Virus record (IMG/VR): IMGVR_UViG_3300032236_001299 | Location: 1 to 39,064 of that record | Origin: a virus | DNA length: 39,064 nucleotides | Strand: one strand, 5' to 3' | In this document: positions 1 to 39,064 of the stretch, in pieces | Numbering within the stretch: the stretch's first letter is position 1 | How the letters are laid out: each line of letters opens with the position of its first letter | Program-made: the position numbers and the translations under genes | Notes under the pieces: generated by a model | The model's database searches: none | The model's input: the letters and a program-made list of their open reading frames with translations, nothing else | Told to the model about the DNA's origin: nothing

Positions 1-548
1 TTCCAAACCAGAAGGCAGTTGTTTATACACCTTCTTCAAGCGTGTATCCTCCTGTAGCGGCAACGATTACAGCTGATGCTGGTTCAGGTGGTACAGGTAC
101 TTTGTATCGTGGTATTGTTTTTTACGTACCTTACGGTTCAAACATCAATGACTTCTTGATTGACACCAACGTAGCTATTACTGCTACTGGTGGTACCCTT
201 GGTACGGTAACAGCAAGCATTGGTAACGCATTTAATGACACCACATACGGCAGCATTACGTCTGTTAATGCATCTGCTGCACGCAATACCATTACACAAA
301 CAGGCGCACAATTGCTTGCTTGCAATTCAACAACTGGCGATATCACTATTTCTCCAACATCAGGTACTGGCCCTTATGCTGGCTTGATGTCACAGATTGT
401 GGTTACATTCACTATTCCTTATACCGCTGGTACAGGAACTACATTGCCCGTGATAACAGCTGGTACTATTACAGCAGCAGTTCGTTATACACAGCTTGAT
501 GCAAACATTGGTAGCAGCACAGCTTACCCCTACGGTAACTTTGACTAA
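1..548 (+). CDS. Virion-type protein, 5' truncated
   Basis: The reading frame is open from base 3, so the gene begins before the window; the GTG at 42 is internal and not its start. About 181 residues are visible. They are rich in Gly, Thr, Ala and Ser with almost no charged residues, as in beta-structured virion surface proteins, and end in YPYGNFD. A strong intrinsic terminator follows within 10 bases, so this is the last gene of a transcription unit. I do not recognise the family. A head decoration or other structural protein is inferred only from composition and position before other virion genes. Confidence 0.7.
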   Translation, partial: PNQKAVVYTPSSSVYPPVAATITADAGSGGTGTLYRGIVFYVPYGSNINDFLIDTNVAITATGGTLGTVTASIGNAFNDTTYGSITSVNASAARNTITQTGAQLLACNSTTGDITISPTSGTGPYAGLMSQIVVTFTIPYTAGTGTTLPVITAGTITAAVRYTQLDANIGSSTAYPYGNFD

Positions 549-556
549 TCAGTCCT

Positions 557-579
557 AGGGGCTTCGGCCCCTTGTTTTT
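557..579 (+). terminator. Intrinsic terminator after the first virion gene
   Basis: The stem AGGGGC/GCCCCT has a UUCG tetraloop (563-566) and is followed at once by TGTTTTT. It lies between the stop at 548 and the ribosome binding site of the next gene. Such compact UUCG terminators often follow highly expressed capsid-region genes, and would reduce expression of what follows. Confidence 0.9.
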
Positions 580-596
580 AAACAAGGAGATTGATT

Positions 597-1121
597 ATGA
601 TGCAAACAGATGTTAGAGCGGCGCACTTAAACCAATCAGGGTTTTTGACTAAGTTTCGCTGCCGGAAAAAACAAGTTACTTTATGTGGCAATGCAAGTCA
701 GGCTGGTAACATTGTATTTTTTGATACAACAACAGCACCTGTTACATCTGCTACTTATGGTCGCTCAGGAAACACAATTACTGTGTCCTCAACAGGACAT
801 GGATTGACGACTGGTACAACAGTTGGTATTTCATTTAATAATAGTTCTGGCGTATCAGCTACAGACGGTAATTACATCATTACTGTTACTGATGCCAATA
901 CTTTTACGATGACAGATATCAATTCTGGAACCGTTACAAATGCAGGCACAGGTTGTCAATATGTTTATGGAAACACAAACATTTGGATTGCAACTTATGA
1001 GACATTGACTGGTGCAACAGCTACACAACAGTTGTTGGTTCCAGGCGAGGGTCAATTATGCATTAATGGTATTTATGCGTACATGGTAAACATAGGCTTT
1101 GTAACTATTCATTATGGCTGA
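597..1121 (+). CDS. Virion protein with an FCCH-like beta module
   Basis: This is a protein of about 174 residues. AAGGAGA at 584-590 favours ATG 597 (or 600) over the TTG at 591. Residues near 58-105 contain a pattern common in phage structural proteins and often annotated as an E1 FCCH-like domain: ITVSSTGHGL, then TTGTTVGISF, then an ITVTDANTFT strand. A related module occurs in the 639-aa protein at 17955. The gene overlaps the glycosyltransferase start by 8 bases. A capsid- or neck-associated role is likely; no precise function can be assigned. Confidence 0.75.
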   Translation: MMQTDVRAAHLNQSGFLTKFRCRKKQVTLCGNASQAGNIVFFDTTTAPVTSATYGRSGNTITVSSTGHGLTTGTTVGISFNNSSGVSATDGNYIITVTDANTFTMTDINSGTVTNAGTGCQYVYGNTNIWIATYETLTGATATQQLLVPGEGQLCINGIYAYMVNIGFVTIHYG

Positions 1122-1857
1122 AACCAAGAAAGCAGTTCTTGCGCAGAGGAAACTATTCATTGGTATCCCCTGCCATGACGGCAGATTAAACATCAAGACA
1201 GCGTACGCTTTGGCGCAGTTAATGCCTGAAGCTATGCGTCTTGGTATTGCTGTCACTCTTTCAGACATTTCAAATTGCTCCATCATTACGCTAGCTCGTA
1301 ATTCGCTGGTAGCAGAATTCCTCAAGACAGACTGCACAGAGTTATTGTTCATTGACTCTGATGTTGTTGTAACACCAAATGATATTTTGCGCTTGATGGC
1401 ACAGAGTGGTGATAAAGATATCACTGCTGGTACATATCCACGCAGGGCAAAAGACAAAAAGTTCTTTACAGATTTGTATTGGAACGAGAATGAAGAGTTG
1501 GAATTTGATGGATCCATGATGCGTGTCAAACGTATTGGTACTGGGTTCATGTTGATCCAGCGTCATGTCATTGAGAAGATGATTGAAACACATCCTGAGT
1601 GGTCATATAAGAACAAGCCTACAGGCGAAAGAATGTATGCTTTGTTTGACTTTGATATCAAGGATGACCAGTACGTTGGTGAGGATTATTTGTTTTGCGA
1701 CCGAGCCACAGAGCTTGGTTTCAAAGTGCATGTAGATGTAGATATTAGCTTACCCCACATTGGCAGTGAAACATTTACCAATAACTTCCGCGAGGAGGTG
1801 GTAATACCATTGCTAGAGGGTATCCGTGAATCTAGATTGAAAGTCGTAAATGGATAA
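1114..1857 (+). CDS. GT-A fold (family 2-like) glycosyltransferase
   Basis: This 247-residue protein starts FIGIPCHDG, has an ARNSLVAEF helix, and carries a hydrophobic strand ending in D81-S-D83 (LLFIDSDVVV). That is the DxD motif of GT-A glycosyltransferases, which binds the metal and nucleotide-sugar. Further family-like signatures are the TAGTYPRR loop, the GTGFMLI strand and a C-terminal LPHIGSETF segment. No membrane helix or signal is seen, so it is cytoplasmic. It sits in a run of structural genes, so it may decorate a virion protein or host surface; the sugar and target are not predictable. Confidence 0.88.
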   Translation: MAETKKAVLAQRKLFIGIPCHDGRLNIKTAYALAQLMPEAMRLGIAVTLSDISNCSIITLARNSLVAEFLKTDCTELLFIDSDVVVTPNDILRLMAQSGDKDITAGTYPRRAKDKKFFTDLYWNENEELEFDGSMMRVKRIGTGFMLIQRHVIEKMIETHPEWSYKNKPTGERMYALFDFDIKDDQYVGEDYLFCDRATELGFKVHVDVDISLPHIGSETFTNNFREEVVIPLLEGIRESRLKVVNG

Positions 1858-2140
1858 GACACCAGCATGGCAAAGATCAGAAGGAAAGAATCCGAATGGC
1901 GGCTTGAACGCCAAGGGAAGGGCATCCGCAAAGAAGGAGGGGATGAATTTAAAGCCTCCCCAACCAGAGGGCGGATCTCGGAAAAAGTCCTTTTGTGCGC
2001 GAATGACTGGAATGAAAGAAAAGCTAACCTCGGCCAAGACAGCTCACGATCCGAACAGCAGGATTAATAAAAGCTTACGGGCCTGGCATTGTGCAGATGG
2101 TTGCGCAATACGTGGACTAACAAAAGGGAAGATGGTCTAA
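1850..2140 (+). CDS. Small basic phage protein (KTPAWQR family)
   Basis: This 96-residue, strongly basic protein overlaps the glycosyltransferase stop by 8 bases. It has the sequence style of a small conserved phage family I recall from marine and freshwater phages: KTPAWQRSEGKNPNGGLNAKGR near the start, a GGSRKKSFCARMTGMK centre and TAHDPNSRINKSLR. The C-terminal GCAIRGLTKGKMV is also a recurrent phage tail. Its role is unknown. The basic charge and location suggest a DNA- or capsid-associated protein. The TAATG overlap with the next gene implies translational coupling. Confidence 0.85.
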   Translation: MDKTPAWQRSEGKNPNGGLNAKGRASAKKEGMNLKPPQPEGGSRKKSFCARMTGMKEKLTSAKTAHDPNSRINKSLRAWHCADGCAIRGLTKGKMV

Positions 2141-2373
2141 TGGACTCAATGATATGGAATGCAGTTCTTACCTTACTTGTCGGGCTTTTAGGATGGGTAT
2201 TGAGAGAGAAATCAGCAGAATTGCAACGCATAACTATTTTGCTAAACCGGACACGGGAAGAGATGGCCAAAGAGTATGTGACAAAAGCAGAAGTCCATGC
2301 AGATATAAACAGAGTTCTGGATCGGTTGGACAGGTTGGAAAGCAAGATTGATAGGTTGATGGAGAGTAAATAG
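2140..2373 (+). CDS. Small membrane protein with coiled coil
   Basis: This 77-residue protein begins at the ATG that shares one base with the previous stop; AAAAGGGAAG lies upstream. Residues 3-23 (MIWNAVLTLLVGLLGWVL) form one hydrophobic helix. The remainder is a charged amphipathic coiled coil ending in heptad-like DRLDRLESKIDRL. The architecture fits many small phage membrane proteins, including holin or antiholin accessories, but it is far from the lysis cassette. Function is unassigned. Confidence 0.8.
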   Translation: MDSMIWNAVLTLLVGLLGWVLREKSAELQRITILLNRTREEMAKEYVTKAEVHADINRVLDRLDRLESKIDRLMESK

Positions 2374-2777
2374 TGGCTGCGTTATTAATTCCAGCGTTAG
2401 TTAATTATCTAAAAAGACAGGCAATGAATGGTCTTTTGGATACAACGTCTCCGGATGTTAGTCAGGCGCTTGGTTTAATTAATACGTTGCAGAATCCAAC
2501 TGGTGCAGCTAAAGCAGCAATAACGGATGCGGCAAAAAATGCTGCCATTGAAAACATCCCATTAGCTGCTGATGCAAATAATGCACTTCAAGATTTAAGA
2601 GACACCTCAACTAATTATGTTTCTGATGCAGTTTCTCCAATAACTAATTTAATTTCTGACCAGTTGCAATCGTTAGGATCATCAGGCGGAGTTGGTAAAT
2701 CAGTGGAAAAATTTACAGACTTAGAGATGGCCCACGGCGGTATAGCACATTTACATAGGATCATGCATAATGCCTAG
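2373..2777 (+). CDS. Unknown late protein with HGG box
   Basis: The GTG start at 2373 overlaps the TAG of the previous gene, and the end overlaps the next ATG. The 134 residues are Ala/Asn/Leu-rich and mostly helical in character. They end in MAHGGIAHLHRIMH, whose HGG (121-123) resembles boxes in several other proteins of this phage (668-aa, 1145-aa, 256-aa and 73-aa products). I do not recognise the family. Placement among virion genes suggests a structural or assembly role. Confidence 0.75.
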   Translation: MAALLIPALVNYLKRQAMNGLLDTTSPDVSQALGLINTLQNPTGAAKAAITDAAKNAAIENIPLAADANNALQDLRDTSTNYVSDAVSPITNLISDQLQSLGSSGGVGKSVEKFTDLEMAHGGIAHLHRIMHNA

Positions 2778-3540
2778 TCATAGCGCTAAACAACATCGTT
2801 TTATGGAAGCAATTGCCCATAACAAGGCGTTTGCAAAAAAAGTTCACGTACCACAAAAGGTAGGTGAAGAGTTCGTAAGCGCCGATAAAGGCAAACATTT
2901 TTCAAAGGGTGGTAGTATGAAATCAGACAAAATGCATGAGTTAAATCAAGCAAAAGAACTTCGTCGCATTGCGGCTGAAGAGGAGCGCGAAGCCAAGGAA
3001 ATGAAACGAGGCGGACACGCAAAAAAGATGGCTGATGGCGGTGGAGTTAATCCCCGCGTAGCAGCTTTAATGGCACGTATGGCTGCACCACGCAGAGCAG
3101 TTCGCGCTCCAATGGCAGCACCAGCAGTGGCACCAGCAATGGCGCCTGGTATGAAACACGGAGGAAAAACCATGAAACACGAAGGTCACGAGCATCACAT
3201 GAAAATGGCTCATCATCATTTAAAGATGGCGATGAAAGCCGGCGGTAAAACTATGGAAAAGGGCGAACCCCATTCCAAAGATATGGGCGAGAAAGTTCTG
3301 AAGCACGGCGGCAAAGCTCACGCTTATGCTAAAGGCGGTAAGATCGACGCACGTATGGAACCAGCACATATGGAAAAAGCAGGCGATTTGCGCAAAGGCA
3401 ACAAGCCCCATGGCGAACACGTTATCCAAGAGCGTGGCCACACACGCGCTTTGCAAGAAAAAATGAAAGGCAATACCATTGGTAACGGCCCTATCGTTAA
3501 TGCTAAAAAGCATGGCGGTAAAATTCATCACAAGAAATAA
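2770..3540 (+). CDS. Lys/His/Met-rich protein with KHGGK repeats
   Basis: This 256-residue protein has an N-terminal segment (SAKQHRFMEAIAHN, then VGEEFVSADKGKHF) of a kind I recall in phage small-protein families of unknown function. The rest is low-complexity: MKRGG, KHGGK, MKAGGK and AKGGK motifs, a Met/Ala/Pro stretch near residues 97-125 and a His-rich EGHEHHMKMAHHHLK section. It is strongly basic. Nucleic-acid or metal binding is conceivable from composition alone. It is encoded directly before an even more His-rich protein. Confidence 0.8.
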   Translation: MPSHSAKQHRFMEAIAHNKAFAKKVHVPQKVGEEFVSADKGKHFSKGGSMKSDKMHELNQAKELRRIAAEEEREAKEMKRGGHAKKMADGGGVNPRVAALMARMAAPRRAVRAPMAAPAVAPAMAPGMKHGGKTMKHEGHEHHMKMAHHHLKMAMKAGGKTMEKGEPHSKDMGEKVLKHGGKAHAYAKGGKIDARMEPAHMEKAGDLRKGNKPHGEHVIQERGHTRALQEKMKGNTIGNGPIVNAKKHGGKIHHKK

Positions 3541-3549
3541 GGATTGATC

Positions 3550-3771
3550 ATGAAACATAGTCACGGACATATTCATCCCGCTGGTCATGAGCATCCCCAT
3601 GAGCATAAGATGCACCATGAGCATGTAGCTCAACATGAGGCTGGTGGTCACGTTCACCATCACCATCATTACAAAGAGCATGCTGCTGGTCACCACTTGC
3701 ACCATGATGCTGTAGAGCACTTGCACAAGCACCAGAAGCACATGTCTCATGGTGGTAAGGCAAAATGCTAG
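3550..3771 (+). CDS. Extremely histidine-rich small protein
   Basis: AAGGA at 3539-3543 selects ATG 3550. Of 73 residues, 28 are His (38%), including a natural HVHHHHHY run, with alternating HxH pairs throughout and a C-terminal SHGGKAKC. No hydrophobic core or membrane helix is visible, so it is probably disordered or metal-folded. Binding of divalent metals such as Zn, Ni or Cu is a composition-based inference. It overlaps the next gene by 7 bases. It could be a virion component or a metal buffer; no family is recognised. Confidence 0.8.
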   Translation: MKHSHGHIHPAGHEHPHEHKMHHEHVAQHEAGGHVHHHHHYKEHAAGHHLHHDAVEHLHKHQKHMSHGGKAKC

Positions 3772-4013
3772 CCAGTCGCGGAATGGGCGCTATGAGCCCA
3801 TCTAAGATGCCCAAGGGTATTCGGAAAAAGCGCCGTGATAACACGGACTTCACCGAATACTCTAAGGGCGGGAATGTTGGTTTGTATGCCAACATCCATG
3901 CGAAACAAGAGCGTATCGCACACGGCTCCAAGGAAAAGATGAGAAAGCCTGGGAGTAAGGGCGCCCCTACAGAAGAGGCGTTTATCAAGTCTGCAAAGAC
4001 CCGAAAATCCTGA
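3765..4013 (+). CDS. Conserved small basic phage protein (MLASRGMGA family)
   Basis: This 82-residue basic protein has the recognisable phage pattern MLASRGMGAMSPSKMPK, TEYSKGGNVGLYANIHAK and KMRKPGSKGAPTEEAF, which I recall from many aquatic phages where it lies near head or neck genes. Its function is not established. It overlaps the His-rich gene by 7 bases and is followed by a 14-bp perfect palindrome in the short gap before the adaptor-like gene. Confidence 0.85.
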   Translation: MLASRGMGAMSPSKMPKGIRKKRRDNTDFTEYSKGGNVGLYANIHAKQERIAHGSKEKMRKPGSKGAPTEEAFIKSAKTRKS

Positions 4014-4015
4014 AG

Positions 4016-4029
4016 TGTAAACGTTTACA
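4016..4029. promoter_or_regulatory. Perfect 14-bp palindrome, dispersed operator-like site
   Basis: TGTAAACGTTTACA lies in the 25-bp gap between the stop at 4013 and the ATG at 4039. It is the same core as sites at 7473-7488 and 37937-37956. The central CG and flanking TGTAAA/TTTACA resemble LacI/GalR-type operators. No LacI-family gene is present in the window. No separate promoter or Shine-Dalgarno sequence is obvious here. Confidence 0.7.
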
Positions 4030-4038
4030 GATGCAATC

Positions 4039-5004
4039 ATGACAACAACCGGAAAAACATCCTTTGACCTAGACTTCACCGAATTGGCGGAAGAGGCATG
4101 GGAACGTGCCGGTCGTGAATTGCGTACTGGCTATGATTTGCGTACAGCCAGACGTTCCATGAACCTGATGACCATCGAGTGGCAAAACCGTGGCATCAAT
4201 ATGTGGACGATTCAGCAGCAATCATTTGTGCTGGTTCAGGGTTTGAATACTTATCCTATTCCCTTGGATACGATTGATTTGATGGATCATGTGATCCGTA
4301 CGAATCAAGGGCAGACAAGCAACCAGGCTGACTTGACTATTACGCGAATCAGTATGCCCACATACGCTACGATTCCTAATAAGTTAACTCAGGCTAGACC
4401 GATCCAGGTTATGGTGCAAAGGAACTCAGGCGAGACAAATCCTTTGTATAACGGCTCAGGAGTGCAAGTAACCCTGGCCACTAGTATAGGTACTACCGAC
4501 ACCACAATAACGCTTTCTAGCACGGTAGGAATGGCTGCGCAGGGCTATATCCAATTGGGCAGTCTAACCGGTGAAGTTGTTTACTACTCCTACATATCAG
4601 GGAATTCCCTAATGAATTGCTTTAGGGGACAAAACAACACGACAGCTACGGCATATACCGCTGGAGCTGGCACACCTATTTTTATTCCACAGATTCCTGC
4701 TGTAACTGTTTGGCCTACGCCAGATGGTTCAACAACATATACGTTTGTTTATTGGAGAATGCGCAGAGTACAGGACACTGGTTCTGGCATTCAAACAGGC
4801 GACATGAGTTTTAGGTTTATGCCTGCGGCTGCCGCTGGTTTGGCGTATCACATTGCGACCAAGATACCAGAGGGCACACCCAGGATAGAGATGTTAAAGG
4901 GTCAGTATGACGAGCAGTTTAATTTGGCGGCTGGTGAGGATCGCGAGAAAGCTGCGATACGTTTTGTACCTCGTCAGCAGTTCATTGGTTCAGGCAGTCC
5001 ATAA
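4039..5004 (+). CDS. Adaptor/connector-like virion protein
   Basis: This 321-residue protein has an N-terminal helical segment (FTELAEEAWERAGRELRTGYDLRTARRSMNL in outline) followed by beta-rich sequence. It carries WPTPDGSTTYTFVYWRMRR and a C-terminal MPAAAAGLAYHIATKIPEG helix. That architecture is typical of head-tail adaptor or tail-tubular-A/gp4-like proteins of podoviruses. Residues near 140-215 look like an inserted Ig-like or beta domain (TLSSTVGMAAQGYIQL...GEVVYYSYISG). The family assignment rests on pattern recognition. It pairs with the 301-aa gene at 6372, which has a similar layout. Confidence 0.72.
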   Translation: MTTTGKTSFDLDFTELAEEAWERAGRELRTGYDLRTARRSMNLMTIEWQNRGINMWTIQQQSFVLVQGLNTYPIPLDTIDLMDHVIRTNQGQTSNQADLTITRISMPTYATIPNKLTQARPIQVMVQRNSGETNPLYNGSGVQVTLATSIGTTDTTITLSSTVGMAAQGYIQLGSLTGEVVYYSYISGNSLMNCFRGQNNTTATAYTAGAGTPIFIPQIPAVTVWPTPDGSTTYTFVYWRMRRVQDTGSGIQTGDMSFRFMPAAAAGLAYHIATKIPEGTPRIEMLKGQYDEQFNLAAGEDREKAAIRFVPRQQFIGSGSP

Positions 5005-5483
5005 TGTCACGCACCAAAGAAGAAATTAGCGCACAAAGAAAAGCGCATTACCAAGCTAACAAGGAGCGTATCAAAGCTCGTGTTAAAGCTTACAGAATTG
5101 CTAATCGAGAAAAAAAAGCTGAGGCTGATAAAAAATATCACGAAGCAAATAAAGAAAAAATTAAGGCTTATTTGTTTGAATACAAAAAAATGTATCGCAA
5201 ATTAAAGCCTAGTAAATTAAATGCACTTGAGGCAAAAAGACGGGCAGCTAAAATTCAAAGAACGCCTGCTTGGCTAACAGAATTTGATTTATTAAAAATT
5301 GAATGTTTGTATCAAGTTGCTGCAATGTATTCAAGGGAAAGTGGTCAAGCTTGGCATGTTGATCATATAATTCCATTGCAGGGTGAATTAGTGTCTGGAC
5401 TTCATGTTCCAAATAATTTAAGGGTAATCCCTGGTAAACAAAACATAGCAAAAAGCAACAAATTCGAGGTGTGTTTTGGGTAA
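5004..5483 (+). CDS. HNH homing-type endonuclease
   Basis: This 159-residue protein starts within the TAATG overlap of the adaptor gene. Residues 1-90 are a highly basic repetitive helix (Y/K/A-rich ANKERIKA, ANREKKAEA, ANKEKIKAY). The C-terminal HNH core contains WHVDHIIPLQGELVSGLH, PNNLRVIP and KQNIAKSN, giving the DH, N and N residues of the beta-beta-alpha metal fold. No zinc cysteines flank it. It sits between two structural genes and overlaps both, as expected for a mobile HNH gene. Nicking or cutting of related phage genomes is the likely activity. Confidence 0.88.
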   Translation: MSRTKEEISAQRKAHYQANKERIKARVKAYRIANREKKAEADKKYHEANKEKIKAYLFEYKKMYRKLKPSKLNALEAKRRAAKIQRTPAWLTEFDLLKIECLYQVAAMYSRESGQAWHVDHIIPLQGELVSGLHVPNNLRVIPGKQNIAKSNKFEVCFG

Positions 5484-5865
5484 TCGTTTCGCATCAGGCA
5501 AACATTCGATTGCTGAATGTGATCGGTGTGGGCAAAGATATAAATTAAAACAGTTGAAATTTGAGGTCATAAAGACTAAACTTTATCAACTGAAAGTTTG
5601 TCCTGAGTGTTGGGATCCCGATCATCCGCAGCTTCAGTTGGGTATGTTCCCAGTTGATGATCCGCAGGCGGTTAGGCAACCTAGGCCAGATATCACGTAC
5701 GATACTTCTGGATTGGATGCAGGTGGTTTTCCGGCTGGTGGATCGAGGGATATACAGTGGGGATGGAATCCAGTTGGTGGAACATCTTTAACTGATGTAG
5801 GGTTGACGCCTAATTATTTGGTGGCAACAACAAGTGTTGGTACAGTCACTATTACAGGGAGTTGA
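5476..5865 (+). CDS. Zinc-ribbon phage protein before neck genes
   Basis: The start is a TTG at 5476 preceded by GAGGTG, inside the end of the HNH gene. The 129 residues begin GNRFASGKHSIAECDRCGQ and contain two CxxC knuckles (CDRCG and CPEC) that should bind one zinc. They continue DPDHPQLQLGMFPVDDPQAVR and end with SRDIQWGWNPVGG. I recall this whole pattern from podovirus-like marine phages, where it is hypothetical and next to structural genes. The C-terminal third is Gly/Thr-rich. Confidence 0.82.
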   Translation: MGNRFASGKHSIAECDRCGQRYKLKQLKFEVIKTKLYQLKVCPECWDPDHPQLQLGMFPVDDPQAVRQPRPDITYDTSGLDAGGFPAGGSRDIQWGWNPVGGTSLTDVGLTPNYLVATTSVGTVTITGS

Positions 5866-5867
5866 GA

Positions 5868-6053
5868 ATGGACAAGAAACAAGTTAAAAAAATTGCTGAT
5901 GTAGAAGCTAAAAAAGAAGTCAAGCTTCACGAGAAAAAGATGCATCACACCAAGCATTTTGCCAAAGGTGGAAAGACCAATGAGCAGATGAAAGAGTATG
6001 GCCGTAACATTGCTAAGTTGATCAATCAAACCGGTTCTTCAAGGGGAAGATAA
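5868..6053 (+). CDS. Small Lys-rich protein
   Basis: GGGAG at 5857-5861 supports ATG 5868. The 61 residues are basic and largely helical (VKKIADVEAKKEVKLHEKK), with a HFAKGGKTNEQMKEYGRNIAK segment and a GSSRGR end. The FAKGGK stretch resembles the GG boxes of the neighbouring basic proteins. It overlaps the next start (TAATG). Function is unknown. Confidence 0.75.
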   Translation: MDKKQVKKIADVEAKKEVKLHEKKMHHTKHFAKGGKTNEQMKEYGRNIAKLINQTGSSRGR

Positions 6054-6370
6054 TGGCCAAGCAAATACCTGCAACAACCAAGAATAGTCCTCCTATTCAT
6101 CATGGCGCTAATAGGGATAATAAGCCTGCTGAGGCTTATGAAGTTCCCCACCACATGAATGGTAAAACATTTAATGCTAGCGCTATTGAAGAGAATCCTG
6201 ATCATCCAGATATTGGCATGGCAGTAAAAATGCCTAAGCGTCATAACTGGACGCCATTGAATGGTGGCGTATCCATTGGTAATATGGATGAAGTTAAGAC
6301 CACTGGCGTTAAAATTCGTGGTACTGGTGCTGCGATCAAAGGCATTATTTCTAGAGGCCCAATGGCTTAA
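6053..6370 (+). CDS. Conserved small phage protein (GTGAAIKG tail)
   Basis: This 105-residue soluble protein ends in VKIRGTGAAIKGIISRGPMA, a tail I recall in many small phage proteins near neck genes, sometimes separated as its own short gene. The N-terminal half contains His-rich PPIHHGANRDNKPAEAYEVPHHM. It is followed after one base by the next structural gene. No enzyme motif is visible; role unknown. Confidence 0.8.
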   Translation: MAKQIPATTKNSPPIHHGANRDNKPAEAYEVPHHMNGKTFNASAIEENPDHPDIGMAVKMPKRHNWTPLNGGVSIGNMDEVKTTGVKIRGTGAAIKGIISRGPMA

Positions 6371-6371
6371 T

Positions 6372-7277
6372 ATGTATTACTCAGACTTAGTTACCTCAGT
6401 TCAGGACACCATCGAGAATACGTTCCCGACGGTAGACATGAATCGCATGATTGAGCAGGTGGAGCAGCGCATCTATAACACGGTGCAGCTTCCCAGTTTG
6501 CGTAAAAATGTGACGGGTAATTTAACTTCTGGTAATAAATATTTAGCCGCTCCAAATGATTTTCTTTCGGTATATTCTCTTGCTGTATATCCTGTGGATG
6601 GGACTACAAGTAATTATTTATATCTTCTAAACAAAGATGTAAACTTTATCCGTGAAGCCTATCCTGATCCTACTTTAACTGGTCAGCCAAAGCATTACGC
6701 TATCTTTGGGCCACAGTCCAATAATCAGGCTGAGTTGACGTTTATCGTTGGGCCAACACCTGATACAGGATATAACGTTGAGTTGCATTACTATTTTTAT
6801 CCTGACTCAATTATTCAGGCGGCAATCAGTACTGTATCTATTTACAACGCTGGATCGGGGTATACCAATGGGACATATTACAATGTTAATCTTACTGGCG
6901 GCACTGGTAATTCTGCTACCGCCACTATTGTTGTATCTGGTGGGGTTGTCACCTCAGTAACCATGATTGGCAATGGATGCTATTACGCAGTTGGTGATTT
7001 GCTAAGTGCAAGCATTGATGCGGGTACAGGATTTAAATTGCAAGTTACCGGCATAACCAATGTTAATGGTGAGACTTGGGTTGGTGATAACTTTGATTCA
7101 GCTTTATTGAATGGCGTCTTGGTAGAAGCTGCCAGGTATATCAAAGCCGAGGCCGAAACAGTCAATTTCTACAAAGACATGTATACCAGTTCTATTGCCC
7201 TTCTCAAGAATTTGGGAGACGGCAAGATGCGGATGGATGCTTATCGTGATGGTCAATTGAGGTTACCAGTTGTATGA
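6372..7277 (+). CDS. Neck/adaptor-like virion protein with inserted beta module
   Basis: ATG 6372 gives 301 residues beginning MYYSDLVTSVQDTIENTF. The N-terminal helices (NRMIEQVEQRIYNTVQLPSL) followed by the YLAAPNDFLSVYSLAVYP strands, FIREAYP and KHYAIFGP are typical of podovirus adaptor or tail-tubular-type proteins. Residues near 153-232 form a separate Gly/Thr-rich beta repeat (AGSGYTNGTYYNVNLTGGTG, VVTSVTMIGNG) inserted before the C-terminal helices (NGVLVEAARYIKAEAETVNFY). The last four bases overlap the next gene. Assignment by pattern only. Confidence 0.72.
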   Translation: MYYSDLVTSVQDTIENTFPTVDMNRMIEQVEQRIYNTVQLPSLRKNVTGNLTSGNKYLAAPNDFLSVYSLAVYPVDGTTSNYLYLLNKDVNFIREAYPDPTLTGQPKHYAIFGPQSNNQAELTFIVGPTPDTGYNVELHYYFYPDSIIQAAISTVSIYNAGSGYTNGTYYNVNLTGGTGNSATATIVVSGGVVTSVTMIGNGCYYAVGDLLSASIDAGTGFKLQVTGITNVNGETWVGDNFDSALLNGVLVEAARYIKAEAETVNFYKDMYTSSIALLKNLGDGKMRMDAYRDGQLRLPVV

Positions 7278-7690
7278 GCATAGTCCAAACCCAGACCACA
7301 TCGTTTAAAGCTGAGCTATACCAAGGGGTGCATAATCTTTTGTCGGATACGCTTTATATGGCTTTGTACACGGGTAACGCCAATTTGAATGCGTCGACTA
7401 CTGTTTATTCCCCTACGAATGAAACGACTGGAACGGGATATACGGCAGGCGGAATCCTGGTTACGGGTGCAAGTGTAAACGTTTACACATACACAGCTTA
7501 TGTTAACTTTAATAATGTGGTTTGGCCTAGTTCATTGATCACGGCCAGGTGCGCATTGCTGTATAACGTCAGCAAAGGCAATAAGTCCATTTGCGTTATT
7601 GATTTTGGATCAGACAAGACAATGACCAATTTCACAATTACAATGCCGGCAAATACGTACACAACTGCTTTGATCAGGAGTTCAAATTGA
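7274..7690 (+). CDS. Virion protein, first of two tandem paralogs
   Basis: This 138-residue beta-rich protein shares with the product at 8325-8801 the ordered blocks F-K-A-x-LY, NASTTVYSPTNE, TGTGYTAGGI and a C-terminal TMPANTYTTALIRSS strand. The pattern is frequent in phage tail or virion proteins of unknown fold. The 16-bp palindrome at 7473-7488 lies inside its coding sequence (residues ASVNVYTY). The two paralogs are separated by a small gene and an endonuclease VII-like gene. Confidence 0.75.
   Translation: MSIVQTQTTSFKAELYQGVHNLLSDTLYMALYTGNANLNASTTVYSPTNETTGTGYTAGGILVTGASVNVYTYTAYVNFNNVVWPSSLITARCALLYNVSKGNKSICVIDFGSDKTMTNFTITMPANTYTTALIRSSN
7473..7488. promoter_or_regulatory. Perfect 16-bp palindrome inside a virion gene
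   Basis: GTGTAAACGTTTACAC has the same core as the sites at 4016-4029 and 37937-37956, but here it lies within coding sequence. It matches a GalR/LacI-type operator pattern (GTGNAANCGNTTNCAC). Being intragenic, it could act as a roadblock or stoperator rather than as a promoter operator. Confidence 0.65.
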
Positions 7691-7878
7691 TAGTTACAAC
7701 GACTAAAGGCGATATGGATGACTCTCTTCTTGAGAAGAAGGAAGGTTCAGTCGATAACGAAAACGAATACACAACATGGGTTGAGTATTGGTTAGACGGG
7801 GAGCTGGTTCACAGATCAGTTCACGTTACTTTAAAAAAATCACCCCTAATGGATTTAATAGCCGCATCAATGGCATAA
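7687..7878 (+). CDS. Small conserved phage protein (WVEYWLDGELVHRS)
   Basis: AGGAG at 7676-7680 points to the TTG at 7687 as start, which overlaps the previous stop; ATG 7714 is the alternative. The 63 residues contain TTKGDMDDSLLEKKEG followed by NEYTTWVEYWLDGELVHRSVHVTLKK, a block I recall in many aquatic phages beside virion genes. It is acidic and soluble. Function is unknown. Confidence 0.8.
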   Translation: MIVTTTKGDMDDSLLEKKEGSVDNENEYTTWVEYWLDGELVHRSVHVTLKKSPLMDLIAASMA

Positions 7879-7888
7879 AGGAAATATT

Positions 7889-8323
7889 GTGTTAATGGCA
7901 TTAACTCATTTTTGTACATCTTGCAAAACGGAGAAGCCGTTATCATCATTTCCTATTCGTAAAACACATAGACCTGGCAAGCCTGTTTCTCAATGTATGA
8001 CTTGCAAAAATGAATACAATAAACAGCACAGAGTTCTTAATAGAGAAGCAAGATTAAAGTCAGAACATAAAAGCCGATTAAAAAGATATTACGGAATTAC
8101 TCCTGAGCAATACGATGAAATGTTTGCGGCTCAAGGGGGGTTGTGTAAAATATGTAAAGCTGATAAACCTGGTGGTAGGACAAAGTTATTTTTTATAGAT
8201 CATTGCCATAAAACCAAAAAAGTCCGTGGTTTGTTATGCATGAGATGTAATACAGGCTTAGGGTTATTTATGGATAATCCTGAATTTCTTGGTCAGGCAA
8301 TTAAATATTTAATGGAGAATTAA
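7889..8323 (+). CDS. Endonuclease VII-like HNH nuclease
   Basis: AAAGGAAA favours GTG 7889; ATG 7895 is possible. Of the 144 residues, the first 45 carry a CxxC...CxxC zinc knuckle (FCTSCKTEKPLSSF and QCMTCKNEYNKQHR). The C-terminus matches the recombination endonuclease VII family (T4 gp49-like): YGITPEQYDEMFAAQGGLCKIC, FIDHCHKTKKVRGLLC and RCNTGLGLF. Family members resolve branched DNA or act as homing nucleases. Its place between two tandem paralogous virion genes favours a mobile element. Confidence 0.9.
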   Translation: MLMALTHFCTSCKTEKPLSSFPIRKTHRPGKPVSQCMTCKNEYNKQHRVLNREARLKSEHKSRLKRYYGITPEQYDEMFAAQGGLCKICKADKPGGRTKLFFIDHCHKTKKVRGLLCMRCNTGLGLFMDNPEFLGQAIKYLMEN

Positions 8324-8324
8324 A

Positions 8325-8801
8325 ATGGCGAATCAGCAATCAATGTGTACTTCTTTTATGGGACAGTTGTTAACTGCTACCCATAACTTTGGTACTGCAC
8401 CTACCCGTGGATCTTCTGCGGCAGATACATTTAAAGCGGCTTTGTATGTAACTACAGCTACGATCAATGCATCTACCACAGCTTATTCTGCTACCAACGA
8501 GGTATCTGGAACAGGATACACGGCTGGTGGTATTACTGTTACCAATGCTACGGCTCCTACAGCGACCAACAGTTCTTCTACTGCTGGCGTGGCTTACTGG
8601 ACGCCATCGGCAAACTTGGTTTATTCAACTGTTACGTTAACAACTGCGTTTGATACGGTTTTGATTTATAACTCAAGCCAGTCCAATGCTGCGGTTAGCG
8701 TACACACATTTGGCGCACAAACAGTCACTGCTGGTACATTCACATTGACAATGCCCTCTAACACAACGACAACTGCTTTACTGCGTTTGTCTACCACCTA
8801 A
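8325..8801 (+). CDS. Virion protein, second of two tandem paralogs
   Basis: The 158 residues are Thr/Ala/Ser-rich. They share FKAALY, NASTTAYSATNE, SGTGYTAGGITVT and the C-terminal TLTMPSNTTTTALLRLS with the protein at 7274. It has a longer N-terminus (QQSMCTSFMGQLLTATHNFG) and a slightly longer linker. GGAGAAT lies just upstream. Probably a beta-sandwich virion or tail component. Confidence 0.75.
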   Translation: MANQQSMCTSFMGQLLTATHNFGTAPTRGSSAADTFKAALYVTTATINASTTAYSATNEVSGTGYTAGGITVTNATAPTATNSSSTAGVAYWTPSANLVYSTVTLTTAFDTVLIYNSSQSNAAVSVHTFGAQTVTAGTFTLTMPSNTTTTALLRLSTT

Positions 8802-8811
8802 TAGGTGAACT

Positions 8812-9576
8812 ATGGCCGGATGGGGCGCAGGTAACTGGGGGGACGGCCCTTGGGGTGTAGGGATAACTGTCCTTACTGGAGACGCTGCATCTGGTAATGT
8901 TGGCACTGCAACGGTTAATGTAACTGTTGCTTTGTCTGGGGTAGGCGGAAGTGGAGCGGTAGGGTCGGTTGTTATCAGCAACACGGCTGCCTTAACTGGC
9001 GTTCCTGCTAGCGGATCGGTTGGTACTTTAGCGCCTTCAGCATCAAAGGGAATTACGGGTGTAGCATCTTCTGGTGCAGTTGGAACAGTTACCGAAAATG
9101 AATCTGGTGGTGTTTCTGGAGATGGTGCAACGGGTGATGTAGGCACATTAACTGGAAACGTTACCATCGCATTGACTGGAGTTGGTTCATCAGGTTCTAT
9201 TGGTACTGTTGTAGCAAATCCCAGCCAAGCACTAATAGGTGTAAACGCTAACGGTGCAGTAGGTGCGATGTCTGTTCCTTTGGGGCCTGTAACTGCTACG
9301 GGCACAGTTGGAACAGCAGGTGCAAACATTACAATTGCATTGACTGGTGTTGGATCAGCTGGTGCAGTTGGAACCGTGACAATGAGTGGAAGAGGTGCTA
9401 TATTAACAGGTGTGGCATCGGTTGCTCAAGTTGGAACAATGACGGCAGTTTATTGGAGTTTAATAGATGACAGCCAGACTCCTTCATGGCAAAATATAGT
9501 GGACGCACAAACACCGGGCTGGGCTTTGATTGATGACACCGAATCAGCAAATTGGACGTTGATACCTACGGAATGA
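8812..9576 (+). CDS. 20-residue-repeat fibre-like protein
   Basis: This 254-residue protein begins MAGWGAGNWGDGPWG, a GWG-type motif also present in the 639-aa protein. It then has about eight to nine imperfect 20-residue repeats of the type ALTGVGSSGAVGTVTxxxxx (residues about 20-213), one of them shortened. The C-terminus has three WxxIDDxQTPxW-like units (WSLIDDSQTPSW, WQNIVDAQTPGW, WALIDDTESANW). Such repeats suggest an elongated beta-solenoid-like fibre. It opens the fibre/adhesin block. Function is inferred from repeat form and context. Confidence 0.72.
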   Translation: MAGWGAGNWGDGPWGVGITVLTGDAASGNVGTATVNVTVALSGVGGSGAVGSVVISNTAALTGVPASGSVGTLAPSASKGITGVASSGAVGTVTENESGGVSGDGATGDVGTLTGNVTIALTGVGSSGSIGTVVANPSQALIGVNANGAVGAMSVPLGPVTATGTVGTAGANITIALTGVGSAGAVGTVTMSGRGAILTGVASVAQVGTMTAVYWSLIDDSQTPSWQNIVDAQTPGWALIDDTESANWTLIPTE

Positions 9577-9583
9577 GGAAAAC

Positions 9584-10543
9584 ATGACAATCAATTACAC
9601 AACGAATTTAAGTTTGGCTGAACCAGTCACAGGTACGGAATCAGGCACTTGGGGTGACGATGTCAACAAGGGCTTAACAGACTACCTTGATATTTCTATT
9701 GCGGGTACATTAGCTCTTACTTCAGCATCGTTTACATCAAACGCTTTAACGCTTGCCAATACAACAGGAAGCAGCTCCAGCAACGGTATCACGGCCACAA
9801 CAGCGCAGTACTATGTTTTGAAGATTAGCTCTCTTGCAGCTAACGTCACGATTACAGCGCCTACAGCCAGTAAGTCTTATATTGTTGTTAACAACGACCC
9901 TACATACACAGTCACGATTAAAGCATCAGGACAAACTGGCGTTACCGTAGCAGTATCAAGCCGTGCTTTGGTGGTATTCAACGGTACAGACTATGCACAA
10001 GTAGGCGCATCTGCTGGCGGTTCTACAACACAGATTCAGTACAACAATGCAGGCGCATTGGCTGGATCAAGTACATTTACTTTTAATAGCGGCACAAACA
10101 CAGTCACTATTAGCACATTAAATCTAACCAATGCTTTGACATCTGGTTATGGCGGTACTGGACTGACTACATTCACAGCGGCTAATAATGCCATTTACTC
10201 GACGTCTAGTTCTGCGCTGACTGCTGGCACTTTGCCAGCTGCAGCTGGTGGTACAGGTTTAACATCATTTACTTCTGGCGGTGCAGTATATGCAACATCT
10301 ACCAGTGCATTAACTACCGGAACTTTACCTGTTGCAAGTGGCGGTACCGCACTATCTACAACACCTACAAATGGTCAGCTTTTGATTGGTAACGGAACAA
10401 ACTATACTTTAGCAACGATTACAGCTGGTACGGGTATTACTGTAACAAACGCATCAGGTTCTATTACCATTGCTTCTAGTGGTGGTGGCGGCAGTTCATC
10501 AGGCGCTAATATGTATTTAGCAGTTAACTTTGGAGGATTTTAA
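9584..10543 (+). CDS. Tail fibre-like protein with GGTGLT repeats
   Basis: The 319 residues start TINYTTNLSLAEPVTGTESGTWG with DDVNKGLTDYLD, a phage fibre N-terminus I recognise from many metagenomic phages. The protein continues with QIQYNNAGALAGSSTFTF and then repeats: GYGGTGLTTF, GGTGLTSFTSGGAVY and ASGGTALSTTP. These are typical trimeric fibre shaft or tip repeats. The end is flexible and Gly/Ser-rich (ASSGGGGSSSGANMYLAVN). It probably contributes to the tail fibre or receptor-binding apparatus. Confidence 0.82.
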   Translation: MTINYTTNLSLAEPVTGTESGTWGDDVNKGLTDYLDISIAGTLALTSASFTSNALTLANTTGSSSSNGITATTAQYYVLKISSLAANVTITAPTASKSYIVVNNDPTYTVTIKASGQTGVTVAVSSRALVVFNGTDYAQVGASAGGSTTQIQYNNAGALAGSSTFTFNSGTNTVTISTLNLTNALTSGYGGTGLTTFTAANNAIYSTSSSALTAGTLPAAAGGTGLTSFTSGGAVYATSTSALTTGTLPVASGGTALSTTPTNGQLLIGNGTNYTLATITAGTGITVTNASGSITIASSGGGGSSSGANMYLAVNFGGF

Positions 10544-10545
10544 TC

Positions 10546-11028
10546 ATGGCAGTTACATCAACACCGATATTTACACAGACCCCTAACGTAGGGGCAAACA
10601 ACGCCATTGTCAGTACGGCAATGACCAATACCAAAGCGTTTGACGGCACTGAAACTGCTGGTACGCCTTTGGCATTAACTTTCACTGCTGGTGCTAACGG
10701 CGCTCGTATTGACCAGATCATGTGCCGTTTGTCTTCTACCAACGGTGCTACAGCTTCTGGTACATCAAGTGCTACTGTGGTTCGTTTCTGGATCAATAAC
10801 GGTTCAGCAAATACTACAGCAACAAACAATATTTTCTTGGGTGAAGTTGCTATTCCTGCAACTGCTGTTACCGCCTTGGGTACAACTGCATTGACAACCT
10901 ACCCTTTGACTTTGCCAATTAACGGATTAAACCTCCCTGCTGGTTATAAAATTTATGGTGGTTTAACAGTTGCCGCTGGCGGTACAAACATCGCTATTGC
11001 ATTGTCTGCATTTGGCGGGGACTACTAA
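10546..11028 (+). CDS. Virion/fibre-associated protein
   Basis: The 160 residues start AVTSTPIFTQTPNVGANNAIVS and continue with Thr/Ala/Gly-rich beta sequence containing IDQIMCRLSSTNGATASGTS and VVRFWINNG. The Shine-Dalgarno GGAGGA lies inside the end of the preceding fibre gene. The pattern is common for small phage virion proteins near fibres. I do not assign a more precise role. Confidence 0.7.
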   Translation: MAVTSTPIFTQTPNVGANNAIVSTAMTNTKAFDGTETAGTPLALTFTAGANGARIDQIMCRLSSTNGATASGTSSATVVRFWINNGSANTTATNNIFLGEVAIPATAVTALGTTALTTYPLTLPINGLNLPAGYKIYGGLTVAAGGTNIAIALSAFGGDY

Positions 11029-11029
11029 T

Positions 11030-12034
11030 ATGCCTAAGTCGCTTCAAGCTACCGCGTTTAACTACACGGTTAATGAGCGAGGCGTTAACATTCAGACATT
11101 CCGTGTGTCTGGAACTTGGGTTAAACCGCCAAATGCAAAGTTTGTAAAAGTCTGCGCTTGGGGCGGAGGCGGTGGTGGTGGTGGTGGCCCTAAAGCACCG
11201 TGTGCTTCAAAAATAGGTGGCACGGGCGGTGGCGGCGGAGCAAGGACTAGTTTATTTTTCCCTGCCGATTCATTAACTAGTACTGTAAAAGTGACAATTG
11301 GGGCAGGCGGCGCAGGTGGTGCAGGATCAACCACATCGACCGGTACTATTGGAACAACAGGCGGCTTTTCTTCGTTTGGTACATATACGTACGCTTATGG
11401 AGGAGGCAGAGGGGGCGCTGGTCTTGCAACAGCTTCACCTGCAACTACAGGCGGCGCAGGGGGAGGTTCCGGCGGCGCTGGACAAAGCGCATGCACTTGT
11501 TCTGTTAACAAATATAACCGAGGTGGTTTCCCCTCCTCTGCCATTAGAGGTGGATTTGGTTATAGCAACCTTTACTCAAATAACTCCGGCGGTGGCGGTG
11601 GTCAAGGAAAATACTGCGCTGATGGTGGAAATGCTGAGTGGGGTGGCGGTGGTGGTGGTGGAGGCTCTACTATAACTAGTACTGCGCCAAAAGGGGGCGG
11701 TTCAGTTTATGGTGGTGGCGGTGGCGGTAGCGGTGGCAAAGATACTGCTAATGGAGGCCAAGGAGGCCAAGTAGGTTTTTACCAAACCGGTGGTGGCGGA
11801 AGCAGTGGCACTGGAAGTACTGGCGGTACTGGTGGTAATGGGTCTACTAGTATTTATGGCTCTGGTACTGGAGGCGGTGGTGGCGGTGGCGGTAGTTCAG
11901 CCAGCGGAGGAAATGGCGGAAGTGGAGGATTTCCATCTGGAGGCGGTGGAGGTGGAGGTGCTTCAGCTTCAGGAACTACTGGCGGAGCCGGTGGTACTGG
12001 CGGCAATGGTTTAGTTGTTGTTTATACATGGTGA
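11030..12034 (+). CDS. Glycine-rich adhesin 1 of 3
   Basis: ATG 11030 gives 334 residues. The N-terminal domain (FNYTVNERGVNIQTFRVSGT, then WVKPPNAKFVKVCAWG) is shared with the genes at 12041 and 13134. It is followed by a long poly-Gly region whose GGAGG, GGGGG and GGTGG segments are separated by short variable stretches, some with Cys (ACTCSV). The C-terminus ends GGNGLVVVYTW. The organisation matches Gly-rich fibre-tip adhesins, where polyglycine-II helices display variable loops. A receptor-binding role is inferred. Confidence 0.82.
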   Translation: MPKSLQATAFNYTVNERGVNIQTFRVSGTWVKPPNAKFVKVCAWGGGGGGGGGPKAPCASKIGGTGGGGGARTSLFFPADSLTSTVKVTIGAGGAGGAGSTTSTGTIGTTGGFSSFGTYTYAYGGGRGGAGLATASPATTGGAGGGSGGAGQSACTCSVNKYNRGGFPSSAIRGGFGYSNLYSNNSGGGGGQGKYCADGGNAEWGGGGGGGGSTITSTAPKGGGSVYGGGGGGSGGKDTANGGQGGQVGFYQTGGGGSSGTGSTGGTGGNGSTSIYGSGTGGGGGGGGSSASGGNGGSGGFPSGGGGGGGASASGTTGGAGGTGGNGLVVVYTW

Positions 12035-12040
12035 GTAAAT

Positions 12041-12919
12041 ATGCCTATTTCTAATCAACAAACTTCTTTTAACTATCAAGTTAATCCAGCAAAAGTTAAT
12101 GTGCAAACTTTTACATCGTCTGGCACTTGGATAAAACCAACTAATGTTTCAGTTGTCCAAGTCTGTATTTTAAGTGGCGGAGGCGGAGGTGCTGGTGGGG
12201 GAAGAGTAGCTTTTAATGCTGCAGGTTGTCGCGGCGCAAGTGGAGGTGGAGGCGGCGCAAGGGTAAGACAATTATTAAACGCTGCTTGTTTACCTGCTTT
12301 TGTTACAGTAACAGTAGGTGCTGGAGGTACAGGCGGAACTGCTGGAATTGGGTGTACTAGCGGAACTGCTGGTACCGCAGGTGGGAACTCTTCTTTTGGG
12401 AGCTATATTTTGGCCTATGGAGGTGCGGCTGGTATTGCCTCTGTTAATTCCACCGCATGTGGTGGTTCAACAGGTGGCGCGGCAATGTTGCCTAAAGGTA
12501 AAGGCGGCTCTGGGTCTTCCATATGTTTAAATGAATATGGTGGTGGAGCAAGTAGCTCTAGCACATGTAGTGGAACTCCGGGCTCTTCTCTTTATGGCGC
12601 AGGTGCCGGTGGTAGAGGATCTATTGTTTACTGTGCCTGTGGGCAAACTGTTTCAAGTGGTAGCCAAGGAGGTAAAGCTGGGCCTAGCGCTACTGGTTAT
12701 GGTGGCGGCGGCACCAATTGCGGAGGTAAAGGCGCTACCAGTATTGTTTGTACTGGCTCTGGTGGTGGTGGCGGCGGTGCAGGTACTGCAAATGGCGGAA
12801 ACGGCGGTTTATATGGCGGTGGCGGGGGTGGTGGCAATAGCACGTATAGCGGGTCAGGCCAAACCGCTGGGAAAGGTGGCTGCGGCGCTCAAGGTTTTGT
12901 TAGAGTTTTTTCTTGGTAG
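12041..12919 (+). CDS. Glycine-rich adhesin 2 of 3
   Basis: This 292-residue paralog of the flanking Gly-rich genes has the same N-terminal module (QQTSFNYQVNPAKVNVQTFT, SSGTWIKP) and the same type of end (GFVRVFSW). The Gly-rich middle differs in sequence and is unusually Cys-rich for a phage fibre (segments such as NAAGCRG, CTSGTAG, CACGQ and CGGKG). Differences concentrate in the presumed loops, as expected for diversified receptor recognition. The start has only weak GGTGAG before it. Confidence 0.82.
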   Translation: MPISNQQTSFNYQVNPAKVNVQTFTSSGTWIKPTNVSVVQVCILSGGGGGAGGGRVAFNAAGCRGASGGGGGARVRQLLNAACLPAFVTVTVGAGGTGGTAGIGCTSGTAGTAGGNSSFGSYILAYGGAAGIASVNSTACGGSTGGAAMLPKGKGGSGSSICLNEYGGGASSSSTCSGTPGSSLYGAGAGGRGSIVYCACGQTVSSGSQGGKAGPSATGYGGGGTNCGGKGATSIVCTGSGGGGGGAGTANGGNGGLYGGGGGGGNSTYSGSGQTAGKGGCGAQGFVRVFSW

Positions 12920-12927
12920 GAGAAATA

Positions 12928-13119
12928 ATGAAAAGATATGCACTAATTGATACAGATGGAATTGTAAAAAACGTCATTATTTGGGATGAAGCATCTCAGT
13001 GGTCGCCTCCAGAGGGGCATACAATGGTAAAAGTAGATGACGTTATGTGTGATATTGGATGGAAATATGAAAACGAAACATTTACAATGCCACCCGTTGA
13101 AGAGCCACCTACGCAATAA
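12928..13119 (+). CDS. Small tail fibre assembly-like protein
   Basis: AGGAGA at 12918-12923 leads to ATG 12928. The 63 residues MKRYALIDTDGIVKNVIIWD, then SQWSPPEGHTMVKVDD and PPVEEPP, follow the pattern of small phage proteins (YxLIDxxGxVxNVIxWDG) found beside tail fibres as chaperones or N-terminal pieces of fibre assembly proteins. It sits between adhesins 2 and 3, which fits a chaperone for either. The assembly role is inferred. Confidence 0.75.
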   Translation: MKRYALIDTDGIVKNVIIWDEASQWSPPEGHTMVKVDDVMCDIGWKYENETFTMPPVEEPPTQ

Positions 13120-13133
13120 TTGCGGAGATATTT

Positions 13134-14150
13134 ATGCCATTATCTAGTCAACAAACATCGTTTAACTATCAAGTAGATGCTACTGTTGCCAATATTCAAA
13201 AATTTACTTCATCGGGCACTTGGATAAAACCTTCTGGTGTAACGCTTGTGCGTGTTTGCGCTTGGGGCGGAGGCGGTGGTGGTGGCGGTGGTGGGAAATA
13301 TGCTGCGAGCTGTTTAACAGCGGCAACTGGAGGTGGTGGTGGAGCAAGAAATTCTTTTACATTTTGGGCATGTAAATTACCTTGTAACGTCAATATAACA
13401 ATAGGTGCTGGTGGAAGCGGAGGGGCGGCTACTAGTTCCACGGGCTCAGGCACGACAGGTACTGCGGGATCTGCAACTTCTTTTGGTGCATACTTATTTG
13501 CTTATGGCGGAGGCTACGGATTTGCCGGAACTGTTGGTTACGCATACGGCATAGGGGGCGCAGGGGGAGGCGCCGCTGGCGCTGGTGGTAACGGAAATGC
13601 TTCAAATAGTACGAGTATTACAGCTAATGGTGGATTGCCATACGGATGTAGTTTATTCACTCTTGGAAAAAATAATACAGGTTTAGGGGGCGGTGGAAGC
13701 GCTACTTCTTCTACTTGCACTGGTTCTGCCGAGTGGGGCGGCGGTGCAGGAGGGCCATCAGTTAGTAAAAATGGTTTTGCTGGCGGGTGTTCAGTTTATG
13801 GGGCTGCTGGCGGAGGTGCGGGTGGCGGAGCTATAAAGTCCTCATGTTGCGGAAGTTATACTGTTGCAGGTTCTGGTGGTGGCCAAGCAGGGGGTGCCAG
13901 TGGCCCGTGCGCACCATGTCTTACTTCTTTTGGTGCTAATGGCTCTAATGGATATACACTACCTAGCGGTAGTGGTTCAGGTGGAGCAGGGGGTAATAGC
14001 GCAGCTGGGGCGAACGGCGGTAATGGGGGAAATGGTGGTTTCCCCGGCGGTGGAGGCGGTGGAGGCGGCGGTAGATATTGTACTAACCCCGGTTCTTCTG
14101 GATCTGGCGGTGCAGGTGGTTCGGGGTATGTTATAGTTTATTCTTGGTAA
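13134..14150 (+). CDS. Glycine-rich adhesin 3 of 3
   Basis: The 338 residues have the shared N-terminus (QQTSFNYQVDATVANIQKFT, SSGTWIKPSG, VRVCAWGGGG) and shared end (GGSGYVIVYSW). The Gly-rich centre contains Cys-bearing variable segments (AASCLTAATG, KSSCCGSYTV, GPCAPCLTS). The N-terminus is closer to adhesin 2 than to adhesin 1, suggesting stepwise tandem duplication. GGAG lies before the start. It is the last fibre gene before the oxygenase. Confidence 0.82.
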   Translation: MPLSSQQTSFNYQVDATVANIQKFTSSGTWIKPSGVTLVRVCAWGGGGGGGGGGKYAASCLTAATGGGGGARNSFTFWACKLPCNVNITIGAGGSGGAATSSTGSGTTGTAGSATSFGAYLFAYGGGYGFAGTVGYAYGIGGAGGGAAGAGGNGNASNSTSITANGGLPYGCSLFTLGKNNTGLGGGGSATSSTCTGSAEWGGGAGGPSVSKNGFAGGCSVYGAAGGGAGGGAIKSSCCGSYTVAGSGGGQAGGASGPCAPCLTSFGANGSNGYTLPSGSGSGGAGGNSAAGANGGNGGNGGFPGGGGGGGGGRYCTNPGSSGSGGAGGSGYVIVYSW

Positions 14151-14165
14151 TAAAAAGGAAAACAT

Positions 14166-14837
14166 ATGTGTGCTGCAAACGAAACACTAAAACAAGATAC
14201 GCTCAATGCAAATTTGTATTTTCCAACAATCATTTACACCATTGAAAAACCTGAATTTCTTGAGGCTGTAAACAAAGTTGCTGAAGAGTCTTTGGTGGAA
14301 ATTAGAAAGAACACTTCTATCAACGAGATTTACCCAGTACACATGACTGGTAATTTGTTTGACAACCCAGAAATTATCCCATTTCAATATTATGTTGGCG
14401 GTACTGCGGCAAACATCTTGACTGAGCAAGGCTATAATATTGAAGGTTTTGAGACTTATTATTCAGAAATGTGGTGTCAGGAACACTTTAAACATTCTGC
14501 TATGGAGCAGCATGTTCATGGTTCTGGTTCACAGATTGTAGGTTTTTACTTTCTTGAAGCGCCAGAAGACGGTTCTCGTGTCCTATTCCATGACCCCCGT
14601 GCAGGTAAACCTTTGATCTCATGGGCTGAAAAAAATGTAGAGACAGCTACATTTGCAAGCAACATTATTAACTTTGAGCCAAAACCCGGCTTACTTATTT
14701 TTACAAATGCTTGGTTGCCTCATAGCTTTTCTCGTCATAGTTCAGATAAGCCAATTAAATTTATTCACTTCAATATAGGTCTTCGTCCTGCGGCCCCAGT
14801 GTTTTCATGCGCTACACCTGCGGCTGAAGTGGTATGA
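14166..14837 (+). CDS. 2OG-Fe(II) oxygenase family protein
   Basis: This 223-residue protein is preceded by AAAAGGAAAA. It carries the double-stranded beta-helix signatures of a putative 2OG-Fe(II) oxygenase family: EQHVHGSGSQIVGFYFL with H116 and H118, RVLFHDPRAG, and PGLLIFTNAWLPHSFSRH with H186, followed by the KFIHFNIG strand. These fit an iron-binding His triad and a C-terminal 2-oxoglutarate-binding strand. The substrate could be a virion protein, nucleotide or host molecule. It directly follows the adhesin cluster and overlaps the next gene by 4 bases. Confidence 0.85.
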   Translation: MCAANETLKQDTLNANLYFPTIIYTIEKPEFLEAVNKVAEESLVEIRKNTSINEIYPVHMTGNLFDNPEIIPFQYYVGGTAANILTEQGYNIEGFETYYSEMWCQEHFKHSAMEQHVHGSGSQIVGFYFLEAPEDGSRVLFHDPRAGKPLISWAEKNVETATFASNIINFEPKPGLLIFTNAWLPHSFSRHSSDKPIKFIHFNIGLRPAAPVFSCATPAAEVV

Positions 14838-15118
14838 ACACATATCAAATACGATTTAATAAAAACCGAGGTCAAGCTGGCCGAGGAACTGTAGATCATG
14901 CTTGGCGTGTGTTTGAGAACGGCAAAGAATACTTGTTTAAAAATTTAGATATTACCGTCCCTGTCAAAAGCGAAAAAGACGCTAATGGGGTGGACTACAA
15001 CATTGTATGTAATGGTTATCTAACAATAGACCGCAATACTTCAACAGCTTGTATAGGAGCTAAAAATGGCAGAAAAATGGATACAAAAAGCGATCAAGAA
15101 GCCAAATGCCCTGCGTAA
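14834..15118 (+). CDS. Small conserved phage protein (RFNKNRGQAGRGTVDHAWR)
   Basis: The 94 residues start with an ATG overlapping the oxygenase stop. The central block RFNKNRGQAGRGTVDHAWRVF, then GKEYLFKNLDITVPVKSEKD and YNIVCNGYLTIDRNTSTACI, is recognisable from other aquatic phages and probably folds as a small beta-barrel. The last 17 or so residues overlap the following gene in another frame and look like an unconserved tail. Function is unknown. Confidence 0.8.
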   Translation: MNTYQIRFNKNRGQAGRGTVDHAWRVFENGKEYLFKNLDITVPVKSEKDANGVDYNIVCNGYLTIDRNTSTACIGAKNGRKMDTKSDQEAKCPA

Positions 15119-15239
15119 AGAACTTGGTGTCAAAGAAGGCAAAACGATTCCTGCAAAGAAGCTAGCCGCCGCTGCAAAGAAGCCCGGTGTTGAAGGCAAA
15201 AGAGCGAGGCTTGCTGAGACTCTCAAGAAGATGAAATAA
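15066..15239 (+). CDS. 57-aa basic protein (MAEKWIQKAIKKP family)
   Basis: This short gene begins at ATG 15066 after AGGAGC (15055-15060) and ends at TAA 15239. It encodes a 57-residue Lys/Ala-rich protein, MAEKWIQKAIKKPNALRKEL and so on, with IPAKKLAAAAKKPG and RARLAETLKKMK. I recall this MAEKWIQ family as small phage proteins of unknown function, often near structural genes. It overlaps the preceding gene by 53 bases in another frame. Confidence 0.82.
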   Translation: MAEKWIQKAIKKPNALRKELGVKEGKTIPAKKLAAAAKKPGVEGKRARLAETLKKMK

Positions 15240-15248
15240 GGTGATGTC

Positions 15249-15974
15249 ATTGATCCGTTCACCCTTGTCGCTCTGGCTTCGTCAGCCTTTAAGCTGGTTA
15301 AAGAATCCTGTGAGATGTACAAGGAGGGACGGCAGTTTGTTGTTGATGCCAAGAAAGAGATTGACGGAGTCATCAAGGACGTTAAATCTGTACAGGCAGA
15401 TACGAAAAGCATATGGAAGTTTTTTCAAAGTTTTTTTGGCGGCAGTAAAACTCAGAAAACAGATACAGTTGCGCCAGCAAATGTACCTAAAGTCAAGAAA
15501 AGTAAGAAGGCTCCACCCCCTGAGTTTGATGAGAATCAAATCTACGCACAGGTAGCAGATGCTTTGACCAAGTTCTTTCATGCATACAATGGTTTGCAAG
15601 CTTACAAAATGGAGCAAGAGGCAAGTGCTTTGACGGTAGGGGATGAAGAAGGGCAGGACATTGCAATTAAGTTAGTGATTGCTGACTTACAAATGGAAAA
15701 GTTAAATGAGGAAATGAGAGAGTACATGGTGTACCACGTTCCTCAAGAGATGAAGAATTTGTATAGCCGAGTCAATGACATGATTGGATTGATCGCCAAC
15801 AAACAGCAGATGGCTAGGAAAGCGGAATTGGATAGAAAGAAAGCATTGGCATGGCAACGAAGACAGGCTTTAAACCGAATCCAAAACAGATTCCTAGTGG
15901 GTATAGTAACCAGCCTAGTGATAGCGTGGACGTGGCTAATGATACTGACCATGATTCCTTCTTCATCATCGTAA
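15249..15974 (+). CDS. Helical protein with C-terminal membrane helix
   Basis: The first standard start in frame is ATG 15315, but the frame is open to 15240 and encodes IDPFTLVALASSAFKLVKES, a typical phage N-terminal helix. An ATT at 15249, four bases after AAGGTGA, is therefore the likely start, giving 241 residues. The protein has a charged helix, a Pro/Lys linker (KKSKKAPPPEFDEN), a long helical domain (about 95-205) and a final hydrophobic segment (FLVGIVTSLVIAWTWLMILT). This may be a membrane-anchored structural or lysis-related protein. If ATT is not used, begin at 15315. Confidence 0.72.
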   Translation: MDPFTLVALASSAFKLVKESCEMYKEGRQFVVDAKKEIDGVIKDVKSVQADTKSIWKFFQSFFGGSKTQKTDTVAPANVPKVKKSKKAPPPEFDENQIYAQVADALTKFFHAYNGLQAYKMEQEASALTVGDEEGQDIAIKLVIADLQMEKLNEEMREYMVYHVPQEMKNLYSRVNDMIGLIANKQQMARKAELDRKKALAWQRRQALNRIQNRFLVGIVTSLVIAWTWLMILTMIPSSSS

Positions 15975-16093
15975 TCATTGTCTTATTGGCATTGATTATG
16001 TTCATCATGCCTGTATTAATGTGGATGTATATGGATATACGCCAGACAGAGATCAAAGTTCAGAAGCTTGTTAAGAAATTGGAAGACAAATGA
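15851..16093 (+). CDS. Small membrane protein overlapping the previous gene
   Basis: The 80 residues start within the preceding coding sequence and share 124 bases with it in another frame. The N-terminus TGFKPNPKQIPSGYSNQPSD is hydrophilic. Residues 37-62 (DSFFIIVIIVLLALIMFIMPVLMWMYM) form one long or two short membrane segments, followed by a charged DIRQTEIKVQKLVKKLEDK helix. The upstream ribosome binding site is weak. The ATGA overlap with the next lipoprotein gene and the coherent TM design support it. Candidate lysis-cassette membrane protein. Confidence 0.7.
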   Translation: MATKTGFKPNPKQIPSGYSNQPSDSVDVANDTDHDSFFIIVIIVLLALIMFIMPVLMWMYMDIRQTEIKVQKLVKKLEDK

Positions 16094-16314
16094 AACGTTT
16101 GATATGTTTACTTTTTCTGTTTTTGTGTGCATGTTCTGACAGATATAGATACAAATGCCAAGATTTTGATCACTTTCAAGATGAAGAATGCCAAAAGCCC
16201 CGCTGTCTGTTCACGCAGACTTGTCCCGAGTATGTAACCGCACCCGTGTTGGAGAAACAAGTTGAATCTACTCAGCAACCATCCAGACCACAAACTGACG
16301 GCAGAAGAAATTGA
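16090..16314 (+). CDS. Small phage lipoprotein (CSDRYRY family)
   Basis: The 74 residues have a short signal peptide (MKRLICLLFLFLCAC) with lipobox LCAC, so Cys15 should be lipidated. The mature part begins SDRYRYKCQDFDHFQDEECQKP with six further Cys that may form disulfides. I recall this CSDRYRYPCQD-type pattern in lysis-proximal genes of aquatic phages. It overlaps both neighbours. Outer-membrane lipoprotein is a reasonable inference; a spanin role is possible but a better o-spanin is encoded at 17104. Confidence 0.82.
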   Translation: MKRLICLLFLFLCACSDRYRYKCQDFDHFQDEECQKPRCLFTQTCPEYVTAPVLEKQVESTQQPSRPQTDGRRN

Positions 16315-16786
16315 AGTCCGCATTTGGGCTATTGTGGTTCTTGCCATCACAGGTATTCTCTTTTTTATTGTTATTTGCCTACTGTATAGCGTTACTTTCG
16401 TGGTTCAGCCTATCAAGGCTATGGCTCCTATCGATCAGGCATATACCAAAATGCTCAACGATATTGTACTTTTGCTTGTTGGTGGCATTGGCGGTATTGT
16501 TGGCAAGAGGGTGGCCGGTGGTGTCGCAAGTACTTTGGCGGGGGTAAAGCAGGCTACATCTACACCTATGATGGGAATGATGGGTCAGCCCTGCTATCCA
16601 ATGCAAGGGCCGATGGGATTTAATTCTCAACAGTCCCAGCCGTTTGGGGCTATGCCAACGTTTACAAACCCTAAGTTTGATGAGTCATGGAGACCGCCTC
16701 CCCCACCCACTACGCCACCTACGCTAGAGCATGATGAGGAACGGGAGCGTCAAGCTTTGGCTAGGGCAGAGGTAAAAGATGTTTAG
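16262..16786 (+). CDS. Two-TM membrane protein, holin candidate
   Basis: TTG 16262, preceded by GGAGAAAC, gives 174 residues starting MNLLSNHPDHKLTAEEIE. Residues 21-47 are hydrophobic and a second segment (DIVLLLVGGIGGIVG, 67-81) is Gly-rich. The tail is Met/Pro/Gln-rich (GMMGQPCYPMQGPMGF, RPPPPPTTPP). Position just before the spanin and endolysin genes suggests a holin or holin-like role, but the long cytoplasmic tail is unusual. Overlaps the lipoprotein gene by 53 bases and the next gene by 8. Confidence 0.75.
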   Translation: MNLLSNHPDHKLTAEEIEVRIWAIVVLAITGILFFIVICLLYSVTFVVQPIKAMAPIDQAYTKMLNDIVLLLVGGIGGIVGKRVAGGVASTLAGVKQATSTPMMGMMGQPCYPMQGPMGFNSQQSQPFGAMPTFTNPKFDESWRPPPPPTTPPTLEHDEERERQALARAEVKDV

Positions 16787-17363
16787 TTGGCTCTGGACAT
16801 TCTTTAGCGACCTGCTATATTGGATAGCGGTAGTGTTAACGTTTACAGGTGCTGGGCTTTATATAGTCAGTTACCTGGTCAAGTTCCTTCCCATGCTGAA
16901 ACCCCAGGCTTTGATTATGCAAGTGGCAGGAGTTGTGTTAGTTATATCAGGAGGATACTATGTCTCAGATCATCACGGTTATCAAAGACGCATGGCAGAA
17001 GATCAAGCCGAAATTGACCGCCTTAATGGAGAAGCTCGTGCCAAGGAAGTCGAGCTAGACAAGCAAAAGAAAACCACCAACGTAGCATTGAGAAAGGCTA
17101 AAGATGCTATTCAGTCGAAACAAACTCTCATTAATAGTCGCATCGATGCTGGTGAGCTGCGCCTCTGCCCCACAAGTTCCATACAAACCAACGCAGATGC
17201 CGGAGCTACCGGAGGAAATCAAAACAATGGAAGCGAATCTGAGCGACAGACTATTAAAGCTCTTGCAGCCATCGCAGCAGACGGTGACCGAGCAATTGAA
17301 AGCCTCAACGCCTGCGTCAGTTTCTACAATCAAGTGAGGGGCAAAGTAAATGATAACCCCTGA
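16779..17363 (+). CDS. i-spanin-like membrane protein (Rz-like)
   Basis: The 194 residues have two hydrophobic segments (residues 14-34 and 46-62) followed by a charged coiled coil (DQAEIDRLNGEARAKEVELD, then KKTTNVALRKAKDAIQS) that would extend into the periplasm. It overlaps the endolysin start and contains a nested lipoprotein frame at 17104-17337, the classic Rz/Rz1 arrangement. Two membrane segments rather than one are atypical for Rz, so the name is by role. The spanin pair fuses inner and outer membranes at lysis. Confidence 0.78.
   Translation: MFSWLWTFFSDLLYWIAVVLTFTGAGLYIVSYLVKFLPMLKPQALIMQVAGVVLVISGGYYVSDHHGYQRRMAEDQAEIDRLNGEARAKEVELDKQKKTTNVALRKAKDAIQSKQTLINSRIDAGELRLCPTSSIQTNADAGATGGNQNNGSESERQTIKALAAIAADGDRAIESLNACVSFYNQVRGKVNDNP
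17104..17337 (+). CDS. o-spanin-like lipoprotein nested in the i-spanin gene (Rz1-like)
   Basis: This 77-residue frame lies wholly within the i-spanin gene. AGAAAGG precedes ATG 17104. The signal peptide MLFSRNKLSLIVASMLVSC carries a perfect LVSC lipobox (Cys19). The mature sequence begins ASAPQVPYKPTQMPELPEEI, Pro-rich as in Rz1 proteins, then a short helix. Together with the enclosing gene it forms a two-component spanin for outer-membrane disruption. Confidence 0.85.
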   Translation: MLFSRNKLSLIVASMLVSCASAPQVPYKPTQMPELPEEIKTMEANLSDRLLKLLQPSQQTVTEQLKASTPASVSTIK

Positions 17364-17940
17364 GAAACTACATAATCTGGGTATTGGCGGGGAGTGGGCT
17401 GAGCCTTTGATGGCAACGTTTACAAAGTTTGGAATGGTCAGTCCCAAGGAGCAAGCCGCATTTATCGCGCAGTGTAGCCATGAAAGCAACCATTTCAAAG
17501 TCCTGGAAGAAAACCTTAACTACCGTGCCGACACCCTTCAAAAGTTGTTCGGTCATAAATTCAAACTAGGGGAGGTCGAGCTTTACGCCAGACAACCCGT
17601 TAAGATTGCCAACAGGATTTACGCCAATCGAATGGGAAACCGTGACGAAGCATCTGGTGACGGATGGCGTTTTCGTGGGCGAGGGCTTGTTCAACTCACG
17701 GGCCACGACAATGTATGGCACTGTGGTCAAGCGCTGGGCCAGGATTTTGTGATGAACCCTGACCTATTGGCTACGCCTATGTGGGCCGCTATGAGCGCCG
17801 GCTGGTTCTGGTCTACGCATGGTTGCGGTAAGCTGGTGGACAACCAAGAGCAGCTTTGTAGACGGATCAATGGTGGGTTAATTGGTTTGGAAGATAGAAA
17901 GCAGCAAACTGAAAAGGCACTTGCCGTTTTGACTGTGTAA
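17350..17940 (+). CDS. GH19-family endolysin (chitinase-like lysozyme)
   Basis: The 196 residues match phage GH19 endolysins: AAFIAQCSHESNHF with H44-E45 near the catalytic acid, LNYRADTLQKLF, ANRMGNRDEASGDGWRFRGR followed by GLVQLTGHDN, and a late CRRINGG. No signal peptide or TM is present, so it needs a holin for release. Length is typical for a single-domain enzyme. GAGGGGC precedes the ATG, which overlaps the spanin gene by 14 bases. Confidence 0.93.
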   Translation: MITPEKLHNLGIGGEWAEPLMATFTKFGMVSPKEQAAFIAQCSHESNHFKVLEENLNYRADTLQKLFGHKFKLGEVELYARQPVKIANRIYANRMGNRDEASGDGWRFRGRGLVQLTGHDNVWHCGQALGQDFVMNPDLLATPMWAAMSAGWFWSTHGCGKLVDNQEQLCRRINGGLIGLEDRKQQTEKALAVLTV

Positions 17941-17954
17941 TGGGACAATAAGCC

Positions 17955-19874
17955 ATGCCATTAAAAGCCATACGATTTAGACCCGGGGTCAACCGAGAGC
18001 AGACGCAATATACCTCCGAAGTGGTAGGTACTGCCAACCCCAACTTTCAAATTACTGCTGGCTGGTATGACTGTAATAAAGTACGGTTTAGACAAGGATT
18101 CCCAGAGAAGATTGGTGGATGGGTTCCGTTAAGTACAGACACTTATCAAGGTGTTTGCCGATCTCTTTTTAATTGGTCTTCATTAAATGGTACTCCGTTA
18201 ATTGGAGTGGGCACTAACTTAAAGTTTTACATCAACAAAGGTGGAGCTTACTACGACATTACGCCTACACGTGGTACTGCAACCTTAACCAATCCATTTA
18301 CTGCGACGGCTAGCTCAGCTACCATATCTGTATCTGCTACTTCACATGGCTGTGTAACCGGTGACTTTGTTACTTTTACTGGTGCAACTGGATTAGGTGG
18401 GAACATTACTGCTAGCGTATTGAATCAACAATACCAAGTCACAGTTGTAAACGCTAACACATTTACATTTGTTGCCACGGCTACAGCAAACGCAACTGAT
18501 GCAGCTGGATCACCTGGTGGTGGAACGGTTACAGCTACATTCCAAATTAACGTAGGCCCAGCCATTGAGATTCCTTTGACGGGCTGGGGTGCGGGCAATT
18601 GGGGTTCAGGAACATGGGGAAATGGTGGAACCAATAATGTTTCACTAAGACTATGGAGCCAATCCAACTTTGGTCAGGATTTAATATTTGCGCCTAGGGG
18701 TGGGCAGATATATTATTGGGCGTATTCAAGTAGCATCTCTACGCCTGCCGTGTTAGCTTCATCATTGTCGGGAGCTTCAGATGTACCGACTGTTGTTAAT
18801 TTTATCTTTGTCTCCGATGCTAGTCGTTTTGTTTTTGCATTTGGCACTAACAAATTGGGCGACACTGTTCTTGATCCTATGCTGGTTAGATGGTCTGACC
18901 AAGAATCAGTAACTATGTGGACACCTGCTGCAACAAATCAAGCTGGCGATATCAGACTTTCTCGCGGATCACAGATCATTACTTGCGTACAGAACCGACA
19001 GGAGATTGTAGTTTGGACAGATACATCGGTTTATTCTTTCCAGTATGTAGGAACACCAGGCGTATGGAGTTCTCAAATCGTTGGAGACAACATATCTATC
19101 ATTGGTCAAAATGTGGCTATTCTGGCCTCTGGTGTGGCTTATTGGATGGGTATTGATAAGTTCTACCAATACAAAGGCGGTAGTACCAATACGCTCCGTT
19201 GTGATCTGCGTGAATACATTTACAGTGATATTAACTTGGCTCAAAGCCAGCAGTTCTTTGCAGGAACCAATGAAGGCTATAGCGAAGTATGGTGGTTCTA
19301 TTGCTCGGCCAATAGCACGGTGGTAGATAAATATGTGGTCTATAACTACCAAGATGATATTTGGTACTATGGAACTATGAGCAGGACGGCTTGGATTGAT
19401 TCCACTGTTTTGACCTATCCTGTTGCGGCTACCTATAACAATACTCTGGTCTATCACGAGTATGGATTAGATGACAATACAAACGGCACTGCTACTGCTA
19501 TTGATTCATATATTTCTTCTGCCGAGTTTGATTTGGATGATGGAGATAAGTTCGGATTTGTCCGTAGGATATTGCCAGACATAACGTTTAGGAAATCTAC
19601 AACAAGCAATCCTTCAGTTACCATGACCTTGATTCCTATGCAAAACTCAGGATCAGGTTATAACTCACCCCAGTCAAACGGCGGGAATACAAACATAGCG
19701 ACGGTTACCAAAACCGCTTCTGCACCCATTGAACAATTTACTGGCCAGGTATTCATCCGGGTACGTGGCCGTCAAATGATATTCAAGATAGAGGGTAATC
19801 AGCTAGGTCAGCAATGGCAGCTGGGTACGCCTAGGATCGACCTACAAGCAGACGGAAGAAGAGGTAACACCTGA
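17955..19874 (+). CDS. Large beta-rich virion protein (DNA-stabilisation/tail-hub-like)
   Basis: The 639 residues begin KAIRFRPGVNREQTQYTSEV, then WYDCNKVRFRQGFPEKIGGW and SLFNWSSLNGTPLIGVGTN. I recognise this N-terminus from podovirus-like virion proteins similar to packaged-DNA-stabilisation or tail-hub proteins. Residues about 115-190 hold an FCCH-like insert (VSATSHGCVTGDFVTF, VTVVNANTFTF), and near 210 is GWGAGNWGSGTWG, as in the protein at 8812. Later strands (YWMGIDKFYQYKGG, WWFYCSANSTVVDKYVVYNY) suggest propeller blades. The exact role is uncertain. Confidence 0.75.
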   Translation: MPLKAIRFRPGVNREQTQYTSEVVGTANPNFQITAGWYDCNKVRFRQGFPEKIGGWVPLSTDTYQGVCRSLFNWSSLNGTPLIGVGTNLKFYINKGGAYYDITPTRGTATLTNPFTATASSATISVSATSHGCVTGDFVTFTGATGLGGNITASVLNQQYQVTVVNANTFTFVATATANATDAAGSPGGGTVTATFQINVGPAIEIPLTGWGAGNWGSGTWGNGGTNNVSLRLWSQSNFGQDLIFAPRGGQIYYWAYSSSISTPAVLASSLSGASDVPTVVNFIFVSDASRFVFAFGTNKLGDTVLDPMLVRWSDQESVTMWTPAATNQAGDIRLSRGSQIITCVQNRQEIVVWTDTSVYSFQYVGTPGVWSSQIVGDNISIIGQNVAILASGVAYWMGIDKFYQYKGGSTNTLRCDLREYIYSDINLAQSQQFFAGTNEGYSEVWWFYCSANSTVVDKYVVYNYQDDIWYYGTMSRTAWIDSTVLTYPVAATYNNTLVYHEYGLDDNTNGTATAIDSYISSAEFDLDDGDKFGFVRRILPDITFRKSTTSNPSVTMTLIPMQNSGSGYNSPQSNGGNTNIATVTKTASAPIEQFTGQVFIRVRGRQMIFKIEGNQLGQQWQLGTPRIDLQADGRRGNT

Positions 19875-20497
19875 TGTTACTCAACTCCTTTCCTGCTGCT
19901 CCTGCCCTACCTTTACCCTCATCTAAGGATTATCCTAATGAGTTGAACAACGTACTTCGTCTGTACTTTAATCAGTTGAGCCAAAGGTTACAAGCAGTGA
20001 CAGGTGGAAGTGGTGGTCAGTATCTACAGACTATATATGGCGCATTTGAGAATACCGCTTCTCAATCATTGACAGCTAACACAGCCACGGCCATGGTTTG
20101 GAATCAGACGGATTATGCTAACGGTACGTCTCTTAGCAGTAGCTCGCACCTTAATGTGACGGCAACTGGTATCTACAATCTCCAGTTCAGTACGCAATTT
20201 CAGAATACAGATTCAACGCTGCATGATGCTAGCATTTGGCTTCGTATTAATGGCACGGATGTCGCTGGTTCTACAGGTTTAGCATCGGTTCCTAATTCCC
20301 ATGGCGGTACCCCAGGACATGCTATTGTGGGTTGGAATTTCTTTTTGTCTTTGAAGGCAAATGATTATGTGGAAATATATTGCTCATCTGATAGCGCGCA
20401 AGTGAGCATTCAAGCTTATGCGGCTGGCACTTCCCCAACCAGGCCAACAACTGCATCTAACGTTGTAACGTTAACATTTGTTTCTACGGTGGTTTAA
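19874..20497 (+). CDS. Head/tail fibre-like protein with a C1q/TNF-like beta domain
   Basis: The 207 residues overlap the previous stop (TGATG). An N-terminal linker (NELNNVLRLYFNQLSQRLQAV) precedes a beta-sandwich: YGAFENTASQSLTANTATAM, TGIYNLQFSTQFQNTD, SIWLRINGTDV and DYVEIYCSSDSAQVSIQAY. These features resemble phage fibre domains with a C1q/TNF-like jelly roll. It is probably a homotrimeric virion surface fibre. Assignment by pattern, no search done. Confidence 0.75.
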   Translation: MLLNSFPAAPALPLPSSKDYPNELNNVLRLYFNQLSQRLQAVTGGSGGQYLQTIYGAFENTASQSLTANTATAMVWNQTDYANGTSLSSSSHLNVTATGIYNLQFSTQFQNTDSTLHDASIWLRINGTDVAGSTGLASVPNSHGGTPGHAIVGWNFFLSLKANDYVEIYCSSDSAQVSIQAYAAGTSPTRPTTASNVVTLTFVSTVV

Positions 20498-21766
20498 ATG
20501 GCAACGACTAAACTTCCAGTATGGGCAAACAATGATTTAGCCACTTATTCGGCATTCTCTGGTTTACCCGCAGACATTGCTAAATCTGCTCCTAAATCTA
20601 TTGATCCCATGAAGGCACCAAAAGGTGCGGAATACATGCCAGGTGGGGAAGGAGATCAGGGTACATATAGAATTGCTGTACCTACTCCAGCTGGCTGGGA
20701 TCCAACTGTAAAGCTTTATGCCAATTACGATACGGCAGGTAACTTAACTGGCTATTCTGGGTCTAATCCAGTTTTTCCTGCTGACACCAGTGGCAATTTA
20801 TCCAAGGTTAAATTTACCCCAATGTGGGATGCATCGGGTAAATCAACATCTATACAAGATACTTCCCATGGCGGATGGGAAGGCACGCCTATGGTGATGT
20901 CTGCTCTCTCCATGATTCCAGGCGTTGCACCTTATATGGCTGCCGCTAATGTAGCCAATGCTGTAGCAAATCATCAACCAATAAATCCTGCAACTCTTCT
21001 AAGTGCTGGTGCATCTGCTATTGGCGCTATGGGTGGAACACCAGTGGATATGATTCCAAACGCTGATGGAACTGTAACTACGGTTTATTCAGACGGCACA
21101 CAAGCTATCAGTACGCCACAGCAGGGTGTTGCCAGTCCATCGTTAAATACCAATTTAAAAACAGCCAACCAAGTTGCTAAAGTAGCTGGATCGCTTAAGA
21201 ATCCTACGGCTCTGGTCAATAGTTTAACCAACCTGATTGATGTTTCTTCTGACGTTAAAGTAGCTTTGAACGCAACCAATGCCATTAGAGCCATAGAAAA
21301 TGGCATGCCGGCATCAGCTATAGCACCCTATCTATCGTCTATTATTGATAGTTCTGATCCGCAGGCTGTCAGTATTGCAAGTAAAATGCTTAATACCATA
21401 TTGCCAAATACGACGACATCGCCTACAAGTGTAAACGTTAACACTTCCAAGACCACGGATACGGCTGACACTACAACAGCTGATACGACAACAGCTCCAA
21501 GTGTAAACGTTAACACTTCCACAAATCCACTAGCCGTTCCTACGGGAATGACGGTTGCGCAAAACGGTACGCAGGTTAATCCTTTAGCGGTTCCAAACAT
21601 GCCAGTAGTTAAAGCTCCTCCAGCCACTATTGGTAAAATCAAAGAATTAGATTTACAAAAGTTGTTTGACGAAGTAAATTCGCTAAATCCTGTCGAAGAT
21701 AATACAATTCAAGCTAGGCAAGGCGGGTCTTTAGACGACCTATTGCGGCTACTAAATAGGGGCTGA
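20498..21766 (+). CDS. Virion protein of unknown function
   Basis: The 422 residues are low in charged residues. The middle (GTPMVMSALSMIPGVAPYMA, LLSAGASAIGAM) is hydrophobic and helical. Residues 311-345 are a Thr/Asp-rich linker bounded by two copies of SVNVNTS. The C-terminus ends ARQGGSLDDLLRLLNRG, a tail also typical of phage internal proteins. Each SVNVNTS copy is encoded by a 24-bp perfect direct repeat carrying the dispersed palindrome. It lies directly before the 1145-aa protein, and similar location in podoviruses suggests an ejected or internal virion protein. Confidence 0.65.
   Translation: MATTKLPVWANNDLATYSAFSGLPADIAKSAPKSIDPMKAPKGAEYMPGGEGDQGTYRIAVPTPAGWDPTVKLYANYDTAGNLTGYSGSNPVFPADTSGNLSKVKFTPMWDASGKSTSIQDTSHGGWEGTPMVMSALSMIPGVAPYMAAANVANAVANHQPINPATLLSAGASAIGAMGGTPVDMIPNADGTVTTVYSDGTQAISTPQQGVASPSLNTNLKTANQVAKVAGSLKNPTALVNSLTNLIDVSSDVKVALNATNAIRAIENGMPASAIAPYLSSIIDSSDPQAVSIASKMLNTILPNTTTSPTSVNVNTSKTTDTADTTTADTTTAPSVNVNTSTNPLAVPTGMTVAQNGTQVNPLAVPNMPVVKAPPATIGKIKELDLQKLFDEVNSLNPVEDNTIQARQGGSLDDLLRLLNRG
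21426..21521. repeat. 24-bp direct repeat pair containing palindromes
   Basis: Two identical 24-bp copies lie at 21426-21449 and 21498-21521, 72 bp apart start to start. Each contains the near-palindrome AAGTGTAAACGTTAACACTT (21427-21446 and 21499-21518), which differs from perfect symmetry at one base pair. The repeats keep reading frame and encode SVNVNTS twice. The core matches the dispersed TGTAAACGTT motif. Confidence 0.85.
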
Positions 21767-21767
21767 T

Positions 21768-24700
21768 ATGGCATCAATCATTGATTCAGTTGACAATGGA
21801 GACGGTACATTTACCAATACATATGATAATGGTGATGTAATTGTCGAGGGAACTGATACTAGTACAGGGAAAAAAGTTACAGACTATCAAGTTGGTACGC
21901 CGCTTTTAACCGGTCAATTTACCGCTGATGATGGCTATACATATGGTAAAGACAGTAATGGCAACTATGTAAGAGTAAGTCCAGATGGCGTAGTTGAGCC
22001 TATTAACGAATCAGACTATACGGGATTAGCTAAAGGTGTTGCAAATTCTTCATCTGATCCTGGTGCAACTGGTACAAAAGATTCTACGGGTTATGGTGCG
22101 GCTGGATCTGCAAATAGCTTAAGCGGTCTTATCAGTAAGATGGCTACGGGTACTTTATCGACCAAAGATATTGCTAACTTTGCTTCTGCTAATGCTGGAA
22201 ACATTGCTGCCTTGACAGCGCTATCCGCTTTGACGGGTGGTAATACCCCTACAACTGGCGCCTATACCGGTAAGATTCCTACGCTTCAAGCCATTAGAAA
22301 CCAGGTCAATGCTGCCGTTCCTCCAGGACAAAGCCAACAGTATTTTACCGATACGCAATATGTTAATCCTTCTGATGCTACAGCTGTAGCCAATGCTAAT
22401 GCTACATCTACGGCTCAAGCTTTAGCAATCATTGAAGCCGCACAAAAGCAAGCTGCTGCCAGAGCCGCTGCACAACCAGCCGTTCCTGGATTTGCAATGC
22501 CTTGGGTTAACCAGACCGCCGCAGGAAATACTCCTGTAACCGCTGTTAATAATGCTGGTCTTCCTGCTGTTATAGATAGATCAAGCCCTGGGTATAATTA
22601 TGGTTCAAGTACTGGCGCATCTATAACCCCAGGTCAAAACGTTACCACAACAATAAATAATACCGCTTCTGATGCCGCCGCAAAAGCTGCTGCCGCTGAT
22701 GCCGCTGCCAAGAAAGCCGCCGCCGACGCTGCTGCTCAAGCTGCCGCTGATGCTGCCGCAAAAGCTGCTGCGGATAATGCCGCAAAAGCTGCTGCCGCCA
22801 AAACAGCCCAGCAACAAACGGACATTGGCAACATTGTAAAAATGTACACCGATCCAACTGGAAAAATAACTGATCCAGCAAAAGCCACTCAAATGCAAGT
22901 TGCTGTTGCACAGTACATGGATAAGAATGGTATTACTCCAGGACAATTGCCAGGAATAATAGGTAATGCTTCTTATGCCACGGGATGGACGCCCTCTTTA
23001 ATTAACAGCGTATACAAATCTGTTGATCCATTTTCACAGGTTGTATCTGCATACCAATCCGGTCAATCGCCAGCAGCTGTTGCAGCATTAGCCAATAAAG
23101 ATAATGTAACTTTATCCCAGTTGCAAAACTATGGTTTAAGTACACAGCAGATTAATGATCTGGCGTTAAAAGGATATTTAGGAACAGGTTCTACAGCCAA
23201 TCCTTTATTAACAAGTTTGTTAGCAAAAGATTATTCCAATGCTTCACCTACTGATATAGCTAACATTAATGCTATTGCAAAAGCGCAAAATCTAACAACA
23301 GATCAAGTTAGACAAATGTTTCCTGGAATTGATTTGTATCAAGTGAGCCAAGCTGGTGTAAACGTTCCTGGGTATGTTGCCCCTACCCAAACTTTGTTAA
23401 ATATGTATAAGTCTGGTGATATTGCTGGCATTAATAATTTGCTTCAATCGCAGAATTTAAATGCTAGTGATATAAGTAATATGTACAAAGGTATTGATTT
23501 AAATACGTTTGCAAACCAAGGAATTAATATTCCTGGATATACTGCGCTCGCAAGTAATTCACCAAGTTCTTTTGCTCAGGCAATATTAAATGCTGATATA
23601 GCTAGTGGTAATCCTATTGTTCCAGCTTTTGCTCAGGAAATGAACTACACGCCATCGGCTGCAAGTGATAATACAGGAATTGCTGCTTCCGCTCCTGGCT
23701 ATACCAATTATTCACAACAACAAATGTCTGACTACGCTACTCAGTCAGGATTAAATGTAAGCGATCCAGCTGCTGTAGCTGCCGCTGTACAAGAAACAAA
23801 CGCTGACCCTAGTGCTGTGGCATCATGGATAGCAAGTAGTGCTGGAGATGGGTCTGGACAAGCCGCTAAAACTGGAGGTCTTATGGGATATGCACACGGT
23901 GGGATTAGCAATATCCCTAGATATTTAAGAGGCGATACCGATGGTATGGCTGATGACGTTCCATCTTCTATTGATGGCGTACAACCAGCTAAGCTGAGCC
24001 ATGGCGAGTTTGTTATCCCTGCGGACGTAGTGTCTCACTTGGGTAATGGTAACTCTGATGCCGGCGCTAAGAAGCTTTATCAAATGATGGATAGAGTGCG
24101 CATGGCTCGTACCGGTACAAAAAAGCAAGGTAAAGAAATCAATCCTGACAAGTTTATGGTTGGTGGCCATGCTTACGCTACTGGTGGTGAAATTGCATTT
24201 AGCAGTGGTGGCGTACCTGGATATGCAGGTACAACTGGAAGCGTAGTTGGCACATCATCTGGTGTATCTACCCCATCATTGGGATACTCTACTGTAAACG
24301 CTCTTTCTCCATGGGCGGGTGATTACGTTACCAATATGCTGGGGAGCGCTCAGGCTTTGGCACAAGGCCCTATGCCCGTCTATCAGGGTGAATTGACTGC
24401 TGGCCCATCAGCATTACAGCAACAGCAATTTGCTGGCTTGTCTGCATTGGCTCAGACCGGTGCTCCTCCCGTTCAATTCCAAACAGGAACATGGTCTAAC
24501 CAGGGCGTACCCAATATGCCTGACCTATCTACCCCAGCTGAAACATCATTGGTAAGCCAAGCAGCTAATCAAGGTACAGCAGGGTTTGGTAAACCCATGC
24601 AATTGAATACTGGTAATACAGGTGTTGCAGATCAGTACATGAACCCCTATTTGCAGCAATCTTTACAGCCACAGTTGAATGATTTGGCATATCAATCACA

Positions 24701-25205
24701 AATTGATCAACAAGGATTGTTTGGTAACTTAACCAAGCAAGGTGCATTTGGTGGTTCTAGACAGGCCGTAGCACAGGGTATTGCTGAAGGTAATTTACTG
24801 GCCAAACAAGCTGATATTATTGGATCAGGCTATAACAATGCATACGATAAAGCTATGCAACAGTTTAACCAAGAACAGCAGAATGCACTTACAGCACAGA
24901 ACTATCAGCAACAAGCCAACCAGGGATCTGCTAATTTTGGCTTACAAAGTCTTAACGCTCTTGGTACTGCTGGCGCTACGCAACAAGGTCTTACACAAGC
25001 TGCTGATACGGCTGCTCAGAACCAGTTCAATCAACAGGCTCTGTATCCATATCAACAGTTACAGTTTGAGCAAAGCATGCTTTCTAATCTGCCAATTTCT
25101 ACGCAGGCTGTTATTCCTAACACGTCGCCTATTAGTAATGCGGCTGGTGCTTTGAATACATCTATATCATTGACCGATGCTTTGAAACAATTGAATCAAG
25201 GATAA
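21768..25205 (+). CDS. Large internal virion protein
   Basis: This 1145-residue protein has an Ala-rich helix of repeated DAAAKAAA units (residues about 300-348). A central helical region with SQAGVNVPGYV-type repeats follows. Near residues 707-800 is a block I recognise in many phage virion proteins: YAHGGISNIPRYLRGDTDGM, AKLSHGEFVIPADVVSHLGNG and KKLYQMMDRVRMARTGT. The C-terminal part is Gln/Asn-rich (QQNALTAQNYQQQANQGSA). Likely ejected or internal, perhaps with peptidoglycan- or membrane-crossing function; no catalytic motif seen. Confidence 0.75.
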   Translation: MASIIDSVDNGDGTFTNTYDNGDVIVEGTDTSTGKKVTDYQVGTPLLTGQFTADDGYTYGKDSNGNYVRVSPDGVVEPINESDYTGLAKGVANSSSDPGATGTKDSTGYGAAGSANSLSGLISKMATGTLSTKDIANFASANAGNIAALTALSALTGGNTPTTGAYTGKIPTLQAIRNQVNAAVPPGQSQQYFTDTQYVNPSDATAVANANATSTAQALAIIEAAQKQAAARAAAQPAVPGFAMPWVNQTAAGNTPVTAVNNAGLPAVIDRSSPGYNYGSSTGASITPGQNVTTTINNTASDAAAKAAAADAAAKKAAADAAAQAAADAAAKAAADNAAKAAAAKTAQQQTDIGNIVKMYTDPTGKITDPAKATQMQVAVAQYMDKNGITPGQLPGIIGNASYATGWTPSLINSVYKSVDPFSQVVSAYQSGQSPAAVAALANKDNVTLSQLQNYGLSTQQINDLALKGYLGTGSTANPLLTSLLAKDYSNASPTDIANINAIAKAQNLTTDQVRQMFPGIDLYQVSQAGVNVPGYVAPTQTLLNMYKSGDIAGINNLLQSQNLNASDISNMYKGIDLNTFANQGINIPGYTALASNSPSSFAQAILNADIASGNPIVPAFAQEMNYTPSAASDNTGIAASAPGYTNYSQQQMSDYATQSGLNVSDPAAVAAAVQETNADPSAVASWIASSAGDGSGQAAKTGGLMGYAHGGISNIPRYLRGDTDGMADDVPSSIDGVQPAKLSHGEFVIPADVVSHLGNGNSDAGAKKLYQMMDRVRMARTGTKKQGKEINPDKFMVGGHAYATGGEIAFSSGGVPGYAGTTGSVVGTSSGVSTPSLGYSTVNALSPWAGDYVTNMLGSAQALAQGPMPVYQGELTAGPSALQQQQFAGLSALAQTGAPPVQFQTGTWSNQGVPNMPDLSTPAETSLVSQAANQGTAGFGKPMQLNTGNTGVADQYMNPYLQQSLQPQLNDLAYQSQIDQQGLFGNLTKQGAFGGSRQAVAQGIAEGNLLAKQADIIGSGYNNAYDKAMQQFNQEQQNALTAQNYQQQANQGSANFGLQSLNALGTAGATQQGLTQAADTAAQNQFNQQALYPYQQLQFEQSMLSNLPISTQAVIPNTSPISNAAGALNTSISLTDALKQLNQG

Positions 25206-25209
25206 TCTT

Positions 25210-27216
25210 ATGAGTATCTATCAAGACGAAAAAAACATGAAGATGATGCCCGAGGGTATCCTTGGTGCTTTGGCGCAAGGTAAAGGCGCTAAGCCAGTTG
25301 AAGAAAAGCTCTTGGCATTGATCGAGAAATCTAGGCGTTTGGGATTGGAAGCTGATAAAGAAGCTGCCATGAACAAGCCTATGCCTACAGTAGCTGACCA
25401 GGTCGAGCACAAGACTGGGCTGATGGATCTACAAGAAATGGCCAAGCGTTTGGGTGTACAGATCACTGGCATCGCTCCTATCAATGCTCAGCCACAAGCA
25501 CCACAAGGCGCTCCTCAAGCACCTATGGCCCCCGCTGGTATAGCTGCTGCACCAGCTCCCATGCCTGCATCCATGCCTCCACAAGCTGCTCCTATGCCAG
25601 CTCACATGGCTCATGGTGGAGTAGCACACGCTGTTCCTCATCACATGTTTAAATTTTCTCATGGTGGTGGCATCATGGGATTTGCGGATGGCGGCACGGA
25701 CAAAGACAAAGCGCTTGCCGCCATTGAAGCCGCTATGCCGGAAGATATTCCTGAGCATACAACATTGCTACCATCAGATTACGATAAGCAAAGAGCTGCT
25801 GCAATTAAAGCGGTGATAGAAAACTTTACACCACCTGCTGCTCGTCAGGAAACATATGCAGAGCGTGACGCCAGAATGCATCAGCAACCTGCGCTGACTT
25901 CTTACCAGGATCCATTTAGCATTGCAAATTTGCTAAAGAAAACAGCTACGCCTGAGTTCAAGAGAAGCACGTTACCGTTTACAGATGAGGATGTAGCTGC
26001 TGAAGCAACTAAAGCATCAGCGCCTGCCCCTGCTCCTGCCGCTCCTTCCGCCCCTGTAACTACACAGGCAGCACCACAAGCAGCTCCACAAACAACACCT
26101 GCTGGGTTAAAAGATGCGTTGGCAACACAAAGAAAACCAGCGCCTGATATCAATCCTAATAAGGTTGTTCAATCATTGATGGCCGGCATTCCTGGTGCCG
26201 CTGCTCCTGCTGCTGCGCCAGCTGCTCCTGCCGAGAAATCAGAAGCACAAAAGATTGCTGAAGGGTATATGGTTCCTACGCCAGTTAAGAACTTAATTCA
26301 AGAGCAAATAGATGTTGCTAAAGCATTTGGATTAAATACACCTGCTGGTGAAGAAGCTATGAAACGCGCCAATGCAATGGAAGCAAAGATAGCTGAGTTC
26401 CAACAAACCCATCCTATGGAGAAGTTCCAGGCTTTATTGACTGGTATCCAAACCGGTGGATATGGCGGTGGCGCACCAGCTGCTGCGGAGAATGAGCGTG
26501 CTTATAGAGAAAACGTTCTCAAGCAAATGGAGATTGTTCATAATCTTAAGTCACCCATTGAGCAAGCAAGACGAGCTGAAGCTATTGCTATGGGCAAGAA
26601 TGTTCATGAGAACATGGCTAAGGCCAATGAGATTGCATCAAGAACTGCGACCAGTTTGTTTGGTGAAGAGCAAAGAGCCAAGTCTGCTAAAGAGATTGAG
26701 CAAATGCGTGGTCTTAATGCCATGGCTGTACAGCAGTTGCATTCAGCTACACAAATTCAACTTCAGAAGATGGCAGAAAAAGCCGCTAATGAACATCGTG
26801 AACTTACGGCACAAGAGATTGAGGCAACGCTTAGAGAAGATCCTAAGTATAAAGACATGAGTTATGCTGATAGATTGAATGCGGCTTATGGAATTAAGAC
26901 TGGACGCAGCGATAAACTTGGCGTACAAGAGCTGGTTGCCCTATTGAAAGAGAAGAGTAGCGTTTACAAAGGCGAGTTGGCTAATGCTGCCATGATGCCA
27001 CCTGGCGCTCTAGAAGATAGAGCAAAAGAGATCAAAGATATTGAAGATCAAATTAGGCGTGAGCAGGCTAGGTTGACTGGCAATAAAGTAGAAGAGACAT
27101 CGCCTCAAGTGATGCCCATGCCAACCACCCAAGCTGGTTTACGAAATGGTGTAATATATCAAACTGCAAATGGCCCAGCAAAATGGGATGCGTCTAAAGG
27201 TAAGTTTGTTCAATAA
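25210..27216 (+). CDS. Internal virion protein, Ala/Pro-rich
   Basis: AAGGA at 25198-25202 precedes the ATG. The 668 residues have an N-terminal helical domain (MKMMPEGILGALAQGKGAKP) and a Pro/Ala/Met/Gln linker (about 92-132). HGG boxes lie at 135-137 and 151-153 (MAHGGVAHAVPHH, FSHGGGIMGFADGG). A second Ala/Pro linker is near 260-285. A long charged coiled-coil region follows at about 340-620. The C-terminus TAQAGLRNGVIYQTANGPAKWD-like end is typical of phage internal proteins (approximate description). Function unknown; neighbours suggest ejection proteins. Confidence 0.72.
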   Translation: MSIYQDEKNMKMMPEGILGALAQGKGAKPVEEKLLALIEKSRRLGLEADKEAAMNKPMPTVADQVEHKTGLMDLQEMAKRLGVQITGIAPINAQPQAPQGAPQAPMAPAGIAAAPAPMPASMPPQAAPMPAHMAHGGVAHAVPHHMFKFSHGGGIMGFADGGTDKDKALAAIEAAMPEDIPEHTTLLPSDYDKQRAAAIKAVIENFTPPAARQETYAERDARMHQQPALTSYQDPFSIANLLKKTATPEFKRSTLPFTDEDVAAEATKASAPAPAPAAPSAPVTTQAAPQAAPQTTPAGLKDALATQRKPAPDINPNKVVQSLMAGIPGAAAPAAAPAAPAEKSEAQKIAEGYMVPTPVKNLIQEQIDVAKAFGLNTPAGEEAMKRANAMEAKIAEFQQTHPMEKFQALLTGIQTGGYGGGAPAAAENERAYRENVLKQMEIVHNLKSPIEQARRAEAIAMGKNVHENMAKANEIASRTATSLFGEEQRAKSAKEIEQMRGLNAMAVQQLHSATQIQLQKMAEKAANEHRELTAQEIEATLREDPKYKDMSYADRLNAAYGIKTGRSDKLGVQELVALLKEKSSVYKGELANAAMMPPGALEDRAKEIKDIEDQIRREQARLTGNKVEETSPQVMPMPTTQAGLRNGVIYQTANGPAKWDASKGKFVQ

Positions 27217-27225
27217 AGGTATAAC

Positions 27226-30200
27226 ATGGCCAAAGAGTTTACGTTTGAGGAAGCGCTTGGCCCAGCTCCTGGCGCAGCAAAACCAAAAGAATTTTCTTTT
27301 GAAGAGGCTATGGGCATCAAGCCTGAGCAAAGCACTTATAGTCGTTTAAAGAGTGCAGCTGTATCTGGGCTAGAACAAATACCTGAAAGCTTGGCTGGTA
27401 TTCAGCTGGGAGCCAAAGCCGCACTTGGCATGAAAGAATCTGCCAGTCAGCAGGCCGAACAAATACGCAGAGAACAAGAAGCCAAACGTGGTGAACCACA
27501 AGGCACATCCTTTGCTGATATCGAGCAAGCATACAAAGAGAAAGGCCTGGGATCAGCCCTGGCTAAAGTGCCTACATATGTCGCAGAGCAAGCCCTACAA
27601 AGCGCCCCTAGCATGGCTGGGCCCTTGGCTGCCGGAGCTGCTGGAACCGCCTTTGCTGGCCCTATAGGTGGATTGGCTGCTGGTATTGGAGCATATGGTG
27701 CGCAACAGTTTGGTCAGTTCATGCAACGCCAAGCGCAGCAAGGCGCTACAGGGGAAACATTAGAACCTGGTAAGGCCGCTCTTGCCGCTGCCGTTACCGC
27801 TCCTATTGGTTATGTTGCTGATCGTTTGACACTAGGACTAGGAAAGATTCCTGAAAAGATTCTAGGTGAGCAAGTTACTAAAGAGTTGGCTAAACGTGCT
27901 GGTACTCGTATCGCTGGTGGTGCTGTGACCGGTGTAGTAGCTGAAGCGCCTACAGAAGTGTTGGAACAAATTGCTGAACGCTGGCAGGCTGGTCTACCAC
28001 TGAATGACGATGACGCCAAGAGAGAATACAAGGAAGCATTCTTTGGTGCTGCCGCTATCGGTGGTGTAGGCGGTGCTGGTGCCGCTGCATTTAAGGGCGC
28101 TCCTAAAGCAGTTACTCCTCCTCCACCCGTAACTCCTCCAGTTGCTCCTGTTGTTGAGCCCCCAGTTACGCCGCCTGTTACGCCTCCAGTAGAGCCTCCT
28201 CCTGTTGAGCCGCCAGTTCCTTCTACGCCGCCCGTGGAAGAGAAGCCTCCTGTTGAGGAGAAGCAACCCGTAGAGGAAAAGCCACCGGTCGAAGAGAAGC
28301 CACCTGTGGAAGAGAAGAAGATGGGTATGGAGGGGTACTACGATAAGTCCCAAGCAGCGCCTGGTTATGAAGCTGCATTCCAGGATAGAGCTAGGAATAC
28401 TGCTACGCATGAAGCGCAAGTCAAAGACATTTTTGAAAACCCTGATTACGGTCGCATGAGTACGAGCAATGTATTCGGTCATGGCGCTCCCGTTGTAACG
28501 AGTAGCGTTAAGTTACCCGAGAATCATATGGGGGAAATCACTACGGCTACATCTGAAACCGGTAAGAAAGTTCCTGTACAGTACGCGGTTGTTGAAGCAG
28601 AAAATTTAACACCTACGCAAAAAGCAGACGGAACACCAAATGCCGAGTATTCAGATGTGGAAAAGGCCGCGATTCGACCCGTGGCAGGAAATGGTCGTGT
28701 GGCTGGAATTCAGGAAGCATACCGAAAAGGTAATGCGGGAGATTACAAGAAAGAGCTCCTACAAGATGACACGCACGGTATTAACAAAGATATCATTGAG
28801 GGAATGAAAGAACCTGTGTTGGTTCGTGTTATTCCTAAACGCGAGCTGACATCTGACTTGATAGCAGGATTAAACGTTAGCCCTGTTGATCAGGCCAAGA
28901 GCGACGCTGCATTAATACAACCAAATAATATTACCTATCATTCTGCGGATGGCGCGATCAGCAATAAGACAACTAAAGATTTTGTTGTTAAATTGCCTGA
29001 GCATGAACGTGGTGATTTATTGCACCCAGCAACCGGAGATATAACTGATGTTGCTCGTAATCGTTTACGCAATGCTTTGCTTTATAAAGCTTATGGCAGC
29101 GAAGCATTAATTTCCTCTCATGAACAAGCACGTAATCCAGAGTCCCAAAAAGCACAGACAGCATTAAATTTAATTGCTCCTAAATTAATTAGAGAGAGCG
29201 ATCCTGCATTTAGGAAAACAGTAGCTGACGCTGCAAATGCTTACATGTATGGCATTAATAATGGTTTTACACCTGAGTTAATTAATCAAATGAGTAGTGG
29301 TCTTCTACCCGAAGAGCAAGCTATATTTGATATATTGAAAAATTCTAAGTCTGCTAAAGTTGCAGGAAAAGAAATAGTTAAATTATTCGAAAACACAAAT
29401 GTTGATGGATTCTTTTCCAAGACTCCACTGCCAGAAAAAGAAATTTATAAATTATTACAAGGCGCATCTCCAGTTGATGTTGCTCAATTCTTGGTTGATC
29501 GAGCTCCAAATTCATTTGCCAAAGGCATAGCAGAAAAAGTATTAAAGCGTGTAGTTGATTTTGACAAACGCAATGTTAATATGTCCTTTAAATTCAAACG
29601 AATTAAAGACGCTTATGGACAAGTAGTACTAAGTCAATTTGTAAATCCAAAAACTAAACAAGGTGTTGGCGTAGCGCTTGGTTTTGAAGTGGAAATTAAC
29701 CCTCCTGTAGACCCTAATAATCCAAAAGATTACTTTACTTACAAAGGTCAAAAACTTTTATATCAGAGTGGAACAAATTTTAGAACGCTTCTACATGAAA
29801 TGATTCATTTGGTAACCACTGCTGATTACAATGTTACTGGCAATGACAATCCGCATATTAAAGAATTAAATGCGTTGTTTGAAACAGTTAAAAAAGAATT
29901 TAGCAATAATAAAAAACAAGGCATGTTCTCGCCTGGTTCAAGAACAGAACAAATAATTAGAAATGGTCTTGATAAACCATCTGAATTTATAACTTATGCT
30001 TTAACCAATGAAGATTTTCAACAGTATCTTTCACAAATAAAAGTTGGTGAAAAGACTGCGTTTGATAAGCTGGTTGAATACATACGTAAAATTTTAAATT
30101 TAAATCCAGAGTATGAAAGTGCATTGGATAGAGCTGTTCGCCTTTCAGGTAATCTTTTGGATATGTCTACTTTGCAAAGCGCACAAGAGATTGAGGCCAG

Positions 30201-33018
30201 AGGGCATTTGTTGGGGCAATCTACAAAGCCAGTTCCTCCACCTGGTACGCCAAAATCTACTTCTACGCCACAAAAAATTATTACCACAGAGAAATCTACA
30301 AATCCAGTAGAAGATGCATTACAAGCTATGGCCAATATGCCAGAGCCACGGTTACCTCCTAAGCCTGATGAAACGCATTATCAAAAAGTTAACAAATCAT
30401 GGAATAACTTTGTAGATAATCCAGGCGCGTTCTATGAGAATGCCAAGAAAACGTTTACAAAAGTAGCGGATGAAATTGAAACCAAGGTGTTTAACAGTGC
30501 CGCTGGCTTTCAGAATGCCTATCGTCGTATTTTAGAAGAATCCAATAAAGCCACGCCCGATCGCGTTAAAGCATTGATTGGTGCAAGCTTAAGTCAAACT
30601 GTTCACGATGATGCTGTGGCAAACATAGCATTAGAGATGGGCAGCGCTACATACGATACTGATCTCATCAAATGGACTGGCGTAGAGTCTAAAGATAAAT
30701 TTGTAAATTTATACAATATAAGAGATGAGATAGCCAAGAAGTATGGCAAAGATCCAGGCGACATCCAGTTCATTGGTCGTGCTATCTTTGAAGCCCGTCG
30801 TACCAAGGAGTTGATGGACTACAACGCCAAGATACAACGTCAGATTGAAAATGCTCAGCAAGAAAACAATCAAGCTGAAGCCAACAAGTTAGCCAAGAAA
30901 CTTAAGACACTTCATATGGATGAAAATGAAGTGAATACTTATCTTGGCTTTCTGGATACCATGCCTGAGTTCAAAAAGATGATTGATATGTGGCAAGGTA
31001 TTCGAAAGAATTTCTTGAGCATACAAACTGAAGGCGGTTTGTTAAGCGAAGAAGAAGCTGACCTGTTGTTTGACAATATGGCCTATGTTCCTTTTTATAG
31101 ACAGGATATGATCGAGAAAGACCAAGGGCCTAAATCATATATCCCAGGTCTTCAAGTGGCTGCCGATAAGAGGTTTAAGGGATCTGTTCTACCCGTCAAC
31201 GATATCTTTGACAACATGATGCGTTGGGCGCATTACAGCGTTAAGCGTGCAGTAAGGAACAGAGCAGAGTTGGCGTTGATCGATGCCGCTATGGAATTGA
31301 ATGTTGGCAAGAAGTCTGAAGAATTCCCTTTAATGAAGAGGGTAGACGAGGGTGCAAAAGGAAATGTAATCAAGGTATATCGCGATGGAAAGCTCGAATA
31401 CTATGAGCTCAAAGATCCTTTGTACATGGATGCATTTAAAGGTATTGAAAGCTTGGCTATTCCCACGATCAAAGGAATGGCGTTTGTTGCGGACGTATTA
31501 AGAAAAACAGTTGTACTCAATCCTTTGTTTGCCGCATCCCAGGTCACGCAAGACTCATTCGCTGCCATGTTCTCTTCTGGCCTGAAGCCCAGGTACTCAT
31601 TAAGCATTCCTGCTCGAGCGGTAAAAGAATTTGTACAAGTTCTGGTCAAGGGTACATCTAACGCCCATGAGGAATTGAAAAAGGTAGGAGCTGTTGGTAA
31701 GGCGGATTACTCTGGCGCCAACGCATCGGATAACGAAATATTCAACAGCATGAAAGGCCCACCCGGGTTTGTAGGCAAGACGAGAAAGTTACTCGAGAAG
31801 ATCTCCATGGCTTCTGATAACGCTGTCAGACAAGCTGTTTATTCTGCAGCCAAGTCATCAGGGCTAAGTGATGCTGAAGCCATTGAGAAAGCATTTGAAG
31901 TTATTAACTTTAGAACTCGTGGTAGTTCTAGGATGCTAACGATAGCAGGACAAACCATACCGTTCTTTAATGCTTATCTTGCAGCGCAACATGTGGCCAT
32001 CAAGACCATCACTGGGCGCGGTGTATCGCCCCAGGATCGTCGTGCAGGATTAGAAACATTGGCTGCCACCACAGGGGCAGTCATGGCGTTATCGTTGCTC
32101 TACGCCATCATGAATGGGGACGATGACGATTACCTCAAGAAAGCTGCTACGGTGCGTGATCGCCTGATCATGATCCCTGGCACTGGCTTATCGGTTCCTA
32201 TCCGTAATGACATTTTCTCCATACCGAAAATATTGACAGAGCACATGTATTTGCTCCTGACCAATAACGCTACGGAAGATGGACGCAAGTTCAGGGATTC
32301 CATGAAAGCATCTCTGGGTAGTTCTATCCTTGGCCCAACTCCAGTACCCCAAGCATTCAAACCTGTATTAGAAGTGATGGTGAACTATGACTTCTTCCAA
32401 GCCAAGCCATTGGTGGGTAAGTTCCAACAGGGTTTGGACACCGAGCGGCAGTTCAATTCCAGTACATCTGAACTAGGAAAGATATTGGGTAGCACGGGAA
32501 TGATTTCTCCTATTGCTGCCGACCATATGATCAGGGGTCTATTCGGTTCTGTGGGTGGATTAACTCTGCTCATGACCAACCACATGATCTCTGCGATGGA
32601 AGGTAAACCCAGACCCAGCATGTCGATCAATGACATGTTGACATCTTTACCTGGAACCAGTGGATTCGTTACCAAAGAATTTGAATCTGGGTACAAGAAG
32701 GACTTCTACGTCTTGCGTGATGAAGTGGACAGAGCTGCGGCAACGTTTGCAGATATCAAGAAGCGTAGCCCAGAAGAAGCCAGGGAATATATCTCTAGTC
32801 CAGAGAATCGCATGCAAGTGGGTATGGCCAAGAGTATAGATAGGATAGCTAAGGATCTAACTCAGATCAGAAAAGCTATTGACTATACGTTGACTCGCCC
32901 TGATTCGGTCATGTCTCCTGATCAAAAGGAAACAAGAATCAAGCAGTTAAAAGAAATGGAAGACAGGTTACTGAAGAATATTAACCTGAAGAAATTGCGC
33001 GAGCAGGCAATGATCTAA
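27226..33018 (+). CDS. 1930-aa polyvalent virion protein: ParB-like, zincin and LPD38-like domains
   Basis: N-terminal motifs FTFEEALG/FSFEEAMG are followed by Ala/Gly-rich hydrophobic segments (about 125-165 and 270-292). A Pro/Glu linker of PPVEEK repeats spans 296-365. A DdrB-like ParB-superfamily region follows: VQYAVVEAENL, then R484-PVAGNGRVAGI. Near 853-865 is LLHEMIHLVT with H857-E-M-I-H861, a gluzincin-type zinc peptidase motif. Around 1560-1650 the RGSSRMLTIAGQTIPFFNAY, AVMALSLLYAIMNGDDDDY and RDRLIMIPG pattern matches the LPD38 domain of polyvalent proteins. Such proteins are usually injected with DNA to act in the host. The stop overlaps the convergent Ref-like gene stop. Confidence 0.85.
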   Translation: MAKEFTFEEALGPAPGAAKPKEFSFEEAMGIKPEQSTYSRLKSAAVSGLEQIPESLAGIQLGAKAALGMKESASQQAEQIRREQEAKRGEPQGTSFADIEQAYKEKGLGSALAKVPTYVAEQALQSAPSMAGPLAAGAAGTAFAGPIGGLAAGIGAYGAQQFGQFMQRQAQQGATGETLEPGKAALAAAVTAPIGYVADRLTLGLGKIPEKILGEQVTKELAKRAGTRIAGGAVTGVVAEAPTEVLEQIAERWQAGLPLNDDDAKREYKEAFFGAAAIGGVGGAGAAAFKGAPKAVTPPPPVTPPVAPVVEPPVTPPVTPPVEPPPVEPPVPSTPPVEEKPPVEEKQPVEEKPPVEEKPPVEEKKMGMEGYYDKSQAAPGYEAAFQDRARNTATHEAQVKDIFENPDYGRMSTSNVFGHGAPVVTSSVKLPENHMGEITTATSETGKKVPVQYAVVEAENLTPTQKADGTPNAEYSDVEKAAIRPVAGNGRVAGIQEAYRKGNAGDYKKELLQDDTHGINKDIIEGMKEPVLVRVIPKRELTSDLIAGLNVSPVDQAKSDAALIQPNNITYHSADGAISNKTTKDFVVKLPEHERGDLLHPATGDITDVARNRLRNALLYKAYGSEALISSHEQARNPESQKAQTALNLIAPKLIRESDPAFRKTVADAANAYMYGINNGFTPELINQMSSGLLPEEQAIFDILKNSKSAKVAGKEIVKLFENTNVDGFFSKTPLPEKEIYKLLQGASPVDVAQFLVDRAPNSFAKGIAEKVLKRVVDFDKRNVNMSFKFKRIKDAYGQVVLSQFVNPKTKQGVGVALGFEVEINPPVDPNNPKDYFTYKGQKLLYQSGTNFRTLLHEMIHLVTTADYNVTGNDNPHIKELNALFETVKKEFSNNKKQGMFSPGSRTEQIIRNGLDKPSEFITYALTNEDFQQYLSQIKVGEKTAFDKLVEYIRKILNLNPEYESALDRAVRLSGNLLDMSTLQSAQEIEARGHLLGQSTKPVPPPGTPKSTSTPQKIITTEKSTNPVEDALQAMANMPEPRLPPKPDETHYQKVNKSWNNFVDNPGAFYENAKKTFTKVADEIETKVFNSAAGFQNAYRRILEESNKATPDRVKALIGASLSQTVHDDAVANIALEMGSATYDTDLIKWTGVESKDKFVNLYNIRDEIAKKYGKDPGDIQFIGRAIFEARRTKELMDYNAKIQRQIENAQQENNQAEANKLAKKLKTLHMDENEVNTYLGFLDTMPEFKKMIDMWQGIRKNFLSIQTEGGLLSEEEADLLFDNMAYVPFYRQDMIEKDQGPKSYIPGLQVAADKRFKGSVLPVNDIFDNMMRWAHYSVKRAVRNRAELALIDAAMELNVGKKSEEFPLMKRVDEGAKGNVIKVYRDGKLEYYELKDPLYMDAFKGIESLAIPTIKGMAFVADVLRKTVVLNPLFAASQVTQDSFAAMFSSGLKPRYSLSIPARAVKEFVQVLVKGTSNAHEELKKVGAVGKADYSGANASDNEIFNSMKGPPGFVGKTRKLLEKISMASDNAVRQAVYSAAKSSGLSDAEAIEKAFEVINFRTRGSSRMLTIAGQTIPFFNAYLAAQHVAIKTITGRGVSPQDRRAGLETLAATTGAVMALSLLYAIMNGDDDDYLKKAATVRDRLIMIPGTGLSVPIRNDIFSIPKILTEHMYLLLTNNATEDGRKFRDSMKASLGSSILGPTPVPQAFKPVLEVMVNYDFFQAKPLVGKFQQGLDTERQFNSSTSELGKILGSTGMISPIAADHMIRGLFGSVGGLTLLMTNHMISAMEGKPRPSMSINDMLTSLPGTSGFVTKEFESGYKKDFYVLRDEVDRAAATFADIKKRSPEEAREYISSPENRMQVGMAKSIDRIAKDLTQIRKAIDYTLTRPDSVMSPDQKETRIKQLKEMEDRLLKNINLKKLREQAMI

Positions 33019-33287
33019 TCGTGGAGGAGGCGCTCGATGACCAAGGCCAAGGCATCGAGCTCATCCAGTTTGTAGATATTCCACATCCTCTTCTGTCCGT
33101 GGATACCGTTTAAAGAACCTCTGTGACAGTCAGCGCATAAGGGCAGGGAAGTGAACCACTGTCCCTGCTTGATCTCATGGCACTCGCTTGGGCCAGGTTG
33201 AGAGCAGATGATGCATGCCATCTCCTTGATCCGTAGGATGTGTTCCTTCTCCAGAACCTTTGGGGACTTTTTGTTTTTGCTTTGCAT
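33015..33287 (-). CDS. Ref-like HNH nuclease
   Basis: The 90 residues contain MACIICSQPGPSECHEIKQG, QWFTSLPLCADCHRG and LNGIHGQKRMWN. This combination (CxxC, HE, CxDCH, GIHG) matches the Ref (recombination enhancement function) family of RecA-dependent HNH-type nucleases first known from phage P1. The length is short relative to P1 Ref but includes the nuclease core. It is the last gene of the leftward recombination operon, its start lies inside the zinc-finger frame, and its stop overlaps the convergent polyvalent-protein stop. Confidence 0.85.
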   Translation of the reverse strand: MQSKNKKSPKVLEKEHILRIKEMACIICSQPGPSECHEIKQGQWFTSLPLCADCHRGSLNGIHGQKRMWNIYKLDELDALALVIERLLHD

Positions 33288-33387
33288 GCTTGTGTTCTTC
33301 CGCTTTCAATAAGCTGGTGAATTTCTTGTCGCAGTCCTCGCAATGGAAAAGACCGCCTTTGAAAACAATCCTTCCCTTGCGCTTCAT
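33175..33387 (-). CDS. Small zinc-finger protein
   Basis: The 70-residue frame begins at an ATG overlapping the previous gene stop (ATGA). Its first half reads GGLFHCEDCDKKFTSLLKAEEHKHA, a C2H2-like finger with Cys-x2-Cys and spaced His. The C-terminal half (about 37 residues) lies in a region that also encodes the start of the Ref-like gene, and looks unconstrained. It could bind DNA or partner with Ref. A shorter true protein is possible only if there is a frameshift or sequence error, which I cannot see. Confidence 0.72.
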   Translation of the reverse strand: MKRKGRIVFKGGLFHCEDCDKKFTSLLKAEEHKHAKQKQKVPKGSGEGTHPTDQGDGMHHLLSTWPKRVP

Positions 33388-33665
33388 TTGATCATGAACT
33401 CCAAGTCAGTGACAATACTTTCAGCAATGGTCTGTCCTCCATAGCTGATGGTCTTGGCGCCTTCATTTTGATTCACAATGTTCATTGAGTCACGTACACC
33501 TTTACGATATCCGCTATTGTAAACATCATTGCCCTCGATCATCATGACGATAGCGTCCCTGACCATGGCTGATGCCTTTCTCTCTGTCGCCGCTTTCTTC
33601 ATCTTCAGATAGATGTCTTCCGGTAGATGGACAGAATACGGCACTAAACGTTTTGGTGTTTCCAT
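33384..33665 (-). CDS. Ribbon-helix-helix DNA-binding protein candidate
   Basis: The 93 residues begin TPKRLVPYSVHLPEDIYLKM and continue KKAATERKASAMVRDAIVMMI. A basic beta strand (about 6-13) is followed by two helices (15-28 and 31-43), the pattern of Arc/MetJ/CopG ribbon-helix-helix repressors. The C-terminal half contains GYRKGVRDSMNIVNQNEGAK. It could be the operon's own regulator or a protein for the dispersed palindrome, which is speculative. It overlaps both neighbours. Confidence 0.75.
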   Translation of the reverse strand: METPKRLVPYSVHLPEDIYLKMKKAATERKASAMVRDAIVMMIEGNDVYNSGYRKGVRDSMNIVNQNEGAKTISYGGQTIAESIVTDLEFMIK

Positions 33666-34066
33666 GCGATATATTCCTGGTAGATAAAATTGTAGTGTCT
33701 TGCTGCCGTGGGATTCTCCTTGAGCTCAGCGCGTGAGCTGATCTGTAGTTCCTCCCTCAACCATTCGGCCGCCTGTAGTTCGCCCTCCTCGTTGATCTGG
33801 CCTGTCTCGAACAAGAACCTGTGGAATCCTGGATCCCTGCATAGGATGGCTGAGTTCCTGACGATGTCCTTGCTGTATGCCTGATCACGATTGAGCGGTG
33901 TTTCCTCGTCCGATAGACGTACCATCACGACCTGATACCGAGCCCCCACAAAGTCCCTTAAAACCTGCTCAGGGACTTCATCGGGATGGATGGAAAGGGT
34001 AAGTATGTACCCTGTCTTATCCTGCCGCATAGAGACTTTTAAAGCCTCGAATTGGTTGGTCTTCAT
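33644..34066 (-). CDS. Unknown protein of the recombination operon
   Basis: The 140 residues start MKTNQFEALKVSMRQDKTGY and ILTLSIHPDEVPEQVLRDFV, then GARYQVVMVRLSDEETP. The C-terminal helical part includes DPGFHRFLFETGQINEEGE and AAEWLREELQISSRAELKEN. I recall similar proteins beside ERF or SSB genes in phages but no function. It is separated from the HNH gene by 3 bases and overlaps the ribbon-helix-helix gene by 22. Confidence 0.75.
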   Translation of the reverse strand: MKTNQFEALKVSMRQDKTGYILTLSIHPDEVPEQVLRDFVGARYQVVMVRLSDEETPLNRDQAYSKDIVRNSAILCRDPGFHRFLFETGQINEEGELQAAEWLREELQISSRAELKENPTAARHYNFIYQEYIAWKHQNV

Positions 34067-34069
34067 GCG

Positions 34070-34543
34070 TTACTCATAAATTGGTTTGTTGTGCCTATGC
34101 CATTCTTTATGGCAGGCTTCGCAAAGCCAACGTACTTCCAAAGGTTTTGTGTAGTCATCATGATGTCCTTCTACTTTTGTTGTTGAATCGCAAACAGAAC
34201 AATTTAATTGTCGAATCAATGCCCCGCTTCGTATTGCATTTCCTGTAATCACATGAGCTGCATACTTCATAGGATATTTTTTCTTGTAATTAAGTTGAGT
34301 TAATCTTTTTACCTGTTTACCTTTTTCCGTTTTGAAATATTTTTTAACAGCCTCTAGTCGGTGTGGGAGCTTTGATCTTTGTTTATCGAAAGCTTGAATT
34401 CTTTCGATATTCTCATCACGATGTTTTTTAACTCTAGCTTTAACGCATTCGATGCACTTGTTTAAGTAACCGTCTGCCATTGCGCTATGTTTATAAAAAC
34501 TTCCAAGCTCTTTTTCAACTCCACATTCTCGGCATACCTTCAT
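34070..34543 (-). CDS. HNH endonuclease with N-terminal zinc knuckle
   Basis: The 157 residues begin MKVCRECGVEKELGSFYKHS and KCIECVKARVKKH, a CxxC/CxxC zinc knuckle like that of the gene at 7889. A basic helical linker follows (YFKTEKGKQVKRLTQLNYKK). The C-terminal HNH motif contains LNCSVCDSTTKVEGHHDDYT and RWLCEACHKEWHRHNKP. It interrupts an otherwise tight recombination operon, sitting between SSB-like and unknown genes, consistent with a mobile nuclease. An inverted repeat precedes its AAGGAGTT ribosome binding site. Confidence 0.88.
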   Translation of the reverse strand: MKVCRECGVEKELGSFYKHSAMADGYLNKCIECVKARVKKHRDENIERIQAFDKQRSKLPHRLEAVKKYFKTEKGKQVKRLTQLNYKKKYPMKYAAHVITGNAIRSGALIRQLNCSVCDSTTKVEGHHDDYTKPLEVRWLCEACHKEWHRHNKPIYE

Positions 34544-34556
34544 AAGAACTCCTTAA

Positions 34557-34581
34557 AATGGTATGCCAATTATATACCATT
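34557..34581 (-). promoter_or_regulatory. Inverted repeat before HNH gene
   Basis: AATGGTAT (34557-34564) and ATACCATT (34574-34581) are perfect 8-bp arms with a 9-base loop. They fill the gap between the SSB-like stop and the ribosome binding site of the HNH gene. On the minus strand the hairpin is followed by TTTTAAGGAGT, so it could be a weak terminator, an RNA-processing site or a translational control element. Confidence 0.65.
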
Positions 34582-34869
34582 CTAGAAAGGCAAATCTTCT
34601 TCTGGCGTATCGATCAAGGGTGCCTGCACGGGTTTGGGTTGCTCGGGTTTCTTGTAGCTGTCCCAAGCCAAGCGCATGAATGGGCCTCGAGCGCCGTTCA
34701 TGTTCCAAGCAGATAGTTTGATCTCGATGTCCTCGCCATGAGTGTCGATCATCAGTTGCTTTAAAACGCTCCTGCTCATCTTGATCGAGCCCTTGAAGTC
34801 GGGGTGTTTCTCTGAGCTCTTGTACGAATTGGTGTTGAGCAATCCGCTGTTGGGGTATTTATTCTCCAT
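34582..34869 (-). CDS. Single-stranded DNA-binding protein (SSB-like)
   Basis: The 95 residues include KYPNSGLLNTNSYKSSEKHP and DFKGSIKMSRSVLKQLM, then IEIKLSAWNMNGARGPFMRL, an OB-fold-like core known in small phage SSB-like proteins. The C-terminus is PEEDLPF (89-95), the acidic tip that recruits host replication and repair proteins in bacterial SSBs. It overlaps the ERF gene by 11 bases, fitting coordinated supply of an annealase and its ssDNA partner. Confidence 0.85.
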   Translation of the reverse strand: MENKYPNSGLLNTNSYKSSEKHPDFKGSIKMSRSVLKQLMIDTHGEDIEIKLSAWNMNGARGPFMRLAWDSYKKPEQPKPVQAPLIDTPEEDLPF

Positions 34870-35545
34870 AATTGTCCTTCGCTTTCTTGAATTTGTTCAT
34901 GAGTTCTTCGTACGCATCAGGGGCATCTGCCTTGATCCGGTCGTAAATGATACGGTTAACTTTAAAGATGTTCATCACATTGTCCTTGGACGAGGTGGTA
35001 TCGAGCATCAGATCCGTTGAGTCGCTGACCAAGCTGAGCCATTCCTCCATACTGGCTTCTGGTGTAGCACTGATCTTTAACTTCCAAGGTAGTTCTTTAC
35101 CTTCGATCACGGGTGGTGGCGCTTCTACCGCTTTAGGGATGGGCTTAGGGGTAGGCTTGGGTGGTGGCTCCGAACCCGCCGTAGAGTCGATAGGATCGTT
35201 CTCAGTGAGCTCAAGGGCGGTCATCCACAAGTACCTACGTTGATAGGTTTCAACAGCGCCTAGGTTCTGTATATCGTGTGCTCCCTTCAAGGCAGCTGTA
35301 GCCATGGGGGAAGTGATAACGATTACAGTTCCGTCCTCCACATCGGTGATGCAAAGCTTAGCGTACTCGGTATCGTAGGACACCACACCGCATAAGCCGT
35401 GCTTGTAGAACAAGTCCATGGTCGGTGGCATGAAGTCGCCGAGCTCGAAGTACCGGTAGCCGGCAAACTTATTGTGGCCAGATTTCTCTAGCTTGGTTCG
35501 TAGCAAGTCACAGCGGACTGCCATTAGTTTTTTATGTACGCTCAT
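34859..35545 (-). CDS. erf: ERF-family single-strand annealing recombinase
   Basis: ATG 35545 after AGGAA gives 228 residues; an upstream extension to 35593 lacks support. The ERF core is visible: MSVHKKLMAVRCDLLRTKLE, KSGHNKFAGYRYFELGDFMP, TAALKGAHDIQNLGAVETYQ and RRYLWMTALELTENDPID. A Pro/Lys linker follows (PPPKPTPKPIPK), then a helical C-terminal domain. ERF proteins anneal complementary ssDNA during phage recombination. Neighbouring SSB-like and exonuclease genes complete a recombination module. Confidence 0.9.
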   Translation of the reverse strand: MSVHKKLMAVRCDLLRTKLEKSGHNKFAGYRYFELGDFMPPTMDLFYKHGLCGVVSYDTEYAKLCITDVEDGTVIVITSPMATAALKGAHDIQNLGAVETYQRRYLWMTALELTENDPIDSTAGSEPPPKPTPKPIPKAVEAPPPVIEGKELPWKLKISATPEASMEEWLSLVSDSTDLMLDTTSSKDNVMNIFKVNRIIYDRIKADAPDAYEELMNKFKKAKDNYGE

Positions 35546-35759
35546 TTGTTTTCCTGTTATCAATAATTTCAGCGGCCAATTCTTTGAAGGCATCAGAACC
35601 TTCTTCTTCTAGTAATGTGTAAATAAATTCTCTAAGTAACCAATGTATGCCATGTTTTTCAAAGTAGTCGCAAATGTGACTTGCCTCCATCAAAGTCATT
35701 TCTGCATCTTTGTTTAATATGTCTTCGCAATCTTTTCTGGTAACAATTTCTTCAATCAT
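35532..35759 (-). CDS. Small acidic protein before ERF
   Basis: The 75 residues are helical and acidic: EEIVTRKDCEDILNKDAEMT, then LMEASHICDYFEKHGIHWLL and EEEGSDAFKELAAEIIDNR. It overlaps the ERF start by 14 bases and shares one base with the coiled-coil gene upstream. No motif is recognised. It may be an anti-restriction-like or recombination accessory protein by acidic character, which is weak evidence. Confidence 0.7.
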   Translation of the reverse strand: MIEEIVTRKDCEDILNKDAEMTLMEASHICDYFEKHGIHWLLREFIYTLLEEEGSDAFKELAAEIIDNRKTNERT

Positions 35760-36004
35760 TATGTTCTCTCCAATTCTGTTAGTTTCTGATCCATGGCTTT
35801 CACCTGGGTTTCCAAGTATCCTATAACTCCGCGTTGCTCATACAACATTTCTTTGTATCGTTTTGCCTCCTTGACAGCCTTGTCAAACTCTAGGTTAAGC
35901 CTGTCGTATTTCCTGGTCAGCTCGATGTTTGTGGTTTCGACAACATCTAGCATCGCTTTGGTTTCTCTGTATGCTTTTGCGTAATCTATCTTTGGTCTTG
36001 CCAT
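35759..36004 (-). CDS. Small coiled-coil protein
   Basis: The 81 residues begin MARPKIDYAKAYRETKAMLD and are almost entirely a heptad-patterned helix (LTRKYDRLNLEFDKAVKEAK, ETQVKAMDQKLTELERT). It follows the exonuclease gene with one base between and overlaps the next gene by one base. No enzymatic feature is visible. It could be a structural or regulatory partner in the recombination complex. Confidence 0.72.
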   Translation of the reverse strand: MARPKIDYAKAYRETKAMLDVVETTNIELTRKYDRLNLEFDKAVKEAKRYKEMLYEQRGVIGYLETQVKAMDQKLTELERT

Positions 36005-36005
36005 T

Positions 36006-36905
36006 TTAATTCTCCAATACGGTTATAACTTCATGCCCTTTGCTGTTCAAATAGTCCTGGAACTGCGTGCAGAACTGGGATACCTGACAGTACTTCTCAC
36101 AACGAGTGCGCTCTCCCTCACGGGTTTCGATCTCGTACCCTTTACCCGCCTCAGCAAGGCCTGACTCAGCCTCTGTGAGGATCGAATACACCTTCTTGGC
36201 ACGTACCCCGCCAACCTTCTTTAAAGCGTACGTGGTGGGCTTTTCCCACATGTCCTCGGGCGTGCAGGGTGGCAGCTCCGAATCCATGGTCATTTGGAAA
36301 TACGCATGGTTATGGGCGTCTACCCTGCTCTTGATGTATTCCTCTCTATGTGTAAACGTTTTCACTTCGTAATCCACGTAGGTGATCGGAGCGGGTGGGT
36401 AGCCCTCCCTGTTCACTGCGTCCCTAGCAGACCAGTCACGAATCAGAGCCAAGACCCTGACCTTCTTTACTGGCTTATTCTTGACCTTCTCTACAAGCCA
36501 AGCGTAGATGTTGAGCTGATCGCCCCACTCAGACTTCTCGTTCATGACCGCCCAGACGCTCGTGAATTTGTAGTCGGTGATGACAATCCCATCCTCGTAG
36601 ATTTCCTGCAAGTCAATCGCGCCAGAGATATTCCAGCCATTGATCTCGGCGTGGAGTCGCTCTTCTGAGATGTGGTTTGGTGCATCGCTCTCGAGGATCT
36701 TATGCATCATCGTGCCGGCCAAAGACCAGACCATTTCACTGGCATCGACCGTGATCTCTTCCCAATGTTTCTTCTTGAGCTGGACAATCCTTGGGGAATT
36801 GAGTAGCTCTGTAGCAGACGCATGAGCACTACCTTTGGAATAGGTAGGATTCTTCAGCGCCTTCACCACCGTTTCCGGCAAATCAAATTTGTTTGTTATA
36901 CGCAT
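36006..36905 (-). CDS. PD-(D/E)XK exonuclease, Cas4/RecB-like
   Basis: AAGGAGAG leads to ATG 36905 (299 residues); an upstream ATG at 36941 lacks a site and lies in the likely leader. The nuclease core has WSLAGTMMHKILES with H68, ISGAIDLQ with D98, and IVITDYKFTS with D111-x-K113. A C-terminal CEKYCQVSQFC cluster (with an earlier Arg) resembles the Fe-S cysteines of Cas4/AddB-type nucleases. It is the first gene after the leftward promoter and likely provides 5'-end resection for the ERF annealase. Confidence 0.88.
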   Translation of the reverse strand: MRITNKFDLPETVVKALKNPTYSKGSAHASATELLNSPRIVQLKKKHWEEITVDASEMVWSLAGTMMHKILESDAPNHISEERLHAEINGWNISGAIDLQEIYEDGIVITDYKFTSVWAVMNEKSEWGDQLNIYAWLVEKVKNKPVKKVRVLALIRDWSARDAVNREGYPPAPITYVDYEVKTFTHREEYIKSRVDAHNHAYFQMTMDSELPPCTPEDMWEKPTTYALKKVGGVRAKKVYSILTEAESGLAEAGKGYEIETREGERTRCEKYCQVSQFCTQFQDYLNSKGHEVITVLEN

Positions 36906-36925
36906 GTTCTCTCCTTTGGTTAAGT

Positions 36926-36946
36926 AACGGACATATTGCATCCGTT
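36926..36946. promoter_or_regulatory. Inverted repeat at predicted leftward start point
   Basis: AACGGA (36926-36931) and TCCGTT (36941-36946) are perfect 6-bp arms with a 9-base centre. They lie where transcription from the promoter at 36953-36981 should start, so the repeat could be an operator or a leader hairpin upstream of the exonuclease ribosome binding site. Confidence 0.55.
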
Positions 36947-36952
36947 CTGCAT

Positions 36953-36981
36953 ATCTTATAGCTGTTGCATTTGCCTGTCAA
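36953..36981 (-). promoter_or_regulatory. Leftward sigma70 promoter for the recombination operon
   Basis: On the minus strand TTGACA (36976-36981) is a perfect -35, followed by a 17-base spacer and TAAGAT (36953-36958), with TATAAG as an alternative frame of the -10. The predicted start lies about 36945, leaving a 40-base leader with AAGGAGAG before ATG 36905. All leftward genes down to 33015 can be read from it. Confidence 0.75.
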
Positions 36982-36994
36982 TAGGTATTACAAT
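36965..36994 (+). promoter_or_regulatory. Rightward promoter, possible leaderless start
   Basis: TTGCAT (36965-36970), an 18-base spacer and TACAAT (36989-36994) form a moderate sigma70-type promoter overlapping the leftward -35. The expected start point coincides with the A of ATG 37002, and no Shine-Dalgarno sequence is visible before that ATG. Confidence 0.5.
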
Positions 36995-37001
36995 TATTTT
37001 T

Positions 37002-37289
37002 ATGAGATACGCAAACAGAATTGACGCCAATCAAAACGCCATCGTGGACGCACTGCGCCAGTGTGGGGCTACGGTACGGATCATTAGCCAGGGTGGTGGG
37101 ATACCTGACCTGCTCGTGGGCTATAACGGTTACACGATCCTGATGGAAGTGAAGGACGGTGCTAAGGCACCCTCGGCGCGCAAGCTGACAGAGGACGAAC
37201 AGAAGTTCTTTGACGACTGGAGAGGTGGCATGTTGGCCATCGTGAATTCAGTAACGGAAGCGCTTGACTTACTGAAGGGTTGCGTTTAA
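37002..37289 (+). CDS. Small PD-(D/E)XK nuclease (VRR-NUC/resolvase-like)
   Basis: The 95 residues contain RIDANQNAIVDALRQCGATV and IISQGGGIPDLLVGYNGYTI, then LMEVKDG. D36 and E49-x-K51 form the PD-ExK active site of the restriction-endonuclease fold, as in VRR-NUC and small Holliday-junction-resolvase-like phage proteins. It is divergent from the recombination operon and seems to be translated from a leaderless or very short-leader mRNA. A role in branch resolution or end processing is inferred. Confidence 0.85.
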   Translation: MRYANRIDANQNAIVDALRQCGATVRIISQGGGIPDLLVGYNGYTILMEVKDGAKAPSARKLTEDEQKFFDDWRGGMLAIVNSVTEALDLLKGCV

Positions 37290-37340
37290 TATCGAAGCGT
37301 TAAGTTGCTTTTTTCCTTTGATTGAGTGGTAAGGTATTTT

Positions 37341-37366
37341 CCCGTCCTGAGTGGCGGGATTTTTTT
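37341..37366 (+). terminator. Intrinsic terminator after the small nuclease gene
   Basis: CCCGTC and GGCGGG-type arms (C41-G58 to C46-G53 with one G-T pair, in 373xx numbering) close a 6-base loop and are followed by ATTTTTTTC. A weaker AAGC/GCTT hairpin with a T run lies upstream at 37295-37314. Together they should end the transcript from 37002. Confidence 0.8.
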
Positions 37367-37367
37367 C

Positions 37368-37383
37368 GTGTTAATATTTACAC
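37368..37383. promoter_or_regulatory. Degenerate relative of the dispersed palindrome
   Basis: GTGTTAATATTTACAC is a 16-bp near-palindrome with one mismatched pair. Its outer GTGT and TTTACAC match the dispersed site, but the central CG is replaced by AT. It starts one base after the terminator T run. Confidence 0.4.
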
Positions 37384-37466
37384 GTTGGCAAAACGGTTTA
37401 GCTCCGTGGGATGGCGAATATTAAAGAGTGTTGTGTCCTAACCCTGCTTCATGGGAATGCCAACAA

Positions 37467-37525
37467 CTATTGTTTCACATATATAGCAAACCCCATTCCT
37501 GCGCTATTGTTTCACATATATAGCA
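37467..37525 (+). repeat. Two 22-bp direct repeats (iteron-like)
   Basis: Identical 22-base copies lie at 37467-37488 and 37504-37525, 37 bp apart start to start. Each begins CTATTGTTTCACAT and ends ATATAGCA, with CTAT/ATAG short inverted ends. They sit 43-101 bp upstream of the -35 of the promoter at 37568. They could be activator or repressor sites, or replication iterons. Confidence 0.8.
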
Positions 37526-37567
37526 CGCATTGTTCCAAACCGGCAAGAAGTACTTATTCCCCTAGAC

Positions 37568-37597
37568 TTGACATTTATTTTTATTGTTTGATATACT
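37568..37597 (+). promoter_or_regulatory. Strong sigma70 promoter for the structured RNA
   Basis: A perfect TTGACA (37568-37573), an 18-base A+T-rich spacer and TATACT (37592-37597, five of six consensus bases) predict a start near 37604. No open reading frame follows; the next element is a structured sequence ending in a T run. Confidence 0.82.
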
Positions 37598-37603
37598 TCG
37601 GTC

Positions 37604-37716
37604 ACAGTTAGCAGTGGAATGCCAACTAAGAGTCGTTAATGAAATCCCGACCCCGTTATGGGGTTGCATGTCGAAAGGCATGTCATTCCACCGGGGTTTC
37701 ATTAACGGCTTTTTTT
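37604..37716 (+). ncRNA. Candidate structured ncRNA with pseudoknot
   Basis: From the predicted start, hairpin A (AGTT-A-GC / GC-C-AACT, 37606-37627) has loop AGTGGAAT. A 22-bp closing stem (37628-37649 with 37692-37713, a few G-T pairs) encloses ACCCC-GTTAT-GGGGT (37650-37664), then GCATGTC-GAAA-GGCATGT (37666-37683) with a GNRA loop. The single strand CATTCCAC (37684-37691) is complementary over eight bases to GTGGAATG (37614-37621) in and beside the loop of hairpin A, crossing the closing stem as a pseudoknot. A run of seven T (37710-37716) ends it. About 110 nt, no coding frame. No known class recognised. Confidence 0.75.
37628..37716 (+). terminator. Terminator formed by the closing stem of the ncRNA
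   Basis: The outer stem of the structured RNA ends with seven T residues (37710-37716), so the same stem would serve as intrinsic terminator. It also blocks read-through toward the small genes at 38172 and beyond. Confidence 0.7.
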
Positions 37717-37917
37717 ATTGCTCCACCCTACCTGTCTTCACAGGGTCTATCGGGTTTTGATCTGGCATGAGGGAAGCGTAGGAAGCGAAAGCGTAGTCCG
37801 CAGTCCACCAGTTCTACAACGTTCTTACCTGTGACGTACAGCGCAAAGAAGGTGCAAGCGCAATTGGGAGTGATGCCTTAAATGTCCGTGGTTCATTGCT
37901 GCGGGTGGCAGTTAAGG

Positions 37918-37969
37918 TTCGGGTAGCCAAGCTAGATAGTGTAAACGTTTACACTAGAAAGTACCCGAA
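37918..37969. repeat. 52-bp two-tier dyad around a 20-bp palindrome
   Basis: Outer arms TTCGGGTA (37918-37925) and TACCCGAA (37962-37969) are perfectly complementary. Between them, 37937-37956 is the perfect palindrome TAGTGTAAACGTTTACACTA. The unpaired segments are 11 and 5 bases. It could extrude as a cruciform or form a protein-binding complex. Confidence 0.8.
37937..37956. promoter_or_regulatory. Perfect 20-bp palindrome, best copy of the dispersed site
   Basis: TAGTGTAAACGTTTACACTA is the longest of the TGTAAACGTTTACA-type palindromes and the only perfect one in a long non-coding region. The other perfect copies are at 4016 and 7473. It probably marks the highest-affinity binding site of a symmetric DNA-binding protein. 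Confidence 0.75.
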
Positions 37970-38005
37970 GTCCGTAGGCGAAGCATGGCTCCGTCGGTGG
38001 AAAAT

Positions 38006-38032
38006 CCTAGGGAAGCCGAGCGCGTCCCTAGG
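38006..38032 (+). repeat. 8-bp inverted repeat
   Basis: CCTAGGGA (38006-38013) and TCCCTAGG (38025-38032) are perfect arms around an 11-base G+C-rich loop. There is no T run after it, so it is more likely an RNA structural element than a terminator. Confidence 0.65.
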
Positions 38033-38171
38033 CAGTTCTTTGTCCTCTCACATTCACCATCGGTGGAAATCATCCGTACAGACCAAGTGTTGTAAACCAC
38101 GCACTATCGTTTTCCCTAACCATTCTGGTGTAATTATGTGTACAATGGTGCACTTAGATGGAGGAAACAAC

Positions 38172-38327
38172 ATGGACATAACGTACTTGAGAATCGCTAG
38201 GCGCTTGTGGACGGTAGATTACATACCGTACTGGGAGCAGAGAGCGAACATGCGAAAGTGGATCAGGGCACTAAGAGTGGTGGGTGACAAATGGCTGCTG
38301 GCTAATCAAGAGTTAAGAAAGGAATGA
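38172..38327 (+). CDS. Small basic phage protein (ARRLWTVDYIP family)
   Basis: TGGAGG upstream selects ATG 38172 (51 residues); the longer open frame back to 37896 lacks coding character. The sequence MDITYLRIARRLWTVDYIPY, then WEQRANMRKWIRALRVVGDK and WLLANQELRKE, resembles a small family I recall in other phages (R-x-W-x-R-S-x-R-x-L-G-D-K-W-L-L). Function unknown. It overlaps the next gene (ATGA). Confidence 0.8.
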   Translation: MDITYLRIARRLWTVDYIPYWEQRANMRKWIRALRVVGDKWLLANQELRKE

Positions 38328-38527
38328 AAGTGAAAGCAGTATTTGAATTCAATTACCCTGACGACGAAAACGATTTCAAGGTGTATAGCAAAGCGCACGA
38401 TATGCATGCAGGCTTGTTAAAGATACTGGATCGTATCGATGAGTACAGGAAGGATGACGACAATCCTGATTCGGTGATCTTAGTGATTGAGGACAAGATC
38501 AAAGTGATGCTGAAGGATGTGGGATGA
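38324..38527 (+). CDS. Small acidic early protein
   Basis: The 67 residues begin MKVKAVFEFNYPDDENDFKV, a start common in small phage early proteins, followed by a helix (GLLKILDRIDEYRKDDDNPD) and the strand VILVIEDKIKVML. It overlaps the previous and next genes by four bases each. Function is unknown. Confidence 0.78.
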   Translation: MKVKAVFEFNYPDDENDFKVYSKAHDMHAGLLKILDRIDEYRKDDDNPDSVILVIEDKIKVMLKDVG

Positions 38528-38640
38528 ATACCTTTTTAAATATTCTCACTTGGTCGCTGATCACTGCCGGCTGCATGTTGATTGCAATGATTATTGGCTT
38601 TGTGTTCTTTTTTATATTGGAGAAGTTAAGTGACAGATGA
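38524..38640 (+). CDS. 38-aa single-TM peptide
   Basis: This short gene begins at an ATGA overlap with the previous stop and ends at TGA 38640. The peptide is MNTFLNILTWSLITAGCMLI, then AMIIGFVFFFILEKLSDR, one hydrophobic segment with a short charged end. It fits the phage pattern of small membrane peptides, and overlaps the next gene by 11 bases. Moderate support because it is short. Confidence 0.6.
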   Translation: MNTFLNILTWSLITAGCMLIAMIIGFVFFFILEKLSDR

Positions 38641-38758
38641 CATACCATGCCCAGTTTGCCCATTGGGTGAATTAGAGATAACAGAAACACGCATGCACTT
38701 GCACTGTGCCATATGCGGATATTACAAACTTATACCAAGGGAGTTTGAAGATGACTAA
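38630..38758 (+). CDS. 42-aa zinc-ribbon protein
   Basis: GTG 38630 follows GGAGAAG at correct spacing and reads to TAA 38758. The 42 residues contain IPCPVCPLGELEI and LHCAICGYYKL, two CxxC knuckles that form a zinc ribbon. It overlaps both neighbours. Function is unknown; small zinc ribbons in phages often act as protein-interaction or host-modulating factors. Confidence 0.72.
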   Translation: MTDDIPCPVCPLGELEITETRMHLHCAICGYYKLIPREFEDD

Positions 38759-38945
38759 AGAAGAAATTATTGAGATGGGAATACAAGCAGGAATCAGCGA
38801 ACCAGTTTTGTTACTTGGTAATAATCTTAAATTGTTGACAGCCTTTGCCAAACTAGTAGCAGAAAAAGCAACTGCTGAACTTAGAGCTGATATAAAAATT
38901 AACCAAAAGAATTTGTTGCAAAAGTTAACAAGGGGACAAGAATGA
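38751..38945 (+). CDS. Small helical early protein
   Basis: AAGGGAG precedes ATG 38751. The 64 residues are MTKEEIIEMGIQAGISEPVL, then LLTAFAKLVAEKATAELRAD, a pattern I recognise in repeated small phage early genes (EEIIEMA-x-QAG-x-FAKLVAxKE). It is helical and has no catalytic motif. It overlaps both neighbours. Confidence 0.75.
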   Translation: MTKEEIIEMGIQAGISEPVLLLGNNLKLLTAFAKLVAEKATAELRADIKINQKNLLQKLTRGQE

Positions 38946-39064
38946 GTTTAATAACTGAAGAAAAAATGTGGGATTCATGGGTGAAATCAGGCGGCGATAT
39001 TTATTTGTATGCTGACTTGGTAGCAGAACATGAGCGTGAGGAATGCATCAAAATTGTTATGCAA
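38942..39064 (+). CDS. Partial small early gene, runs off the end
   Basis: ATG 38942 overlaps the previous stop (ATGA). The visible 41 residues (MSLITEEKMWDSWVKSGGDI, YLYADLVAEHEREECIKIVM) are acidic and helical, with an AEHEREECIK segment typical of the same small-gene group. The 3' end lies outside the window. Confidence 0.7.
   Translation, partial: MSLITEEKMWDSWVKSGGDIYLYADLVAEHEREECIKIVMQ

Follow-up and report, generated by a model that had tools for sequence, protein, structure and literature searches.

A pseudoknotted non-coding RNA family with its own promoter and terminator beside phage replication genes

The packaging RNA (pRNA) of phi29 is a short phage RNA, close in size to the element described here, whose loops form extra pairs; RNAs of this type bind the portal and assemble into a ring by loop-loop pairing. 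In the antitermination leaders lambda pR' and HK022 put, a short RNA and a terminator come immediately after a phage promoter, and further transcript lies downstream. Betaproteobacteria-1 RNA (RF02932) is found in phage or prophage settings beside replication genes. GOLLD and ROOL are structured phage ncRNAs that contain pseudoknots, and their function is unknown (PMC12286853). RNA anti-CRISPRs (Racr) are solitary small phage ncRNAs that act in trans and mimic host CRISPR repeats (PMC10651486).

We analyzed a stretch of 39,064 nucleotides (referred to as the window) from a 39-kb virus record, the structural genes of which lie on the left side. Judged from its sequence, positions 37604-37716 (+ strand) are a promoter-RNA-terminator unit specifying an ncRNA of ~110 nt between the expected start and the end of the U tract (referred to as RNA1). 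In contrast to phi29 pRNA, the loop of RNA1 pairs with its own junction, a terminator is built in, the locus lies beside replication/recombination genes, and there is no Rfam match; the phi29-type pRNA covariance model in Rfam did not match anywhere in the window. Unlike in the lambda pR' leader and HK022 put, the conserved pseudoknotted fold would take up the whole transcript, with the terminator stem closing it, and no antiterminator is known. Betaproteobacteria-1 shares the setting of RNA1 and lies directly downstream of it on the same strand in some loci, but corresponds to a second element (RNA2, see below), and RNA1 does not match it. GOLLD and ROOL are ~600-800 nt in length, whereas RNA1, without an Rfam match, is ~110 nt, and RNA1 differs from Racr in its complex multi-helix fold. 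We regard RNA1 as a new family of structured phage ncRNAs, whose architecture is also new.

The sigma-70-type promoter (37568-37597, + strand) consists of TTGACA (37568-37573), an 18-nt spacer, and TATACT (37592-37597), with a predicted start at ~37603-37605. In the P1 hairpin (37606-37627), AGTT (37606-37609) pairs with AACT (37624-37627) and, further in, GC (37611-37612) with GC (37621-37622); the inner pairs were 100% paired (GC, CG, AU, or GU). The P1 loop contains the 5' arm of the pseudoknot, GTGGAATG (37614-37621), whose 3' arm, CATTCCAC (37684-37691), ends one nucleotide ahead of the 3' strand of the closing stem; both were assigned by homologue comparison and covariation. The base immediately 5' of the 5' arm (X, 37613) covaried with X' (37665), a base in the linker between P3 and P4. 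The closing stem P2 (37631-37648/37693-37710) serves also as the stem of the terminator and encloses the P3 hairpin (ACCCC-GTTAT-GGGGT, 37650-37664), paired in all homologues but partly fixed by the search pattern, and the GAAA-capped P4 hairpin (37666-37683), which varies in sequence and length among relatives. The U tract of the intrinsic terminator (37710-37716) had at least five T in every aligned homologue.

An earlier note on this DNA had proposed a closing stem of 22 bp. The stem itself was retained, at 18 bp, because the larger number also counts pairs involving the U tract, which are present in the minimum free energy (MFE) fold. P2 was near-perfect, with a GC base followed by the U tract; its length of 18-19 bp, with a recurring base sequence of GCCGTT/AACGGC, exceeds what terminators usually need. 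The MFE of the nested fold was -53 kcal/mol, versus -26.5 +/- 3.4 for dinucleotide shuffles (z -7.75). As the note had stated, RNA1 has no coding frame: no start-to-stop ORF of at least 60 amino acids lies inside it, and a protein-coding reading was rejected because homologue lengths differ by single nucleotides, so that no frame is kept.

Related contigs were gathered via their protein neighbors, independently of the RNA, and five of them contained RNA1 (L002, L003, L012, L013, and L014), while L010 carried a diverged copy. A degenerate pattern of the core then yielded 37 stretches in viral contigs. In the alignment used for covariation (A2; 31 homologues from environmental phage contigs), 97.0% of cells were paired, versus 87.6% after shuffling. 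Changes on both sides were found in 16 of 34 pairs (10 of 19 in P2) and 97 cells, versus 9.6 and 25.2 in shuffles; since the aligned sequences are kin, these double-change counts are not probabilities. The covariation score was 0.284 versus 0.105 for shuffled alignments (reached by none of 500), and shifting the partners by 1-3 columns abolished the signal. The columns that the search pattern held constant (P3, the top of P2, and CAC of the 3' arm) are uninformative, and all covarying columns were located elsewhere.

The pseudoknot was intact in all 31 aligned homologues with differing letters (GTGGAAT/ATTCCAC, GTGGAAG/CTTCCAC, GTGAGAA/TTCTCAC, GTGAGAG/CTCTCAC, and GTGGAAA/TTTCCAC), and the X-X' pair was also formed in 31/31 (UA 18, AU 6, CG 6, and UG 1). 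Between the window and L002, the flanks of which are 91-95% identical, P2 was unchanged, whereas the two arms of the pseudoknot had been altered jointly with X and X'. When G-U was counted, the full 7-bp pseudoknot was present in 59 of 59 scanned loci, including L010 (GTGGTTG/CAACCAC). Several independent-looking switches supported the predicted pseudoknot and extra pair. One P2 pair was U-G in 31/31, and further G-U pairs occurred at three P2 positions; since these would be A-C mismatches on the opposite strand, selection acts on the + strand RNA. Compensatory changes in the closing stem and the 8-bp pseudoknot, which the earlier note had proposed to look for, were therefore present in these 31 homologues, and the adjacency of the 3' strands of the two helices, also noted there, was found in all RNA1 classes that share this fold. 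The extra pair (37613-37665), the homologues themselves, and the flanking conserved elements (37383-37464 and ~37731-38075) go beyond that account. The fold was kept in dozens of related environmental phages despite changes in its letters, and RNA1 gives phage biology a strongly covarying RNA family of unusual topology, in which the partner strand of the pseudoknot adjoins the terminator strand.

Across the class A loci (n = 32), the best-scoring TTGACA/TATAAT-like pair had a mean score of 10.3, versus 7.5 for shuffled sequences. The end of the -10 hexamer lay 12-19 nt from the pseudoknot arm in 31 of them and 25 nt from it in L003. With the promoter at this near-fixed distance, RNA1 constitutes a conserved promoter-RNA-terminator unit. 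The compact pseudoknotted RNA behind a strong promoter that the sequence had first suggested is real, on the grounds of covariation in homologues and promoter placement. Comparison among loci demonstrated the predicted helices, pseudoknot, and extra pair, together with the position of the putative promoter and the built-in terminator.

The claim that RNA1 belongs to no known RNA class agreed with Rfam 15: no match was found in the window at the gathering threshold (the best weak match over RNA1 was mir-191, 18.4 bits versus a gathering threshold of 54), and RNA1 was unmatched in 14 homologue loci. A type III toxin-antitoxin RNA (ToxI) was rejected because RNA1 is a single copy followed by non-coding DNA, not short tandem repeats and an endoribonuclease toxin gene. 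A pattern search for RNA1 gave no match in plasmids, nor in 84,980 species genomes of bacteria and archaea. Covariance model R1, described below, had one match in 401 genomes of the Variovorax family (Burkholderiales), L108, which was an ordinary terminator beside a tRNA. The locus of the window gave only chance matches to named phages by blastn, and with a consensus homologue, a single named record (MW202545) was matched. In this record (L076, 5947-6404), hypothetical proteins are annotated over RNA1 and the following element, and are probably spurious. We found no description of RNA1 in the papers searched; it is a real family that has apparently not been described before.

Membership of the RNA1 family was defined by a 5' hairpin with a pseudoknot arm, P2, a partner just ahead of the P2 3' strand, a U tract, and a promoter directly upstream, all of which RNA1 of the window has. 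R1 also reached diverged members. Outside the building set, it matched L093 (2.6e-22), L076 (8.1e-22), and L088 (1.1e-16), and, in shorter or differently filled classes, L031 (1.2e-6), L105 (2.1e-6), and L007 (4.8e-6); its minus-strand matches were discarded as mirror images of the palindromic stem. These diverged classes had in common only the architecture: the 5' hairpin, one or two inner hairpins, the partner strand directly ahead of the P2 3' strand, and the U tract. Each member formed a 7-8 bp pseudoknot in its own letters (GTCGTGT/ACACGAC, GTCGTAC/GTACGAC, GTAGTGG/CCACTAC, and GTTGCGA/TCGCAAC), and all of the ~17 pseudoknot sequences were still paired. The slot of RNA1 was also occupied by unrelated promoter-RNA-terminator units, namely, L040, L104, and class D (L025, L030, L043, L085, and L087). 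The class D unit, CAACGGATTGGTAACCCGTTGTAGTTC..., has a different fold and, by eye, a variable six-base complementarity of its own.

We give about an even chance to the reading, drawn from these sequence features, that RNA1 is a host-transcribed, self-terminating phage ncRNA acting in trans. Host sigma-70 RNA polymerase would start at ~37603-37605 and stop at the U tract, yielding a stable RNA of ~110 nt in which P2 would double as the terminator hairpin. The 5' hairpin loop and the segment just ahead of the P2 3' strand would form the pseudoknot of 7-8 bp, the extra pair would dock the linker of the inner hairpins onto it, and P1, the pseudoknot, and P2 would probably stack into one long rod. 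The mature RNA would be the product and may act in trans, because its whole length is used and the length and conservation of the closing stem exceed what termination requires. It would most likely bind a host or phage protein, as an RNP or a decoy, around infection, when the adjoining replication module is used. A regulatory or host-acting ncRNA, a decoy, and a ligand-binding element, as put forward in the earlier note, are candidate roles side by side.

On the other hand, in 37 of 37 class A loci checked, a non-coding element on the same strand began within ~40 nt of the end of RNA1. It was of several types (11 of the 37 were assigned by eye, without a motif), and often a large structured RNA (RNA2). 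Since RNA1 was never found without such an element and always stood ahead of it, a link in cis is suggested, which counts against action in trans, and a role as a cis leader or attenuator has to be weighed: the strong promoter and pseudoknotted intrinsic terminator would set, or conditionally allow, read-through into RNA2, and the short RNA would be a by-product, as in the lambda pR' leader. Due to this strict coupling, we consider the cis leader the principal alternative, albeit less probable than action in trans. No sigma-70-like promoter was found between RNA1 and RNA2 (score of 7.08 versus 7.42 for shuffles). RNA2 followed a toprim gene directly, without RNA1, in L080, L082, L083, L084, L094, L096, and L102, and was elsewhere preceded by RNA1 or a class D unit. 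Furthermore, the unrelated units in the RNA1 slot (class D, L040, and L104) are easier to reconcile with a cis role than with a single specific function in trans. However, no antiterminator helix, a criterion for riboswitches, was visible: neither P2 strand had an alternative partner by eye, the stretch downstream is non-coding, and the terminator stem is the near-perfect one described above. Moreover, a third element (RNA3) intervened between RNA1 and RNA2, or was located directly behind RNA1, in L004-L007, L019, L047, and L056.

RNA2 of the window (37731-38075, + strand; ends approximate) is a large conserved non-coding element directly downstream of RNA1. An alignment of 17 sequences of this type had a consensus fold of -59.9, versus -5.3 +/- 3.0 for column shuffles, and double changes in 31 of 58 pairs. 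MFE z-scores for the 250 nt behind RNA1 did not differ from those of control stretches (-0.57 versus -0.65); the case for RNA2 is thus one of covariation, not of folding energy. Its 3' end carried a variable copy (6-12 nt) of a segment ~60-70 nt upstream, a direct repeat that changed in step among phages; in the window, this was TCGGTGGAAA(A)ATC at ~37994-38006 and 38060-38071. Rfam identified RNA2 as Betaproteobacteria-1 (RF02932) in L052, L061, and L067, and its core motif was present in RNA2 of nine class A loci. In the chromosomes of Variovorax and Xenophilus, Betaproteobacteria-1 was located directly behind a toprim primase gene, and RNA1 was absent. This orphan RNA thereby gains a genomic context, and the host of the phage is probably a member of the Burkholderiales, as judged from the Betaproteobacteria-1 context only.

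It is improbable, but less so than the remaining alternative, that RNA1 and RNA2 form one functional assembly, as a single transcript or two interacting RNAs, in the manner of large ornate phage RNAs, with arms that could pair between molecules to give multimers. The tandem order is invariable, RNA2 is structured, and great variation of the pseudoknot beside fixed parts elsewhere would suit a determinant of interaction specificity; however, no conserved complementarity between RNA1 and RNA2 was seen by eye (the match of CGGTGGAA in RNA2 with TTCCACCG in RNA1 of the window was lost in L003 and L012), and one RNA1 class precedes differing types of RNA2. It is very improbable that RNA1 is a strong terminator of the ordinary kind whose complementary arms arose by chance, or an element acting at the level of DNA: the 3' end of the fold is indeed a standard terminator, but the covariation of the pseudoknot and extra pair, the fixed promoter, and the strand-specific G-U pairs all argue against it.

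An RNA3-like element lies upstream of the RNA1 promoter (37383-37464, + strand; 27 distinct motif matches among the loci examined). RNA3, of which the window carries a variant, has two hairpins, CGGGTTAGCGCCG and CACTGCTTTATGTG, enclosed by a closing stem; it belongs to no Rfam family, and occurred upstream of or between RNA1 and RNA2 in up to three copies per locus (L056). We tentatively consider that RNA1, RNA2, and RNA3 might belong to a modular island that unites several RNA families not yet described and lies at the replication module of a large group of environmental phages; in this island, RNA1 might be a pseudoknot-built terminator/promoter cassette or an RNP partner needed for RNA2. 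The findings point to a cluster of non-coding elements at this module that protein-centered annotation has overlooked.

Returning to the putative trans-acting RNA, no constant neighboring protein gene was found across loci; therefore, no partner of RNA1 is indicated. In the window, RNA1 adjoins a recombination set (a PD-(D/E)XK exonuclease, an Erf-like annealing protein, and a small nuclease-like gene at 36936-37289), and the genes around RNA1 across loci were those of replication/recombination: ParB-like, DEAD-type helicase, toprim primase, exonuclease, and RuvC-like (the ParB-like and RuvC-like labels are readings of the sequence without a Pfam match). A perfect direct repeat of 21-22 nt, TATTGTTTCACATATATAGCA, was located between the RNA3-like element and the RNA1 promoter (37467-37488 and 37504-37525), in a region where the near relative L002 was not alignable. 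A further motif, CAGTCCCCAGYCGTGTTGG...CCAACAA, recurred upstream of RNA1 in L009 (6440-6540), L013 (4600-4710), and L045.
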